A stretch of 64,000 nucleotides of DNA from assembly GCA_000827205.1 (NCBI GenBank), contig KN832570.1:278879-342878 (forward strand), in the 5' to 3' direction. Every line of letters begins with the position of its first letter. Position 1 is the first letter of the stretch. This document shows, piece after piece, positions 1 to 64,000 of the stretch. The notes under the pieces are model-generated. The model ran no database searches. It was not told where the DNA came from and saw nothing but the letters and a program-made list of their open reading frames with translations. The translations under genes and the position numbers were made by a program. The stretch comes from Plicaturopsis crispa FD-325 SS-3. Taxonomy: Eukaryota; Basidiomycota; Agaricomycetes; Amylocorticiales; Amylocorticiaceae.

Positions 1-1197
1 GAAGCGTCACGACGACCCTTACGAGATTGCATAAGATTGGATGACCCACCAGATGACGTTGTATAAACTCTCCACAAAAGCGTTCGCCCCGGTCCCGCTG
101 CCCTCCCACATTTCAGACCACCGCAGATTGTGCGATACCTCGTACCCATCTCTCACAGCAAACCCAGGGACCCCGGCCAGATGAAATACGCCAAAGACAG
201 CGATAGTGAGAAGTACGAGCAGCTTGAAGAACCCAAGACCGTTTTGGAGACGAAGGCCAGCGGTTAGGAATGTGCCGTGAAGGATGAAGACGAAGGTCAG
301 GCATGCAACGGCGATGAAGCGAGCATTCCATTGGCTCGGAGTGATGTCCAGGGCGTGCAGTACGTCTGTCGACTCAGTCAGTAGATCGCGCCAATGTGTG
401 AAGGGAATGGAACGTACATTCCCCAAAAACGATACTATTCGCTGACGATGAGCCCTACAGTGATTATCGGAAAATAAGACCTGGTGATGACATTCACAAA
501 AAGACGCGTTACTTACGATGAGCATCGAGTATGTGGCGTAAATGCATGTGGCGAGAAACTTCGGTCTGCGATATATGTACTCAAGATAGTTCTTCTCCCC
601 GCCGCTCCGCGGAAGTCCCTTTCAACGGGTAGGATACATGTTTAAATTCTGTTTTGGTTGTCAAATAATTACGACATTACTCACCGTGCCGAGCTCAATG
701 AATACAGACGTTCCCGCAGCAGCAACTACCGCACCAAGGAGCCACATGAGCATTGCGACGCCTACACTGCCGGAGCTGCGTAAAATCACGCTCGGTGTCG
801 CAAATATCCTGCAACACGATGATGATGAATTCCCGGAAACTTTCGAGCGACTCGAGCTGGTTTCCTACCCAGTTCCGATTACTCGGTTGAATATCAGGAA
901 GCTGGCGCTGGCGATCCCTACACGCCCCGCTGAGTAAAGCAACTGTCTTTCCGGGAAGTGGTAGACGCACCAAGTTGTCGCTTCGCATGGGGTACATCGT
1001 CGAACGACTCGCCATTCTCTGAACACGGATACCATCGAATCAGTCATCGCGGTATACGAATATGTCGGACGAGGATGCTTACCGTCGCCGTCGTCCCGAT
1101 GCAATGCAACGCCCTCCGCCGGGTCCTTTGGCGTAAGCAAAGGTTCTAGCAACGGGTCGCTTTCACGGTCCGTTTGTCCTGCGACATCCAAAGGCAT
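1..1197 (-). CDS. Methionine-permease-like amino acid transporter, APC family (5' part, runs off the left edge)
   Basis: A plasma-membrane amino acid permease resembling fungal high-affinity methionine permeases (MUP1 group). Coding starts at the ATG at 1197-1195. Exon 1 (1083-1197) encodes a hydrophilic tail. Later exons encode GIASASFLIFNRVIGTG, then IFATPSVILRSSGSVG (the glycine-rich TM1 substrate region), a TM2 with AGTSVFIELG, the loop GLPRSGGEKNYLEYIYRRP, a short SANSIVFGE exon, and several hydrophobic helices down to position 19. Introns with GT-AG ends separate these blocks and the reading phase is kept where checked. The order of motifs is that of the family. The C-terminal half lies outside the window. 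The assignment to the methionine branch rather than another APC permease is inference. Confidence 0.85.
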
Positions 1198-1748
1198 TTA
1201 GAGAGCTGTATGGGGGCGAATCTAGTGTAGATTTAACGAGCGAGTAGTTCAGCGTGTCTGCGTTTCCATCTATGGGGGTATCGGATGGTCTCCAACGGTA
1301 GTACGGTGCCGAGCTGTGTTTGACGCTTCCCAAGCAGGAGGACTGGGTGTGCACGCTGCCATTATTATATCGTGGTGATAGCGAGCTAGCATGGCGCAAT
1401 CGCTGCCAGATTGTGGCGTGCAAGTCTCGATCCGACGCGCAAATAGCCCCTGTCCGTGACAGGCAGGCTGTATTCGCCTCTTACTCGGGCATCGGGAATT
1501 TGGAAGCAAAGAACCGCGAGATATGTACACTTACGCCTCTCAACGATCTCAACAGTGCCAAAATGGTGAAACAAGAATGCGCGTACGGGATTGACGGTGA
1601 AGTGTCAAGGACGACCCTCAGAAATTCCCGACAACGCATGCGCATGGGCAAATTTTGAGCAGAAACGAATGAACAATGGGTATAGAGTACATACTCACCG
1701 AGTTTGTAAGGAGTCCCGTACATACATGATCCAGCCTCGAAATATGTC
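1198..1748. other. Intergenic, 551 bp
   Basis: Separates the start of the permease gene from the 3' end of F-box gene 1. No convincing coding exon, RNA gene or repeat was seen. It should hold the permease promoter, but no clear TATA box stands out. Confidence 0.5.
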
Positions 1749-3119
1749 TCAAACATCAGGAAGCAATTCCTCAAATTGTACATGGTCTTTCAGCCCCCGG
1801 ATGACGTCCTCGCCAGGCAAGACTCTCAAGTCCATCAAGAGCTTCTGGAGAGGGCGACCAGCGGCGCTACGCGACGCGACGAAATGCGAGGGATCGTAAG
1901 GCTGGATATGATAGCGCGCTTTGATAGCGATAGATTGTAGCATCGGCCAAGGATCCCCACTGTCCCCTGCAGCAGGCTGGAGCCAAGTCTCCAAGACCGA
2001 GCAACAGTCGTTGTGCGGATTGGTATAGAGAACGACGTGCTTGACGCCGGGAAAAGCGCGTACGAGCTTAGACGTAGCGGGCACATGCTCGAGCGTCAAG
2101 CTGTGGAGGCACGGGAAACGGGGCGACGAGCCGGAATGAAGCCACGCCTCAAAAGGCTCGACTTGTGCATCGTCGACGTAGCTCAGGATCAGCGCCTCGA
2201 GACGCGGGGTCTGGATCGCGGAGAAGAGGACCGGCAGACTGTCGGGTTCGTCGTTGGACATCGCCCAGCCGATTTCCAGCGTGGTGAGCGATGGCATATT
2301 GACGGGCGCGTCGCGCCGGTCCTCGAAGCTTCCAAATTGCCCAAAGACGAGTGTCTGCAGAGACGGCAAGTGCGCCAAAGCATCTTGGATGACGCCGAGC
2401 GTGCCTCCTTCGATGATGCGCAGCACGGTGAGACTCGTGAATGATATGTGGACCTCAGACAACAAGCCACCGGAGACTATCAGCGACGACAACACGGGAG
2501 CACCATCTGCGAGTATGGTCCTCGACAGGTTTCGGCCCACCGATGCAGTCAGAGACAGACTGCGCAGCGCGGGTGCGCACAGGTCGGCCAGGCGGAGCAA
2601 TGCACGCGAGTACCCGTCGCCAAGATTGCTATCCCCGAACGACGACCAGCGATCAACGTGGGCGACGAGCGCCTGGAAGAAGGCGTCCGACTCGTCACCA
2701 CATATGATGTGCAGAGGATATGTGCGCGATCGCTCGAGATGAGCCTCGAGAAGACCGAGTGGATAGCCCTTTGTGCGTTGTCCCCGCCAAATGCAAGCCC
2801 AAAGCGAGGAATCGTGGAGAGTCACTTGGCGCCAGCGCTGTGAGACGTGGGAAGCGAGCACATGCGAGGGCAGAGACTCCAGCGTGTAGGTCGGGTCGCC
2901 GTAGGCGAATACGCGTGGAAGGATTTCGTCTGGCAATCGCGACACATACGTCCTGCGGTTGATAAGGTTCCCGGCACGGGATATTACTGATCCTCGAGTG
3001 TGTTGTACCTCTCCCAGTTGTTTTAAGAGGTACTCCTCGATGGTCTCCAGTTTCTTGGCCTCACTGTGGAGGCTCGCAACGACGGCCTCGTCATCACTGT
3101 ATGCGTCGGCTTGATCCAT
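1749..3119 (-). CDS. F-box protein 1 with LRR-like C-terminal region
   Basis: Intronless reading frame of 456 residues. F-box proteins recruit substrates to SCF ubiquitin ligases through Skp1; the substrate here is unknown. The start is set at the ATG at 3119 (MDQADAYSDDE) because the duplicate at 9609 starts at the same residue. Residues of roughly 15-60 form a charged helix (coiled-coil-like), followed by the F-box LPDEILPRVFAYG and the conserved HVSQRWRQVTLHDSSLWACI segment. The rest is leucine-rich strand/helix repeats typical of basidiomycete F-box proteins. It is the most diverged of three paralogs in the first 12 kb, and no disruption was seen. Fast-evolving F-box families of this kind are common in Agaricomycetes, so the family call is firm and the role is not. 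Confidence 0.85.
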   Translation of the reverse strand: MDQADAYSDDEAVVASLHSEAKKLETIEEYLLKQLGEVQHTRGSVISRAGNLINRRTYVSRLPDEILPRVFAYGDPTYTLESLPSHVLASHVSQRWRQVTLHDSSLWACIWRGQRTKGYPLGLLEAHLERSRTYPLHIICGDESDAFFQALVAHVDRWSSFGDSNLGDGYSRALLRLADLCAPALRSLSLTASVGRNLSRTILADGAPVLSSLIVSGGLLSEVHISFTSLTVLRIIEGGTLGVIQDALAHLPSLQTLVFGQFGSFEDRRDAPVNMPSLTTLEIGWAMSNDEPDSLPVLFSAIQTPRLEALILSYVDDAQVEPFEAWLHSGSSPRFPCLHSLTLEHVPATSKLVRAFPGVKHVVLYTNPHNDCCSVLETWLQPAAGDSGDPWPMLQSIAIKARYHIQPYDPSHFVASRSAAGRPLQKLLMDLRVLPGEDVIRGLKDHVQFEELLPDV

Positions 3120-4092
3120 GGCTTTTCTACATAGAGTATAAACTGTTGAATGAGCTGAACGTGTCATTGTGACTTACCCAAAACCTTTGGTTATCCGGTC
3201 AACGGTCTCGGGTGATATATGGACGTGACGCGTCCGGGGTCCTGCCAGCAGACTCGAGATTTAGACGTGTAGCGACAGTCTTCTCAGCTGAATTTTCGAT
3301 CGACGGCTACACAGAGCAATCTAGTATATCCTTCGTACTCGGTGTCCTGAAGTGTCGAAATTGAGTACCGACCATCCTACAGGCTGCAGGCAGATGACGA
3401 TATGTTTGCACAAACTATACACTTACTAACTCTAGAGACAAGTATAAGATGCCGAGATTGTCACAGCTTGAAGCACAGTCGAGTTAGAGCCGTTGCCAAT
3501 TGCAAGGAGATGATGTCGACGAAGATAAGTTCAACGCCAGGATTTGGCGTTGAGTCGAATGAGATGCCCATGGCAAACAGACGCAAACACGAGGCTTGAA
3601 CGCGAAGCGTCAGGCCGACGCGGTCTGGACGCGGTCACCATGATGGCGTGCAGACCGACGTCGACTATCAACTGCAACTTCAAAGCTTCAACGATGGCTG
3701 AGGCCGACTCGGACGTTGGCGCTTCGCCTGTAATGTTCGCGCTGATGGGCATGTCTTTATCCTGTATATATGATGACCCGAGGAATTCTGGAGGCCTGTA
3801 TTTTTGTACATGTCTCGTAGCCCCATAGAGTTATCGCGACAGAATGGTTTGGCGCGAAGGTAAGGTTCCGTGGGCGTTAAACGATTTCATGTGACTGATT
3901 CGAGTTTAGATCTTCATAGGATTGCTAGCGTCGCGCAAGCCGAACGCGCTCCTAACCTCGTGTGCGCAAGCCGTAATACTTATGCGGGCCAGTCATGTCG
4001 ATAACGGCCGTGGCCTTGGTGGGCGCGAGCACGGCGTGAGGTAATTATCCATGCGCACAGGACATGAACAGCTGCAGCTACAGGGTTGGACT
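3120..4092. other. Intergenic with a decayed copy of the F-box 5' flank
   Basis: The stretch near 3540-3600 resembles the conserved segment upstream of the other two F-box genes (near 9780-9830 and 11880-11930): it shares the words gcgttgagtcgaat and aaacag. The three F-box genes were therefore duplicated together with their upstream DNA. At 3831-3880 there is a segment (gacagaatggtttggcgcg) also found upstream of P450 gene 4 near 52926. No coding exon is supported. Confidence 0.5.
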
Positions 4093-4137
4093 CCTCGAAC
4101 ATGGTCCAACATGGCTTCCGAGTCTGATGGTGGCGCG
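4093..4137 (+). promoter_or_regulatory. Conserved P450 promoter box, copy 1
   Basis: Shares the words TCGAACATG and CGAGTCTGATGGTGGCGCGG with boxes upstream of P450 genes 3, 4 and 5. It lies about 157-200 bp before the ATG at 4294. Conservation between otherwise diverged upstream regions suggests a regulatory site; the binding factor is unknown. Confidence 0.6.
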
Positions 4138-4218
4138 GCGCTATCATCGTTCACGATGCCTGCGTTCTCGGGACGCGACGATTCCAATCGACGCTATCTA
4201 ATCGTCCTGCACCAATGC

Positions 4219-4226
4219 GTATAAGT
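4219..4226 (+). promoter_or_regulatory. Possible TATA-like element of P450 gene 1
   Basis: GTATAAGT lies 68-75 bp upstream of the start codon, a plausible distance for a core promoter with a short leader. This rests on sequence similarity only. Confidence 0.35.
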
Positions 4227-4293
4227 GCATTTCACGCAGCCATTCCTGTCCTGGATGGTCCTCCGCCTCCAGGACTTCTCCATGCCCACTGTC

Positions 4294-6508
4294 ATGTTGG
4301 ACCTCAAACTCCTCGCGAGCTCCTCGGCAGGACTTCTCCTCGTATACTGGTACCTGCGGCGAACGGTTCGATCGCCATACGCGTCGCTGCCCTTACCGCC
4401 CGGCCCCAAGCCTCTCCCTATTATTGGGAACCTCCTCCAGATCCCTACGCGCCATGAGGCACAGGTGTACCAGCAGTGGGGGCGCGATCTCAGTACGCAT
4501 TTTTCGTGGGAGGACGTATAGGCATTGCTAATAGATGGCTTGTAGATTCGGACATACTATACCTCAACTTGGCTGGGGTGTCGATCGTCGTAATCAATTC
4601 CGCTGAGATTGCGAACGAGCTTTTGGAGCGGAGGTCTTCAATTTATTCTAGCAGGTAAGTATCGTGATACTATGGCTCCCTCTTTTCCCACTGAATGATC
4701 ACGCTAGGCCAGACTCTGTTATGTGTACGGAACTGTAGGTCCGCAACAACGCCTTCACCGAAATATGCTCACTACCTTAATGAAGGATGGGATTCGACGA
4801 CCTCGTCCCCCTCGTCCCCTACGGAGACACCTGGCGAGCAATGCGCCGCTTCCTGCACCGCGAATTCCACCCACAGGCGTCTCTTCAATACAGACCGTTC
4901 CAGATCGAAGCCACCCACGATTTCCTTCGGCGGCTCTTAGAATCCCCAGACAACTTCTCTACCCATATCACCCAGTGAGTCAAATGTTTGATCGCCATTG
5001 TATCTTCCTTTGTGCATTTTCATGGTCTTATGGTGGTGCAGTATGTCAGGAAAGGCGATAATGGACATCACATATGCGATCAAAGTCGAGCCGTATGATG
5101 ATCCGCGTATACGCACGGCGTCGCTCGCGGTGGAGGCGGTTGCCGAGGCGTCGTGCCCCGGTGCATTCTGGGTGGACACCTTTTCCTTCCGTGCGTGCAA
5201 TTCTCTTCACTACCGGTTACATGGGCGCCTTGCATATGCCATGGACTGATGTGAGCGCAGTGAAATACGTGCCGGAGTGGATGCCGGGGGCGGGGTTCCA
5301 GCGCAAGGCGCGGGAGTGGCATGCCGTCGCGGACGATATGTACAACAAGCCTTACGATACTGCGAAGCAGCTTCTCGTGCGTTTTTGCCCCGCGTCCAGC
5401 ACCCCTCGGACTGATTGAAATCGGCGTGTAGGCAAGTGGTACCTCGGCTCCGTCGTTCGTCTCTAGATGCCTCGAAGGTCTGAATGGCACCCAGTCCGAC
5501 AGCGATGTGCAGGAGAACCTGATCAAGAAGACCGCGGGCACTTTGTATGCAGGTAGGTAATTGCTGCTTCCGCACGAATGACCCCCGTTGGTTGATTCTA
5601 TGCGCCTCTGTAAGCTGGGACCGACACCGTACGCCATTGCCATGTTATCCTACATTGCGTCCCGATATCTCACGCAGGACTCTAGACATCCTCCACTGTC
5701 AAAACCTTCCTCCTCGCCATGCTGCTCAATCCCGACATGCAGGCCAAGGCTCAGAAAGAGCTCGACGAGGTCGTTGGGCATGGGAACCTCCCTGACTTTA
5801 GCCACCAGGACTCGTTGCCGTATGTTAACGCAATAGTAAAGGAGTCGCTCAGGTGGAGGCCCGTTACGCCCCAGGGTACATCGAGTATCCGATTTGACGT
5901 GGAATTATCGCTGATTTTTCGTCGTTTTGTGGAACAGGTATTGCACACGTCGTGACGACCGAGGATATGTTCGACGGCTACCGCATTCCAGCAGGCTCGG
6001 TAGTGATCCCGAACCAGTGGTGCGCGACTCAACAACTACCCGCCCGACGTTTCCCATTCCTCCAAGCTAATATTTGTGTACTGCAGGGCCATGCTTCACA
6101 ACGAAACCACATACCCAAACCCCTCAAGGTTCAATCCCGAGCGGTTCCTAGACTCCGCAGGCCGCCTCGACCCGTCCGTCAAAGACCCCGCGCTCGCAGC
6201 ATTCGGCTTCGGGCGGCGCATCTGTCCCGGCCGCTTCCTCGCGCTGTCCTCGATTTACATCGATATCGCATGTGTGCTCGCGACGTTCAACATCGCGAAG
6301 GCTGTAGATGCGGACGGTGTGCCTATTACGCCCCCGGGTGATTATACGCCGAACGGGATCGTCGTGTGAGTCCCTTTTCCTATGCCATGCGATTCCGCGA
6401 ACGTGAACATGTTATTTATGTGGTTGTAGCTCTCCGTTGGATTTCAAGGCATCGATTACACCGCGCTCGAAGGCTACGAGAGCTGCTATACTTGCTCAGA
6501 GCACTTGA
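4294..6508 (+). CDS. Cytochrome P450 monooxygenase 1 (CYP64/O-methylsterigmatocystin-oxidoreductase-like)
   Basis: Twelve exons: 4294-4492, 4546-4654, 4708-4734, 4786-4974, 5042-5190, 5261-5376, 5432-5552, 5615-5628, 5686-5875, 5938-6019, 6087-6365, 6430-6508. They join in phase to 517 residues, normal for a microsomal class II P450. An N-terminal membrane anchor (LLASSSAGLLLVYWYL) is followed by the proline hinge LPLPPGPKPLPIIGN. The I-helix AGTDTT is completed by a 14-nt exon. ESLRW is the ExxR motif, FNPERF the PERF motif, and FGFGRRICPGR the heme loop with the cysteine ligand. Such enzymes oxidise lipophilic substrates using NADPH-P450 reductase at the ER. The substrate is unknown. The start MLDLK matches its paralogs at 53417 and 62042. 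No break was found. Confidence 0.92.
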
Positions 6509-7100
6509 GGCGGAATGATGGTCGACGAGAGGTCGACGACATTGGGCGTACTTACGACTTTTACGATTTACACGGCTGTCTAGTTAGGCACCCGTGAATA
6601 TGACACTTTCGAAGAGAGATTGCAGGCTCTGGGTCAGCCGCGCTGCTGGGCTCGAGGTGGTTTTGGCGGTCGATCCTGAGTTGGTAAAATCGTGTGTTTC
6701 CCTCTGGGATAGCCCTATATGTAGCTGAGTATATCGCGTTCAGCTTGCTCTGTGGGAGCGGTGGCAAGGTGGCCCGCTGTACCTGACATGTTGGTGCAAA
6801 GTCCACCACGCTTGCACCACGCGATTGCCGAGCCCAACAGTTGCCATATATAGTAATTTTGCACTGTGTGTGGATTGTCCTTGTTTGTGGCGGTGGGTCC
6901 ACCAATCCAATCCAATCCAATTTGCAAAAACTCCGCAAAGCAATCGTCAATTGCGACGACGACGGCGGGCGTATATAACTGAGAGCGCAAAACTTACGGT
7001 GAGCACAACATCCGCCCACTTCACATTCTCAACTGAAGTTCATCGCATTTGCTATCCGCCAACGACAACAATCCTCTCTACCAACGCCTATCACATTACA
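6509..7100. promoter_or_regulatory. Intergenic and promoter of the small membrane protein gene
   Basis: No coding exon is supported between P450 gene 1 and the next ATG. A TATA-like GTATATAACT lies at 6971-6980, about 120-130 bp before the ATG at 7101, preceded by the short repeat ccaatccaatccaatccaat at 6901-6920. Confidence 0.45.
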
Positions 7101-7700
7101 ATGTCGTTCGCCAGCACCTCCTCCAACATTACCACCGTCGTCGGTACCTGCCACCCAGCTGCAGCCTCGTCTAACGCGCAAGCCAACACTATCACAGGCA
7201 CCCGCGCCCCTCTCCCACCCAACTACCCCATCGCAATCCAGAGCCCCACCAGCGCGCGCACGCGCCCGCCTTCCCCGCAATCCACCGATCCCATCGACGA
7301 CTTCTTCGGGTCCACCACCACCCACGGCTCGCGCCATGACGCGCGCCTCTCTATCACCGCGCCCCCCTCGTACGCCGAGGGCGGCCCCGCACTGCCCACG
7401 TACACCGAGTCCGAATCTACGCGCGGCACGCCGCCGAAGACGCTCGCGCGCGTGCTGTTCTTGTATGGGTTCCTATTCCCGCCGTTCTGGGTGCTCGGCG
7501 CGATCATCCTGTGCTCGCCGCTGCGTGCGCCCGAGCCCTCGCCGGAGTCCGGGGAGAAGCCGCTCGCGGACGCGTATGTACAGATTGTGCGCACGGAGGA
7601 GTGCAGGTGGGCGCGGCGGTGCGTCGCCGCGCTTGCGGGCCTCACGCTCCTCATCGTCGCCATCGTCATCGCTTGCCTGGCTGTCCTTAAGTGGACGTAA
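7101..7700 (+). CDS. Small protein with two C-terminal membrane segments, unknown function
   Basis: Intronless frame of 199 residues starting MSFASTSSN. The first two thirds are low-complexity and rich in Ser, Thr and Pro, with PPSPQSTDPIDDFFGS and PPSYAEGGPALPTYTES; the PPSY motif is WW-domain-ligand-like. The C-terminal third has two hydrophobic stretches, VLFLYGFLFPPFWVLGAIIL and a final ALAGLTLLIVAIVIACLAVL, joined by a polar loop with EECRWARRC. This plan (disordered cytosolic tail plus hairpin membrane anchor) recurs in basidiomycete hypothetical proteins, but I know no assigned function. A broken fragment of the same coding sequence lies at 9836-9996. Confidence 0.75.
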   Translation: MSFASTSSNITTVVGTCHPAAASSNAQANTITGTRAPLPPNYPIAIQSPTSARTRPPSPQSTDPIDDFFGSTTTHGSRHDARLSITAPPSYAEGGPALPTYTESESTRGTPPKTLARVLFLYGFLFPPFWVLGAIILCSPLRAPEPSPESGEKPLADAYVQIVRTEECRWARRCVAALAGLTLLIVAIVIACLAVLKWT

Positions 7701-8241
7701 AATTCACCCTCACCCACCATCCCGCACCACACACATTCCATTATCCGGACTTGCAGTCCTCGAAAACCCACAACCAACAATATCGAAACCGCCGCTGCGC
7801 GTCATCCATTGCATGCTCCTCGAAGCACGTCGCCACACCCTCTTTCCCTGCTATGTCGCGTCTCACATTCACGTCTTTCCTTGGTCTCTTGCTCTCACCA
7901 TTCCAGTTTCTCTCATGCCAACTCCAATGTATCGATATGTGTCTCCTAGAACGCCAGCCGTTGTATCCTTATCTTATTCTTATGTTTCTTTTGCTATATC
8001 CTCACGTCAATGATGACTTTGTTCACGATTATCAACTGTGTGTGTGATTCCAGTGTGATCAGTCCCAAGAGTTTGAGCTCAACTCAAGCTGAAGAGTCGA
8101 AGCCATCGTCGTGCGGTATCGCTTATGCCTGTTTCTTCAGATACTTTGTATATGATTAGAACATTTGAGTAACTGCACGAAGATATCTACGTCCGCAATC
8201 CAAACGTCCGTGCATCATTCCTTGTCGTCGACTTACCTCTC
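7701..8241. other. Intergenic, 541 bp
   Basis: Region between the 3' ends of two convergent genes. It probably holds 3' untranslated sequence of both, and no coding exon or repeat is supported. Confidence 0.45.
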
Positions 8242-9609
8242 TCAATCCTCGGGAACAAGTTTCTCGAACTGCACACGGCGCTTCAACCACCTGACGGTAT
8301 CCTCCTCAATCAAAATCCTCGCGTCCATCGAGACTTTCCACAGAGGCCGACCCGCGGCGATACGCGACGCGACGAGATTGGACGGATCACAAGACAGCCG
8401 ATGATACTGTGTCTTGATCGAAATAGATTTCAGCATCGGCCACGGATCCGCATCCTCACCCTCCCCAGAGATCGGCTCAAGCCAAGTCTCCAAGACCGAA
8501 CAACAGTCGGTGTAGGGATTGGCATAGACGACGACGTGCTCGACCCCGGGGAACGCGCGTATCAGCCGGGGCGTAGCGGGCACCTCCTGGAGCGTCAAGC
8601 TGCGCAAGCACGGGAAACGGCCAGGATGGAGCCACGCCTCCAAGGGCGCGACCTGCGCACTGTCGACGTGGCGCAGGACCAGCGCCTCGAGCCGCGGGGC
8701 GCGGATAGCGGAGAACAGAACCGGCAACTCGTCTGCACCGCACGACATCGCCCAGCCGATCTCCAGCGTCGTGAGCGAGGGCACATCGACGGGCCCCCCT
8801 TCGCGCCGGTCCGCGAAGCTCCCGAAATCGCCAAACTTAAGAGTCTGCAGCGCCGGCAGGCCCGCCAGCGCGTCCTGGATGACGCCTAGCGTGCCCCCCG
8901 CGATGATGTGCAGCACCGTGAGGCTCGCAAACGAGATGCGCACGTGGGCGAGCATGGCCCCGGCGATCGTCAGCGATTCCAAGGCAGGCGCGCCGCCTGC
9001 TAGTATCGTGTCCGGCATGCCGGGCGCCACGGCAACCCACAGCGAGAGGCTGCGCAGAACCGGGACGCACAAACCGGCCAGGCGGTGCAGCACGCGCGAG
9101 TGCACGACGTCGAGCTCGGTATCCTCGAACGACGCCCAGCGGTGCGCGTGCGCGGCGAGCGCGGTGAAGGCGGCGTCGGACTCGTCACCGCAGTTTATGT
9201 GCAGGGGGAGGGTAACCGAGCGCGTGAGGTGCGCGTGGAGGAGGCCGAGGGGGTATCCGGGCGTGCGTGGTTGGCGCGCGATGTGGGTCCAGAGGGAGGG
9301 GTCGTGCAGGATCAAGTGGCGCCAGCGCTGCGAGACGTGGGAGGCGAGGACGTGGGAGGGGAGGGAGTCCTTTGTGTAGGTGGGGTCGCCGTAGCCGAAT
9401 ATTTGTCCGAGGATCTCGTCGGGAAGTCGCAAGATGGGCGTTCTGCGGTTGAGGAGGCTTCCGATACGAGATCTTACGGATCCTAGGGCGTATTGTACCT
9501 CTCGCAGGCGTTTCAAGAGGCCGTCCTCTATGGCTTCCAGTTCCTTCGCTTCATTCTGAAGGCTCGCGATAACGACATCGTCATTGGTATATGTATCTGA
9601 TTGGTCCAT
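8242..9609 (-). CDS. F-box protein 2
   Basis: Intronless 455-residue frame from the ATG at 9609 (MDQSDTYTNDD). An N-terminal charged helix precedes the F-box LRLPDEILGQIFGYG and the HVSQRWRHLILHDPSLWTHI segment. A long leucine-rich region ends FEKLVPED. Like its paralogs it probably acts as a substrate adaptor for an SCF ubiquitin ligase, with target unknown. It is nearly identical over its full length to F-box protein 3 and clearly related to F-box protein 1. Its coding sequence is GC-rich at third positions. Confidence 0.87.
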   Translation of the reverse strand: MDQSDTYTNDDVVIASLQNEAKELEAIEDGLLKRLREVQYALGSVRSRIGSLLNRRTPILRLPDEILGQIFGYGDPTYTKDSLPSHVLASHVSQRWRHLILHDPSLWTHIARQPRTPGYPLGLLHAHLTRSVTLPLHINCGDESDAAFTALAAHAHRWASFEDTELDVVHSRVLHRLAGLCVPVLRSLSLWVAVAPGMPDTILAGGAPALESLTIAGAMLAHVRISFASLTVLHIIAGGTLGVIQDALAGLPALQTLKFGDFGSFADRREGGPVDVPSLTTLEIGWAMSCGADELPVLFSAIRAPRLEALVLRHVDSAQVAPLEAWLHPGRFPCLRSLTLQEVPATPRLIRAFPGVEHVVVYANPYTDCCSVLETWLEPISGEGEDADPWPMLKSISIKTQYHRLSCDPSNLVASRIAAGRPLWKVSMDARILIEEDTVRWLKRRVQFEKLVPED

Positions 9610-9834
9610 GGCTTGTGTGCATAAGACATGAGGGATGAATGAGCAGAAGTCATCATGTTTCCCTGCACAAGACTCACTGTAGATATATTATTCAATCAAA
9701 ATCGTATTTAAGGACCCTCGGATCCTGACAGGATAGATTAAACAAAAGTTCACGGTTTCGAGCAAGTTGGGATCTGTTGAGATGGCGTTGAGTCGAATTA
9801 GATGGCGTCGGTAAACAGATACAAATACTGCGGC
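8242..9834. repeat. Segmental duplication unit A (F-box gene 2 plus 5' flank)
   Basis: The F-box gene and about 225 bp upstream are repeated at 10376-11935. The flank shares agatggcgttgagtcgaatt and gatggcgtcggtaaaca with unit B. Identity by eye is high in both coding and upstream sequence, indicating a recent tandem duplication. Confidence 0.8.
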
Positions 9835-9835
9835 C

Positions 9836-9996
9836 CGCCTTCCCCGCAGTCCACCGACCCCATCGACGACTTCTTCGGGTCCACGGCTCGCGCCACGACG
9901 CGCGCCTCTCCAATACCGTGCCCCCCTCGTACGCTGAGGGCGGGCCCGCGCTGCCCACATACACCGAGTCGGAGTCGGCACGCCGCACCCCGCCGG
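9836..9996 (+). pseudogene. Fragment of the 7101-7700 gene
   Basis: About 160 bp match the middle of the small membrane protein gene (its positions near 7265-7440, PPSPQSTDPIDDFFGS onward). Relative to the parent, a short stretch is missing after the FFGST codons, and the frame then leaves the parental one. It has no start codon of its own and neither membrane segment. It sits exactly where F-box duplication unit A ends, so it is probably a by-product of the rearrangement that copied the F-box genes. Confidence 0.8.
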
Positions 9997-10375
9997 ATCA
10001 ATTGTGAGTCATTTTATGCTGAAGCGTGAAGGGTCTGCACATGGGTAAGTATCTACGTCCGTAGTCCAAATTGATGTACGTATGCTCCCTTCCTCCTCGA
10101 CGATTCACCTGGTCCCATGGGACCAAAAATCTCGACGCCTAAGCTGCGCCCGAGCGGCAACTCGGACGTATCCACGACTCCGTCGTGGCATAACACTTGG
10201 TCTTAATGTCCTGTGGGGAAGGGCCATGTTCGGCGCGCCTCTCGCAGCGGCCAGGATCCATGATCGGAGTGCACTGCTCCATATTTTAAATTTCTCTGTG
10301 ATTCATCATTCCGTTCAGATGATGATTTCTCTTCTACTACAAAAGGACGTACATGATCGAGCATCCAAATCTCCC
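9997..10375. other. Intergenic, 379 bp
   Basis: Lies between the gene fragment and the 3' end of F-box gene 3. No coding exon or repeat is supported here. Confidence 0.4.
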
Positions 10376-11716
10376 TCAATCCTCGGGAACAAGTTTCTCG
10401 AACTGCACACGGCGCTTCAACCACCTGACGGTATCCTCCTCAACCAAGATCCTGGCGTCCATCGAGACTTTCTCCAGAGGCCGACCCGCGGCGATACGCG
10501 ACGCGACGATATTTGACGGATCACAAGACAGCTGATGATACTGTGTCTTGATCGAAATAGATTTCAGCATCGGCCACGGGTCCGAATCCTCACCCTCCCC
10601 AGCGATCGGTTCCAGCCAAGTCTCCAAGACCGAACAACAATCGGTGTATGGATTGGCATAGACAACGACGTGCTCGACACCAGGGAACGCGCGTATCAGC
10701 CGGGGCGTAGCGGGCACTTCCTGCAGCGTCAAGCTGCGCAAGCACGGGAAACGGCCAGGATGGAGCCACGCCTCCAAGGGCGCAACCTGCGCACCGTCGA
10801 CGTGCCGCAGGACCAGCGTCTCCAGCCGCGGGGTGCGGATAGCGGAGAACAGAACGGGCAGCTCGTCTGCGCCGCACGACATCGCCCAGCCGATCTCCAG
10901 CGTCGTGAGCGAGGGCACATCAACGGGTCCTCCTTCGCGCCGGTCCGCGAAACTCCCGAAATCGCCAAACTTAAGAGTCTGCAGTGCCGGCAGGCCCGCC
11001 AGCGCATCCTGGATGGCGCCGAGCGTGCCCCCCGCGACGATGCGCAGCACCGTGAGGCTCGCGAAGGAGATGCGCACGTGGGCGAGCATGGCCCCGGCGA
11101 TCGTCAGCGATTCTAAGGCAGGCGCACTCGGCATGCCGGGCGCCGCGGCAACCCACAGCACGAGGCTGCGCAGTACCGGTACGCAGAGGCCCGCGAGGCG
11201 GAGCAGCACGCGCGAGTGCACGACGTCGAGCTCGGTGTCTTCGAACGACGCCCAGCGGTGCGCGTGTGCGGCGAGCGCGGTGAAGGCGGCGTCGGACTCT
11301 TCTCCGCAGCTGATGTGCAGCGGGAGGGTAAGCGAGCGTGTGAGGTGCGCGTGGAGGAGGCCGAGGGGGTAGCCGGGTGTGTGCGGTTGGCGCGCGATGT
11401 GGGTCCAGAGGGAGGGGTCGTGCAGAATCAAGTGGCGCCAGCGCTGTGAGACGTGCGAGGCGAGGACGTGGGAGGGGAGGGAGTCCTTTGTGTAGGTGGG
11501 GTCGCCGTAAGCGAATATTTGTCCGAGGATCTCGTCGGGCAGTTGCAAGACGGGCGTTCCGCGGTTGAGGAGGCTTCCGATACGAGATCTTACGGATCCC
11601 AGGGTGTATTGTACCTCTCGCAGTCGTTTGAGAAGGCCATCCTCGATAGCTTCCAATTCCTTTGCTTCACTCTGGAGGCTCACGATAACGACATCGTCAT
11701 TGCTATATTGGTACAT
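10376..11716 (-). CDS. F-box protein 3
   Basis: Intronless frame of 446 residues. The ATG at 11716 (MYQYSNDDVV) is chosen because the similarity to F-box protein 2 begins here; an in-frame upstream extension exists but is not conserved. It has the same layout: charged helix, F-box LQLPDEILGQIFAYG, HVSQRWRHLILHDPSLWTHI, leucine-rich tail. Compared with protein 2 it lacks a few residues between GMP and APALESL. No stop or frameshift interrupts it, so both duplicates may be functional. Substrate adaptor of an SCF ligase is the family role; the specific target is unknown. Confidence 0.86.
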   Translation of the reverse strand: MYQYSNDDVVIVSLQSEAKELEAIEDGLLKRLREVQYTLGSVRSRIGSLLNRGTPVLQLPDEILGQIFAYGDPTYTKDSLPSHVLASHVSQRWRHLILHDPSLWTHIARQPHTPGYPLGLLHAHLTRSLTLPLHISCGEESDAAFTALAAHAHRWASFEDTELDVVHSRVLLRLAGLCVPVLRSLVLWVAAAPGMPSAPALESLTIAGAMLAHVRISFASLTVLRIVAGGTLGAIQDALAGLPALQTLKFGDFGSFADRREGGPVDVPSLTTLEIGWAMSCGADELPVLFSAIRTPRLETLVLRHVDGAQVAPLEAWLHPGRFPCLRSLTLQEVPATPRLIRAFPGVEHVVVYANPYTDCCSVLETWLEPIAGEGEDSDPWPMLKSISIKTQYHQLSCDPSNIVASRIAAGRPLEKVSMDARILVEEDTVRWLKRRVQFEKLVPED

Positions 11717-11935
11717 GCCTTGTGTACACAAGACATGAGCGTTGAATGGGGCGGACGTCGTCATGTTGCCATGCACAAGACTCACTATGAATATGCTATT
11801 GAATCAGAATCGTATCCAAGGACCCTCTGATCCTGGCAGGATAGATTCAACGAGAGTTCACGATTGTGAGTCGAAGTTGAGATGGCGTTGAGTCGAATTA
11901 GATGGCGTCGGTAAACAAATACAAATACCACGGCC
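10376..11935. repeat. Segmental duplication unit B (F-box gene 3 plus 5' flank)
   Basis: Second copy of the unit at 8242-9834, same orientation. After the shared flank the two copies diverge: unit A runs into the membrane-protein fragment, while unit B ends at cggcccggcc near 11940. Confidence 0.8.
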
Positions 11936-12376
11936 CGGCCTAAGCGCCACGAGTCGACATTCTCTTGAGTCTTTCAACTCTCATTGTCAACATCTATTCG
12001 GATTCCACAGGCTGCGGGGCGCACTTATCGAGGTGCAAGTTAACACCAGCGGATCACTTCCTCCCAAAACATCATCACGCCGGTGCCGTCAAGACGAAAC
12101 TATGATATCTCACGCTGACTCCCGCAGCGCCACTAGCATCCGGAACTGCACGCAGCACGGTGCGCCGTGACTCCGTTTCGCATACCTTTCGGGGGAACCT
12201 GTTCAGCTCGGATCCAGGACGCGGAAGTAGAGATGGACACCAATTCATAGAGATACTATACAGGTATTAAGATTACAAGAGGACGCGCGCAAGTGCCAAC
12301 TTGCGCCCGGCCCTCGATTTGTTCGATTGTGGGGAGTTCAACGTTCAACTTTGGGTCTCCTCCTTCTCGGATTCAT
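11936..12376. other. Intergenic, 441 bp
   Basis: No exon, RNA gene or repeat was recognised. Confidence 0.4.
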
Positions 12377-12709
12377 CTACAAGCATGCTGAGCTACTCCC
12401 ATCTCTAGACACCGAGGAGGCGCAATGCTTACCCTTCTGCCCCTGCGTCTTCTTCCCGGGATGCTCCCAATCGCCAGCGCGGCCCATGGTCTCCCCGCTT
12501 GCGTCTAAGAAGCAGTCAGCAACAGCCTCTCTACCTCTACCTCTATATTGGCTCCAGCTATACTGGGACTGCGACGAACCTTTCGGGAAGACAGACACGA
12601 AGGTGTGTCCAGTGGCAGCGCCCTCAGAACCGGGGACGCGCGCCGAGTTGGCGTTGTCGCTGCCGACAAACTCGTTATGGGACTGGCTGGTTACAGAATC
12701 GTCGTTCAT
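12377..12709 (-). CDS. Small hydrophilic protein, unknown; probably two or more exons
   Basis: From an ATG at 12709 the frame reads MNDDSVTSQSHNEFVGSDN and stays open to 12377. A better model splices from VSVFPK (donor gttcgt) to DASGETMGRAGDWEHPGKK (acceptor ttcttag). That removes a serine/arginine-rich stretch and keeps the frame. The product would be a short, polar, probably disordered protein. I do not recognise a domain. The C-terminal end is uncertain because a further donor (gtaagc) follows TQGQK. Confidence 0.4.
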   Translation of the reverse strand: MNDDSVTSQSHNEFVGSDNANSARVPGSEGAATGHTFVSVFPKGSSQSQYSWSQYRGRGREAVADCFLDASGETMGRAGDWEHPGKKTQGQKGKHCASSVSRDGSSSACL

Positions 12710-13289
12710 GGTGACGGTAAATGTGTTTGGATGGATGTAGGAAGATGGACGATGTTTCTACGGGACAGTGCATTTATATGCGCCTGCCCGCTGCTCAGGC
12801 GTCCTTACGCCTCAAAAGGACATCGGTATACATCATGCCCACATCATGATGACGACGAAGTGTACCGGGGCGGATGCAAGACGCTACATTCCCCATCGAG
12901 GAGCTTTCCGGCGAATTTTAGCTGCTGTGTTTTGAAATCGGCGCGAGCATGCCCTGTTTGACGAACTCAAGTACTGCCGGTAGGTCACCTTAGTTATAAA
13001 AGTGCCTGGCGTGCCTCTACGTACGCACCTATTCCGGTTACGGAACGCCCCACCGGCACCCACGAAACGTTCGAAGGTTTCTACTTTGCAATCTGGGGTT
13101 GCTCTGGAGTGCGAGTCCTGATGATCGGATGTGGCTGAGGCCCACGCACATGGCGACGTTGCCGAATCCGACAGATCATCTCCGATCGGATTCAGCCGAT
13201 GCCGCCTTGATAAATGATCAACTCGAGCAGAACTTGCACCAGACCCTTTCATCCCCTCCCCCATCCCCCACCGTTCCCTTCCCACAATC
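12710..13289. other. Intergenic, 580 bp, divergent promoters
   Basis: Shared upstream region of the small hydrophilic protein gene and cyclophilin. It contains a pyrimidine-rich tract just before the cyclophilin ATG, as is common for highly expressed fungal genes. No coding exon is supported. Confidence 0.45.
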
Positions 13290-14096
13290 ATGTCCAACGT
13301 CTTTGTGAGTCCATTTTCCGAAACATCGCCCCCATCGCGGGCATCCTGTCCAGATCGCAGGCATCGCGGTGGGGTGTGTGTGCGTGCACCGATTTTCTTA
13401 CTGATCGACTGCGCTCGTTTTTTTCCACGTCTCGCGCAGTTCGATATCACCATCGACGGCAAGGATGCTGGCCGTATGGTCTTCAAGCTGTACGACGACG
13501 TCGTCCCCAAAACCGCGAAGAACTTCCGTGAACTCGCAACCGGTGAGCACAGCACGATTGGGTACACCCGATTTTTTCGCTCATGAGGTCATTTTCCTAG
13601 GCGAGCACGGCTTCGGCTACGCGGGCTCCTCGTTCCACCGTGTGATCCCCCAGTTCATGCTCCAGGGCGGTGACTTCACCAAGGGCAACGGCACCGGTGG
13701 AAAGTCCATCTACGGCGAGAAGTTCGCTGGTCAGTTTCCACTGCGCGATTGTCACAGGCCTTAGAATACTGACGTGGCTGCGGTTTGTAGACGAGAACTT
13801 CCAGCTAAAGCACACCAAGCCTGGTATCCTCTCCATGGCCAACGCCGGGAAGAACACCAACGGCTCGCAGTTCTTCATCACCACCGTCACCACCTCGTGG
13901 TTGGACGGCGCCCACGTCGTTTTCGGTATGCATCCCCCCCTCTCTCTGTACTTTTCCTGTGAATCAATACTCACACAAATGGCGCGCAGGCGAGGTCGTT
14001 GAGGGCTTTGATATCGTCAAGAAGGTCGAGTCGCTCGGCACTGCCTCGGGCAAGACCAAGGGCACGATCACCATCTCCAAGTCGGGCGTCGTCTAA
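13290..14096 (+). CDS. Cyclophilin A-type peptidyl-prolyl cis-trans isomerase
   Basis: Five exons (13290-13304, 13440-13542, 13601-13729, 13791-13925, 13990-14096) join in phase to 162 residues, the usual length of cytosolic cyclophilin A. The protein starts [20 protein letters not shown]. It carries the active-site [16 protein letters not shown] (catalytic Arg, Phe, Met and Gln), [30 protein letters not shown], and the Trp and His pocket residues in [12 protein letters not shown]. It catalyses proline isomerisation during protein folding and is the family bound by cyclosporin A. There is no signal peptide or extension, so it is cytosolic/nuclear. The first exon is only 15 nt long. Confidence 0.97.
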
Positions 14097-14656
14097 GGGG
14101 CGGGCGGCTAGCGAAGGAAAAGAAGTAACATTATCCAAACGGTTGTGAGACTGTATTAGGGACCCTTGTTTGTGTCAACCAACTTGTAGGCTGAAAGTGT
14201 AACTCCCGTGTGTCCGTCCGCTGCAAGATTGAAACCGCGATCGATCGCGTAATACTTTGCAACGATCTTTTGGACGGACGAACTGCAGTCAAGAGCTCCT
14301 TGAGAGTGCTTGAGCCGACGGCGCCGCAAATACAAGTATACGTTCGAGGAGTCGCGATAGTCTCGCGCTGTCCAGACCACCCACGCAATCGTCGCCAAAT
14401 CGTCGCACCCGTCAGCGCTCGGCGATCCCAAAACCGTCCACTGCTTCTAGACAAAGTTCAAACACTGTCACGCCACAACGCCCAAGAAAAGACAACCCGC
14501 ACATGCCTCCGTGGAAACGTGAGTCGTCGTATTTATGTCCAGCACATTCCGGAGTATTGCTAGTGTCTAGCATGTCCAAGAGCTTTCCCATCGTTTTATT
14601 ATGAGAAAGACATCGCACGGCACCCAAAACGCGCGAGTGGCGCTGAAGTCCGCCGG
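14097..14656. other. Intergenic between convergent genes, 560 bp
   Basis: 3' flanks of cyclophilin and P450 gene 2. No coding exon is supported. Confidence 0.45.
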
Positions 14657-16854
14657 TCAACCGGTCCTAGTAAGTACAGCCGCCTTCGTCGCTTCCGAGC
14701 GCGGTTTGATAGACGCCTTGAACGGTAGCGGAGCACTGCGAAAGTCAGATAATGTCGAAAACCAAGATCCAACCACTAAACGGACTCACACGACGATCCC
14801 AGACGTATACTCCCCCGACGGCTCCACACACGAACCATCCTCGTCCACAGCCTTCCCGACGTCGAACACTGCCAGCACGGACACAACAGTGATCCACAGC
14901 GACGACATCGCCATGTACCGCCCCGGGCACACGCGCCGCCCGAACCCGAACGCGGCGCAGGCGGGGTCTTTGACCGCGGGGTCGATGTGCCCCTCGGCGT
15001 CTAGGAATCGTTCTGGGAGGAAGGCCGAGGGGTTGGGGTAGACGGTCTCGTCGTGGAGCATGGCCCTGACAAATTGCTTGTGTTACTTCGTGGTCGGGAG
15101 GAGGTGGAATGGAATGTGTACCAGGTGTTTGGGATCACTATAGATTTAGCTGGGATGCGGTAGCCGTTGTAGGTGTCCTCCACTGTTACCACATGGGGAA
15201 CGCCTGCACCATAAAGTCGCATATCATTAGCTACAGTTCCCGCTCGTCGTCATCTGAGCCACAAACTTACTTTGCGGTGTGACAGGTGCCCATCTGAGCA
15301 CCTCCTTCACGATAGCATCGATGTACGGCAACGACGGCTGGTGGCTGAAGTCTGGGAGGTTCCCGTGGCCTACGACGGCGTCGATTTCTTCTTGCGCCCT
15401 TTTCTGCACCTCTGGGTTGTATAGCATAGCGAGGATGAATGTTCTGAGAGTTGAAATTAACTGCGGAATCATGCGTGAGTGCTATGGTGGTGATGAGTTT
15501 GACGAGTGGCTCACTGTCTCGCTCCCAGCTTGGTACGTATCGTAGAACGGCAAGTCAATGAGATGCAGAGACCGGCGAGCCTAAAGTGTATGGACCCTCA
15601 CCAGAATACATGGAACCAGCAGTCGCTTTGATCAGGTACTCCTGGCGACTATTGTCAGACTCGTCGCTACCTTGTACGGCTTCAAGGCATCTCGCGGTGA
15701 AATTCGACACCGAAGCACCTTTCATCTGAGCGTATAGGTCACGTCAGTGCGGTCACAGTGCAGACGCTGGGGGCGCACATACAAAATTGGCTTTCGCGAT
15801 ATCGAACGGGATATTGAACATATCGTCCGCGATCATATGCCATTCCCTAGCTTTCCTCTTGAACCCGGCTCCCGGCATCCATTCTGGCACGTATTTCACT
15901 GTGTCATATCCATGAGCGGAGGAGGAAGGGGTGAGATGTGACGATGGATGCACGTACGGAAGGGCAGGGACTCTACGTAGAATGCCCCAGGACTCCCCGC
16001 TTCGGAAAGCGCCTCCATCGCGAGGTCTGCAGTGCGCACGTACGGATCGTTGTCTGGTTGTACCTTGATGCCATATGCGATATCTATAATGACCTTCCCA
16101 GCCAGACTATATTCCGTCTAAGACATCATATAAGCTGACCAAGAGTAGCTGCGTCACTCACTGGGCGAAGTGCGCAGAAAAATCATCATGGAAATCTAGC
16201 AAGCGTCGAAGGAGGTCGTGCGTAGCCTCTATTTCAAGCGGCCTGAATTGGAGCGCAGCCTTTGGGTGGAATTCGCGGTGAAATAGACGGCGGATCGCTC
16301 TCCATGTCTCCCCGTAAGGTATCCCGGATAGAAAGCCTTCAAATCCCATTCTAAAGCCGAGGGACCAAGTGATGAGCTTTTGCTTAATCTGAAGGTGTAT
16401 CATGTGGGCTTACAGCTCAGTTACCATGATGAAAGGTGGCCTAAGTAGATAATGAGAAAAGTGTGAACACTGTTCTGAATACGATAGAACAACCTGCTAG
16501 AGTAGATCGAAGAGCGTCTCTCTAGAAGTTCGTTTGCGATTTCGGCTGAATTGATGATAACCACCGATGTCCCCGCCAAATCGACGTGCAGTATGTCCGA
16601 GCCTGCGGTTCCTCAGAAAGCAATAAGCAACAAGTGACGATGTGCACTTGAAGGTTGCTCGTACCGTAAGTGCGGCCCCATTTCTCGTACACCTGCGCTT
16701 CATGACCCTTCGGCATCTGGAACAGATTACCCACGATGGGCAGTGGTTTTGGACCGGGGGGCAATGGCAGACTCGAGTGTCGTCGTCTCCGTAGGTGCAA
16801 GTAGGCGAGAAATAATGCTGCTGCGAAGGTGAGGAGTAGGGAGGGGTCGATCAT
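14657..16854 (-). CDS. Cytochrome P450 monooxygenase 2, divergent member of the local family
   Basis: Starts MIDPSLLLTFAAALFLAYLH (membrane anchor) with hinge LPLPPGPKPLPIVGN. The exon plan follows the other local P450s: a short exon RPPFIMVTEL, then MGFEGFLSGIPYGETWRAIR, KYVPEWMPGAGFKRKAREWH, a 14-nt microexon, EVLRW (ExxR), LPERF, and FGFGRRVCPGR with the heme cysteine. The last exon ends VLTRTG. The I-helix reads AGSET followed by Leu rather than AGTDTT, so the usual Thr pair is changed. The splice sites I traced keep frame throughout. It is a microsomal oxidase with unknown substrate. It lacks the promoter box shared by P450 genes 1, 3, 4 and 5, so it may be regulated differently. Confidence 0.9.
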
Positions 16855-17710
16855 GGTGGGAGGGGATGCGGTAGATACTTCTTGGAATTATCAACGAGGA
16901 GGCACATACATATACGCAGGGAGGAAACATGGAGGCTGCTTGGTACCGATCAATATCCCGGATATCCTATCGGCTGCTATGTTCGAGAAGCTTGGGCAAT
17001 GTTGGACAGGCACCCTCACCATATTTGAACACACGGCGAAATCTTCCATCCGTCGAACACATGTAATCTTCTGGATCAAGCCTTCCATCTTGTTACTACA
17101 GGCGAGGACATTACTCCGACGAGAGAGAACACACATAAACCAGCCGGCGGCGACGATGGTGCAACTACGGCGGGCTTGTCAATGAGGGTGGGATAGGATT
17201 TCGAAAGATTTGAACAATACACACCTGCAGCTATCGACAGCGTTAACAGCCTCTGGATTAGTATGTAAAACGCTATCTGAGTCTCATGGACTTTGATGCG
17301 ATTGAGGTTCCATTCCAGCTGTTAATTTCGCTTGTGTCTCATGGCTTGCATACAACTGCGAGTCACACAGGAGGCGTCGTGATAAGCCTTGGGGCTCGCA
17401 CTGCGCTGTGTCAGAGGTCCAGTAGCGCGAGGTTTAAGCTTAGCTAGCGCTGTAGCACATTGAACTTTGAAGTTGAAGTATCGACCAGTTGAAGAGAGGA
17501 TTCAAAAGGTTGACGCTAGTAAGGACATCATTTCAACTCCGCGAATATGCGCTCTCTAGTATTCTGCAAAACTCACCGTCCCTCGAGTCCTTACGCCAGA
17601 TTTTGGCTGCTCAAATGTCGGTCCTTGACGCTTACGATGTGTATCGTATCCAATTTTGTAAGTCACGAACATTGTCAAAGTTATTTCGGGGACCGTCGCT
17701 CGTTATTTTG
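16855..17710. other. Intergenic between P450 gene 2 and the transposon, 856 bp
   Basis: Presumed promoter of P450 gene 2. The conserved box of the other P450 genes was looked for and not found. No coding exon is supported. Confidence 0.4.
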
Positions 17711-17849
17711 CAAGGACTGAATATACCCCATTCTGCGCGGACTGACTTGCCCTCGTTTTACCGGGACACCCGATTTGGACATTACGTCTGAGCTTCATTT
17801 CTCTTCATTTTCTTCATTTTGTCGACCTTTAAGTACCGCGCTCTATGTC
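17711..17849 (+). repeat. KDZ left terminal inverted repeat, outer part
   Basis: Matches the reverse complement of 31110 down to about 30975 with moderate identity; shared words include CAAGGACTGAATATACCC and TTGCCCTCGTTTT. The repeat is interrupted at 17850 by the nested element and picks up at 24768-24810. Confidence 0.8.
17842..17849 (+). repeat. Target-site duplication of the nested element, left copy
   Basis: TCTATGTC, identical to 24760-24767. An exact 8-bp repeat flanking the terminal repeats defines the insertion. Confidence 0.85.
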
Positions 17850-17882
17850 AGGACCCCGGACAATGCCTCAAGAGGCTGGATC
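17850..17882 (+). repeat. Terminal inverted repeat of the nested element, left
   Basis: 33 bp beginning AGGACCCCGGACAATGCC. It matches the reverse complement of 24727-24759 at 29 positions. Confidence 0.85.
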
Positions 17883-17888
17883 GTGGCA

Positions 17889-17984
17889 CGGACAAAAATC
17901 GCTTTTTTCGGTCCCAGGGCCTGTTTTTGTACGGACAAATTTGAGGTCCAATTCTGACATGGCCAGGACGAATGGCCGGACAAG
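17889..17984 (+). repeat. Subterminal CGGACAAA repeats, left end of the nested element
   Basis: Copies at 17889-17900 (CGGACAAAAATC), 17932-17940 and about 17976-17984 (CCGGACAAG). The same word recurs near the right end in the same orientation. Subterminal repeats commonly serve as transposase binding sites, but that role is inferred here. Confidence 0.55.
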
Positions 17985-18280
17985 ACCCACGAGATGCAGT
18001 ACGGCCAGATGTGTGAAACGGACGTGGTCCTGTGGGTCAGTGGTAACGGTCGCAAGCTTTTCTGACCTGGACAAATTTGCTGGTAGTACTGAGTTCGAGT
18101 CACTCAGAGGCCAATTGTTTTCTTACCCAGCTTGACCGAGCTCATCCCGTAATATTTATTTGCTACTGCAAGTTTTTGCGTATTGCACAGCCATTTTTGA
18201 GCCACTTCGTTGCGTCCAGACGTCCGGCACACTCTTGCTCATTCAAGCTCTATTAACTTCTATTCTTTGACCTGGCTAGT

Positions 18281-21200
18281 ATGGACATCACCGATGTCGA
18301 CTCGACCACTGCGACATTCTCTACAGAAGAGTGGATTAACAAGGGAAAGGAATACCCGACAAAAGATGTTCCTAATGGACTACAAGCTGCTCGACGAGAC
18401 GTCCTGACAATCCCCGACGAGTTTCAGAAAAAACTGTTGCCAGAGGATGCATCCGTTGCCAACCTGCTCGAGGAGCGCCTCCCCAAGGAATCCGCAGACA
18501 TAGTCAATATACACCCACACCATTGGTTCAGTCGAGATGCCCCGCTTGACAACGTCGACTTCCTTCTTACTCGACCTATCCCATCCCAAGATTTTCTCTA
18601 TAAACTGGAGGATGCGTTCGGTCAAGCATGGTTTGATGGTCACCTGTCAATAATTGACCATAGGTTCAATAACGGGATGGACCGCCTACCGCTGTGGAGT
18701 TTGACGGTGTGGAAGGAGCTACAGTACAGGATCAGGGCACGTTCAAAATGGGCGAAGAGCGACAAATGGCTTAATACCGAATCCTCGAGTCCTGATGTCA
18801 AAGCAGCACTAGAACAAGCACGCTCCTGTTTCCGCTTCGTTCCATGGCAGGCAGAGATCGGCAGTCTGCGGGGTGTTTATACGACCAGCCTCACGTCGAT
18901 CCTATCGAACAGCTGGTTGTCCGACGACCATATCGACATGATGATGGCGGACCTCGCGCGGCGGGTAGATGCTGATCCCAAGCTACGTGCAACGGTGATG
19001 ATCGCGCAGACGGACTTCTGTCGTGCTGTCGAATCTGCGGGGACAAAGCGTCAGTACACGAAGAAGCAGACGCCGACGCTCTGTCGCTACGAGGCAGACA
19101 TTAAAAAACGGAAGATACGACACCTGTACTTCCCAGTCTTTGTCGGCGGTAATCACTGGATAGCGGGCTGCATCGATTTTGTTGAGCATAGAATTTCCTA
19201 CGGTGAGACAGTCTCTGCGTACCTTTGTACAGGCCACTCCAATGACTCACACCATCGGTTAGGAGACTCACTCTCTCGTTCGAACCCACCACCCGCAGCA
19301 TTTATAAAATGCCTGCAAAATTGGTTGCGCGCATGCTTCAAAGGGCCTTTCCTCGCCATGGGAGACGCTTTGCCTCACGGGGACCAGCGGGACGTGCATT
19401 CATGTGGGATCTGCACCGACAACACGATAGCGCACGCAGCTCTAGGGGATGCCCTCTGGCATCCTAGCCGGCATGCGTTAGAGCGCGCAAATCGCTTTGT
19501 GGCCTTGGTGAAACATATCACAGATGTAAGTGAATGTTACATCTCCGATGAACCTTACACGGAGCTTACCTTTCTCCTCCAGCCTATGCAGAACGTAGAG
19601 TGCAATGCGCTTTCTGACCTACACACGGACGTCGCGAGCAACCGGGAGATTAGCCTTACACGTGCTAGAGACCACCACGATGTCGCTGACCTTGCATCGC
19701 CCGCATTCACCGCCGACTCGTCGGACAAGTCACCATGCTCTAAATCGCCGCCGCATTCGCTTCCTCGCCTCGATAACACCCTCAATACTCCATCCGCTTC
19801 CCCGCCATCACGTCTATCCCAGCATCGTCTTAGCCCCAAAGCGGTCTTTGATATCCCGCTCGATCTGCCCACATCCGTACCACCCTCCGACGATGGTAGT
19901 AGCGGTGTCGATATCCCTATGGACACAGATGCCGACGACGAATTAACTAGTGATTCACTAGCGCTCTCGCTGTTTGATCAACAGTCAGACGTTAGCATGC
20001 CTAGTATTCAGGGCCAGGAGAGTGCCAATGATATGGACGTACACAGTAGTCTCGACAACCAGTCTTTGAACGACGGCTTGTCATCTGAAGTCAAAGGGCA
20101 CTCTGGCTCACAATCGGATGCCAGGCCGTCATCGCTGTCGTCATTTTTTGTGCCGAAATTCAAGAGAAAGCACACTCACGACAACTCCGAGACGTCCTCA
20201 CACTCCAGCGCGATACCCAATTCGCAGACAAAACGAAAGTCGAAGAAGAGACCTAAGGTCACTTCAGAGGATCACCTCGCTGGACCTAGCGGGATAAGTC
20301 GTTCGGCGCGAACATCCAAAGCGGCGAGAGAGGCGGTAGCGAGAGGAGAGTTCCAAGTAGACGAGGACCAGCTAGACAGGTGGAAGAGGAAAATCGTAAA
20401 GCTCGACGAGGATGCAGAGTTCCATCCATCTGATATTCGACAAGTCCGACACTCGCGCTGTGGCAAATACGTTCGCGTTAAGGAGCCATACAACATGTCT
20501 CGATTTGAAGAGCACATCTACCGCTGCACTCCGAAAAAACAGAAGTCTGCGCGCGGTGCTGGTAATCAGACGTTGTTTGCCATGGCGGAGAGGTTCAAGT
20601 GGTCAAAACTATCTGCCGCTACCAGTAGCGCTAGCGCTCCCACGGCGTCATCGACCACTCCACCAATGCGACCTTGTCCTGGCCTTACACATGCCGATGA
20701 CCCTAGGATCTCCCACTATCTAGACAGGACCGCCACGCCTGGTGGAGGGGCTAGGTCCGTCACTGTCATTGCCAAAGAGCGTTTCCACAAACTTTTCTCC
20801 CTACTCAGCAAGGAAAAAAAGGATGAGGTCCTCGACGTGCAAACGGGTGAGCATGTCTGGCGAAACGATCACCAGCACACTCGCGTGTTCTCCACACAGT
20901 GCAAACGTGAAGTTCAACGTGAGCTGGATGGCGAACGCTGCATGCCGTGTGCACAGTGCCTTCGCTTGTTGAAACACGGAGCGTTCAAGGTTGCGTTACG
21001 CAAGCCCATTCCAAAGGATGAGAACCTCCCGTTTGTGAATCACCGTTATCGAAACAAGGCTCTGGGCGATCTGTATGCTCGGGTGCGCGGCCTGCGAGAC
21101 ATAATCGAGACAGCGGTACGGTCTAATATCAAACCTTTATTGTCGACAAGTGAACTGACGGGCGTATATCCGGATATTAGGACGCCAAGAACACTCCGTG

Positions 21201-24200
21201 TATTCGATATGCGCAAGCCACTCTAGCGGGCAAATTTGACAACGCAGAAGTATTTACTGGATTAGTTGAGGCAATGGTCCAGAAACTCGACCGCGAGGAG
21301 CGAAGTGTCGGCATGCAAAATTTCAAGTATGCGCCTGCGTATGAAGAATTCATCCACATCGTCAAGATACATAGTCCGCGTGCACACCGCTTTTTGATGC
21401 AGCACCTTCAAGCTCCCGCTGCTCGCTCTCTCAGGTATGTGAGCTGAAGTCGTGGTTTGTAGTCGTATATGACAGTTGACCACTGGTATTTGATACTCAG
21501 GCGCACTGAGGCAAAGAAGCCACGCTTTCCAATGAAAGTCTGCGAACGTACCTTTGAACTCGTACTCGAATGTCTCCGGGCACTTGGTTACGACGGTCCT
21601 GTCAACCTTAGCTGCGACGATTCTAAACTGTTCGCATCTATGCGACTATATTGGGATCCCGAAGAGAAGGCTTGGTTCCTTGTTGGGGGCACTGATGGTC
21701 CTATCCGTGTCGCAAACCCAGATGAAGCAAAAGAATGGCTCGAGAACCCAGAGCTAATCAAAGCTACTAAGGTGCGTGAACCCGTCTGACGGACTCATGC
21801 GAGGTATTTTGCTCACGAACGTATCACAACGTATCAGGTCCGGCTTTGGTGTCTGCAAATCCCACTGCCCAAGGTGACACCGATCATCGTCGCTGCAAAA
21901 CCGATTCCAGAAACCCTCGACGCCGACACACTGCTCGGTTATCTCGAAGAAATTCTTTACGGACTCATCGATCGCGACATCAAGGTCGTATCTTATTCGT
22001 GTGACGGGACTGAAGTGGAGCGTGCAGTCCAGCGCAAACTGGAAGCAAAATCGACACATACGATCAAGCATACGATCCCCAACCCTCGCAAGAGCTTTCC
22101 GGACACCGTGATCACAATTATCACCGTTCGAGGCCAGGCGATCGTCATGATTCAAGATTCTAAGCACGCCGCTAAGACATTTCGGAACAATCTCTTTTCT
22201 GGCGCACGGTTGTTGACTTTCGGAAACCATGCTGCCATGTACCGTCACATACGAGAAATCGCGTTCGAAGAGGGCTCCCCGCTGTATCACCGGGATGTCG
22301 ACAAAATGGACCGCCAAGACGACAATGCGACAGCGCGATTGTTCTCCGCTGAGACCTTGCAGTTTCTCGCAGATCATCATCCAGAATACATGGGAGAGAT
22401 TGTTTATCTATTCGTGTTCGGGGAGCTAGTCGATGCATACCAGAATCGCTCCATAGGCCACGCTGAGCGTATCAAACTTGTGCTTCGAGCAAAGTATTTC
22501 CTCGAGTCGTGGGAGGTGTTTCTCGAGACTTCGGGGTACAGTCGCACGCAGTATTTTCTATCGCGAGAGGCTGTTGACATCGCACGTATCATCATCGACG
22601 GTTTCATTGGCCTCGTCTTCGTCTATCGCGATCACATCCCTGACATCTACCCTCTACTTCCATGGCTTCACTCGACAGAAGGTTGCGAGCACGTTTTCGG
22701 GGAGTCTCGACAGATTGTCAAGGACTTCACGATGCTCGACTTTTTCTACATGACCGTCAAGATTGCTATCAAAATGCGCGAGGCCGTCCTTCGAGGACAA
22801 GCATCCGATCCTCGTGCGCAGGCTAGCGGTTATTGCCACACATATTTTGATAGTCACGGTATCGACCTCATGGCTCTGGCAACATTCCCAACGGACGACG
22901 AAATTCAAAGCGCTGCAAGACTAGCCGCCGACGAGTGCGACAATCTCATTGCGCTGCTCGGGCTTGTTCCTCATCAGCTTACAAGGCAGCAGTCGTCGTC
23001 GATGGCGTCCTTACCCGGGATCAGCAGTTGGTTCACAGAGAAAGATTTCGACGAGGACTCTGAATCGGATTCGGATGATGTTGACTTGCCTTATTATGAT
23101 TCGGAAGAGGAAAACGACGCAGAAGAGCTCCAGGCTTTGCTCAATCAAGAGGAGGAAGACCAATGGAACCGTACAAATAGGCAGGACGACAAGCTTATGG
23201 CTTTGACGGGCGCAGCGCTGTCGGTTATTGCTGACGAAATGATTAGAGTGTGAGTTCCTTATCATTGTGGACCGTCTGGACCAAGTACTGCTCATTGACC
23301 TTCGGATTGAATCATCTTAATGCCAGACAAAGAATGCCAGAAATGGACGAAGAGGCCCGCGAGGAGTTTTACGCAGAGGAATGTTCTCACATCCGGGACG
23401 CTTCGAACATCCGTCTTCCCCCACTACAGCTACCCGACGAGCGGGCTCGACTAGTGGGCCTGCAAGACAACGGCGCTGACACATTCGACTTCAGCATATT
23501 AGTCGTCATGCGTCGCCGTCATCAAACTCGGCAGGCCGCCCTCGGAGTGCGTACCAAGGGCAAGGATGAACCAAACCATAGTGGCTCTGGTGAGAAGCCC
23601 GAAGTATCTATGCGAAGGCAAATCATCCGGCAGTTTCACGCCGTCATTCGCGAGCAGCAGAACGTTGCGGTAGGGACAGGGGTTGAGCGAGAAGCGCGAT
23701 GGCGTGCACCTGCGCCCGGAGGCAGGGACGGTACAGTAAACGGGCAGTCTTCTGCTAGTGCAGCCTCGGGGAATGCAGCTAATGCAGCTGCCGCGGCATC
23801 GAAGGCGGCAAAAGAGGTACATATACGCCTATTTTTTGAAGAAACAACTAACATAAATTCTTCGGCCTTGTTTGCAGGCTGCAGCACGCCGGCGAAAGGT
23901 GTTTGCTACTGCTAATGTTCCGTGCGTCTCAGACGTGGCAGACGGACGCGTCACGACGCTGCGGCCTGTTCAAATCGACGACTTCGCTATCATCCTTACG
24001 AAAGATGGTTTAATGATAGGACGTGGTTCGTACATACTTCTGTCGTAGCAGTCAAATTCCTGTTCTCTGACCTGAATGGGCTGATAGTCATCGCGCTGTA
24101 TTCCAAGACCGGCGGAAAAAACGGCAAGCACGCAGCAGTCACAGACTCATCCAACATCTGCGCCATCTCGTACCTCGGGTTCCAAGTCTACGAGCAGGTT

Positions 24201-24443
24201 TTTAACCGTCAATTTCGCTCAATTACGCAGGCTACGGCTCGTCTACAGACAAAGCAATTCGCCCTACTGCCGTCAATCGCATTTCTCTGCGTCATCTCTT
24301 CCAAGCCAACTACCTCCGCCACGAGTTTAGAGCTTCCGATCGCTGACTACGAGCTCTTCAAGAAACTGCGGGATGGTGAATCCAGTCTGAAGCACGCTAC
24401 GACCTTGTACAACAAAAGGGCGAAGGGGCAGGCTACCGATTAG
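18281..24443 (+). CDS. Transposon protein: Ulp1/C48 cysteine protease domain joined to a transposase-like region
   Basis: Seven exons (18281-21115, 21181-21434, 21501-21771, 21838-23249, 23327-23816, 23878-24025, 24088-24443) join in phase to 1,921 residues. Residues ~200-420 resemble a Ulp1 SUMO-protease fold: WLSDDHIDMMM, His292 in GGNHWIAG, Gln369 and Cys375 in HGDQRDVHSCGI. The usual Asp 17 residues after the His is Glu here (SYGETV). A long Ser/Pro-rich linker with KRKSKKRPK follows, then a Cys/His cluster (CGKY...RFEEHIYRC) and CMPCAQC. The downstream region has NLSCDDSKLF, SCDGTEVERAV, IQDSKHAAKTFRNNLF, VDKMDRQDDNA and HSTEGCEHVFG. This layout recalls RNase H-like P/THAP9 transposases, by inference. 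An acidic stretch and an Ala-rich segment near the C-terminus follow. The last exon is least certain. Confidence 0.75.
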
Positions 24444-24539
24444 ACAACTGTCCAAAATTCAATGTTACAGTGCTCAATGTTTCTCATAAATTGGTGACTT
24501 TCCGAGCAGGCAGTACATTTTTGAGGTCTGTATGCCGTG

Positions 24540-24670
24540 TTCGGACGGTTTCGCCGTTTTTCAAGGCCTGTTCGTCGAGCACGGACAAAATTCCGGTTTT
24601 TCGAGGCCATTTTCGAGGGTCGGACAAAAATCACAAATTCCTGACGCCATGTATGAATTCGGACAAGAAT
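24540..24670 (+). repeat. Subterminal CGGACAAA repeats, right end of the nested element
   Basis: Copies at about 24582 (CGGACAAAATT), 24621 (CGGACAAAAATC) and 24660 (CGGACAAGAATC), in the same direction as those at the left end. They are therefore direct, not inverted, between ends. Confidence 0.55.
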
Positions 24671-24726
24671 CGCCCAAATTTTGACGATTTTTTGCAGGAC
24701 GAAAAGGTCGATTTTGGCCAAAATCT

Positions 24727-24759
24727 GATCTAGCCTCTGAAGGCATTGTCCAGGGTCCT
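24727..24759 (-). repeat. Terminal inverted repeat of the nested element, right
   Basis: Reverse complement begins AGGACCCTGGACAATGCC and pairs with 17850-17882 with four mismatches. Confidence 0.85.
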
Positions 24760-24767
24760 TCTATGTC
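24760..24767 (+). repeat. Target-site duplication of the nested element, right copy
   Basis: TCTATGTC, identical to 17842-17849. Sequence after it continues the interrupted KDZ terminal repeat. Confidence 0.85.
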
Positions 24768-24993
24768 TCGACTTTTCTGTCTCCCCACCGTGCTGCCCCC
24801 GTCGTGCTGGCCGTCCGTCCGGTCGACCCTTGGCGCTGTCAGAGTGACCTCGTTCCGTGGTGGACTGGCATCACCGCATCGGCTACTCGTCACTTTCCCT
24901 TCCCCTTTTGCCTTCGATAGGCCATCTGTGAGTGCTCTCGACGCTCGTGCATACGATCCTCTATGCGCTGGCTCACTTCGGGCCCCAGAACTA

Positions 24994-25004
24994 TCTTTTA
25001 TACC
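24994..25004 (+). promoter_or_regulatory. TATA-like element of the KDZ accessory gene
   Basis: TCTTTTATACC lies about 55-65 bp upstream of the ATG at 25058. Confidence 0.35.
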
Positions 25005-25057
25005 TTCAAGCCTGAGTGCGGACGGACACGATCACATACAGCCGGCATCGGTCGATT

Positions 25058-26963
25058 ATGGCGGGTACGTGTATCTCTTCTCGCACAGGACGCCTTTTAC
25101 TTACGCGCTCCAGGTCTTCGTGCTGCACCGACGTGTGGAAAGGCAGGTTGCAAGGAGGCTAATGGAGGGGTCAAGCCGTTGATGAAAGGCCACAAATGCC
25201 CTGAGCGGCAGCCGTCGAAGAAAAAGCGCAAAGTACGTTGCAGTCCATCTTCGAAGATGTCCGTTTATAACACGTCAACAGCTCGACGACGGTACAGCTG
25301 CCACCTCGGCGACTTCACAGACATTGCAATCCCTGCTCCTACCGCCGACCCTCGCTGCCAACGCGACGCCTTCAGTCGAGTCCGTGCTTCGCACCTCTGC
25401 GACGGGTTCTACACCGTTGGCATCCTTTCAACATCGTGCAGGATCGGTACCCGGCTCCCAATCTGCACCGTTGCTCATCTCCGGCTCCGAACCTGCACTG
25501 GACGCCACCCTCGCACTTCTGGCGTTCGACGCTAGCTCTGGGACAACCACCAATGCCATGTCCGAGGACAGTGTCCCGTCTCTTTACGAAAGTACACTGC
25601 TCGCGTACCTGATGGGTAATACGGCGGCCTGCTCGCAGATGCCCGTCGACTTCACTCGAGGGGATGGCTGCCCATCGCCACCTCATTCCAGCTGCCCATC
25701 GCCACCTCATTCCAGCTCCCCATCGCCACCTCATTCCAGCTCCCCGTCGCCTCCTCGTTCCGGCTCCCCGTCGCCGCCTCGATCGAACTCCCCTGACATG
25801 GATCTCTCATTCACGAGCACGACAGGCTCTATACTAAGCCATGCCGTGTGTGCCACTGTGCGTACGAGCGATGATAACGATGAGATGTTTGTAAGTCCTA
25901 TCAATCATCATTATCATCCCGTGATCTCATGCTCGATTCGTTGTACTGCAGGCCGAAATGGATTTCACAGTAGATACTCAAGATATGACTGTGGGCATGA
26001 ACATTGACAACACGGGACCTGTCAACTCCCTCGAGCACCCGTTCTACCCGCAGAGTAGTGTCTCGTTGTATCCTTCTAGCGAGACTCATGCATACACGAC
26101 ACCATTTGTTGTAGAGTACGCAGCAGGTGCTGCTCCGTTGGGTATGCATACGCACGCAGTAGATGCTTCGTTTGCCGAAGCATTCTCTCGTTGGCCAGTG
26201 CCCGTGCCCGCCCCTGCCGTGAATATGATTACGGAGGAAGACGACGATCATGTTGATTGGGTCGATGTGGATGGTAATGGTGGGGGAGTAGATGTGGACT
26301 TCGAGTATACGCAGTTGCCCATCATCGACGATGACGGTAATTCGGAGTACGAGGATGATGACGACGATACAGACGTTGACGGCGGTATGGTTCTTGTCTC
26401 TCGTACATTGTTTCCTTCTCCTGATGCCTCTGCAAGTAGATAAATACATCAAGGATGACAGAAATCGGGGTAAACGGTACTGGGACTATGCTCCCCGTAT
26501 CATGCGGCGGGTGAGTTCTTGTGCTTCGTACTGGGCAATGTTATTGAGAAATGTTATGCTTAGATCAAACTCGTACACGCGAAGACACGCGCATTCATCA
26601 TGCTGTATATGTCTAGGTCTGTACCATGGCCTTTCTAAACCCTCGGCGCATACTCATTGACCTTGCAGACCCGAATCCGTCCTTGCTCGGAATGGAAAGG
26701 CACTGTTCTATGCCTCTCCGGGCATGGTCTCGGCGCTCGGAGATTCCAACGCGTTTTCTGCGGGCGTCCACAGAGCCGTGAAGCGTCACGTCAAGAACAG
26801 CACCCTCAGTGCAACACAAGCACTCGCATTGAACGCACAAGTAGCAACTGCGACCCGAGCAAAGAAGGAAGCTGATGCCCGGCTTGCAGAGGAGATTGCT
26901 CACAGGAAAGCGCTAGAGGCCCGCCTCGTGCAATTTCAACTAGATTATACCGCGCCAGTTTAA
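25058..26963 (+). CDS. KDZ-element accessory protein: Cys/His cluster, low-complexity middle, C-terminal coiled coil
   Basis: Seven exons (25058-25064, 25114-25232, 25282-25890, 25952-26384, 26437-26510, 26564-26616, 26669-26963) join in phase to 529 residues. The first exon is 7 nt. The N-terminus has CGKAGC...GHKC, a possible small zinc cluster, followed by the nuclear-localisation-like QPSKKKRK. The middle is Ser/Pro-rich with five SPSPPHSS-type repeats, then strongly acidic (EDDDHVDWVD, EYEDDDDD). The C-terminus has ARNGKALFYASPGMVSALGD and an Ala/Lys/Glu-rich helix likely to form a coiled coil. I know no named domain for it. It is convergent with the transposase inside the same element, so a DNA-binding or assembly role in transposition is plausible but unproven. 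Confidence 0.7.
25671..25790 (+). repeat. 24-bp coding tandem repeat, five units
   Basis: Five units of 24 bp, each close to gcccatcgccacctcattcc plus four bases, encode Ser/Pro octapeptides in the accessory protein. The first three units are nearly identical and the last two diverge. Confidence 0.8.
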
Positions 26964-27126
26964 TGCTTTTCGCATGACGATATCACACTTACGACCACAG
27001 ACAATGGACACATACATAATCATTCTGCCTATACACTAGATAGGTACAGTACGAGCGCAATCCACCTACGTATATACATTACACACACCTATTCCTACGT
27101 CTTTACTCGCTATAGCCCTGTCGTTG

Positions 27127-29941
27127 CTACGTTTCCTTAGCCATACGATTAATCTTATTCCGGTTCCATACGTCCAAGAACACTTTCGTGAATTGTATCG
27201 CATGGTCATACGCCATGAAGCTTACGCTTTTGCGTATACGCCCCATGCCTCCATTGCCACATTCAGCGGCACTTGTATTAGAGGCTCGGATTTGTGGATC
27301 GAAGCGCATTGCGTTGCTTGCAAAACAGGCTTGACCGCAGCGAGTGTGGTCATGGGCGTGCATCTCATCGATGAGGAAACGTGTGTGTCCGAAATAGCGC
27401 GCCTCACGGACGAGACAGTACGGTGCAAGTTGACATGCGAAGTCGTAGATGATGACTTTGGGTGCGACGGGGAAACGTGTGTATATTGCAGAAAAGACAT
27501 CATTTCGTCCCTCCGCTATTGGGATTGAATGGAATCCCAAGCAAATGCTGTGAGTGCACCATAACACCATGATGCCCCCGGTCATACTGTTCTTCGAATA
27601 TGTCTTGAAGAATTTATTGCAGTCGCCCATCTGCTCTGCATCGCGGTCTAATGGCTTTGCATCATGACGAAGCTTCGAGTAATATCGACGCCGTCGAATG
27701 GCGGGAAGGCCATAGCAGGTGCCCGTTTCTTCCCACCTCTGCTGCGACATATTATAATCCGGCGGTGCTGGATCATGCTGGGCAAGCTGCTCATAAACGG
27801 CCCTCGCACGTTCAGCTAGCCATCGAGCGATGTTCCGTAACTCGTTCGGGATCTGCGTAGCATTGTCTCGGTAGCTCTTGAGTACAGTTCCGAATGCAGG
27901 ACATAAGGATTGCAACCAGGGAGGTGCATCACGGTTTGACTGTGCGACAATAAAAAGTAGCTCAATCGCATCATACGGAACGAGCTGCAAGACAATATCG
28001 GGTGCCGCAATTTGTTGTATAAGGGTTCGGTACGGCTTGTAATGCGGGGACCCAGTTCCACCACCGATATAGATGCGAAGGAGGCTCATAAGATCAGGAT
28101 AGAGATTGGAGAGTTTAGATGTGTTGGGAAACTCAGTCGGAATGCGCACGGCCGTGATCTCGAGCAGTTTTGATATCAAACTGCGCAAGTCTGCCTCGAT
28201 TATGGCTGGCAAAGCGCGAGCCTTCCAAGAGGATATTGACTCGATAACCTCACTGGTATCTGTTACGCGCGTGGGCGGGGATACGAGGGGTGTCAATTTA
28301 GAGTGATGCGTCCCCAGACTGACCCCATCGACGATCACGATTTCTGGCGACGGGCCACAAGTCGGACATGTCATTCCGCTCTCGAGATTTTGCAGTCGAG
28401 TGAACGCAAACCATGCGCGGACAAATGTTTCGTCGGAGCAGAAGGCATTATCAAGTCCGTATTCCAAGTATGCTCGGCGGACCGTCAGGCAAAACGCTGA
28501 GAACGGAGTCTCCGAGGCAGTGTATGCATTGGTGAAACCGTTGAGTAGCTCATGTGAAAAAAGCATGGAATTGTTCCAGTTGAATATACCATATTGGCCC
28601 AAGTCAGGTCCTATCTGACGACGGACATGGCGGCACACAGGGCAAGGATATAGCTCAATAGTTTTGCTGTACTGTGTTGTAAGACCAAACACGGTGGTAC
28701 GATGTGCCGTGGACTCATGCGACGACAAGGCCTTAGCAGCAGACAGGGTCATGCCGCAGCAGCATCGCGCAGAGTCATCAAGTGCGAAGTGAAGTTGTGC
28801 CGCATGCGATGGCCTTGAAGCCAGCAGTGACGGCTCGAACGACAACGAACACCACCGAGGAGGCGGGACAGCAACATACGAGATAGGTGCTTTCCTCTGC
28901 CGTCCCGCAGCCTGCACGAGAAGGGTGCCATCCTCATCGTTCACCGCATCAGCAACATGCTCGGCTGGTTCACCCTCAGCATGTGTTATGAAGCCCGCTT
29001 CGACAGAAAATGCAACAGCGTGGGGCCTATGCTTGCACGCATCGGAGTAGCGGCAAGACTGACAATGCCAGCGACCATCCCGCTGAAGGGATACAATGCT
29101 GCGCTTTCCGGACTCGTAGCGACCAGTAGAGGATATACAGGAGAATATATGTGTATCGTTGAAAGGTGTGGTATGAAGTAAGACTGCGGGTGGGGTAGGT
29201 GTCGGTGCTATGAGAGGTAAACGAAGGAGGGTGTCCATTTGTACTTGAAAGACCTGCTGGTGGAGGCATACGTGACCTGCGCGCCACCGAGCACACGTAC
29301 ACGCTATCGCATACTCATTTGGGCCACGCGGAAGATAAACAACATGGTAATATGTCCCTATCTATGGCATGCTGTGAGCGACGTACACACAAGGAGGGGA
29401 GGCATCGACGTACGTGAAGCATACCCTGTGAGATATCCCAGTCTTGCACGACCCACAACGAGGTGTCTACCCGAAACGTTGTGCCGACTTTGTTCAACGC
29501 ATACCAATACGCATCGCATGCGCTGTCCGGGACACCAGAGGATGTGGCAGCCAGCGCAGCATCCCGGTCACGGAAGTACATGTCGTAAAGTAGCTCCGAC
29601 TCGGATGCATCATCCAGAGGCCAAGAAGGGGCGGCCGGAGACGGGGCCATCAGCGAGGGCAGGGGTGTCGAGGGGATGAATGGTAGAGGGGGCATATATG
29701 AAGAGTGGTGCAGTGACGTGGCGGCAACCGACGGTCCTGGCGCCGAAGGAGCAGGCGGTGGAGCCGTCCGAATGGTACTATCGAGCACCGTTCTCGACCG
29801 CTTTCTCGTGGGCCCGCTTTGATGGCCATCGACGACGACGAGCTGACTTCCATTGCGAGTCCTCGAGTGCAACGAGCCCGCCGTATCAACGACGAGTCGG
29901 CTTCCTGTACGGCGGTGCGGTTTCGAAGGCTGTGAAGACAT
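27127..29941 (-). CDS. KDZ transposase with N-terminal cysteine clusters
   Basis: Two exons, 29414-29941 and 27127-29361, join in phase (DISQGMLH to IGTYYHVVYLPRG) to 920 residues. A disordered basic N-terminus (TRKRSR) is followed by CTCARWRAGHVCLH, WHCQSCRYSDACKH (SWIM-like), RCCCG...H and CPVCRH...TCPTCG, clusters of the kind known as CxC domains of KDZ transposases. The catalytic part shows VIVDGVSLG, VIIYDFACQL, DEMHAHDHTRCGQACF and NTSAAECGNGGMGRI, matching the conserved order of the family, with acidic residues in the D, D and E blocks. It would catalyse excision and integration of the element from its inverted ends. No break was seen, so it may still be competent. Confidence 0.88.
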
Positions 29942-30934
29942 AGTCAATTAGCTTATCGTGTTATGGGAGGGCATGAACGGTGCAGCAGGACGTGGAAAAT
30001 ATGGAAGGGAGGGGACGATGAAGGAGAAAGGCAGAATGGGTTCGGCGCGGCGGTTGATTTATAGTCGAAGGAAAACAAACATACCATAACAAGAACACGA
30101 GCTTGCCTTCACGCCAGCGCATGGACGAGGGTGTACGGGCCAGCCTATTAAAGACGTTAGTGTTCGCACGACAAGCTACAGCATACAGCATACATACCCG
30201 AGTTCCTGGTGGCACTTCGACAGGCATGGCCTACACGCATGGCTATGTGCAATTGACTTCGGGTTGTTGGCGGATCAGAAACAGAGCAGAAAGACAACGG
30301 CGCACTACTCACAATTATCAGACGTCGATTGTGATAGACTCTATGCCAACATTCCACCAACGTTGGCAGCGCCGTGCCGACAGCCGGCACTCTGCCAGCG
30401 CATGATGGCGACACGTCGACCGGCGCAGACACAGCGCATCGCGATAGCCCGGCTGTCGAGCATCCTAGCGCATCTGCTGCGGTCTCGCGTCGGGCAGCGC
30501 ACAGACGTGAGCTAACGTCGATGTCGATATGGCGTAGTGGACTCACATTATTTCCTCCTACTGTGCCCACCATCTACGCTCCCGAGGCCTGAGTACCGTG
30601 CGACGCAACGCAAGGCAGCTGCAGCGCATCAGGCACGTTGCCTGGGTGTCGCGAGGGCCCCGAAACCGAGTGCGAAGCTGAGCATGTCGAGCTATTGCAA
30701 GTCGTCGCCGAGAGCTGCGGAGGGCACGGCGAGGGCACGGCGAGTGAGGTTGGTGAAGGGAGGGAGATGGTGACGGTGGCGGCGAGGGAAAGAGGTCCGA
30801 GGCTGGCGACGGTGAAGCCGAGGGCGATGGTGATGGCGATGTCGATGGCGATGTCGATGAGGGCGACGGCGACGGGACTAAGTCCGAGTCGTGGGCATTG
30901 AGAGACATAGCGAGAGGGCGTGGGGCAGCATCTG
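29942..30934. other. KDZ internal region between transposase start and right terminal repeat
   Basis: About 1 kb holding the transposase promoter. 30690-30890 is low-complexity DNA built from gatgg, cgatg and gcgagg words; its long apparent Ser/Pro reading frames are by-products of that composition. No gene is supported. Confidence 0.5.
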
Positions 30935-31110
30935 GGCAGAAGTTGGGCAGCACGACGGTGGGGAAAGACAGGACAGTCGACGTGGTGGGAACAGTACATA
31001 TACGTCGCAAAAATGAACAGAAATGAACACAACACGTGTCGTCCCAATTGGGAGTCCTCGCAAAACGAGGGCAACTCAGTCCTTGAAAAGTAGGGTATAT
31101 TCAGTCCTTG
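30935..31110 (-). repeat. KDZ right terminal inverted repeat
   Basis: Reverse complement from 31110 begins CAAGGACTGAATATACCC. It aligns with 17711-17849 and then with 24768-24810. Confidence 0.78.
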
Positions 31111-31213
31111 CTTTTTCATCAGCGGCTATCCCTTATTTCGAAGTATCCAAGTAGAATTGCTGGAGTTCGGGCCGGCCCGCTTCAAGTTCGGCGCACATTG
31201 AACGCTTCGGCGC

Positions 31214-32105
31214 TCAGCCGCTGAGCCCTTCGTCTGCATAGCTCACATGCACTTTCCCATTCCTCGACTGCACCGTCGCTGCATCGCCCTCCCATTCCTC
31301 CTCCCCAGTCCATCCCGACGAGTCGCCGACGAAAGAGAAATGGCGCCGATGCACCTCGCTGAACCTCTGGCGCGCTCTCACTTGATCAGAATACGTGATG
31401 CCGCCGTTGTTGGACGTAATGGACAGAGGCCCTTTGAATGACTGTGGAAGGTGCAGCTGCACACCTCCATGGTATGAGGTCACTGTCAACATGAAGGGTG
31501 TAGGTGTTACGGGGTTCGTATGCTGGAGGGGACATAATATTGCTGTCAGTATCAGCAGCACTGGACGCGTAGCCTCTGACGCATCCGGACGCACCAGCTT
31601 TATATTGACGGCTCCGTTGTACGACAGGACATCAAGCGTCGCCCGCGCCTCCGGTTTCTCGCTGTCCGATTCCGAGGCGCCCCTGCCGACGACCCAGATG
31701 TCCACCTCAATGGGCCCGTTCTTCGCGATGAGCTGTAGATTCTTGAAATCACGCTTCGATTCGCCTCGGGCGAGTGGTGTCAAGATCAACGGGGGGATGG
31801 CCATGGAGGGGTCAACGGCGTAGGTGCCTCTGATACCTGCTCCATTAGCGTGGTGTATCTGGAGACAATTCGTCGGCCGCACGTCCGCTGGTGGCCCATG
31901 CCACGCGCTAGCGCTATCTGGAGGCTGGATGTCACTCCTGAACGGCGCGCTGGGCCTCGTCGACGATGCATAGGTAGGAGGCGCATCATCTTCAGTCCAG
32001 TGGTTTTCACAAAGCTGATCACTATATACTCGAAGTCCGATGGTCAGGTGAATTTACCGTGTAGAGAGTTTTGCTATCGCGCTCAGCGTCAGAAAGTACA
32101 ATCAT
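31214..32105 (-). CDS. DUF7330 domain protein A
   Basis: Three exons (32058-32105, 31595-32014, 31214-31522) join in phase to 258 residues. It starts MIVLSDAERDSK. The exon 2 region has EDDAPPTYA, ADVRPTNCLQIH and GIRGTYAVDPSMAIPP, then beta-rich repeats KNGPIEVDIWV and SYNGAVNIKL. Exon 3 has VTSYHGGVQLHLP, SITSNNGGITYSD, RRHFSFVGDSS and SRNGKVHVSYADE. The alternating NG-turn strands indicate a beta-solenoid or beta-sandwich fold. This is a fungus-specific family of unknown function. Its paralog B is at 59484-60481. The stop lies only about 100 bp from the KDZ right end, so the transposon landed in its 3' flank. Confidence 0.85.
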
Positions 32106-32690
32106 GGCGGTGGTGGGGGATTGAGGTATGGGCTGCTTGTGATAACTATTCTGCTAGAGTGAGTGGTTATATGGGAGACTATGCGCAGTAAATAGTGACC
32201 ACCGCAGCCACACCTTTGAGTACAACTGGCAAGAATGGACACAGCTCCACTTAGCGCTCAATTAGCGCAGCACGGCAAAGGCCGCAGTGCTACAGTCTCA
32301 CAGCTGCGGTCACGGTCCGCAGATTGGTTCGAGTAGAAGAGGAAGACTCAGATGGCTTTGTAAAAGCCATCCCTGCATTTGTGCACTTCATAAAGGCCTC
32401 CAAACTCGATGTCAGACCGACTCGTCCTGAAAACTTATGCGAGAACACGCACCTTGGCCCACGATCCTGCACATGGTGGCGTATAGTCACCGACCTTGGA
32501 TGGGATGCGGAAATCTTCAAGTTCGCGCACTCTCTCGCGGGATGCCTCACCAGTGCTCGAGAAGTTTTACGGCCTTGTATATTGCAAAGTCAGTAGTATG
32601 TCGTGTTATCCAGATAGAATCCATTGCATCCGTAGCGTCGTTAATGAGACTGCGCGATGCATCCTTTACACTAATTCTGATCCAGCACCT
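32106..32690. other. Intergenic, 585 bp
   Basis: Promoter side of DUF7330 A and 3' side of P450 gene 3. No exon or repeat is supported. Confidence 0.4.
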
Positions 32691-34849
32691 TCAAGTACTC
32701 ATAGCGAGTATCGCAGCTTTCGCCGCTTCAGAGCGCGGTCTAATGGACGCTTTGAAGTCCAACAGAGAGCTGCGAGTACATGAACGACGCTTCGCGTAGG
32801 CCAGTAGGGATGGGCACTCACACGACGACCCCAGAGGGCATGCATTCGCCCGAGGGTGTAATGGGCACGCCGTCGGCGTCGGTCGCCTTCTCGACATTGA
32901 ACGTCGCCAGTATAGACGCGATGGCAATATAGAGGGAGGACATTGCCAGGTAGCGTCCGGGACAGATGCGGCGTCCGAATCCAAACGCAGCGAATGCGGG
33001 GTCTTTGACAGAACGATCGATGTGGCCCTCGGAGTCCAAGAACCTTTCGGGGCTGAACGTCGAAGGGTTTGGATACACGGCCTCGTTGTGGAGGATGGCC
33101 CTGAAGTGTACAAACGTTGGCTTAGAGGGAAAGAAAGATCTCATGTCGATGATATTCAAAACATACCATTCGTTCGGGAGAACTATAGTGCCGGCGGGAA
33201 TGCGGTAGCCCTCGTATGCATCCTCGGTCGTCAAGACATGTGGGATGCCTGTGGTATAAGTCGGCGAGACATCAGTCAAGACTGTACGCCCGATTGAGTT
33301 TTCAAATATACCCTGGGGCGCGACGGGCTTCCATCTGAGCGACTCCTTTATTATAGCGTCAACGTAGGGCAGGGAGTCCTGGTGGCTGAAGTTGGGGAGG
33401 TTTCCATGACCAACGACTTCATCGAGTTCTTTCTGAGCCTTGGCTTGCACTTCGGGATAGAGTAGCATGGCGAGAAAAAAGGCTTTGACAGTTGATGCCG
33501 TCTAGAGATTCATGATGCGTCGGCCGACATGAAGGATATGCAGAATAAAATTGGCCTACAGTATCGGTTCCAGCTAACAGAGGTATTATAACATTAACTA
33601 ACGAAATTGATTATCGTGGAAGCAGACTCACCCGCGTACATGGTACCTGCAGCCTCTTTGATGAGTTGCTCCTGCCTTTCCTTGTCCAACGCGTCGTCGT
33701 TTTGCAGAGGTTCTAAGCAATTTGCGACGAATGACGGAGTCGAGACTCCGCGCGCCTGAATATAATCGTGAATGAATCTGAGGCTCTGGAAGCAATGCGA
33801 TACGCACGATATCTTCCTTCGTAGTGTTGAACGGCTTGTTGTACATTTCGTCCGCGACGAGATGCCACTCACGAGCCTTTCTCTTGAAACCAGCTCCAGG
33901 CATCCATTCGGGTACATGTTTCACTGCGTCAAACTTCAGCTCTTGCAACAAAAAAAGAATCGTGATGCGCACAAAACGGAAATGACTCTACGTAGAAAGC
34001 ACCTGGGCTTGCAGCCTCGCCGAGGGCATCCACAACGAGCTTCGCCATTTCTATGCGTGGATCACCCTTTGGATCGACTTTGATTCCATACGTGATGTCC
34101 ATGATGATCCTGCCATACGTACTTTTGCACGATAAGAATGGGAGAAATGAATTAATGGTAATAAAACTCACTGTACAGTATGCGCAGAGAACTCGTCGGG
34201 AGATTCCAATAACCGTCGAAGGAAGTCATGGGTGGCCTCGACCACAAGCGGACTGTACTGCAGTGACGCGTGTGGACTGAATTCGCGCTGTAAGAGACGA
34301 CGCATCGCTCGCCACGTGTCTCCGTAGGGTAGAAGCACCAAAAGGTTCCCGAATCCCATACTGTAGAAAACATTTTGAGTACATTTGCGTGAAGGCGGTG
34401 CGGGACCCTACAGTTTACACATCTCGGATGCCGGCCTGGCACAATTATTCAGTAGGGGAGGGCATGGTCATATAGTTATGGTGTCTACCTGCTGGAATAA
34501 ATCAAAGAGCGTTGCTCTAAAAGCTCGTTTGCAATCGTGGCCGAGTTAATTATGACCACCGACGTCCCAGCCAAGTTGAGGTGCAGTATGTCTGAATCTG
34601 AAGTCTGTCTGTTAGCAATGAATATACGTCCTTGCGCAGAAGCATGCGCACTGAAATCGCGCCCCCACTGCTGGTACACCTGTGCCTCATGACGCGTAGG
34701 GATCTGGAGGAGATTCCCAATAATGGGGAGCGGTTTAGGGCCAGCGGCAAGGGCAATGACGCGTAGGGCGATCGGCGCTGTCGCTTCAAGTACCAGTATA
34801 CGAGGAGCAGTCCTGCAGAGGAGCTCGCGAGGAGTTTGAGGTCCAACAT
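32691..34849 (-). pseudogene. Cytochrome P450 3, one frameshift in exon 1 (recent pseudogene or sequencing error)
   Basis: All twelve exons of the local P450 plan can be recognised. They include the anchor MLDLKLLASSSAGLLLVYWY, the short exon RPASEMCKL, MGFGNLLVLLPYGDTWRAMR, KHVPEWMPGAGFKRKAREWH, the 14-nt microexon giving AGTDTT, ESLRW (ExxR), FSPERF and FGFGRRICPGR, with a last exon ending AAILAMST. In exon 1 near 34743 one base is missing from the proline hinge compared with genes 1, 4 and 5. After SLPLP the frame leaves the P450 sequence, and the true continuation (PKPLPIIGN-like, then MYQQWGRDFSAH) lies in another frame. Every other exon is open, so the lesion is very young or an assembly error. 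An alternative ATG two codons upstream is at 34855. Confidence 0.85.
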
Positions 34850-34983
34850 GTTCATAGCGAAGATCAGGAGGGAACTATTCTGTAGGGCAGGAATAAATGA
34901 GCTGCATGAAATAGCTTAAAAAAGTTGGGTACCGATTAGAACCGTCGCGTCCCTAGAGCGCAAGCATTGCAAGCGATGATATT

Positions 34984-35019
34984 GCCGCCACCGTCAGAGT
35001 CGAAGGCCACGTTCGAAGG
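34984..35019 (-). promoter_or_regulatory. Conserved P450 promoter box, copy 3
   Basis: On the minus strand it reads TTCGAACGTGGCCTTCGAC then TCTGACGGTGGCGGC, about 135-170 bp before the start codon at 34849. GTATATCGGACCC directly precedes it, as at P450 gene 4. Confidence 0.6.
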
Positions 35020-35707
35020 GTCCGATATACGGACGACCCTTGCAGCTCTGCGCTATCGCTATGAGAGCATAGACAATTAGCACACGCCGCGAAACTTGCG
35101 TAAGTAGTGTTTTCGCGTGCTTACATGGTCGCCAAACGGCTCGCGGTAGCAACTTGCGCGCTTGAACCAATCAAAGAAGGTCCTAACCCGAACGGCCATG
35201 AATGGGATGTTTCATGAGGTCACAATGGAGTAAACACACACCATATTTGCACCATATTGGAGGCACACGTCCGCCAAAAATAGAGGACATATGCGAGGAT
35301 GTAGATACCTCGCACACAACCGACTCATAGACGACCTTCCCTCTGCTTAAAGGGCAATACACGCTGTATTCAGGGTTGAAACATTGAAATCAGACTAAAA
35401 CCCGTCGAAGATGTATTGAGCTTCGAGACAACATGATCTTTGACATGGACATGGAGTCTGCAACGATGTCAGACCGACTCCGAGTCACCCCACAGACTTA
35501 TGTATGCGTACACGCACCTTGAGCGCTTGAGCCGCGATACTCTGCATCGGCCCGTCAAGTGGGAGAAGGATGGGGTGCACATTATTTTATAGTGGGACCA
35601 ATCCATGTGAGTAGACGAGGAAAAAGAAAATCTATATCGTAAACCAGAACCATGCGAACAAACAAGATAGTACAGAATGAGATCGCCCAACCGCAAGATA
35701 TTTTCCA
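35020..35707. other. Intergenic, 688 bp
   Basis: Between the P450 gene 3 promoter and the 3' end of ATP-citrate lyase. No supported exon. Confidence 0.4.
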
Positions 35708-38700
35708 TTATGCGACCCTGCTCAGCACCCGTGGCTGCGCAACGTCCGCCATGTTGATAAACTGCAGATAGGGTCAGTAAGGAAAATACAAGCGCGACGA
35801 GAGCACGTACGATGTCGTCTGCTGGGTGACGGTAGAGGGGTGCGCGGAGACGCTTCTGGTCGAGATGGTGACCGATGAAACCAATGCTGCGCCCGAGCAC
35901 GAACAGACCGTTGAGCGTGCCGATCTTGATGTACTCGTCCGCCTCGTCAGGCGTGAACGCGCCGCTATCCCGGAGGAGGTCGACGAACGAGACGGCGATG
36001 CAGCCGTCGACGTTGAGAATTAACTGCGCAAGACGTTAGCCGGCAGCTCAACACAAGCAATGGGCGAAACTTACCGTATCCTTCTTCGAGGTGGTGACCT
36101 TCTCGACGGCGAGCGCGTAGTCGAGGAGACTGTGGCTGGGGAAGTTCTTGCGGACGTACTCCTTGACGAGCTCGACGCGGAGATCGGGGTTGTTGACGCT
36201 CTTGATCTTGTGCCCGATGCCGCTGATGAGCTTGTTCGCCTTGCGCGACTCGTCGACAAACTCGCGGGGAGTGAGGCCAGTGTCGCGCGCGTTCGAGAAC
36301 ATTGCGGCGGCCTCATCGAGCGCACCACCGAAGCGGCTACCAATGGTGAGCAGACCCGATGCGAGCGAGGAGATGAGGTCCTTGCCCGCACGCGATGCAA
36401 CGATTGTGTTCATGGCACCGGACACGGCTGGTCCGTGGTCGGCGGTGAGCATGAGTACCATCTCGATGAACTTGGTTGCCCAAGGGGGTAGGCCTGCACA
36501 GAGTTAGCATGCATTTCAGACGGACGAGCATGTGTACTCACGGCGCTTGAACCACAACAGAGAGACGACACCGCCGAGACCGATGTCCTCCTTGAAGACA
36601 TCCGAGATACGCATGCCAGCGTACAGCAGCTCCTGGCCACGCTCGTCGGAGATGGTCGAGATGAAGGCAGCAGGCTTGCGGATGAGCCCGAGCTCCTGCG
36701 CCCACTTGTAGTCCATCGGGATGACGGGCGGGTCGCGCTCGGGCTTGGGCTGGATGGTGCCCTTTGCAACGAGCTTCTCGTACGTCTCCTTGAGCACCTG
36801 GGGAAGGTCCTCGAACGTGTCCGGGACGACGAACCCGGCCTTGCGCATCGCGTCGTTCTTCGCGTCCGCGGTCTCGAGCGCCGAGTTCGCCATCGAGCCC
36901 GCGTGCCCGAACTGCACCTCCGTCGTGAACATCTTGGCGCACGTTCCGATGGCCCACGCGACGATGGGCTTCTTGATGGTCCCGTTCTTGACCGCGTCGA
37001 TCACGCGGTACTCCTCGATGCCGCCGACCTCACCGAGGAGGACGAGCATCTTGCAGTCGGGGTCCTGCTCGTACCGCAGGAGGTGGTCGATGAATGTGGA
37101 GCCGGGGTAGCGGTCGCCACCGATGGCGATGCCCTCGTACGTGCCGTTCGTGACGAGCGAGAGGATGTTGTTGAGCTCGTTGGACATGCCTCCGGACTTG
37201 GAGACGTAGCCGACGGAGCCCGGGCGGTAGAGCTTGGACGCGATAATGTTGTCCATCATGCTGTGCAAGGTCATTAGCACATGTGGGCAGGACGATAAGT
37301 AGATCCACTCACCCTCCAGAGTTACCGATGCGGAAGCAGCCAGGCTTGATGCCACCAACGGTCGCAGGACCGATGATCAGCACGCCCTTCTCCCGCGCGA
37401 GGTGCAGGATCTCGCGCGCGTGCCGCTCGGGCACACCCTCCGCGATGAGCGCGACGCTCTTGATCTGCGGGTACTTGAACACGTCCAGCGTCGACGAGTA
37501 GACACTGCGCGAGCTGGAGAAGTTGACGAGCACGTCGACCTCGGGGTGCTTCTTCACGGCCTCCTCGACGCTCGTGTACACCGGGAGCAGCGTCTCCTTC
37601 GTTCCCCAGTAGAACTTCTGGATGTGGTGGCCGCCGAAGGGGTAGATCATGGCGGCGACACTGGGCGTGGCGCGGCCGCAGGAGAAGTCAAAGTCGAGCA
37701 TGCCCTGGATGGCGCGCGGCTGCAGGCCGTACACGAACGAGCGGGTGGCGGCATCGAAGGGGCGGTACGAGGGGCGCTGGGGCGTGGCGCCCGTCGTGTC
37801 GAAGCGAACGATCTGGTCGTCCGCCTGAGTGCGCTCGCCGTCGGCGTGGATCGCGCCGACCGATTCCTCCGGGACTTCTTCGGTCGCCTTCGCGCGGCTG
37901 GGGGGCGAGCCGGGCGCAGACGGGGGGACGGAATGCGACGGGTTCTTGCTGGTGCCCTTGATGCCGAGCGCGAGGGGGACGATCTCGGTGATGTGGGTGT
38001 CGGGTCCGTAGACCTTGATGGGGACGCCAAGAGACTCGCCGAGCAGGCGCATGGCCTTGAGACCCTCCTGGTAGTTGGGTCCTCCGCGGCGCACAAAGAT
38101 GCGGACGGAGTGCGCGATGAGGGGAGCCTTGTACTCCTTGAGCGCACGAATGATGCCCTTGAAGGTGGCGGCGACGTTGGTGAAGTTGGCGATGCCTCCA
38201 CCGATGATGAGGATCTTGCCCTCGGGGTGGGGCTTGCCGCGGGTGATCAGGTCAATGATGGTCTTGGCATACTCGTACGTCTGGCCCTCAGTGGGCGCTC
38301 CAGAGTACTCTCCGTAGTTGGCGAGCTCGTGCGCGAATCCGTGCGCGGCGATGGCGTCGGAGTAGACGACCGATGCACCACCACCGGCAACCATGGTCCA
38401 GACGCGACCCTCGGGGTTAAGGACGGTGAGTTTCAGGGAAGCTCCGGTCGAGCCGTCGAGCTTCTGGATGTACGCCTCCTCCTTGGTGAGGTCACGTCCG
38501 AACGGCGCCGGCCAGACCATGGGTGGGCCACGGTCAGCGGAGATGGACTTGCCCTTCGTAGAGGTGGCTGGGCCGGTCTCGTACACGGAGAGGTCGCGGG
38601 CAACTGCCCACTTGGGGCCGCAGATGGACTCGGCGGTCTGGTCGAGCTTGGCAGCCATGTCGAGGTAGTGGATGGTGGGCTGGCCTCCGTCGACAGCATC

Positions 38701-39725
38701 GAGGCAGATGAGCGGGTTGATTTCGAGGTACGCAAAGTGGAGGTCGACGTAGACTGAGTAGAGGCGCACGAGGAAGTCGACGAGGGTTTCCTTCTTCTCG
38801 GCGGGGACGTGGGTGAGGAGGGTGGACGCGATGGTGGCGCGCGAGGGGAAGGGTTTGCCGACAAGGATGTCGAGCTTCAAAGCCTTGGCGTCGACGTCGC
38901 CAACCTCTACACCACCCTCGTGTGTGAATAGGATAGAGTCACCTTCGCGACCGGAGTTGATGCAGACATAGTATTCTGTGTGCGAAGGGTGCGGCAGGAA
39001 TGGCTCGACGATGAAGTTGTTTAGGGTGCCAGTGATGGATTCAACCTATGAGAGAGTAGCAGTTAGTTTTAGTGAACGGCGCAGTCAGGATGCAACGATG
39101 TAAACGCCATGGAAAAATATGTTGAACAACGCGACATAGGGGTTAAATCAAATTTGGAAAAACCAATATACGCCACCCCCTGTCGCGCGTCAAAGGCGAT
39201 AGACAAGACAAAAAAGCTAGCGTCGATGGCAATGATGGAGGGTATTCTGGGGAGCCCCAGTTGGCCCGCCTCATCCCCAAGACACGTAGATGTGAAACAA
39301 CGAAAGGAGACGTGGACAAAAAATCGGTCGAGGGGCTCACCTTCTGGGGTTTACCGGCGCGCTCAGCAATCCAAGGTTTCGCCTCGTCCCAGGTCTTGTT
39401 CAACGCGAGCAGACCGGCCTTTCCGCGGCGCTTGATAAGCTGATCAGGCTTTGCGACGAGTTTCGTGGTGAAGACCCAGCTTGGGAGCTGTGTGTCTGGT
39501 GTGATCGCGCCTGTGGCTGGATCCCAAGCGATCTGTGCGACCTTGGGCGACGGGTACACAAACGGCGTTGCGACCTTGGCAGACGGGTCGACGGGGGGTG
39601 CGCGCTCGAGCCAGTAGGCAAGGAGCAGCTTTGCGTCGTATTCACGGATAGCTACGCGCGGACGTCTTATCAGTGAACGTACTTCGGAGATCGGTTAATC
39701 TCGAAGACTTGCCTTTCGACGACAT
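35708..39725 (-). CDS. ACL1: ATP-citrate lyase, single-chain form
   Basis: Cytosolic enzyme that makes acetyl-CoA and oxaloacetate from citrate, CoA and ATP for lipid and sterol synthesis and protein acetylation. Seven exons (39713-39725, 39341-39651, 37313-39045, 36542-37260, 36075-36493, 35811-36023, 35708-35761) join in phase to 1,153 residues, full length for the fused basidiomycete/animal form. The start is [15 protein letters not shown]. The ATP-grasp part has [21 protein letters not shown]. The citrate/CoA part has [17 protein letters not shown]. The phospho-histidine loop is in [17 protein letters not shown]. The citrate-synthase-like C-terminus has [28 protein letters not shown] and [20 protein letters not shown]. 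It ends PRVLSRVA. Intron 1 uses a GC donor. Ascomycetes split this enzyme into two genes, so the fused form supports a basidiomycete source. Confidence 0.97.
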
Positions 39726-40052
39726 GGCAGATAATGTCTAGGAAAAAAGGACCACCGAGAGCTCGTGAGTTGGGTGGTTTAAGGGGGGGATGGGGACAAG
39801 ATACCCAACGAATATGAGCTTGCACTATTTATTCGGAGCGGCCAGAACAAAAAAAGGTGAGGGGCCGGTCAGTGAAACCGCTAATGACCCCAATTTTCGC
39901 ACGCGACTAGCGCCACTCAATCGAAAAACTGTGCACATTATCGAACCATTCCCTCGAGGCTGTTATCGAACTTATCGCAGGCCCCCGTGCAGGGCAAGGA
40001 CGTTTATTATCGATACAAGAGTGGAACATGCGGATCGTGCGCTACACAACAG
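39726..40052. promoter_or_regulatory. Promoter region of ATP-citrate lyase, 327 bp
   Basis: Upstream of the ATG at 39725. No TATA box is obvious and no exon is supported. Confidence 0.4.
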
Positions 40053-40473
40053 TGGATGACTTCCCGCAGCGTTTAGAAACCTAGATAATATTTCTAAACG
40101 CCAGTTTTCCTTGTCGGCCGCGTTGCCGCTGAGACCCCGGAAATTTTTTGACTCTCCGACACGTTGATATCGTCTTCAAAGTGTCTTCAAACGCAAAATC
40201 TAGAGGAGGGGGGGCCCCCCCTCCTCTAGATGTAAATCTATAGTCCTAGATTTTTTGGCCTCCGCGCGAGGCTCTCGCAGTGTACCTGAGACGCGGCACG
40301 CTCTCGGCATTGTAAGCGAGCATCGGCACTCCGGCACGCTCTACTTCAAGAAACGCTCGTCGTTTTCAAATTCGTGAGCGTTTCTAGTCGTCTCAAAACG
40401 GTAACAGCGGTTCCAACTCCGCTTTATCGTTTGAAGACAGTTTATGTTCGCAAATCCTGCGGGAAGTCATCCA
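40053..40473. mobile_element. Short inverted-repeat element (MITE-like), non-coding
   Basis: 421 bp bounded by exact 17-bp inverted ends, TGGATGACTTCCCGCAG at 40053 and its reverse complement ending at 40473. Inside lie a hairpin (cgtttagaaa...tttctaaacg, 40068-40098) and the long palindrome at 40198-40231. It has no coding capacity and no clear target duplication. A foldback or MITE is the likely nature. Confidence 0.6.
40198..40231. repeat. 34-bp perfect palindrome
   Basis: Left arm ATCTAGAGGAGGGGGGG is followed at once by its exact reverse complement, with no spacer. The centre is seven G then seven C. Confidence 0.9.
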
Positions 40474-40546
40474 GTGGTCTCATTTACATACAACCCCACG
40501 CGAAATCGACCGCGGACTGACTTTTTTCAATTGTCTTTTTTTTTTC

Positions 40547-40819
40547 TTGCCAAAACACTGTAGCTGTAAGCACTGTGTACAGGGTACTGCCGGCGTCTCA
40601 TCGAAAGCGTCTGTGCAAAGGCATCAGAATGCACTGAATCGCGAGCGCCGAGCGTGTAAGTACTCTGGACGGCCGTATCGCAATTCGCCCTTGATGAACA
40701 TTCCGAGAAGATCGCAATTCCCCGGACGACTGACGAGTTCATACTTAGGGAGAAAGCAGATCAGAGTTCCCTGCGTCGACGCAGGACGGCCGTACGGCGT
40801 ACGCGTCAATCAACCCTAG
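40547..40819 (+). other. Possible relic of a transposon-type zinc-finger exon
   Basis: The frame reads PKHCSCKHCVQGTAGVSSKA then SVQRHQNALNRER, a C-x-C-x2-C...H arrangement like the N-terminus of several fungal transposon proteins. There is no ATG at its start (a TTG stands there) and no transposase follows. It is short and unsupported by anything else nearby. Confidence 0.25.
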
Positions 40820-42123
40820 CCCCAAGCGACCCCTGAGCGTTGCGTCTACGGTGACCGTGAAGGTGAGTGATGTACAACGAGCATTGAGCGGGCGGCTTGC
40901 TCAGGACTTACAACCGGGTCAGAATAAATATCGTTGAATGGCAGTGGAGGCACGCAGACCACCGACGACATCTTTACCTCGCGCTGTGTGCATGGCTGAA
41001 GCGTGTCTTATATCAGACGTCCATCGCATTGAAAGCTAAATCCGATGTGTTCACGAGACGCACGGTGCCAGCTCTTGAAACGACATCTGACACGTCGGCG
41101 CATGTCACAATCTGGAAACGAGTGTGCCCATCGAAAGGTGCATCCGCATAGATTCGTGGTTCGGTGACATCGATGGAACAGGTTATGACTCTCGGCAGCG
41201 AGAAGGCTGCGCCGTGCCAGCAACGAGGATATCAATACCTCAGTGCATTTGGAATTGCCGTAGACCTGGACCTCTCTCGAATGTCGGTGAAAGACGTCAC
41301 TTCTCCTGGTGTGTGAGCGTTCCAGGATTGTGCGACACTTGGTGACCATGCTGCATACGCGCGTGAGTGACGTTCGAATAATTCTTGACAGCGCAGAGCA
41401 TTGACCTGGTCCGTAAATACTACCTTTGGAGGATGCTGGCGGAAACACGACATCAGTAAATCATCCCAAGACAGCGGACATATTATGCAGACACACCTTC
41501 GCGTCAATATGCACATCTTCTCCAGACCCCTCGACGACCTTGCCAGAGCTGTCGTACAGAGCCTCTACCTGGACACTTCAGAGCGCTTCCGAACTCGGAT
41601 CGATGCCAGCATACCTCGCCTTCCCTCGAGCCGCCTCTGAACTTCGTGTATACAGTGTCCCCGGCGTGGATTGACTCCCCCTGTTTATCATTGATGTTCT
41701 AGTCACACACCACTTTTAATCGACTTGTTCCATCGATTGAGTGTGAGACGGGTTTGCGTACCGAGTTGCCTGTCATTACTGCTGCAGATGGGTGTGCGTT
41801 GAGGAGGAGGGCGCATGTCGAGATGCGCTTAAGACCGCCACTCCTAGAGCATACTGACGACGTCATCACATCCATCATAACATGTTCGAACGGTTCGCCG
41901 TGGTTCCATTGCGCCATGACTGTCTGAGGATTAGCCACAAAAGAGACGACAAAAACGTACTATATCAAGAGCGCCGAGGTCCATTATCGCTCTCCCGACG
42001 CTTTCAGTATAATATGAATGGCGTGTTAATGCATTGCATTAGTATGGATAAATGATCTATGTAACTAAGATCACGGTCGGTCAAAATGAGCATAGGTCTG
42101 AATGGGAGATGACAGCACTCACG
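40820..42123. other. Intergenic, 1.3 kb
   Basis: Short frames occur on both strands, but none has a recognisable domain, good splice sites or a paralog in the window. No RNA gene seen. Confidence 0.4.
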
Positions 42124-43191
42124 TTATATACTGCTATTAGTGGCCAAACGCGATGAAGTCTGCGTCGCAGCATTTTCGTCCCCGTACTCCACGGTCTCAC
42201 TCTCCTCTATATTATGCCCATCGTCCCGCCACATGACAGTTTCTCGTGGAAGAGCCTCCAGCAAATTTGACTCAGGCCCGCCCATGCGATGTAGCATGTT
42301 CAGTGCGTCGGCGTGGAACGCGTCGTGCAGCCCCTGCGGCCGCCCAGGCAGAAGAATATTAGGAAGAATCCGCGTATGGAAGAGCCTGTTCGCAACCGAG
42401 CCACCCTGTATAGCGCGTCTGTTAGCCTTCACAGATAGCTAGACAGACAGATCTGATTGCCAAACGCACGTATTGGTGGTACACCGCGCCGACGACGGCC
42501 TGCACCGCCTCCCCGTGCACCTTGTACATGCCGACGCTTTTGAGAATCTCCGGCCCCCAGCGCGTCACGCCCTCGCCCGCGTCGACGGCGGCCGGCCCCG
42601 CGTGTCGTCCCGTCGGGGTGAACTTTTGCGAGACGGTGGGCACCCAGCGCAGCGCGCGGCCGAGGTTCCACAGCGGCGCGACGTTTTCGCCGAGCGTGTA
42701 CGTGTTCAGCGTGGAGGAGGCGATCGCAGCGTAGTCGTGGCCCTCCGGTTGCGCGGAGTGCAGGAAAAGCAGCAGGTAGGCCTCGAGGATGCGGCGGCCT
42801 GGCGTGCGCGCGTGAGCAACCTGGCGTAGCCCGGGGCACAGAGAGAATACGCACCAATGAAGCTGAAACGACCGTTGTGCCCGTCAATAGCGTTTGGGTG
42901 ACTGCCGTGCGTCAGCACGCGTCGCGCCATCTCCGGCGAGAAAGTCAACGGTGCGAGTATCCCGTTCAAGTGCTCTGCGTAGCGCGTGCTATCTGCGGGC
43001 TTCCGTGACGGTCTCGTATCAGCGCTGCGCGGTTCCAAGGCCTGGTGCGGCGGCGTCTCGAGCGCTGCGCCCGAATGCGACAACCGCGTCGCACCGCTGG
43101 CGGATATTGGAATCGATGCGGGGCGCTTTTCCGTTGGTCTTGACCTCAGCGACGAGTTGATATATCGTCTCGACACTAGATACATGGGCAT
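42124..43191 (-). CDS. Mitochondrial large-subunit ribosomal protein mL44 (RNase III-like fold)
   Basis: Three exons (42855-43191, 42480-42798, 42124-42415) join in phase to 315 residues. The conserved core reads TRYAEHLNGIL, RRVLTHGSHPNAIDGHNGRF, SFIGRRILEAYLLLFLHSAQP, TLNTYTLGENVAPLWNLG, then VGMYKVHGEAVQAVVGAVYH and LFHTRILPNILLP. This matches the RNase III-derived domain of fungal mL44 (yeast MRPL3 group), in which the fold is kept but catalytic acidic residues are lost. It would act in the mitochondrial ribosome near the tunnel exit. The 5' end is uncertain: the first 60-70 residues are poorly conserved, and an upstream exon carrying the targeting peptide may be missing. The family assignment is from memory of motifs. 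Confidence 0.75.
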
Positions 43192-44920
43192 ATATCAGAA
43201 ATGCAATCCGCTTGAACACTATTGCTCGTCTGACCTGGTGTTGTCCGTGTGGGCGCCCCATGGGAGCTACTGGATCTAAGGGCCCGTATCGAAGAATCCA
43301 AGGTGCGCAACGACCGAGACATTAAGGCCAGTACTAGACGACGAATATGATAGCAGAGTATGCGCTTGAACCAGTTTTGACCTTGACACTGCAGCGCAAT
43401 GCTGGGAAAGGGACTTGAGCGCGAAAAAAGTGGAATTGCCACGTGCGAATGTCTATAGCCGCCCCTGAACCAAACGCGTCAATTTCTGAACTGGTTCCCC
43501 TCGGCGCGTCTGTGGCAAATAGAGTATGTACGTGCCGTCCATAGCAGTTGCAGAGGGTAGACGTTCAAGGGAACGTAGACATGAGGCCTTGAGGGGGGAA
43601 GGGGGGGGGGATCTAAGACTTGATATAATCATACAACGCACAAAATGTATTCGACATGTATTATGAGCTTTACGGAGAAGACGCAGTACTGTACATATCT
43701 CGAATTCGTTCATTAAGATAAAGATCATTCGCGACCAGGCTCACCGCAGCAATGCCTAAGTTGCATGGTGTACTATCAGGATAGGTGAAGAGCTGAGTAT
43801 ATTCAAGATTTGATAGGAGGAATGGAACGCAGTGCGCGTAAAGGAAGTCATGACACGGACCTAGGGTTAGTTGATTCTGTCCCATGGGTGTTGCCGGCCC
43901 ACTGTACGATATAGATACCGCACAGTAGTGGGAAGTCTTCGACAACGCCTCGTTGGATGAAGGAACGTACCTGTACCATCGCTGACAGGCATGAAGTAAT
44001 CATACTCGCCGATCGGAGGTGTAGCTCATTTCAGCTTCATATCTCCGGAGAACCATAGACCTCACCTAAGGAGCCTTCTTTCGCGGAACGAACGCAACAC
44101 CGTTCTGTGTGAGGGGGTATCCAAGTCTGTTTAACACGCACGTCGGCTAAGCACCTGCATGTTGGCCCACGCTTCAGAAGATGGTAGGAATGGTCGTAGA
44201 GGGCAGTGCACGTATGCTACAATGCCAATTTCCATCGAGTGTGTAGCGGTGAGTGCAGGGGAAGGCTGAAATGAATGAAACTCGCCGGTCGGAGGTAACT
44301 CCTCTACAAACATAGCCTCTAGCAAAGTTTATGCAAGGACGGATGTGAACATGCGCAGCGCTCTTGATTGATGGTGACGATGACAGCAATTGAGTTTTGC
44401 TCACGCCGAGTAGGAAACCTGCAAGCGAGAACACGACGAGCAGGCTGAGAGCAGACTACAGGAATAGAGACTTGTAGAGAACGGAGCAGGTGGAGGCGGA
44501 CGACGGAGATGGCCAACCATTTCCACCCAATTCCCCGCAAAAGGTCTGGATCTTTCCAAAAGCAGTCCAGATCCGGACCTAAATTCCCCACACATATAAT
44601 ACCGCCGGGTCTACTCCTGCATAAAACTAGCGTACTCTCTTCGTCCTCTCCGTCCATGTCCGTCCCATCCTAATTCCCAGTACGCGCGATTTTCTGTTTA
44701 TCTGGGCTGTCTAACAGTTTGTGTGCTAGTAGAATCCGACTGGGAGGCGCACGACGACATCACCACGCTCCACTAGGTCTTTTCGAAGCACCGGATTCCC
44801 CACATCTCGTGGTACAGCGGCACAAGTGTGAGTTTTCTCTCTAAAGACAGGCCCTGGCTAGCCGCAGATCCAGAACAGACGCTCACGTCGGCGTTCTTCC
44901 CAGATATTGTCCCCCCCTTA
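43192..44920. other. Unresolved 1.7 kb region; possible minus-strand gene
   Basis: On the minus strand, frames at 43670-43945 (GPCHDFLYAHCVPFLLSNLEY), 44131-44325 (VEELPPTGEFHSFQPSPAL) and 44319-44657 look somewhat coding-like. PPTGEF near 44290 and PPIGEY near 44010 suggest a small internal duplication. I could not build a convincing exon chain and recognise no domain, so no gene is called. Confidence 0.3.
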
Positions 44921-44930
44921 GTATATATAC
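44921..44930 (+). promoter_or_regulatory. TATA box of the ubiquitin-fold protein gene
   Basis: GTATATATAC lies 36-45 bp before the ATG at 44966. This implies a very short leader and supports that ATG over the upstream in-frame one at 44828. Confidence 0.5.
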
Positions 44931-44965
44931 GACCCCGCCTTCCCACACGCCCCCGTCCTACCGCG

Positions 44966-45748
44966 ATGTCCGCCCCCTCCACTCCAGCAGCGGAGTCTCC
45001 CACTACGGACCGCGAGCCATTGTACGCATTCTTGACGACCGAGCCATTTCAGCAGACAAGGCCGTACACTGCGACAGGTGCAGCTTCTGCTCGCACATCC
45101 TTTACTCGCGTCGGTCCGGACGTCGACGCCATGCTCGCTTCCGATGGCATTAGCCCGCACTCCGTGGCGTCGTCTTTGTATCCGAGCCTATACGATCGCG
45201 AGCAGGAAGAGCGTGCGCTCCAAGAGGAGCAGGCGGAGAAGGAGCCCGAGGAGCAGGAACCGGTGCCGCAGATTCCACAGACATGTATAACATTCCTGTG
45301 CATCACGGGCAGGCGGCGCACGATGTCATTTGAGCCGGAAACGACGGTCGGGCGGGTGAAGGAACTCCTATGGAATGCGTGGCCCAGTGGTCAGCACCAC
45401 TCGTAAATGTGTAGAGATGAACGCACACTGACAATGCTTGCAGAATGGCAGAGCGATCAGCCGCCCGCGCCTTCGTACCTGCGACTTCTGCATCTGGGGA
45501 AGATCATCCAAGATGACGACACGCTCGCGAAGCTCAACTTCCCCGTGGCGATCCCGTCGCCTCCGAATCCGACACCCGCTACCATTGTACACTTGTCCAT
45601 ACGACCCATCCCGCCCCCAGCGGACGACGGTGGGCTAAAAAAGCGGCGCCGGACGTGGCGGCGGAGTACGGTCGATTCAACCGAATCGACGGGAGAGGAT
45701 GGCGAGAGCCGAGAAGCAGGGTGCTGTAATGCTTGTATCATATGTTGA
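44966..45748 (+). CDS. Membrane-anchored ubiquitin-fold protein (UBL3/MUB-like) with CaaX-type end
   Basis: Two exons (44966-45389, 45444-45748) join in phase to 242 residues. The first ~100 residues are polar, with an acidic coiled segment (YDREQEERALQEEQAEKEPE). The ubiquitin-like domain reads ITFLCITGRRRTMSFEPETT, VGRVKELLWNAWPSEWQSD, SYLRLLHLGKIIQDDDTLA, IVHLSIRP. Its alignment with UBL3 is clear, including the NAWPSEW and LRLLHLGKII positions. The C-terminus after a basic KKRRRTWRR patch is CCNACIIC, a cysteine cluster ending in a CaaX-like box. Members of this family are prenylated, held at the plasma membrane, and bind E2 enzymes or sort proteins into vesicles. Unlike animal UBL3, it has a long N-terminal extension. 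Confidence 0.82.
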
Positions 45749-46449
45749 TTCCACGCGGTAAGTCTGCCCACCATCGACTCAACAATACTACGCCAATGCT
45801 CACCATGCATAAGCAGGCCGAAATATTGACCGCGCTACACGACTCCCGCGACCCGCTTGGGGCCTCATACGATCTGCTTACGGCCATCACACGACCTCAC
45901 GCTCACGAAATTCTTCTCTCTTCATCTGCGCATGTGCTCGCCCTCGAACATTAGTCCCTTGCAGCTACTCATCACTCGGTACTCTCCTGCTTTCTTGTGT
46001 CTATACCTATATTTGTTACATTATATGCTTTTTCATTCCGCACTCGCTACCATCTCACATTCCACTCGTGTCTTTGGCTTCGTTGTACGACTGATCCGTG
46101 GGTTTAATGTTAATGATGGGCTACCGGCTCATCGCGTCCAGCGCAAACACCATTTGAACGTTTGCATGAGCAAGCTATACAGGGCGTACGCCTCGACAAG
46201 AGCATCACTGGCATGAATGCTGTCAGTAACAGAATCGAATCGGTATCAGGTATCGATCTGAATCATCCTTAGGTTGAGATCCGTTGGATACGTTCGGGCA
46301 GAGACAGAGCCGGCATGATCATAACATAGCGATGCATGGACAGAACGATGTAACACATACTACTAGAGACGCGACGTGCGGATACACCATGCCTCCATGA
46401 AAAGATTTTCCTTCGTAAATCTCCAACACAGCCCAAGGATACGATGCAC
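45749..46449. other. Intergenic between convergent genes, 701 bp
   Basis: 3' flanks of the ubiquitin-fold gene and eL20. No exon, RNA gene or repeat is supported. Confidence 0.4.
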
Positions 46450-47144
46450 TCAGAATGTGCTCGGGCGGTGCGCGAGGAACGTCGAGCGGACCTTCGTGAC
46501 GCGGTGGGGGAGGGGGAACTTGAGGTGGGGGACAAGCAACTGCTTGATATACGGCCGGCGCACGTCCTCCGACTTCTCGATCTCAACCACACGCAAAATC
46601 TATTCCGCAGCCGTTAGCCACCAAGAAGTATCTGGAGGGTAAGCAGGACAAACGTGGATGGACCGGAAACGGGCACGGTGACGGGCGGCCATGTCCTGGT
46701 AGAGGCTCTTGACGGCATCTGCGCGGCTGAGTTCACGGAACTCCTTGTACATGTTGTGCGTGCCGGAGCGCGAGTCGTAACGGATCCAGATACCGAAGTT
46801 CTTCACCTTGAGCGGTTTCTTCTCGTGGATCTACAAAAAGGGTCGCGAACGGACCGTTAGTAATCCCAAACGCCTGCCTCTTGAATGGCTGCAAGGGATA
46901 CACACAACGTTGACGCCAATGATTTCACCATTGGCCTTCTTGACCTTCTTGAGTTGTCTGGGGAGGTGTCTCAGCAAAACGCGCGCGATTTCGCAGTAAC
47001 GGGTACGCACCTCAGGAAGTACCAGAAACGCGACTTGGCGACGACCTCGTTAGGCGCAAAGATGCGCATACGGAAGATTTTGGGAGTGGGCTCGGACTCC
47101 GTGGGCAAATGCCGCCCGACGACCTGGAATTCTTGAAGTCCCAT
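46450..47144 (-). CDS. RPL20: 60S ribosomal protein eL20 (L18a)
   Basis: Four exons (47011-47144, 46919-46967, 46654-46830, 46450-46599) join in phase to 169 residues, close to the family length. It starts [20 protein letters not shown] and continues [106 protein letters not shown] and HRPSTF. All are near-identical to eL20 of other fungi. It is a cytosolic large-subunit protein on the solvent side. The ATG follows an acceptor-like tag, so a 5' untranslated exon upstream is likely. The donor of intron 2 is GTTGTG, a weak variant. Confidence 0.95.
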
Positions 47145-47643
47145 CTACGCAGCAGAGGCGTCAGCATGCACATCCGATCCAGCCAAGTGCAATCCATCCC
47201 AGTACACCGATTTCTTCCGGGAAAAAGGCGTCCCACAGTATTCTGGCATGTCTGGGATGGCCATTCGGGCACTCACTTTGCAGATTCGACGGCGGGGTGA
47301 CGGTGGATGGCGGTCTTGAGGATGTGTGTCGAATGCACAACAAAATCTGAGGATGATCGGCAATCGGATGCCGAAGTGCACAAACACAACCAAGCGGCGG
47401 GGTGGCGGACCCCCGCCGCGGACGGTTAACGGTCAACTTCAACTCGAACTGACCGCTACTAAATTCTACAAGTTCTAGAAGTATACTGTTGCAAGAGGGG
47501 GACATCCTTGACCGTGTAATTGGTTTATTTTTACTGAAGGCGAACCAAGAATTTCATGTAGCAATCGCTTAAGCAGTTTTTGGGACCCAAGCTCGAGAGG
47601 TATCTTACATTGAAGGACCTACTTCAACGGCTCACCTATAGAT
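47145..47643. other. Intergenic, 499 bp
   Basis: Upstream of eL20 and downstream of the lactonase-family gene. It contains a C/T- and G-rich stretch near 47395-47425. No gene is supported. Confidence 0.4.
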
Positions 47644-48854
47644 CTATATGACCAGAAACCCAGTTGGCTGGTCTAATTCTAGAGACGCAACTTCACGAAG
47701 CCCCTCTCCGCCGTCAGTGCGCTCGAAGACCTTCACGCCCCCACTTGTCACGCCCCCTGCAATTAAGTATCGATCGTCCTCCCCAAAGAATTTCATTCCG
47801 CGCAGGTGGCGGAGGCCGGTGTGCACCTGTGTCCGCAGCGTGGGTTTTCCTAGCGCGAGGAGCGACGGCCTGTCGGGGTCGGGATGGGTCACGGTGAAGA
47901 TAGAAATGGTGTCGCCTAACGGATGCGGCGCTTTCGAGTCGGGACTGGGAACGTCGCGGTTTGATGTGTAGATGTACGTCAATGGGAAGGCGGCGTTTTG
48001 AGCTGGGATGAGGACCTCGGCAGCAGACATGCCGTGCTGCTCGTTGTAGGGGGGCACGGGGGACAGTGCCGGTGTAACTGAAAGCAGCTCGAAGGAAGGA
48101 AGGCGGAACGTAGCAATCTCCAATGTGAGCTCGAGTAGAACGTATAAATGTTCGTCTGGAGACATAGTATTAGCACTAGGATACCTTAGCCTAGGCAGTA
48201 TGGTGCATACCGTGAATAAGCAAATGCCGAGGTCCGCCACCGGGTGGGGTCTCTATCGCGCCCGACACTTCCCATCTATTCTCCTTACCCTTGACCAGAC
48301 GCCAGATCTTGTCTGCACCCAAGTCAGGCACAAGCACCTCGTCTCCATGTACAACCGCTTCATGAGCATGGGCTTGTTCCTGCCTCACAGTATTCGGGCC
48401 TGTGCCATGAAACTGGATGATTTGCGTAGAAGCTTCAGAAGAGGGCAGGTAGGGGAAGTCCTTCGACAGTGGAATGGAGGCAAATCTGCCGTCCATATAC
48501 TACCGTGATTCCAGGAGTCAAATAACTGGGATGACAATAAATCGGAATGTGGCGCACGTTTGAAACTAGCACCTCCTCGTCCGTGACTGTGAGATGGCAC
48601 GGCGAGTCACCACCGCTCGAGATGCTGGCTACGACATTCGCGCCATCGCCGTCAAGCTTGATGGCGATGACCTTGCCTTCGAGTTGCTCGAGAGCTGCAA
48701 AGATAACAGACCGGTCGGATGTGTGTGGCTCGATCCACGAAGGCCGTTGGCCCACATCGACGGAGGATTGGAGTGTCAGTGAGCCATTCGCCGGTGAGAA
48801 TGAAAGGATAGAGATGTTCGAGGTGTATGAGCCGGTTATGATACGGTATGCCAT
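47644..48854 (-). CDS. Seven-bladed beta-propeller lactonase-family protein (6-phosphogluconolactonase/muconate cycloisomerase-like)
   Basis: Three exons (48558-48854, 48211-48499, 47644-48155) join in phase to 365 residues, the usual size of the family. It starts MAYRIITGSYTSNISILSFS. Propeller signatures follow: GQRPSWIEPHTSDRSVIFAA, SGGDSPCHLTV, QAHAHEAVVHGDEVLVPDLG, ADKIWRL, GGGPRHLLIH, YVLLELTLEIATF, YIYTSNRD, TGLRHLRGMKFFGEDDRYLI and AGGVTSGGVKVFERT. The repeated HP/GPRH and VPDLGADK motifs are typical of Pfam lactonase propellers. Fungal members include carboxy-muconate cyclases of aromatic catabolism and 6-phosphogluconolactonase-like enzymes. Which reaction applies cannot be told. 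No signal peptide, so it is cytosolic. Confidence 0.85.
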
Positions 48855-49634
48855 GGTTGGCGAGCCACAAGTTGAGGATCGATACCTGGTACCCGGACAG
48901 ATGGTTATCTACATGATCTCGGACGGAGGCAAATCGATTCCTGATCTATAAACGAGCGCTGTGAATCTCCGAAAGTGGCCCGACGGTTTCTCCGCTTGGA
49001 CCAGTATGTTTTGAATACAGGTGGCGGTACTTGCAAGGGATAAGTACGGTAAAGGACGTCAGTACGGAGTCCTAGGGAGGAACCATGACATAGAGAAGCT
49101 CATCCAGCGGGTGTTTGACGTTGCACAGTAGAGCATGAAATGAATTGACGCGTCGTGTAAAACTTTGACGTTCTTCAGATGGAGATGTCACCGCAAGCAT
49201 ATACGTCACTCACAGATGCAAAGTATAGCGCGTATTATGATTCCCTGAGCTCGACGGTGTCGAGACAATCAACATCGAGTCCCGGCAAGATTTGAACAGA
49301 AGTTCCAGCGAAAATGCTGTAACTACATCGACAATAGGCCACAACTTGAAGAATCAAGATGCGAGCCACCGACTGTGCCTATGCCGTCGAAGGCCGTCGG
49401 TCGTCCAGAACTGTCAGGCGGAACGCCAGATCCAGTGAATGCGCATGTCGGCAACATGTCGGTGCTTTCAAATGGAGTGTAGCAGCAGGTCAAGTGCAAC
49501 TTTTCTTGTCACTAAGTGCGGGGAAAATCCGGGCCGGCATTCGGCCCGGTACCCCGGCAGAGGACTGGCGCGCCTTATTACCCCGCAACTCGAAATCGCA
49601 TCGAAATTGCATCTGCACTCATTCCATCACCACC
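48855..49634. other. Intergenic with divergent promoters, 780 bp
   Basis: Upstream of both the lactonase-family gene and the DUF2264 gene. No exon or repeat is supported. Confidence 0.4.
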
Positions 49635-51669
49635 ATGTCCACCTTCGCCACGACGAGCCCTTTCGCGTCTAATCCGCTGCAGACAAGGTCCGATCTGCAG
49701 AATTTCCTAGTCGGCCTGCTCGACCCCCTCGCGGCGCACACGTCCCCGGGCGGCGCGCGCATTCATCTTGGGTACACGGCAACGCACTACGACGAGGCCG
49801 CGGCGCAGCTGGAGGGGTTTTCGCGTCCGCTCTGGGGCCTGGCGTCGCTGATCGCCGGTGGCGGGGAATACGCAGGGGTTAACCGCTGGGTGGAGGGGTT
49901 CGCCAATGGCACGGACCGGCAGCACGAAGAGTTCTGGGGGGACATGCGGGACAAGGACCAGCGCATGGTGGAGTGCTCCGCGATCGGGTTTTCCATCGCG
50001 GTGGCTGGGAAGGCGCTGTGGGACCCGCTGAGTGCGGCGGCGAAGAAGAATTTGGAGGATTGGCTCGGGGGCATGAACGATAAGGAGATGCCGAACACTA
50101 ATTGGCTGTGGTTCCGTGTGAGCGGCGGCCAATTATACACTTTGCGTAGAGAGAGACTGACCGCGTGACGCTGGTAGGTATTTGCGAACCTCGGCTTGTC
50201 GAAGGCAGGTTCGCCGCGCGCCGATACGAAGCGCATGAAGGCCGACCTCGACCACCTGGACACGTTCTACGTCGGCGATGGCTGGTCGCGGGACGGACCA
50301 GAGGGCGTCATCCAACTTGACTATTACTCCTCCTCCTTCGCGATCCAGTTCTCCCAGCTTTTGTACTCGAAGCTCGCGCAGGATGTCGATCCAGAGCGGT
50401 GTGCCGAGTACCGAAAACGCGCGACGCGGTTCGCGGTCGACTTTGTGCACTATTTTGATACGGAAGGTCAGTGTCCTCCTTGGTCTATTCCAGTCACAGG
50501 GGACTCACGTATGCGATATAGGTCGGGCGGTAGCATTCGGCCGGAGTATGACCTACCGGTTCGCGATGTCGTCCTTCTGGGGTGCGCTTGCCTTCGCAGA
50601 CGTTGAACTTCCGGAGCCTCTGAGCTGGGGTGTCATCAAGGGCCTGCAGCTGCGCAACATCCGCTACTGGGCGCGCCAGCCGGGCGCCTACAGCCCGGAT
50701 GGGACGCTGACGATCGGGTACAACTACCCCAACCACAATCTGACTGAAAACTACAATTCGCCCGGATCGCCGTATTGGTGCTGCGAGTCATTCATCGCGC
50801 TTGCGCTTCCGCCGACGCACCCGTTCTGGACAGCGGAGGAGGCGCCGTACCCGAGCGTGCTGCTGGAGAAAACGGTTGAGCTCCATAAGCCCATGCACAT
50901 CGCGTCGAGTCGCGGCGGACACACCTTCATCCTGTCGTCGGGCCAGCAATGTTCGTACCCCGTAAAACAGAGCGCGGCAAAATACGGCAAATTCGCCTAC
51001 TCCGCCGCCTTCGGGTACAGTGTGCCCGTCGGCAATCTCACTCTGGAAGAGCTTGGGGGCGACAACACTCTTGCCCTGAGTGACGACGATGGAGAGACGT
51101 GGAAATGCAGGAGGGTAACGCGGGAGGCACGGTTTGAGAACGGGTGCCTGCGGTCGATGTGGTATCCGTGGAAGGGCGTCGAGGTGGAGACGTGGCTCGT
51201 GCCACCCCAGGCGGAAGCACCCCTTTGGCACCTCCGGGTCCACAGGATCAAGACTGACCGGAAGCTCACCTCGGCGGAGGGCGCGTTCGCGATTTACGGG
51301 CAGCGGGGGGACGGACGGCACTTGGATGCCTTAGAAAAGGCAGACGACTTCGGGACGGGGACGTTTGCGGATCCACAGGGTGTCGCGCGCGCGGTCTCAC
51401 GCGACGGCGTCTCAGGGATTATCGACCTTGGCGCGGCAAAGGATAGGCAGGGCGTAGCGATGCGCATGGATCCGAATACGAACCTGGTAGTTGCACGGTC
51501 AGTACTGCCCACTCTATCGGCAGAGAATTCTGCTCTGGAGAAGGACATATGGCTCGTCACGGCCGTGTTTGGGTTGCCTAGCGCTGGTGGGGAGGAAGGG
51601 CCAAGGAAAGGATGGGAAGCAGAGTGGGCGAAGAGACCAGCGGTCCCGAGCTTCATTCCAATCGCATAA
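49635..51669 (+). CDS. DUF2264 family protein
   Basis: Three exons (49635-50117, 50178-50466, 50522-51669) join in phase to 639 residues. It starts [20 protein letters not shown]. The conserved N-terminal all-helical part includes [40 protein letters not shown] and [17 protein letters not shown], then [20 protein letters not shown] and [20 protein letters not shown]. Next come [40 protein letters not shown] and [17 protein letters not shown]. The C-terminal third is beta-rich ([20 protein letters not shown]). The family occurs in bacteria and fungi. Its helical barrel plus beta-domain plan resembles carbohydrate-active enzymes, but no activity is established. No secretion signal is visible. 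Confidence 0.88.
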
Positions 51670-53208
51670 AAGCACTGTAGCACAACACCGTTTCCTCTCT
51701 GTAGCTCATGCTTGAACTCTGAATTTGAAGTATGTAACGCACCGCCTGTAGAAGTGTCGCCAGAAAAACTTTCATCCTTGAACCGTAGAGGATCGATGAA
51801 GCTGACATTTCGAGCAGTCGGGTGGAGATCTCGTAGGGAGAAACGCATTTCATTCTGATAGGTATGCTGTACACAGATTGGAGCGTATAGAAGCCAGATA
51901 TCGCGTACGCAAAAGACGAAAAATTTGTGGAACCTCTGGTAAGGAACACGACTCCAAATTGACTGCCCGAGAGCGAGAGTGCGCTCCAGCTGAGGTACCT
52001 GGTTGCTCTTGAGCTCGCGGTAGACTCCTGTGAGAAACAAGTAGATCGTTCACAGGGGGACAATAGTGCGAGGCCGAGAAATGAGTGAAGAGACGAGAAA
52101 GTGAAAAAGCAGGTTTATATAGGCCCAAAAAGCCACGTGTTGCTGACAAAGAAAATATACCAGCGCGTTCGGCGCCGCGGTCGCGCGGCTCCCTTTCGCT
52201 GTCATTGTCGAGTTTCATCTTCACGGTCAGTCGACGGCCTCGAAAAGCCTTAGAAAGTCCCTGCGGTACTGTACAAGTCAGCGTGGAACGTGAATAGACT
52301 TGACAGGTTTCAAGTTTATGTAGAGGATCGCGTCTCAAGGTGCGTGTACTACGCATAACTTTGCCGGGCGACTTGGTATCGGTCTGACAATGTTGCAAGC
52401 TTCCGTACCGTGCCACACAAATATTGTTATTCTAGAGTTCAAACGTCCAATCCATCGTCGATGTGTATGACTCTGAATTCTCGCCCTTGAATACCTGTTG
52501 AATACTGTCTATACCGTTTTGAGCAGAGGGAAGACCATCTAGTTGCATTCAGCTGCGCACCGTCGCGTCTCGCGCGCTCACGCCCTTGCTTAAGTGCTTG
52601 CGCTTGTGCTTCGCAACGATACTGCGCGAAGCATCCCCGCAGATATCGACCTATGTTTTGTCCCTTCAACATGGTGTGTGTATACGACACTGTGACCGTG
52701 ACTTCGGTGCGTTTTCTATCCCAAAATGCATTACTGTGCGTCTCTGACCGACAACTTCCGTCCTCGGACATACTTCACGAAGTTCACATCAATGTAACAT
52801 GCAAACGAGCTTTCCTTTATCTGGTTCCGTAACCCGAGCCTCCCGGTGGCCCCCTGGCGCAGAAGTAATAAGCATTTGTCTTTGATTTGTTGGTATGTTC
52901 ATTGGCCCGTGGTCCATTAAGGCTATCGCGACGCGATGGTTTGGCGCCAAGATACGGTCCGGCGGCGTATAGTTCAACTCGATTAATCTCGATTTCCCCT
53001 CTCTTCAGAAAGGCCGACTCGTCGCGCTCGCTCTATTTGGTTTATACGGGCAATCCGCACTTATGTCTATGGCGAAGGCATACGGAACGGCAGCGGCTTG
53101 GACGGCGCCTACTGTTCAATTACCGCGGTGTAAGCTCCCTGTCTATGACAATGTTTTCACGGCGGCAGAACAACTGCAGCGGCAAGGTCCGACCGTATAT
53201 CGGACCCA
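51670..53208. other. Intergenic, 1.5 kb
   Basis: No gene is supported. Near 52926-52975 there is a segment (gatggtttggcgccaag) related to 3831-3880 upstream of P450 gene 1, so the two P450 upstream regions share more than the box. Confidence 0.4.
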
Positions 53209-53243
53209 TCGAACGTAGCCTTCGAGTCTGATGGTGGCGCGGA
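53209..53243 (+). promoter_or_regulatory. Conserved P450 promoter box, copy 4
   Basis: ATCGAACGTAGCCTTCGAG then TCTGATGGTGGCGCGG, about 175-210 bp before the ATG at 53417. It is preceded by the palindromic CCGTATATCGG. Confidence 0.62.
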
Positions 53244-53416
53244 GGTATCATCGCGCGTGCGGCTTAATTTTCGTGACGCGACGCTTGTAATCGACAATTA
53301 GTCAGTAAGTGCTACCATACCACTATGAGTATCTGTCTTATACCGTTAAGCACATGTTTTCTCTATTGACCTAGTCCCACCAGGTCCCACTACGCAGTCT
53401 ACTCCTCCCCTCGACC

Positions 53417-55581
53417 ATGTTGGACACCAATGTCCTCGCGACCTTCGGGGCAGGATCGCTCCTGATATACTTGTATCTGCGGCGACAGCGCCAGTCACCA
53501 TACTCAAGCCTGCCCTTGCCGCCTGGCCCCAAACCTCTGCCCGTCATCGGAAATCTCCTCCAGATGCCGAGTCGTCATGAGCCGCAGGTGTATGAGCAGT
53601 GGGGGCGTGATTACAGTGCGTAGGCTTCTCCGTGAGGACGCATAGTCATTGCTGACATGTGGCTTTCAGATTCAGACATAATCTACCTTAACCTGGCTGG
53701 GTCATCCGTGGTTATAGTTAACTCAGCCGCAGCTGCCAACGAGCTTTTAGAACGACGCTCTTCGACTTATTCCGGCAGGTAACTACGATATTTTGCGACT
53801 CTGCCATCTCTTACTGAGTGATCACGCCAGGCCAGCATCTCAGATGTGTAACCTGTAGGTTTCCGCGATGCCTTCACGCAATGGCACTGATAAATTATTC
53901 TAGGATGGGATTCGGTAACCTCGTGTCCCTGGTCCCTTACGGAGATAAATGGCGAGCGATGCGACGTCTCTTACATCGCGAATTCCATCCACAGGCCATA
54001 CTGCGGTACATACCGAATGAGATCGAGGCCGCTCACGATTTCCTTCGACGTTTACTAGATTCTCCCGACGATTTCTCTGAAAGTATAACCCAGTGAGCTC
54101 GATGGCCTTTATTTATTGCGAAATAGCACGCTTATCGTGGACCAGTTTGTTTGGAAGGATCATTATGGACCTCACATATGGAATCAAAGTCGAGCCACAG
54201 GGCGATCCACGCATACGAACGGCAAAGCTCGCGGCTGAGGCCCTCGCCGAAGCCGCGAGCCCGGGTGCGTTTTATGTGGAGCCACTTCCGTTCCGTGCGC
54301 AATCATCGTTGCGATCCATTCCTCCTGTATGAACGCCTTTGACACAGTGAGACATGTGCCGGAATGGATGCCAGGAGCCAGCTTCAAGACAAAGGCTCGG
54401 GAGTGGCACCTCCTCGCAGACGCCATGTACAACATCCCTTTCAACACCACAAAGGAAACTCTCGTGCGTATACTCTAGCTGTCAGCGCAGCACGCCCCCA
54501 CGCACTGATATACATTTGGACTTAGGCGAACGGCACACAGGCAGCGTCGTTTGTCGCGAAATGCCTCGAAGACATACCTCGCAGCACCTCGCAGTCGGAC
54601 AAGGACCAGCAAGAGGATTTGATCAAAGAAACCGCGGGCACCATGTACGCCGGTAAGTTCTGTTTTTGACGCTGATAACTTACGTCGTCTGATACTATGT
54701 CACCTTTGTAAGCTGGAACCGACACTGTACGGCTATGTCAGTATCTATTCCACCTTCCGATTACTTACGCATTCCTCTAGACGGCATCAAGTGTCAAGAC
54801 CTTTATCCTGTCCATGCTATTAAATCCCGAAATTCAAGCCAAGGCTCAGAAAGAGCTTGACGAGGTCGTGGGCCACGGAAACCTCCCGGACTTCAGCCAC
54901 CAGGACTCATTACCGTATGTCAACGCGATAGTCAAAGAGACGCTCAGGTGGGGGCCCGTCACGCCCCAAGGTACATTTCAAGGATTTTGGCGTACAATTC
55001 ATACTGATCTCTTGTCGTACAAGACAGGTATTCCACATGTAGTGGCGGCTGAAGATGCATTCGAGGGCTACCGCATTCCAGCCGGCACTATTGTGATTGG
55101 GAACGCGTGGTGCGTGCTTCGGTTCCTGTCTGCCCATTTCTCTGAGCTAAGTAAAATATCGATACTGCAGGGCCATGCTCCACGACGAGACCGTATATCC
55201 GAACCCATCAAAGTTCAGCCCCGAGAGGTTCCTGGACTCCGAGGGCCGCATTGATCCTACCGTCAAAGACCCAGCGCATGCTGCCTTTGGATTCGGGCGC
55301 CGCATCTGTCCCGGCCGCTACCTGGCAATGTCCTCCCTCTATATCGCTGTCGCATCTGTACTAGCGACGCTCAACATCGAGAAGGCCGTCGACGCTGACG
55401 GCCTGCCCATCACGCCGTCGGGCGACTACACGCCCAATGGGCTCATTGTGTGAGTGCCCATGCCTACTGATTGACTTGGAAGCGTTGTTCATGTGCCCGC
55501 AGCTCGCCGTTGGATTTCAAAGTATCCATAAGACCGCGCTCGGAAGCGGCGAAAGCCGCCATCCTGTCTACGAGTACTTGA
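53417..55581 (+). CDS. Cytochrome P450 monooxygenase 4
   Basis: Twelve exons (53417-53615, 53670-53778, 53831-53854, 53904-54092, 54146-54294, 54348-54473, 54536-54652, 54713-54726, 54781-54970, 55028-55109, 55171-55449, 55503-55581) join in phase to 518 residues. The start is MLDTNVLATFGAGSLLIYLY (anchor), with hinge LPLPPGPKPLPVIGNLL. The I-helix AGTDTT is completed by the 14-nt exon. ETLRW is the ExxR motif, FSPERF the PERF motif and FGFGRRICPGR the heme loop. It is closely similar to genes 1 and 5 throughout, with identical intron positions. ER-anchored oxidase; substrate unknown. No lesion seen. Confidence 0.92.
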
Positions 55582-56206
55582 CGCAGCTGAACTACGCAGC
55601 TGCCCCATGGATGGGTCGTGCAATCTCATGGACGACGCCACGGCTCCGGATACGTTGACCTTCCTTTTGATCTGGCATACCACATAGTTCTGACAGTAAC
55701 GTTTGTGAACATCTCGAGCACAGGAACGCACTCTTGAATAATATGACATTCTCTACATTGCAAAGGAGTGCACGCGAATGCGCACAAAGACTTCTCACGT
55801 CCCCTTCAGTAACCCAAGGTGGTAGACTAAGATCGCTCTAATTCATCGCTCACGCTCCAGGTCACCGGTCACCGCCATGCCTCATTCATTCCTCGCGAAT
55901 GGTTCCTGCTCTTGCGCTCACCAGTACATTCAGCATACAATTCTGAGCGGATCCAGATCACTTGACAAAATCGCAGCTACATGTCGATGCGTTCTGGGCC
56001 GAACTAGTTCCGAACAAGCCTGACAATGAAAAGGAAGACCGAGGCAGCCTGCAACCGTTCTGGCACCCCATCTGCGTTTCTTGGCGCCGTGGGAGTTGCT
56101 TGGAAGGCTCGATCGCCTATATCTTCGCCGTTTGCGATGCCCTCAACCCCTACTCACTCTCCTTTCCCCCATAACATTCACCAGAGCCACTCGTAACTTC
56201 CTCACA
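55582..56206. other. Intergenic, 625 bp
   Basis: 3' flank of P450 gene 4 and promoter of the small gene at 56207. No other feature is supported. Confidence 0.4.
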
Positions 56207-56588
56207 ATGTCGACAACTGTAAATGCTGGACAGCCTGGGACTGGTCAACAGGTACGTTCGCTGAAGCTTCGAGAATATCGTTAGTGTTGGGGCATTGGCT
56301 GATCGGTACTTCCCCCCTCAGGATGCCCTCGACAAAGGCATAGACGGACTCTTGACGAAGGCGGGACACAAACAGGTCTGCCTCTTGCCTCGTGTCTTGC
56401 GTGTGCGAGGCCAACGCTCATGGTTCCCTCTACAGAGCGGTTCCGTTGTTGAGAAGATCTCCGACGGTTTCCGAAAAATCTTCAGGAAGTTAACAGGAAG
56501 AGGTATGTTCTTTTCAAGGCTCTACTATACTCATGGACGTGCATTGATTGTGCTCATGCTAGATGTACCCATTAGAGACCAGCAGTAA
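56207..56588 (+). CDS. 63-residue protein, unknown
   Basis: Four small exons (56207-56251, 56322-56375, 56436-56502, 56563-56588) join in phase. The product starts MSTTVNAGQPGTGQQ, continues DALDKGIDGLLTKAGHKQ and SGSVVEKISDGFRKIFRKLT, and ends GRDVPIRDQQ. The middle forms an amphipathic, basic helix (KISDGFRKIFRKLTG). Clean consensus splice sites in three short introns within 400 bp make it a believable gene despite its size. Small basidiomycete proteins with a GIDGLLTKAG-type core exist without assigned function. A pyrimidine-rich tract precedes the ATG. Confidence 0.65.
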
Positions 56589-56917
56589 TGGCTCAAACTT
56601 CCTACGAGAAAAACCTATACCTTTCGATGACTTTACCCCACCGGTTACGCCAAAGCTTCACGATTTCCCTCTAACATGCAGTAGTCAGACTACGTTCTCA
56701 ATAACAAGGTTCACGTTCGACTTATACTCGCTCTCGCTACGACCGTCGCTCTAAGATGCAAATGCGGCGTCACGGTTGCACGTCAAGCTAATTGATTTCC
56801 TGCCTTTAACTTGGTCTTACTTGATTTCAACAGCACGTACAACCTGTATATACGCAGTGCATACAGTCCATCACCACTGCTTGAGACAGCACCATTCCTT
56901 GAGACGCGCCAAACATT

Positions 56918-57512
56918 AGGGGTGCTCAAAGTTGAGCGTTGCTGAGCAGCGGATTTCGCTGCTCGCTGCTCGGCACTTCGGCAGCCTCAGGAAAGTCCCA
57001 CGCTCAGCTGCCTCAGCTCCGACGTAGAAAAACCTCTGTAACACCTACGATAGGGCTTATTTCACTATCGCAAGATACTCCGGCCCGCGTATTTTATGTG
57101 CACTCGGCTAGTGTGACCGGTGATGGCCTCCACAGATAAACATCTCGAAAATCTGACTGTGACAGCTTACCTGGGCAAAATATCGCAACAATTCCCTTAT
57201 GTAGCCTATTTTGAGCGAAATTGTGACACAGCGTGAAATTTTGTACGAGTTCTGACCTGCCACAGGTGACTATGACAGTTTGCAACAGTCTTCACCCCCA
57301 AGTTTCTCTTAAATTCTTGTGCAGCAAAAGTGATAAGAAATGCTCTAAATAGCATATTTTACTTCGGGAAGTAAACCCTATCTTAGGTGTTATAGAGGTT
57401 TTACTGCGTCGGAGCTGTGGCAGCCAAGCGTGGGACTTTCCTGAGGCTGCCGAAGTGCCGAGCAGCGAGCAGCGAAATCCGCTGCTCAGCAACGTCAACT
57501 TTGAGCACCCCT
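56918..57512. mobile_element. MITE with ~140-bp terminal inverted repeats
   Basis: 595 bp starting AGGGGTGCTCAAAGTTGA and ending TCAACTTTGAGCACCCCT. The inverted similarity extends about 140 bp inward on both sides (shared words GCTGAGCAGCGGATTTCGCT and GAAAGTCCCACGCT). The element is flanked by ATT on each side (56915-56917 and 57513-57515), a possible 3-bp target duplication. No coding capacity. A second, partial copy at 58355-58873 is part of the duplicated gap flank. Confidence 0.75.
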
Positions 57513-57793
57513 ATTACGATTTCGTAAACGCGGCGCGCGCGCATTTGACCAGCGTCCGCTACTTCAATAATTTCCTCGGTACTGAAAACTCTTCCTTCCG
57601 CTCTGAGACTTGCACTACGGTACCTTCCAATGCCAAAGGGAACAGCCCTATTTTTTCAGCACAAAATATCATTTAGTTATATATCTGAGGTATATTTTAA
57701 GCCGAGTGTCTCAAGGAGCTGTTTCCCAGGCTCTGACAATCTCCACGCAGTACCACCCTCAACAACATGAAGATGTACACCTTTCGGCTCGAA
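56994..57793 (+). repeat. 800-bp gap flank, copy 1
   Basis: Appears identical to 58355-59154 over 800 bp. It ends directly at the N run. Confidence 0.92.
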
Positions 57794-58354
57794 NNNNNNN
57801 NNNNNNNNNNNNNNNNNNNNNNNNNNNNNNNNNNNNNNNNNNNNNNNNNNNNNNNNNNNNNNNNNNNNNNNNNNNNNNNNNNNNNNNNNNNNNNNNNNNN
57901 NNNNNNNNNNNNNNNNNNNNNNNNNNNNNNNNNNNNNNNNNNNNNNNNNNNNNNNNNNNNNNNNNNNNNNNNNNNNNNNNNNNNNNNNNNNNNNNNNNNN
58001 NNNNNNNNNNNNNNNNNNNNNNNNNNNNNNNNNNNNNNNNNNNNNNNNNNNNNNNNNNNNNNNNNNNNNNNNNNNNNNNNNNNNNNNNNNNNNNNNNNNN
58101 NNNNNNNNNNNNNNNNNNNNNNNNNNNNNNNNNNNNNNNNNNNNNNNNNNNNNNNNNNNNNNNNNNNNNNNNNNNNNNNNNNNNNNNNNNNNNNNNNNNN
58201 NNNNNNNNNNNNNNNNNNNNNNNNNNNNNNNNNNNNNNNNNNNNNNNNNNNNNNNNNNNNNNNNNNNNNNNNNNNNNNNNNNNNNNNNNNNNNNNNNNNN
58301 NNNNNNNNNNNNNNNNNNNNNNNNNNNNNNNNNNNNNNNNNNNNNNNNNNNNNN
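57794..58354. other. Assembly gap, 561 N
   Basis: Run of undetermined bases between two identical 800-bp segments. Apparent reading frames across it are meaningless. Confidence 0.99.
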
Positions 58355-59154
58355 AGTCCCACGCTCAGCTGCCTCAGCTCCGACGTAGAAAAACCTCTGT
58401 AACACCTACGATAGGGCTTATTTCACTATCGCAAGATACTCCGGCCCGCGTATTTTATGTGCACTCGGCTAGTGTGACCGGTGATGGCCTCCACAGATAA
58501 ACATCTCGAAAATCTGACTGTGACAGCTTACCTGGGCAAAATATCGCAACAATTCCCTTATGTAGCCTATTTTGAGCGAAATTGTGACACAGCGTGAAAT
58601 TTTGTACGAGTTCTGACCTGCCACAGGTGACTATGACAGTTTGCAACAGTCTTCACCCCCAAGTTTCTCTTAAATTCTTGTGCAGCAAAAGTGATAAGAA
58701 ATGCTCTAAATAGCATATTTTACTTCGGGAAGTAAACCCTATCTTAGGTGTTATAGAGGTTTTACTGCGTCGGAGCTGTGGCAGCCAAGCGTGGGACTTT
58801 CCTGAGGCTGCCGAAGTGCCGAGCAGCGAGCAGCGAAATCCGCTGCTCAGCAACGTCAACTTTGAGCACCCCTATTACGATTTCGTAAACGCGGCGCGCG
58901 CGCATTTGACCAGCGTCCGCTACTTCAATAATTTCCTCGGTACTGAAAACTCTTCCTTCCGCTCTGAGACTTGCACTACGGTACCTTCCAATGCCAAAGG
59001 GAACAGCCCTATTTTTTCAGCACAAAATATCATTTAGTTATATATCTGAGGTATATTTTAAGCCGAGTGTCTCAAGGAGCTGTTTCCCAGGCTCTGACAA
59101 TCTCCACGCAGTACCACCCTCAACAACATGAAGATGTACACCTTTCGGCTCGAA
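58355..59154 (+). repeat. 800-bp gap flank, copy 2
   Basis: Offset 1,361 bp from copy 1 and starts inside the MITE. It continues past an A-run (gaaaaaaat) where copy 1 stopped, which suggests unmerged overlapping contig ends. Confidence 0.92.
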
Positions 59155-59483
59155 AAAAATGATATGGCGTGCTGGAGGGTATGCAGACAGACGTATCAAG
59201 AAAGATTCTTGAAAAGTGCTCGAGAGAATATTAAATCCGGCCTGCTATGAAAAGTGTCTCAAGGAGCGGTGATGGACTGTATCGGACCAGGTTAAGTTTC
59301 AAGAATATCTTAGGCGTGCAATAGCGTGCAATTGACTGTGCTGCAAGTGCCACATGGTGCTGCGGGACACTGCTTGTCTGCTGCGCACCATCATGCTACA
59401 TTTATGAACTTGTCTCCCATATAAGTCGCTGTGTATCTACTGATCATTAACAGCATACACACACCCCAGCTCAGTACCATACC
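59155..59483. other. Intergenic, 329 bp
   Basis: Promoter region of DUF7330 B. No exon or repeat is supported. Confidence 0.4.
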
Positions 59484-60481
59484 ATGATTGTGGTCCCTGA
59501 GGCCGAGCATGCGCACAAGAGCTCCAAGGCTGCATCTGAGACTGAGGGACCGATAACGACGCCACGCCCTGACGCTGTAAGTAGACTTGGACACGACTTG
59601 GGCTAGTGGCGGACACTGATGGACACATTTGTGATATCAGAATACAGAGGACGCCCCTCCTTCATACACATTGACTGTCTCGTCGATAACGGACTCGCAG
59701 GCTGCAGGGGGTCCCAGCGCGCCGTCAACGCTCGAATCGCTGCCTCCCCCCACGCAAGGCCCCCCACCAGACGTGCGGCCGACGAACTATCTGCTCCTCG
59801 ACCGTGCGAATGCAGCGATAAAGGGCACGTACGTGGTGGACCCCTCCATGGCCGTCCACGCGTCCTTCTTGGCGCCCCTGGGCAAAGGCGAAGCGGAGGG
59901 CGATCGCAAGAATTTGCAGCTCATCTCGAAGAACGGGCGAATTGCGGTCAACATCTGGCTGGTCGGCAGTCGTGGCGTCGTGGGTCCAGATGGCGACTTG
60001 AAAACGGGTGCACGGGCGACGCTGGATTTGAAGTCGTATAACGGACCCGTGAATGTCAAGACGGTGCGTTATATAGCCGTGTACGCCTGGTGCAAGAAAC
60101 TGACAAGTCCTGTCATTTGTCAAGCACGTTGGAGAACCCGAAGCCCCGATACCGTTCCTTTTGACGGTCACCTCGTACAACGGAGCGGTCCAGCTGTACC
60201 TTCCACGATCGTTCACAGGGCCTCTGACCATCACCTCAAACAACGGCTCCGTCACATATTCCGACCAAGTCAAGGAGCACCTGACGACGTTCAGCGAGGT
60301 GAACCGCCGCCACCTTTCGTTTGTCGGCGACTCGTCCGAGTGGACCGGGCAGGTGGACTGGGCGGGCGACGCTGCGACCGTGGAGTCGAAGAACGGGAAA
60401 GTGCAGGTGCGCTTTGTGGACGAAGCACGCGCCGAGCAGCCTGCGAAGCCTGGGTTCTTCAGTAAATGGCTGTCAAGTTAG
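59484..60481 (+). CDS. DUF7330 domain protein B
   Basis: Three exons (59484-59576, 59641-60063, 60125-60481) join in phase to 290 residues. It starts MIVVPEAEHAHKSS. Exon 2 has NTEDAPPSYTL, PDVRPTNYLLLDRA, IKGTYVVDPSMAV, KNGRIAVNIWLVG and SYNGPVNVKT. Exon 3 has VTSYNGAVQLYLPRSFTGPL, ITSNNGSVTYSDQV, RRHLSFVGDSSEWTG and SKNGKVQVRFVDE, with a tail GFFSKWLSS. Intron positions are the same as in DUF7330 A at 31214-32105. It is a fungus-specific beta-rich protein of unknown function. It lies between P450 genes 4 and 5 in the same orientation. Confidence 0.87.
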
Positions 60482-61845
60482 TCTGTCGACATGCACGTGT
60501 ACAGTGACACGGAGAATCAGAAATCCTATAGTATTTCTGAAGCGTCAAGTTTCTGTACCATTGCAATTACCATGATGTGGAGGGTGCGGAAGATTGCCGC
60601 TGGAAGTTACATAGGCACGTCAGTAGAGTGTAGGAGACAGTACGCAGCTTTGCGCAGAGCTAGCGGGGGTGCCGGGGGTCATGGATATAAGGGTTTCGGG
60701 TCTCACTTGCCTCGGCTGTCAACAACTGTCAACTCGACGATACTTTAAGCTTAAAGATGCTGCAGGCGCCCACCAAGCGCCCACTTACATTTTAGGATGA
60801 GGGAAGAAAATCCTCTCTGATCCTGCCGAAATCAGATGTGTACACTTGGGTGCAATGTGCCTAGTACCTCATGATTACACTCGTCTGTGCTTGTCTCCGC
60901 AATCGATAATGGACGGTAGACCCATATATCATACCAGGCGAATACATTCCGGACTGATAGGCGTCAGTACGGATCTTGTGATCGTTCTAATACTGTATAG
61001 TGAATCGACTATTGGTTAGCGGCAACAACCGGAAACATTTGCATGTGGCAGGGTGCGTAGATCGCTGCAATATCACCGAAGGCTAGGAGAGCCCAGTGAA
61101 GTTGCGGACGAGAAAAAAAAATAGTTAAGCACAGTTGGGTGAACTCCGCTTGCCCTCTCAGCTCAAGTGTTTGCTTATCATTTATAGCACACTTGCTTTG
61201 CGCGTCAAGACGCACCGCGACTCGGACCAAGATACGATCGTCGCAAATGTGCGTGAATCCGACTCTGATTCTGAGTCGGTGCCAACTTCCAAGCCAAATC
61301 GTAGGCGACGGGGCCCGACACTAGTGGTCCGACGGGAGAAACATAAAATTGTTAGTCATCTTATCTGATCCTTAACCCCCATAAAGGAAGGTCTCCTCGC
61401 TTAACGTACGGTTCGGAGGCATACTGCTGGCGTTCTTTGTCTCAAACCCGGGAAGGCCGTAGAGCTTACCATGCTGTGCCACAAAATACAGCGGCTAGCT
61501 GTCTCGTAGCACTAAGGGTTGCTGCGATACGCTGGCCTGGTGCGAGGTATGTATGGTTTGTTGGGCTGAATCATGATAAGTGACTATTTTTCGCGTTTCT
61601 TACTAGGGATGGTGCGGCAAACTTCGTTGCCCGCGTCGCACATCGCCGCACGGTTAGAAATCCTCTGGTCGAAGTCACTCCATGCTTCGTGCGTGCAATC
61701 CGTATATTGACGGTCCACGTGAAAGATGGTCGTGGCCTTGGTAGGCGGCTATCGCTGGAAATTAAGGCGTGTGCTAATCATCTATGTTCTTACAGGTTAG
61801 CAGCGACACGCGCAGCTACGGCTGTTCCGACCGTACGCTGGCCCC
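60482..61845. other. Intergenic, 1.36 kb
   Basis: A frame near 61135-61368 (RESDSDSESVPTSKPNRRRR) is short and unsupported. Near 61733-61750 the words cgtggccttggtaggcg match 4009-4025 upstream of P450 gene 1 (cgtggccttggtgggcg). No gene is called. Confidence 0.4.
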
Positions 61846-61880
61846 TTCGAACATGACCTCCAAGTCTGATGGTGGCGTGC
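61846..61880 (+). promoter_or_regulatory. Conserved P450 promoter box, copy 5
   Basis: TTCGAACATGACCTCCAAG then TCTGATGGTGGCGTGC, about 162-196 bp before the ATG at 62042. Confidence 0.62.
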
Positions 61881-61969
61881 CATATCACGTTCGCGACGGC
61901 TACAAAATTTTCAGGACGAGGTGGCTTTAATCGAGGGGATCTGGTCCTCTTGGAAGCTTAAACGGGTCA

Positions 61970-61980
61970 GTATAAATATT
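61970..61980 (+). promoter_or_regulatory. TATA-like element of P450 gene 5
   Basis: GTATAAATATT lies 62-72 bp upstream of the ATG. Confidence 0.45.
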
Positions 61981-62041
61981 GAGTGCCTGTGCTTGCTACC
62001 AACCCATTTCTGTTGTAGGATACTCACTCTCCTCCGCGACC

Positions 62042-64000
62042 ATGTTGGACCTCAACATCCTCGCGATCGTCCCCGCAGGACTTCTTCTTGTATGGTTGTA
62101 CTCGAGGCGTCAGAGCCGATCGCCATATGCGTCCTTACCCTTGCCGCCGGGCCCTAAGCCTCTCCCCATCATCGGGAATCTGCTCCAGATGCCTACCAGT
62201 CGTGAGGCACAGGTGTATGAGCAGTGGGGGCGTGATTTCAGTGCGTATGTTCGTATACTGGGACGTATGCAATTGCTGAAACATGTCTTTCAGACTCGGG
62301 CATACTACACGTCAACTTAGCTGGGACGTCGGTGGTCATAATCAACTCGGCCGCGATTGCAAACGAGCTTTTGGAACGTCGCTCTTCGACTTATTCCAGC
62401 AGGTAGATCCGATGAATCATTATACGACTGCCCTCCTGTGCTGAATGATCCCTCAAGGCCATTCTCGATTATGTGTACAGAACTGTAAGCTTGCACTGAC
62501 TTATTCAAGGAGACGTACTTATCATCTCATCCCAGGATGGGATTCAACAACCTTGTGTCCCTGGTACCTTACGGAGATACATGGCGAGCGATGCGTCGTC
62601 TCCTCCACCGCGAATTCCATCCCACAGCATCACTGCAGTACAGACCGCTTGTGGTCGAGGCCACTAATGACTTCCTTCGACGACTATTAGACACCCCCGA
62701 CGAATTTTGTTCAAATATAATCCAGTGAGTCTGGTCACCATCATTCCTTGCTTTGCGCGTTCTTACCGTGAAAAAAAGTATGTTTGGAAGGGTCATCATG
62801 GACATTACATACGGAATCAAAGTCAAGCCGGAGGGCGATCCGCGCATTCAAACGGCGAAGCGCGCTATGGAGGCAATTAGCGAGGCCCTCAGTCAGGGCT
62901 CGTTCTACGTAGACGCATTCCCGATATGTGCGTACCATCATCCATGATACTCCTCCTCCTTGCATGAACTGAAGTTCGACGCAGTGAAGCATATACCGGA
63001 GTGGGTTCCGGGAGCCAGCTTCAAGAGGAAGGCTCGGGAGTGGCACCTTATCGCGGACGCCATGTACCACAATCCTTACAACACCACGAAGGAGAATCTT
63101 GTGCGTTTACTTTTTTTCTTTCAGCGCAACACAACCCCGGACTGATGTAAATTTGGATGTAGACAAGCGGCGTCACGACTGCGTCATTCGTCTCAAAATG
63201 TCTTGAGGACATGCCACGCAGCGAGACGAAGGCGGACAATGACTGGCAGGAGATGCTGATAAGAGAAACCGCGGGCACCTTGTATGCCGGTGAGTTTCAG
63301 TGCCATGCTGATAGCTGCCGTTGTCTCATGCTATGACGCCTATCTAAGCTGGAACCGACACTGTACGCCAATTTCATGATTTGTCCCATTTTCGGCTACT
63401 CACACATAAGTATCCAGACTGGATCAACCTTCAAAACCTTTTTCCTCGCCATGCTCTTCAATCCCGAGATGCAAGCCAGGGCTCAGAAAGAGATCGACGA
63501 AGTCGTTGGCCACGGAAACCTGCCAGACTACAGCCACCAGGGCTCATTACCGTATGTTGAAGCTATAGTAAGGGAAGCGCTTCGGTGGAGGCCCGTCACG
63601 CCACAGGGTGCGTCCGAGAATTCACGTCGGCGTAAAATTATGACTGATGTATCGTCGCTTCGCGGAACAGGTATCGCACACGTCGTAACCGCTGAAGATG
63701 CGTTTGAAGGCTACCGCATCCCAGCCGGCGCTGTAGTGATCCCGAACCAGTGGTGCGTGCTTCAATAACCATACCCTCCTTTTCCTCTGAGCTAAAGACC
63801 GATAACGCAGGGCTATGCTCCACGACGAGAACGTCTACCCGAACCCCTCAACGTTCGACCCCGAGAGGTTCCTCGACTCCGAGGGCCGCATCGACCCCAA
63901 CGTCAAAGACCCCGCGCACGCCGCATTCGGATTCGGTCGCCGCATCTGCCCCGGCCGCCACCTCGCGCTGTCCTCCCTCTACATCACCATCGCATCTGTG
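62042..64000 (+). CDS. Cytochrome P450 monooxygenase 5 (3' end beyond the window)
   Basis: Starts MLDLNILAIVPAGLLLVWLY (anchor), with hinge LPLPPGPKPLPIIGNLLQMP. Exon 1 is 62042-62240 and the next begins at 62294 (NSGILHVNLAGTSVVIINSA). Later exons give MGFNNLVSLVPYGDTWRAMR, MFGRVIMDITYGIKVKPEGD, VPGASFKRKAREWHLIADAM, the 14-nt microexon (AGTDTT), EALRW (ExxR), FDPERF and FGFGRRICPGRH with the heme cysteine. The window ends inside the exon after the heme loop; only the last ~70 residues are missing. Exon plan and sequence follow genes 1 and 4. No lesion in the visible part. Substrate unknown. Confidence 0.92.

Follow-up and report, generated by a model that had tools for sequence, protein, structure and literature searches.

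A DNA transposon of Plicaturopsis crispa that joins an Ulp1-type protease to a probably P-element-like transposase in one gene

Results

Structure of the element and gene model

The window (the whole stretch of 64,000 nucleotides that was analysed, C17:278879-342878) contains a DNA transposon of 6,910 bp at positions 17850-24759. The 33-bp inverted ends of the element lie inside a perfect 8-bp duplication, TCTATGTC. The left end opens with AGGACCCCGGACAATGCC... at 17850 and its inverted partner ends at 24759, and 28 of the 33 bases match. A preliminary description of this DNA had given the span as 18281-24443. That span holds for the coding part, and the element itself extends beyond it on both sides. 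The features are listed below; C19, C46 and C2 are related copies elsewhere in the genome.

17842-17849, no strand: left target-site duplication, TCTATGTC
17850-17882, forward strand: left terminal inverted repeat, 33 bp, starting AGGACCCCGG; 28 of 33 bases match the right end
17857-17983, forward strand: left CGGACAA array, with copies at 17857 (inside the inverted repeat), 17889, 17932 and 17977
18281-21115, forward strand: exon 1, with the N-terminal module, Ulp1 domain, linker, and zinc-finger-like and Cys-cluster regions
18863-19570, forward strand: Ulp1/Peptidase_C48 region, about residues 195-430, with H292, candidate acid E309, Q369 and C375
20450-20527, forward strand: zinc-finger-like motif (H/C)x2Cx17Hx(3-5)C, residues 724-749, seen by eye in the window, C19 and C2 copies
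20741-20749, forward strand: Gly-Gly(-Gly), residues 821-823, at the corresponding place in the window, C19, C46 and C2 copies
21181-21434, forward strand: exon 2, with an HTH-like region at residues 990-1031 and a weak PF12017 Tnp_P_element match
21501-21771, forward strand: exon 3, with the first Asp, D1069, at 21616-21618
21838-23249, forward strand: exon 4, with D1176 (22003-22005), D1227 of DxxH (22156-22158), D1319 (22432-22434) and E1404 (22687-22689)
23327-23816, forward strand: exon 5
23878-24025, forward strand: exon 6
24088-24443, forward strand: exon 7, with the stop codon at 24441-24443
24582-24666, forward strand: right subterminal CGGACAA array, with copies at 24582, 24621 and 24660
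24727-24759, reverse strand: right terminal inverted repeat
24760-24767, no strand: right target-site duplication, TCTATGTC

As a chance test, the full window was searched for pairs of equal 8-mers, at distances of 1.5-12 kb, enclosing inverted 18-mers with three or fewer mismatches. Among 13,149 8-mer pairs there is a single case, which is the window element. In the shuffled-window control, seven of ten shuffles gave no case and the other three were set aside (self-matching long N runs). With one case among 13,149 pairs, versus none in the seven usable shuffles, a chance origin of the ends was rejected.

The genome searched comprises 33.2 Mb in 49 contigs, and at the DNA level the full-length window element is single-copy in it. 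Its short introns and its KDZ transposons would fit a fungal host. The genome search for an empty insertion site returned only the window's own flanks. None of four scans of a viral contig collection gave a relative, and a scan of further genome contigs was likewise fruitless.

The splice model consists of seven exons and six GT..AG introns of 61-77 bases. It gives exactly 1,921 residues and one terminal stop, which agrees with the single spliced frame of seven exons that had been proposed. An alternative 3' splice site for intron 4 yields 1,919 residues. The first automatic choices for intron 1 were rejected because they would drop residues that align with the C19 copy. Introns 1, 2 and 3 occur at the same places in C19, where splice sites were read by eye. 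Their recurrence in a copy whose core is 39% identical argues that these are real introns and that the gene encodes one protein.

The frame of exon 1, when left unspliced, ends at 21226, which would suit a protease and a transposase encoded by two neighbouring genes. Such an arrangement is very improbable. Exon 1 is open for 945 codons and runs from Ulp1 through the linker and the zinc-finger-like region to the Cys-cluster region, and introns 1-3 are shared with C19. In C19 itself, four alternative GT..AG introns of 51-96 bp would each connect the Ulp1 frame in phase with the one that follows.

In the zinc-finger-like region (residues 724-749), no Pfam family matches above cut-off. Pfam matches to Antimicrobial_6, DUF7745, SnoaL_2, LIX1, DUF4257, ER and Rua1_C are all below cut-off and were set aside. 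A neighbouring gene at 27127-29361 matches CxC4 (1.9e-42) and KDZ PF18758 (3e-5, just under its cut-off).

Small elements and CGGACAA repeats

The genome-wide search for AGGACCC...GGGTCCT ends with 8-bp duplications, which the preliminary description had suggested, gave nine exact places and one with a single mismatch. These belong to the window element and to four small elements of 339, 339, 340 and 348 bp. The association of AGGACCC ends with 8-bp duplications is thereby confirmed, as each small element lies in its own perfect duplication (GTCGCAGG, GACGAGCC, GCTCCTAC and GTCTACAA). Compared with the C9 small element, two of the others reach 96% identity and the third 77%, and the window element's left end reaches 81% over about 103 bases. 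The pattern search also gave a further place with two mismatches and many with three. These are taken as mostly chance, since the reversed-pattern control gave 21 and 25 places.

The CGGACAA motif was picked after looking at the sequence. Its density is 9.3 per kb in the left 431 bp (four copies) and 9.5 per kb in the right 316 bp (three copies), against 0.32 copies per kb for the gene and 0.11 for the remainder of the window. All four small elements contain the motif (6, 6, 6 and 5 copies), mostly at intervals of 32-45 bases and with wider gaps in the middle. The repeats are likely to be binding sites.

Related loci in the genome

Four other loci (C19, C46, C24 and C2) contain both halves of the gene, or parts thereof, in the same order. 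The C46 and C24 copies are damaged, and each is located at the end of a contig. On C2, the relative spans 6,395 bp and has perfect 33-bp ends starting AGGCCCCGGG and the duplication CGAGCGCT. It has one CGGACAA copy near one end and none near the other, and thus lacks arrays. For C19, C46 and C24, no ends were found in a scan requiring an exact 8-bp duplication, and a separate search for inverted ends of C19 and C24 found none. The fusion of protease and transposase is not an accident of one copy. It recurs in three divergent lineages, and the combination of an Ulp1-type protease with a DDE-type transposase in one spliced frame of one mobile element stands as first described.

The Ulp1 protease part

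In the window copy, the N-terminal third matches PF02902 (Peptidase_C48) above cut-off, with 4.5e-7 over residues 212-307. His292, Gln369 and Cys375 are located as reported earlier, in keeping with the Ulp1-type assignment made there. The domain is present at all five loci that have both an N-terminal and a transposase part (C17, C19, C46, C24 and C2). The matches of the other four are also above cut-off (C19, 8.5e-6; C46, 3.2e-5; C24, 1.2e-5; C2, 1.6e-4); that of C2 was obtained from two exon pieces joined by hand, and single C2 frames alone gave no match. By eye, His, Asp/Glu, Gln and Cys are present in all five copies, with Gln and Cys six apart. The acid is Glu309 in the window copy and Asp in C19, C46, C24 and C2. 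A single-sequence AlphaFold2 model of the Ulp1 part was unusable (pLDDT 35).

The genome search with the PF02902 model gave eight matches, three of which are loci of the window element's family (C17, C19 and C24). Inspection by eye suggests that two matches at C2:1586 kb belong to a cellular Ulp1 gene, and the match at C11 is possibly a cellular Ulp2. The other two are at C27 and C17:37 kb.

The N-terminal module also matches an open reading frame at C6 (1.1e-13), upstream of a pogo-like DDE_1 transposase (PF03184, 1.4e-10). PF02902 was not reported for the C6 frame, and by eye the H, D, Q and C residues are in place. In the tree of the N-terminal module, sequences from C6, C1 and C43 form a group apart from C19, C46 and the window copy. 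Support is 87 with C43, and 98 for C6 and C1 without C43. This tree is unrooted, has long branches and includes partial rows, and it does not show exchange. On a reading that is unlikely overall, the position upstream of an unrelated pogo-like transposase may mean that transposons can exchange the module as a cassette.

Ulp1-clan enzymes cut after Gly-Gly. In the poorly conserved linker, Gly-Gly occurs at a corresponding place in the window copy (PGGGA), C19 and C46 (MGGGA) and C2 (LGGVS). The Ulp1 part could accordingly process its own chain, cutting near residue 821 and freeing the transposase, instead of or besides removing SUMO. This is unlikely; the Gly-Gly may be a structural feature, its flanking residues differ by lineage, and in the alignment that of C2 is displaced by one or two columns. 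A virus-like polyprotein, in which the protease would free the transposase at Gly-Gly 821-823 and also strip SUMO from host factors, is likewise doubtful.

Selection on both halves

The dN/dS estimates come from 11 comparisons among C19, C46 and C24, none of which includes the window copy. As C46 and C24 are damaged, the values average over working and perhaps some decaying time. Between C19 and C46, the Ulp1 module has a dN/dS of 0.17 (bootstrap 0.12-0.23), two linker pieces have 0.07 and 0.21, and the segments with the HTH, D1, D2 and E have 0.03-0.06, at dS values of 1.05-2.07. In the comparisons with C24, Ulp1 gives dN/dS values of 0.37 and 0.22, and D2 gives 0.07 and 0.10. The dS values of the Ulp1 module and of most transposase segments are similar, as expected if they were inherited together. 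Where tested, in the related copies, both halves are under purifying selection.

Compared with the catalytic core, the Ulp1 parts change more quickly (dN/dS of 0.17-0.37 versus 0.03-0.10), and the window copy has Glu as its acid residue, both of which would fit a protease domain that is a decaying passenger without function. The values for Ulp1 are far below 1, however, with bootstrap ranges that exclude 1 in all three comparisons, and H, Q and C are kept in five of five copies. A decaying passenger is therefore improbable.

The transposase half

The C-terminal blocks noted earlier (CDDSKLF, SCDGTEV, QDSKH and RQDDNA) are present in the window copy. C19 and C2 have recognisable but not identical versions of these blocks, in which the key Asp and His residues are conserved. 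The core alignment consists of three rows (window, C19 and C2) of about 550 residues, with pieces joined by hand; identity to the window copy is 39% for C19 and 24% for C2. In this alignment, D1069, D1176, D1227 with H1230, D1319 and E1404 are invariant. At the motif level only, three of three aligned rows show a DDE triad whose second D is followed by [C/D](2)H, the motif as defined in PMC8230255.

In DmTNP, the residues given are D230, D303, D339 (DxxH), D444 (GTP/Mg) and E531 (PMC8230255), and the order of D1069, D1176, D1227xxH, D1319 and E1404 in the window copy is the same. The distance from the second D to E is 228 residues in the window copy, 228 in DmTNP and 239 in THAP9, from the residue numbers in PMC8230255. 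The other spacings differ, with 107 residues in the window copy versus 73 in DmTNP between the first and second D, and 51 versus 36 between the second D and DxxH (PMC8230255). D1319 is likened to DmTNP D444 by spacing only.

Just upstream of the core, PF12017 matches the same stretch in the window copy (E=0.0025) and C19 (E=0.17), in both below the curated cut-off; it was not reported for C46, C24 or C2. No Pfam model of a P-type catalytic core matches the transposase half. PF21787 and PF21788 (TNP-like_RNaseH_N and TNP-like_GBD) have no match in the genome, and the searches' own controls were also without a match. A THAP domain was reported neither for exon 1 (E<=1) nor for the core (E<=10). 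This is not decisive for fungi, because the THAP domain is known from animal members. PDB sequence searches gave nothing relevant, and a single-sequence AlphaFold2 model of the core was unusable (pLDDT 40).

The D/D/DxxH/D/E order, part of the spacing and the sub-threshold PF12017 match suggest that the transposase half is likely, but not proven, to be of the P-element/THAP9 type. The P/THAP9 likeness in the preliminary description thus holds for the residue order and the distance from the second D to E, and it is not carried by the Pfam models. An 8-bp duplication with short inverted ends, a trait of the P superfamily, is found in the window element, the C2 element and all four small elements. 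The window element is filed as P-like and not as a member of the P superfamily.

Transposases of the hAT superfamily have a CxxH motif and a C-terminal hAT dimerisation domain. In the core described here the motif is DxxH, with Asp as in DmTNP. At E<=10, neither a hAT Pfam family nor KDZ PF18758 was reported for this core, although CxC4 and KDZ were reported for the neighbouring gene. These results speak against a second reading, in which the element and the fusion are the same and the transposase belongs to another or unnamed superfamily that also duplicates 8 bp, be it hAT, Zisupton/KDZ or a separate fungal lineage. It is favoured by the missing match to P-type core models and by the 8-bp duplications that Zisupton also makes (PMC12730594). 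The distance from the second D to E and the weak PF12017 match in two copies point instead to P, and the second reading is rather unlikely.

Discussion

Proposed mechanism

The window element is probably an autonomous cut-and-paste DNA transposon, presumably with present activity, in which a P-element/THAP9-style transposase is fused to an Ulp1-type protease that would likely remove SUMO. The ends and the duplications give good support to cut-and-paste transposition by the DDE half. One spliced gene would give the 1,921-residue protein. The transposase would use its HTH and zinc-finger-like regions to bind both the 33-bp ends and the CGGACAA arrays. The RNase H-type (Asp-Asp-Glu) half would then excise the element and insert it elsewhere, with target cuts staggered by 8 bp. 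GTP may be a cofactor of the transposase, because D1319 lies near the place of the GTP/Mg-binding D444 of DmTNP. Judging from the Ulp1 family, the protease part would most likely act on SUMO or a related tag, stripping it off the transposase or off host proteins located at the ends or the target. Removal of SUMO could counter SUMO-linked silencing or inhibition, or engage repair.

Comparison with known systems

The P superfamily of rust fungi is represented in Repbase by P-1_PSt, P-1_MLP, P-2_MLP, P-N1_MLP and P-N2_MLP (PMC3164196). These are basidiomycete elements of P type, as the window element probably is, and those of Melampsora have 8-bp duplications and non-autonomous partners. The description in PMC3164196 names no Ulp1 domain, and kinship with the window element is putative. 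The preliminary description had suggested a poorly described fungal family. With P elements and their 8-bp duplications already published for rusts (PMC3164196), this does not hold for fungal P elements as such. It does hold for the fusion, as no Ulp1 domain joined to a P-type transposase was found among the matches listed in the open-access literature. Fungal P elements and transposon-borne Ulp1 domains have each been published, and their fusion was not found described.

The Drosophila P element and THAP9 share several traits with the window element. The ends are 31 bp, versus 33 bp here, and the duplications are 8 bp (PMC7776569, PMC8230255). In the P transposase an HTH precedes an RNase H domain with the order D, D, DxxH, D, E and, in DmTNP, 228 residues from the second D to E (PMC8230255); the window copy shares the order and this distance, and its HTH and RNase H domain are putative. 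The N-terminus differs, with a THAP domain there and an Ulp1 module here (PMC7776569, PMC8230255). The spacings from the first to the second D and from the second D to DxxH also differ, and there is no significant sequence match. The P-MITEs of Anopheles are small elements whose ends and 8-bp duplications are those of full-length P elements of the same genome, much as the small elements here resemble the window element; unlike these, they have an animal host and 5-310 copies per family, versus four (PMC1562414).

KDZ/Zisupton and Plavaka elements are also fungal DNA transposons with accessory enzymes, and Zisupton has 8-bp duplications (PMC12730594). Their accessory enzyme is TET/JBP, and no KDZ match was reported for the window core. 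The terms protease, SUMO and peptidase have no occurrences in the text of PMC12730594 as available.

Among DNA transposons, Ulp1 domains have been described for Ginger1 and Mutator-like elements (PMC2836005), which belong to other superfamilies and hosts than the window element. In Ginger1, as here, Ulp1 is on the transposase itself; it is C-terminal there, to a transposase that resembles a Gypsy integrase (PMC2836005). Ulp1 proteases occur on several unrelated transposons, and in the window element protease and transposase apparently form one chain. With the fusion kept in three divergent lineages and selection on both halves, the role of the protease is directly testable. If the transposase is P-like, the element would mean that P-like transposition among basidiomycetes is not confined to the rusts.

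The outer element and neighboring frames

The window element is nested within a larger element bounded by inverted ends, GCAAGGACTGAATATACCC..., around which a clean target duplication was looked for and none was seen. The outer element carries a KDZ-type transposase gene, with Pfam matches to the CxC4 cluster (1.9e-42) and, narrowly under the cut-off, to KDZ (3e-5).

17710-17780 and 31041-31111: inverted ends of the outer element
27127-29361, reverse strand: KDZ-type transposase gene with CxC4 cluster (PF18717, PF18758)

Two other frames in the window may resemble a cyclophilin (13218-13764, forward strand) and a cytochrome P450 (16522-16887, reverse strand).

Linker and C-terminal exons

A Gly-Gly(-Gly) (20741-20749 in the window) is found at a corresponding linker position in the window protein and in the related loci on contigs C19, C46, and C2. 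It is possibly a self-cleavage site or a structural turn. For the last two exons (23878-24443), a Pfam search at E<=1 gave no hit. By eye, they resemble the C-terminal frames of the C19 and C2 loci (GxFVI...IGxVLxIYxKxGxKxxxH), and they perhaps encode a small chromatin-type domain.

Modules and ORFs elsewhere in the genome

Further sequences were found at other loci (positions within each locus).

L061 1390-2016 (C17, 37 kb): Ulp1-like ORF
L057 1261-1677 (C27): Ulp1-like ORF
L021 8419-8946 and 4527-4748 (C37): Plavaka-like ORF and fragment of window-family transposase
L022 3459-5909 (C1): N-terminal module copy
L023 4346-4879 (C43): N-terminal module copy

The two Ulp1-like ORFs resemble each other by eye, and neither of their two loci matched the window (tblastn, 1e-4). 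On C37, the Plavaka-like ORF (PF18759, 3.4e-4, under the Pfam cut-off) lies approximately 4 kb from the transposase fragment, which is 52% identical over 56 residues. Of the C1 and C43 module copies, one is interrupted and the other ends at a contig edge.

On C6, an N-terminal module akin to that of the window protein lies 5' of a pogo-like DDE_1 transposase (L020 2696-6110). This locus may be a second, unrelated Ulp1-transposase pairing in the same genome.
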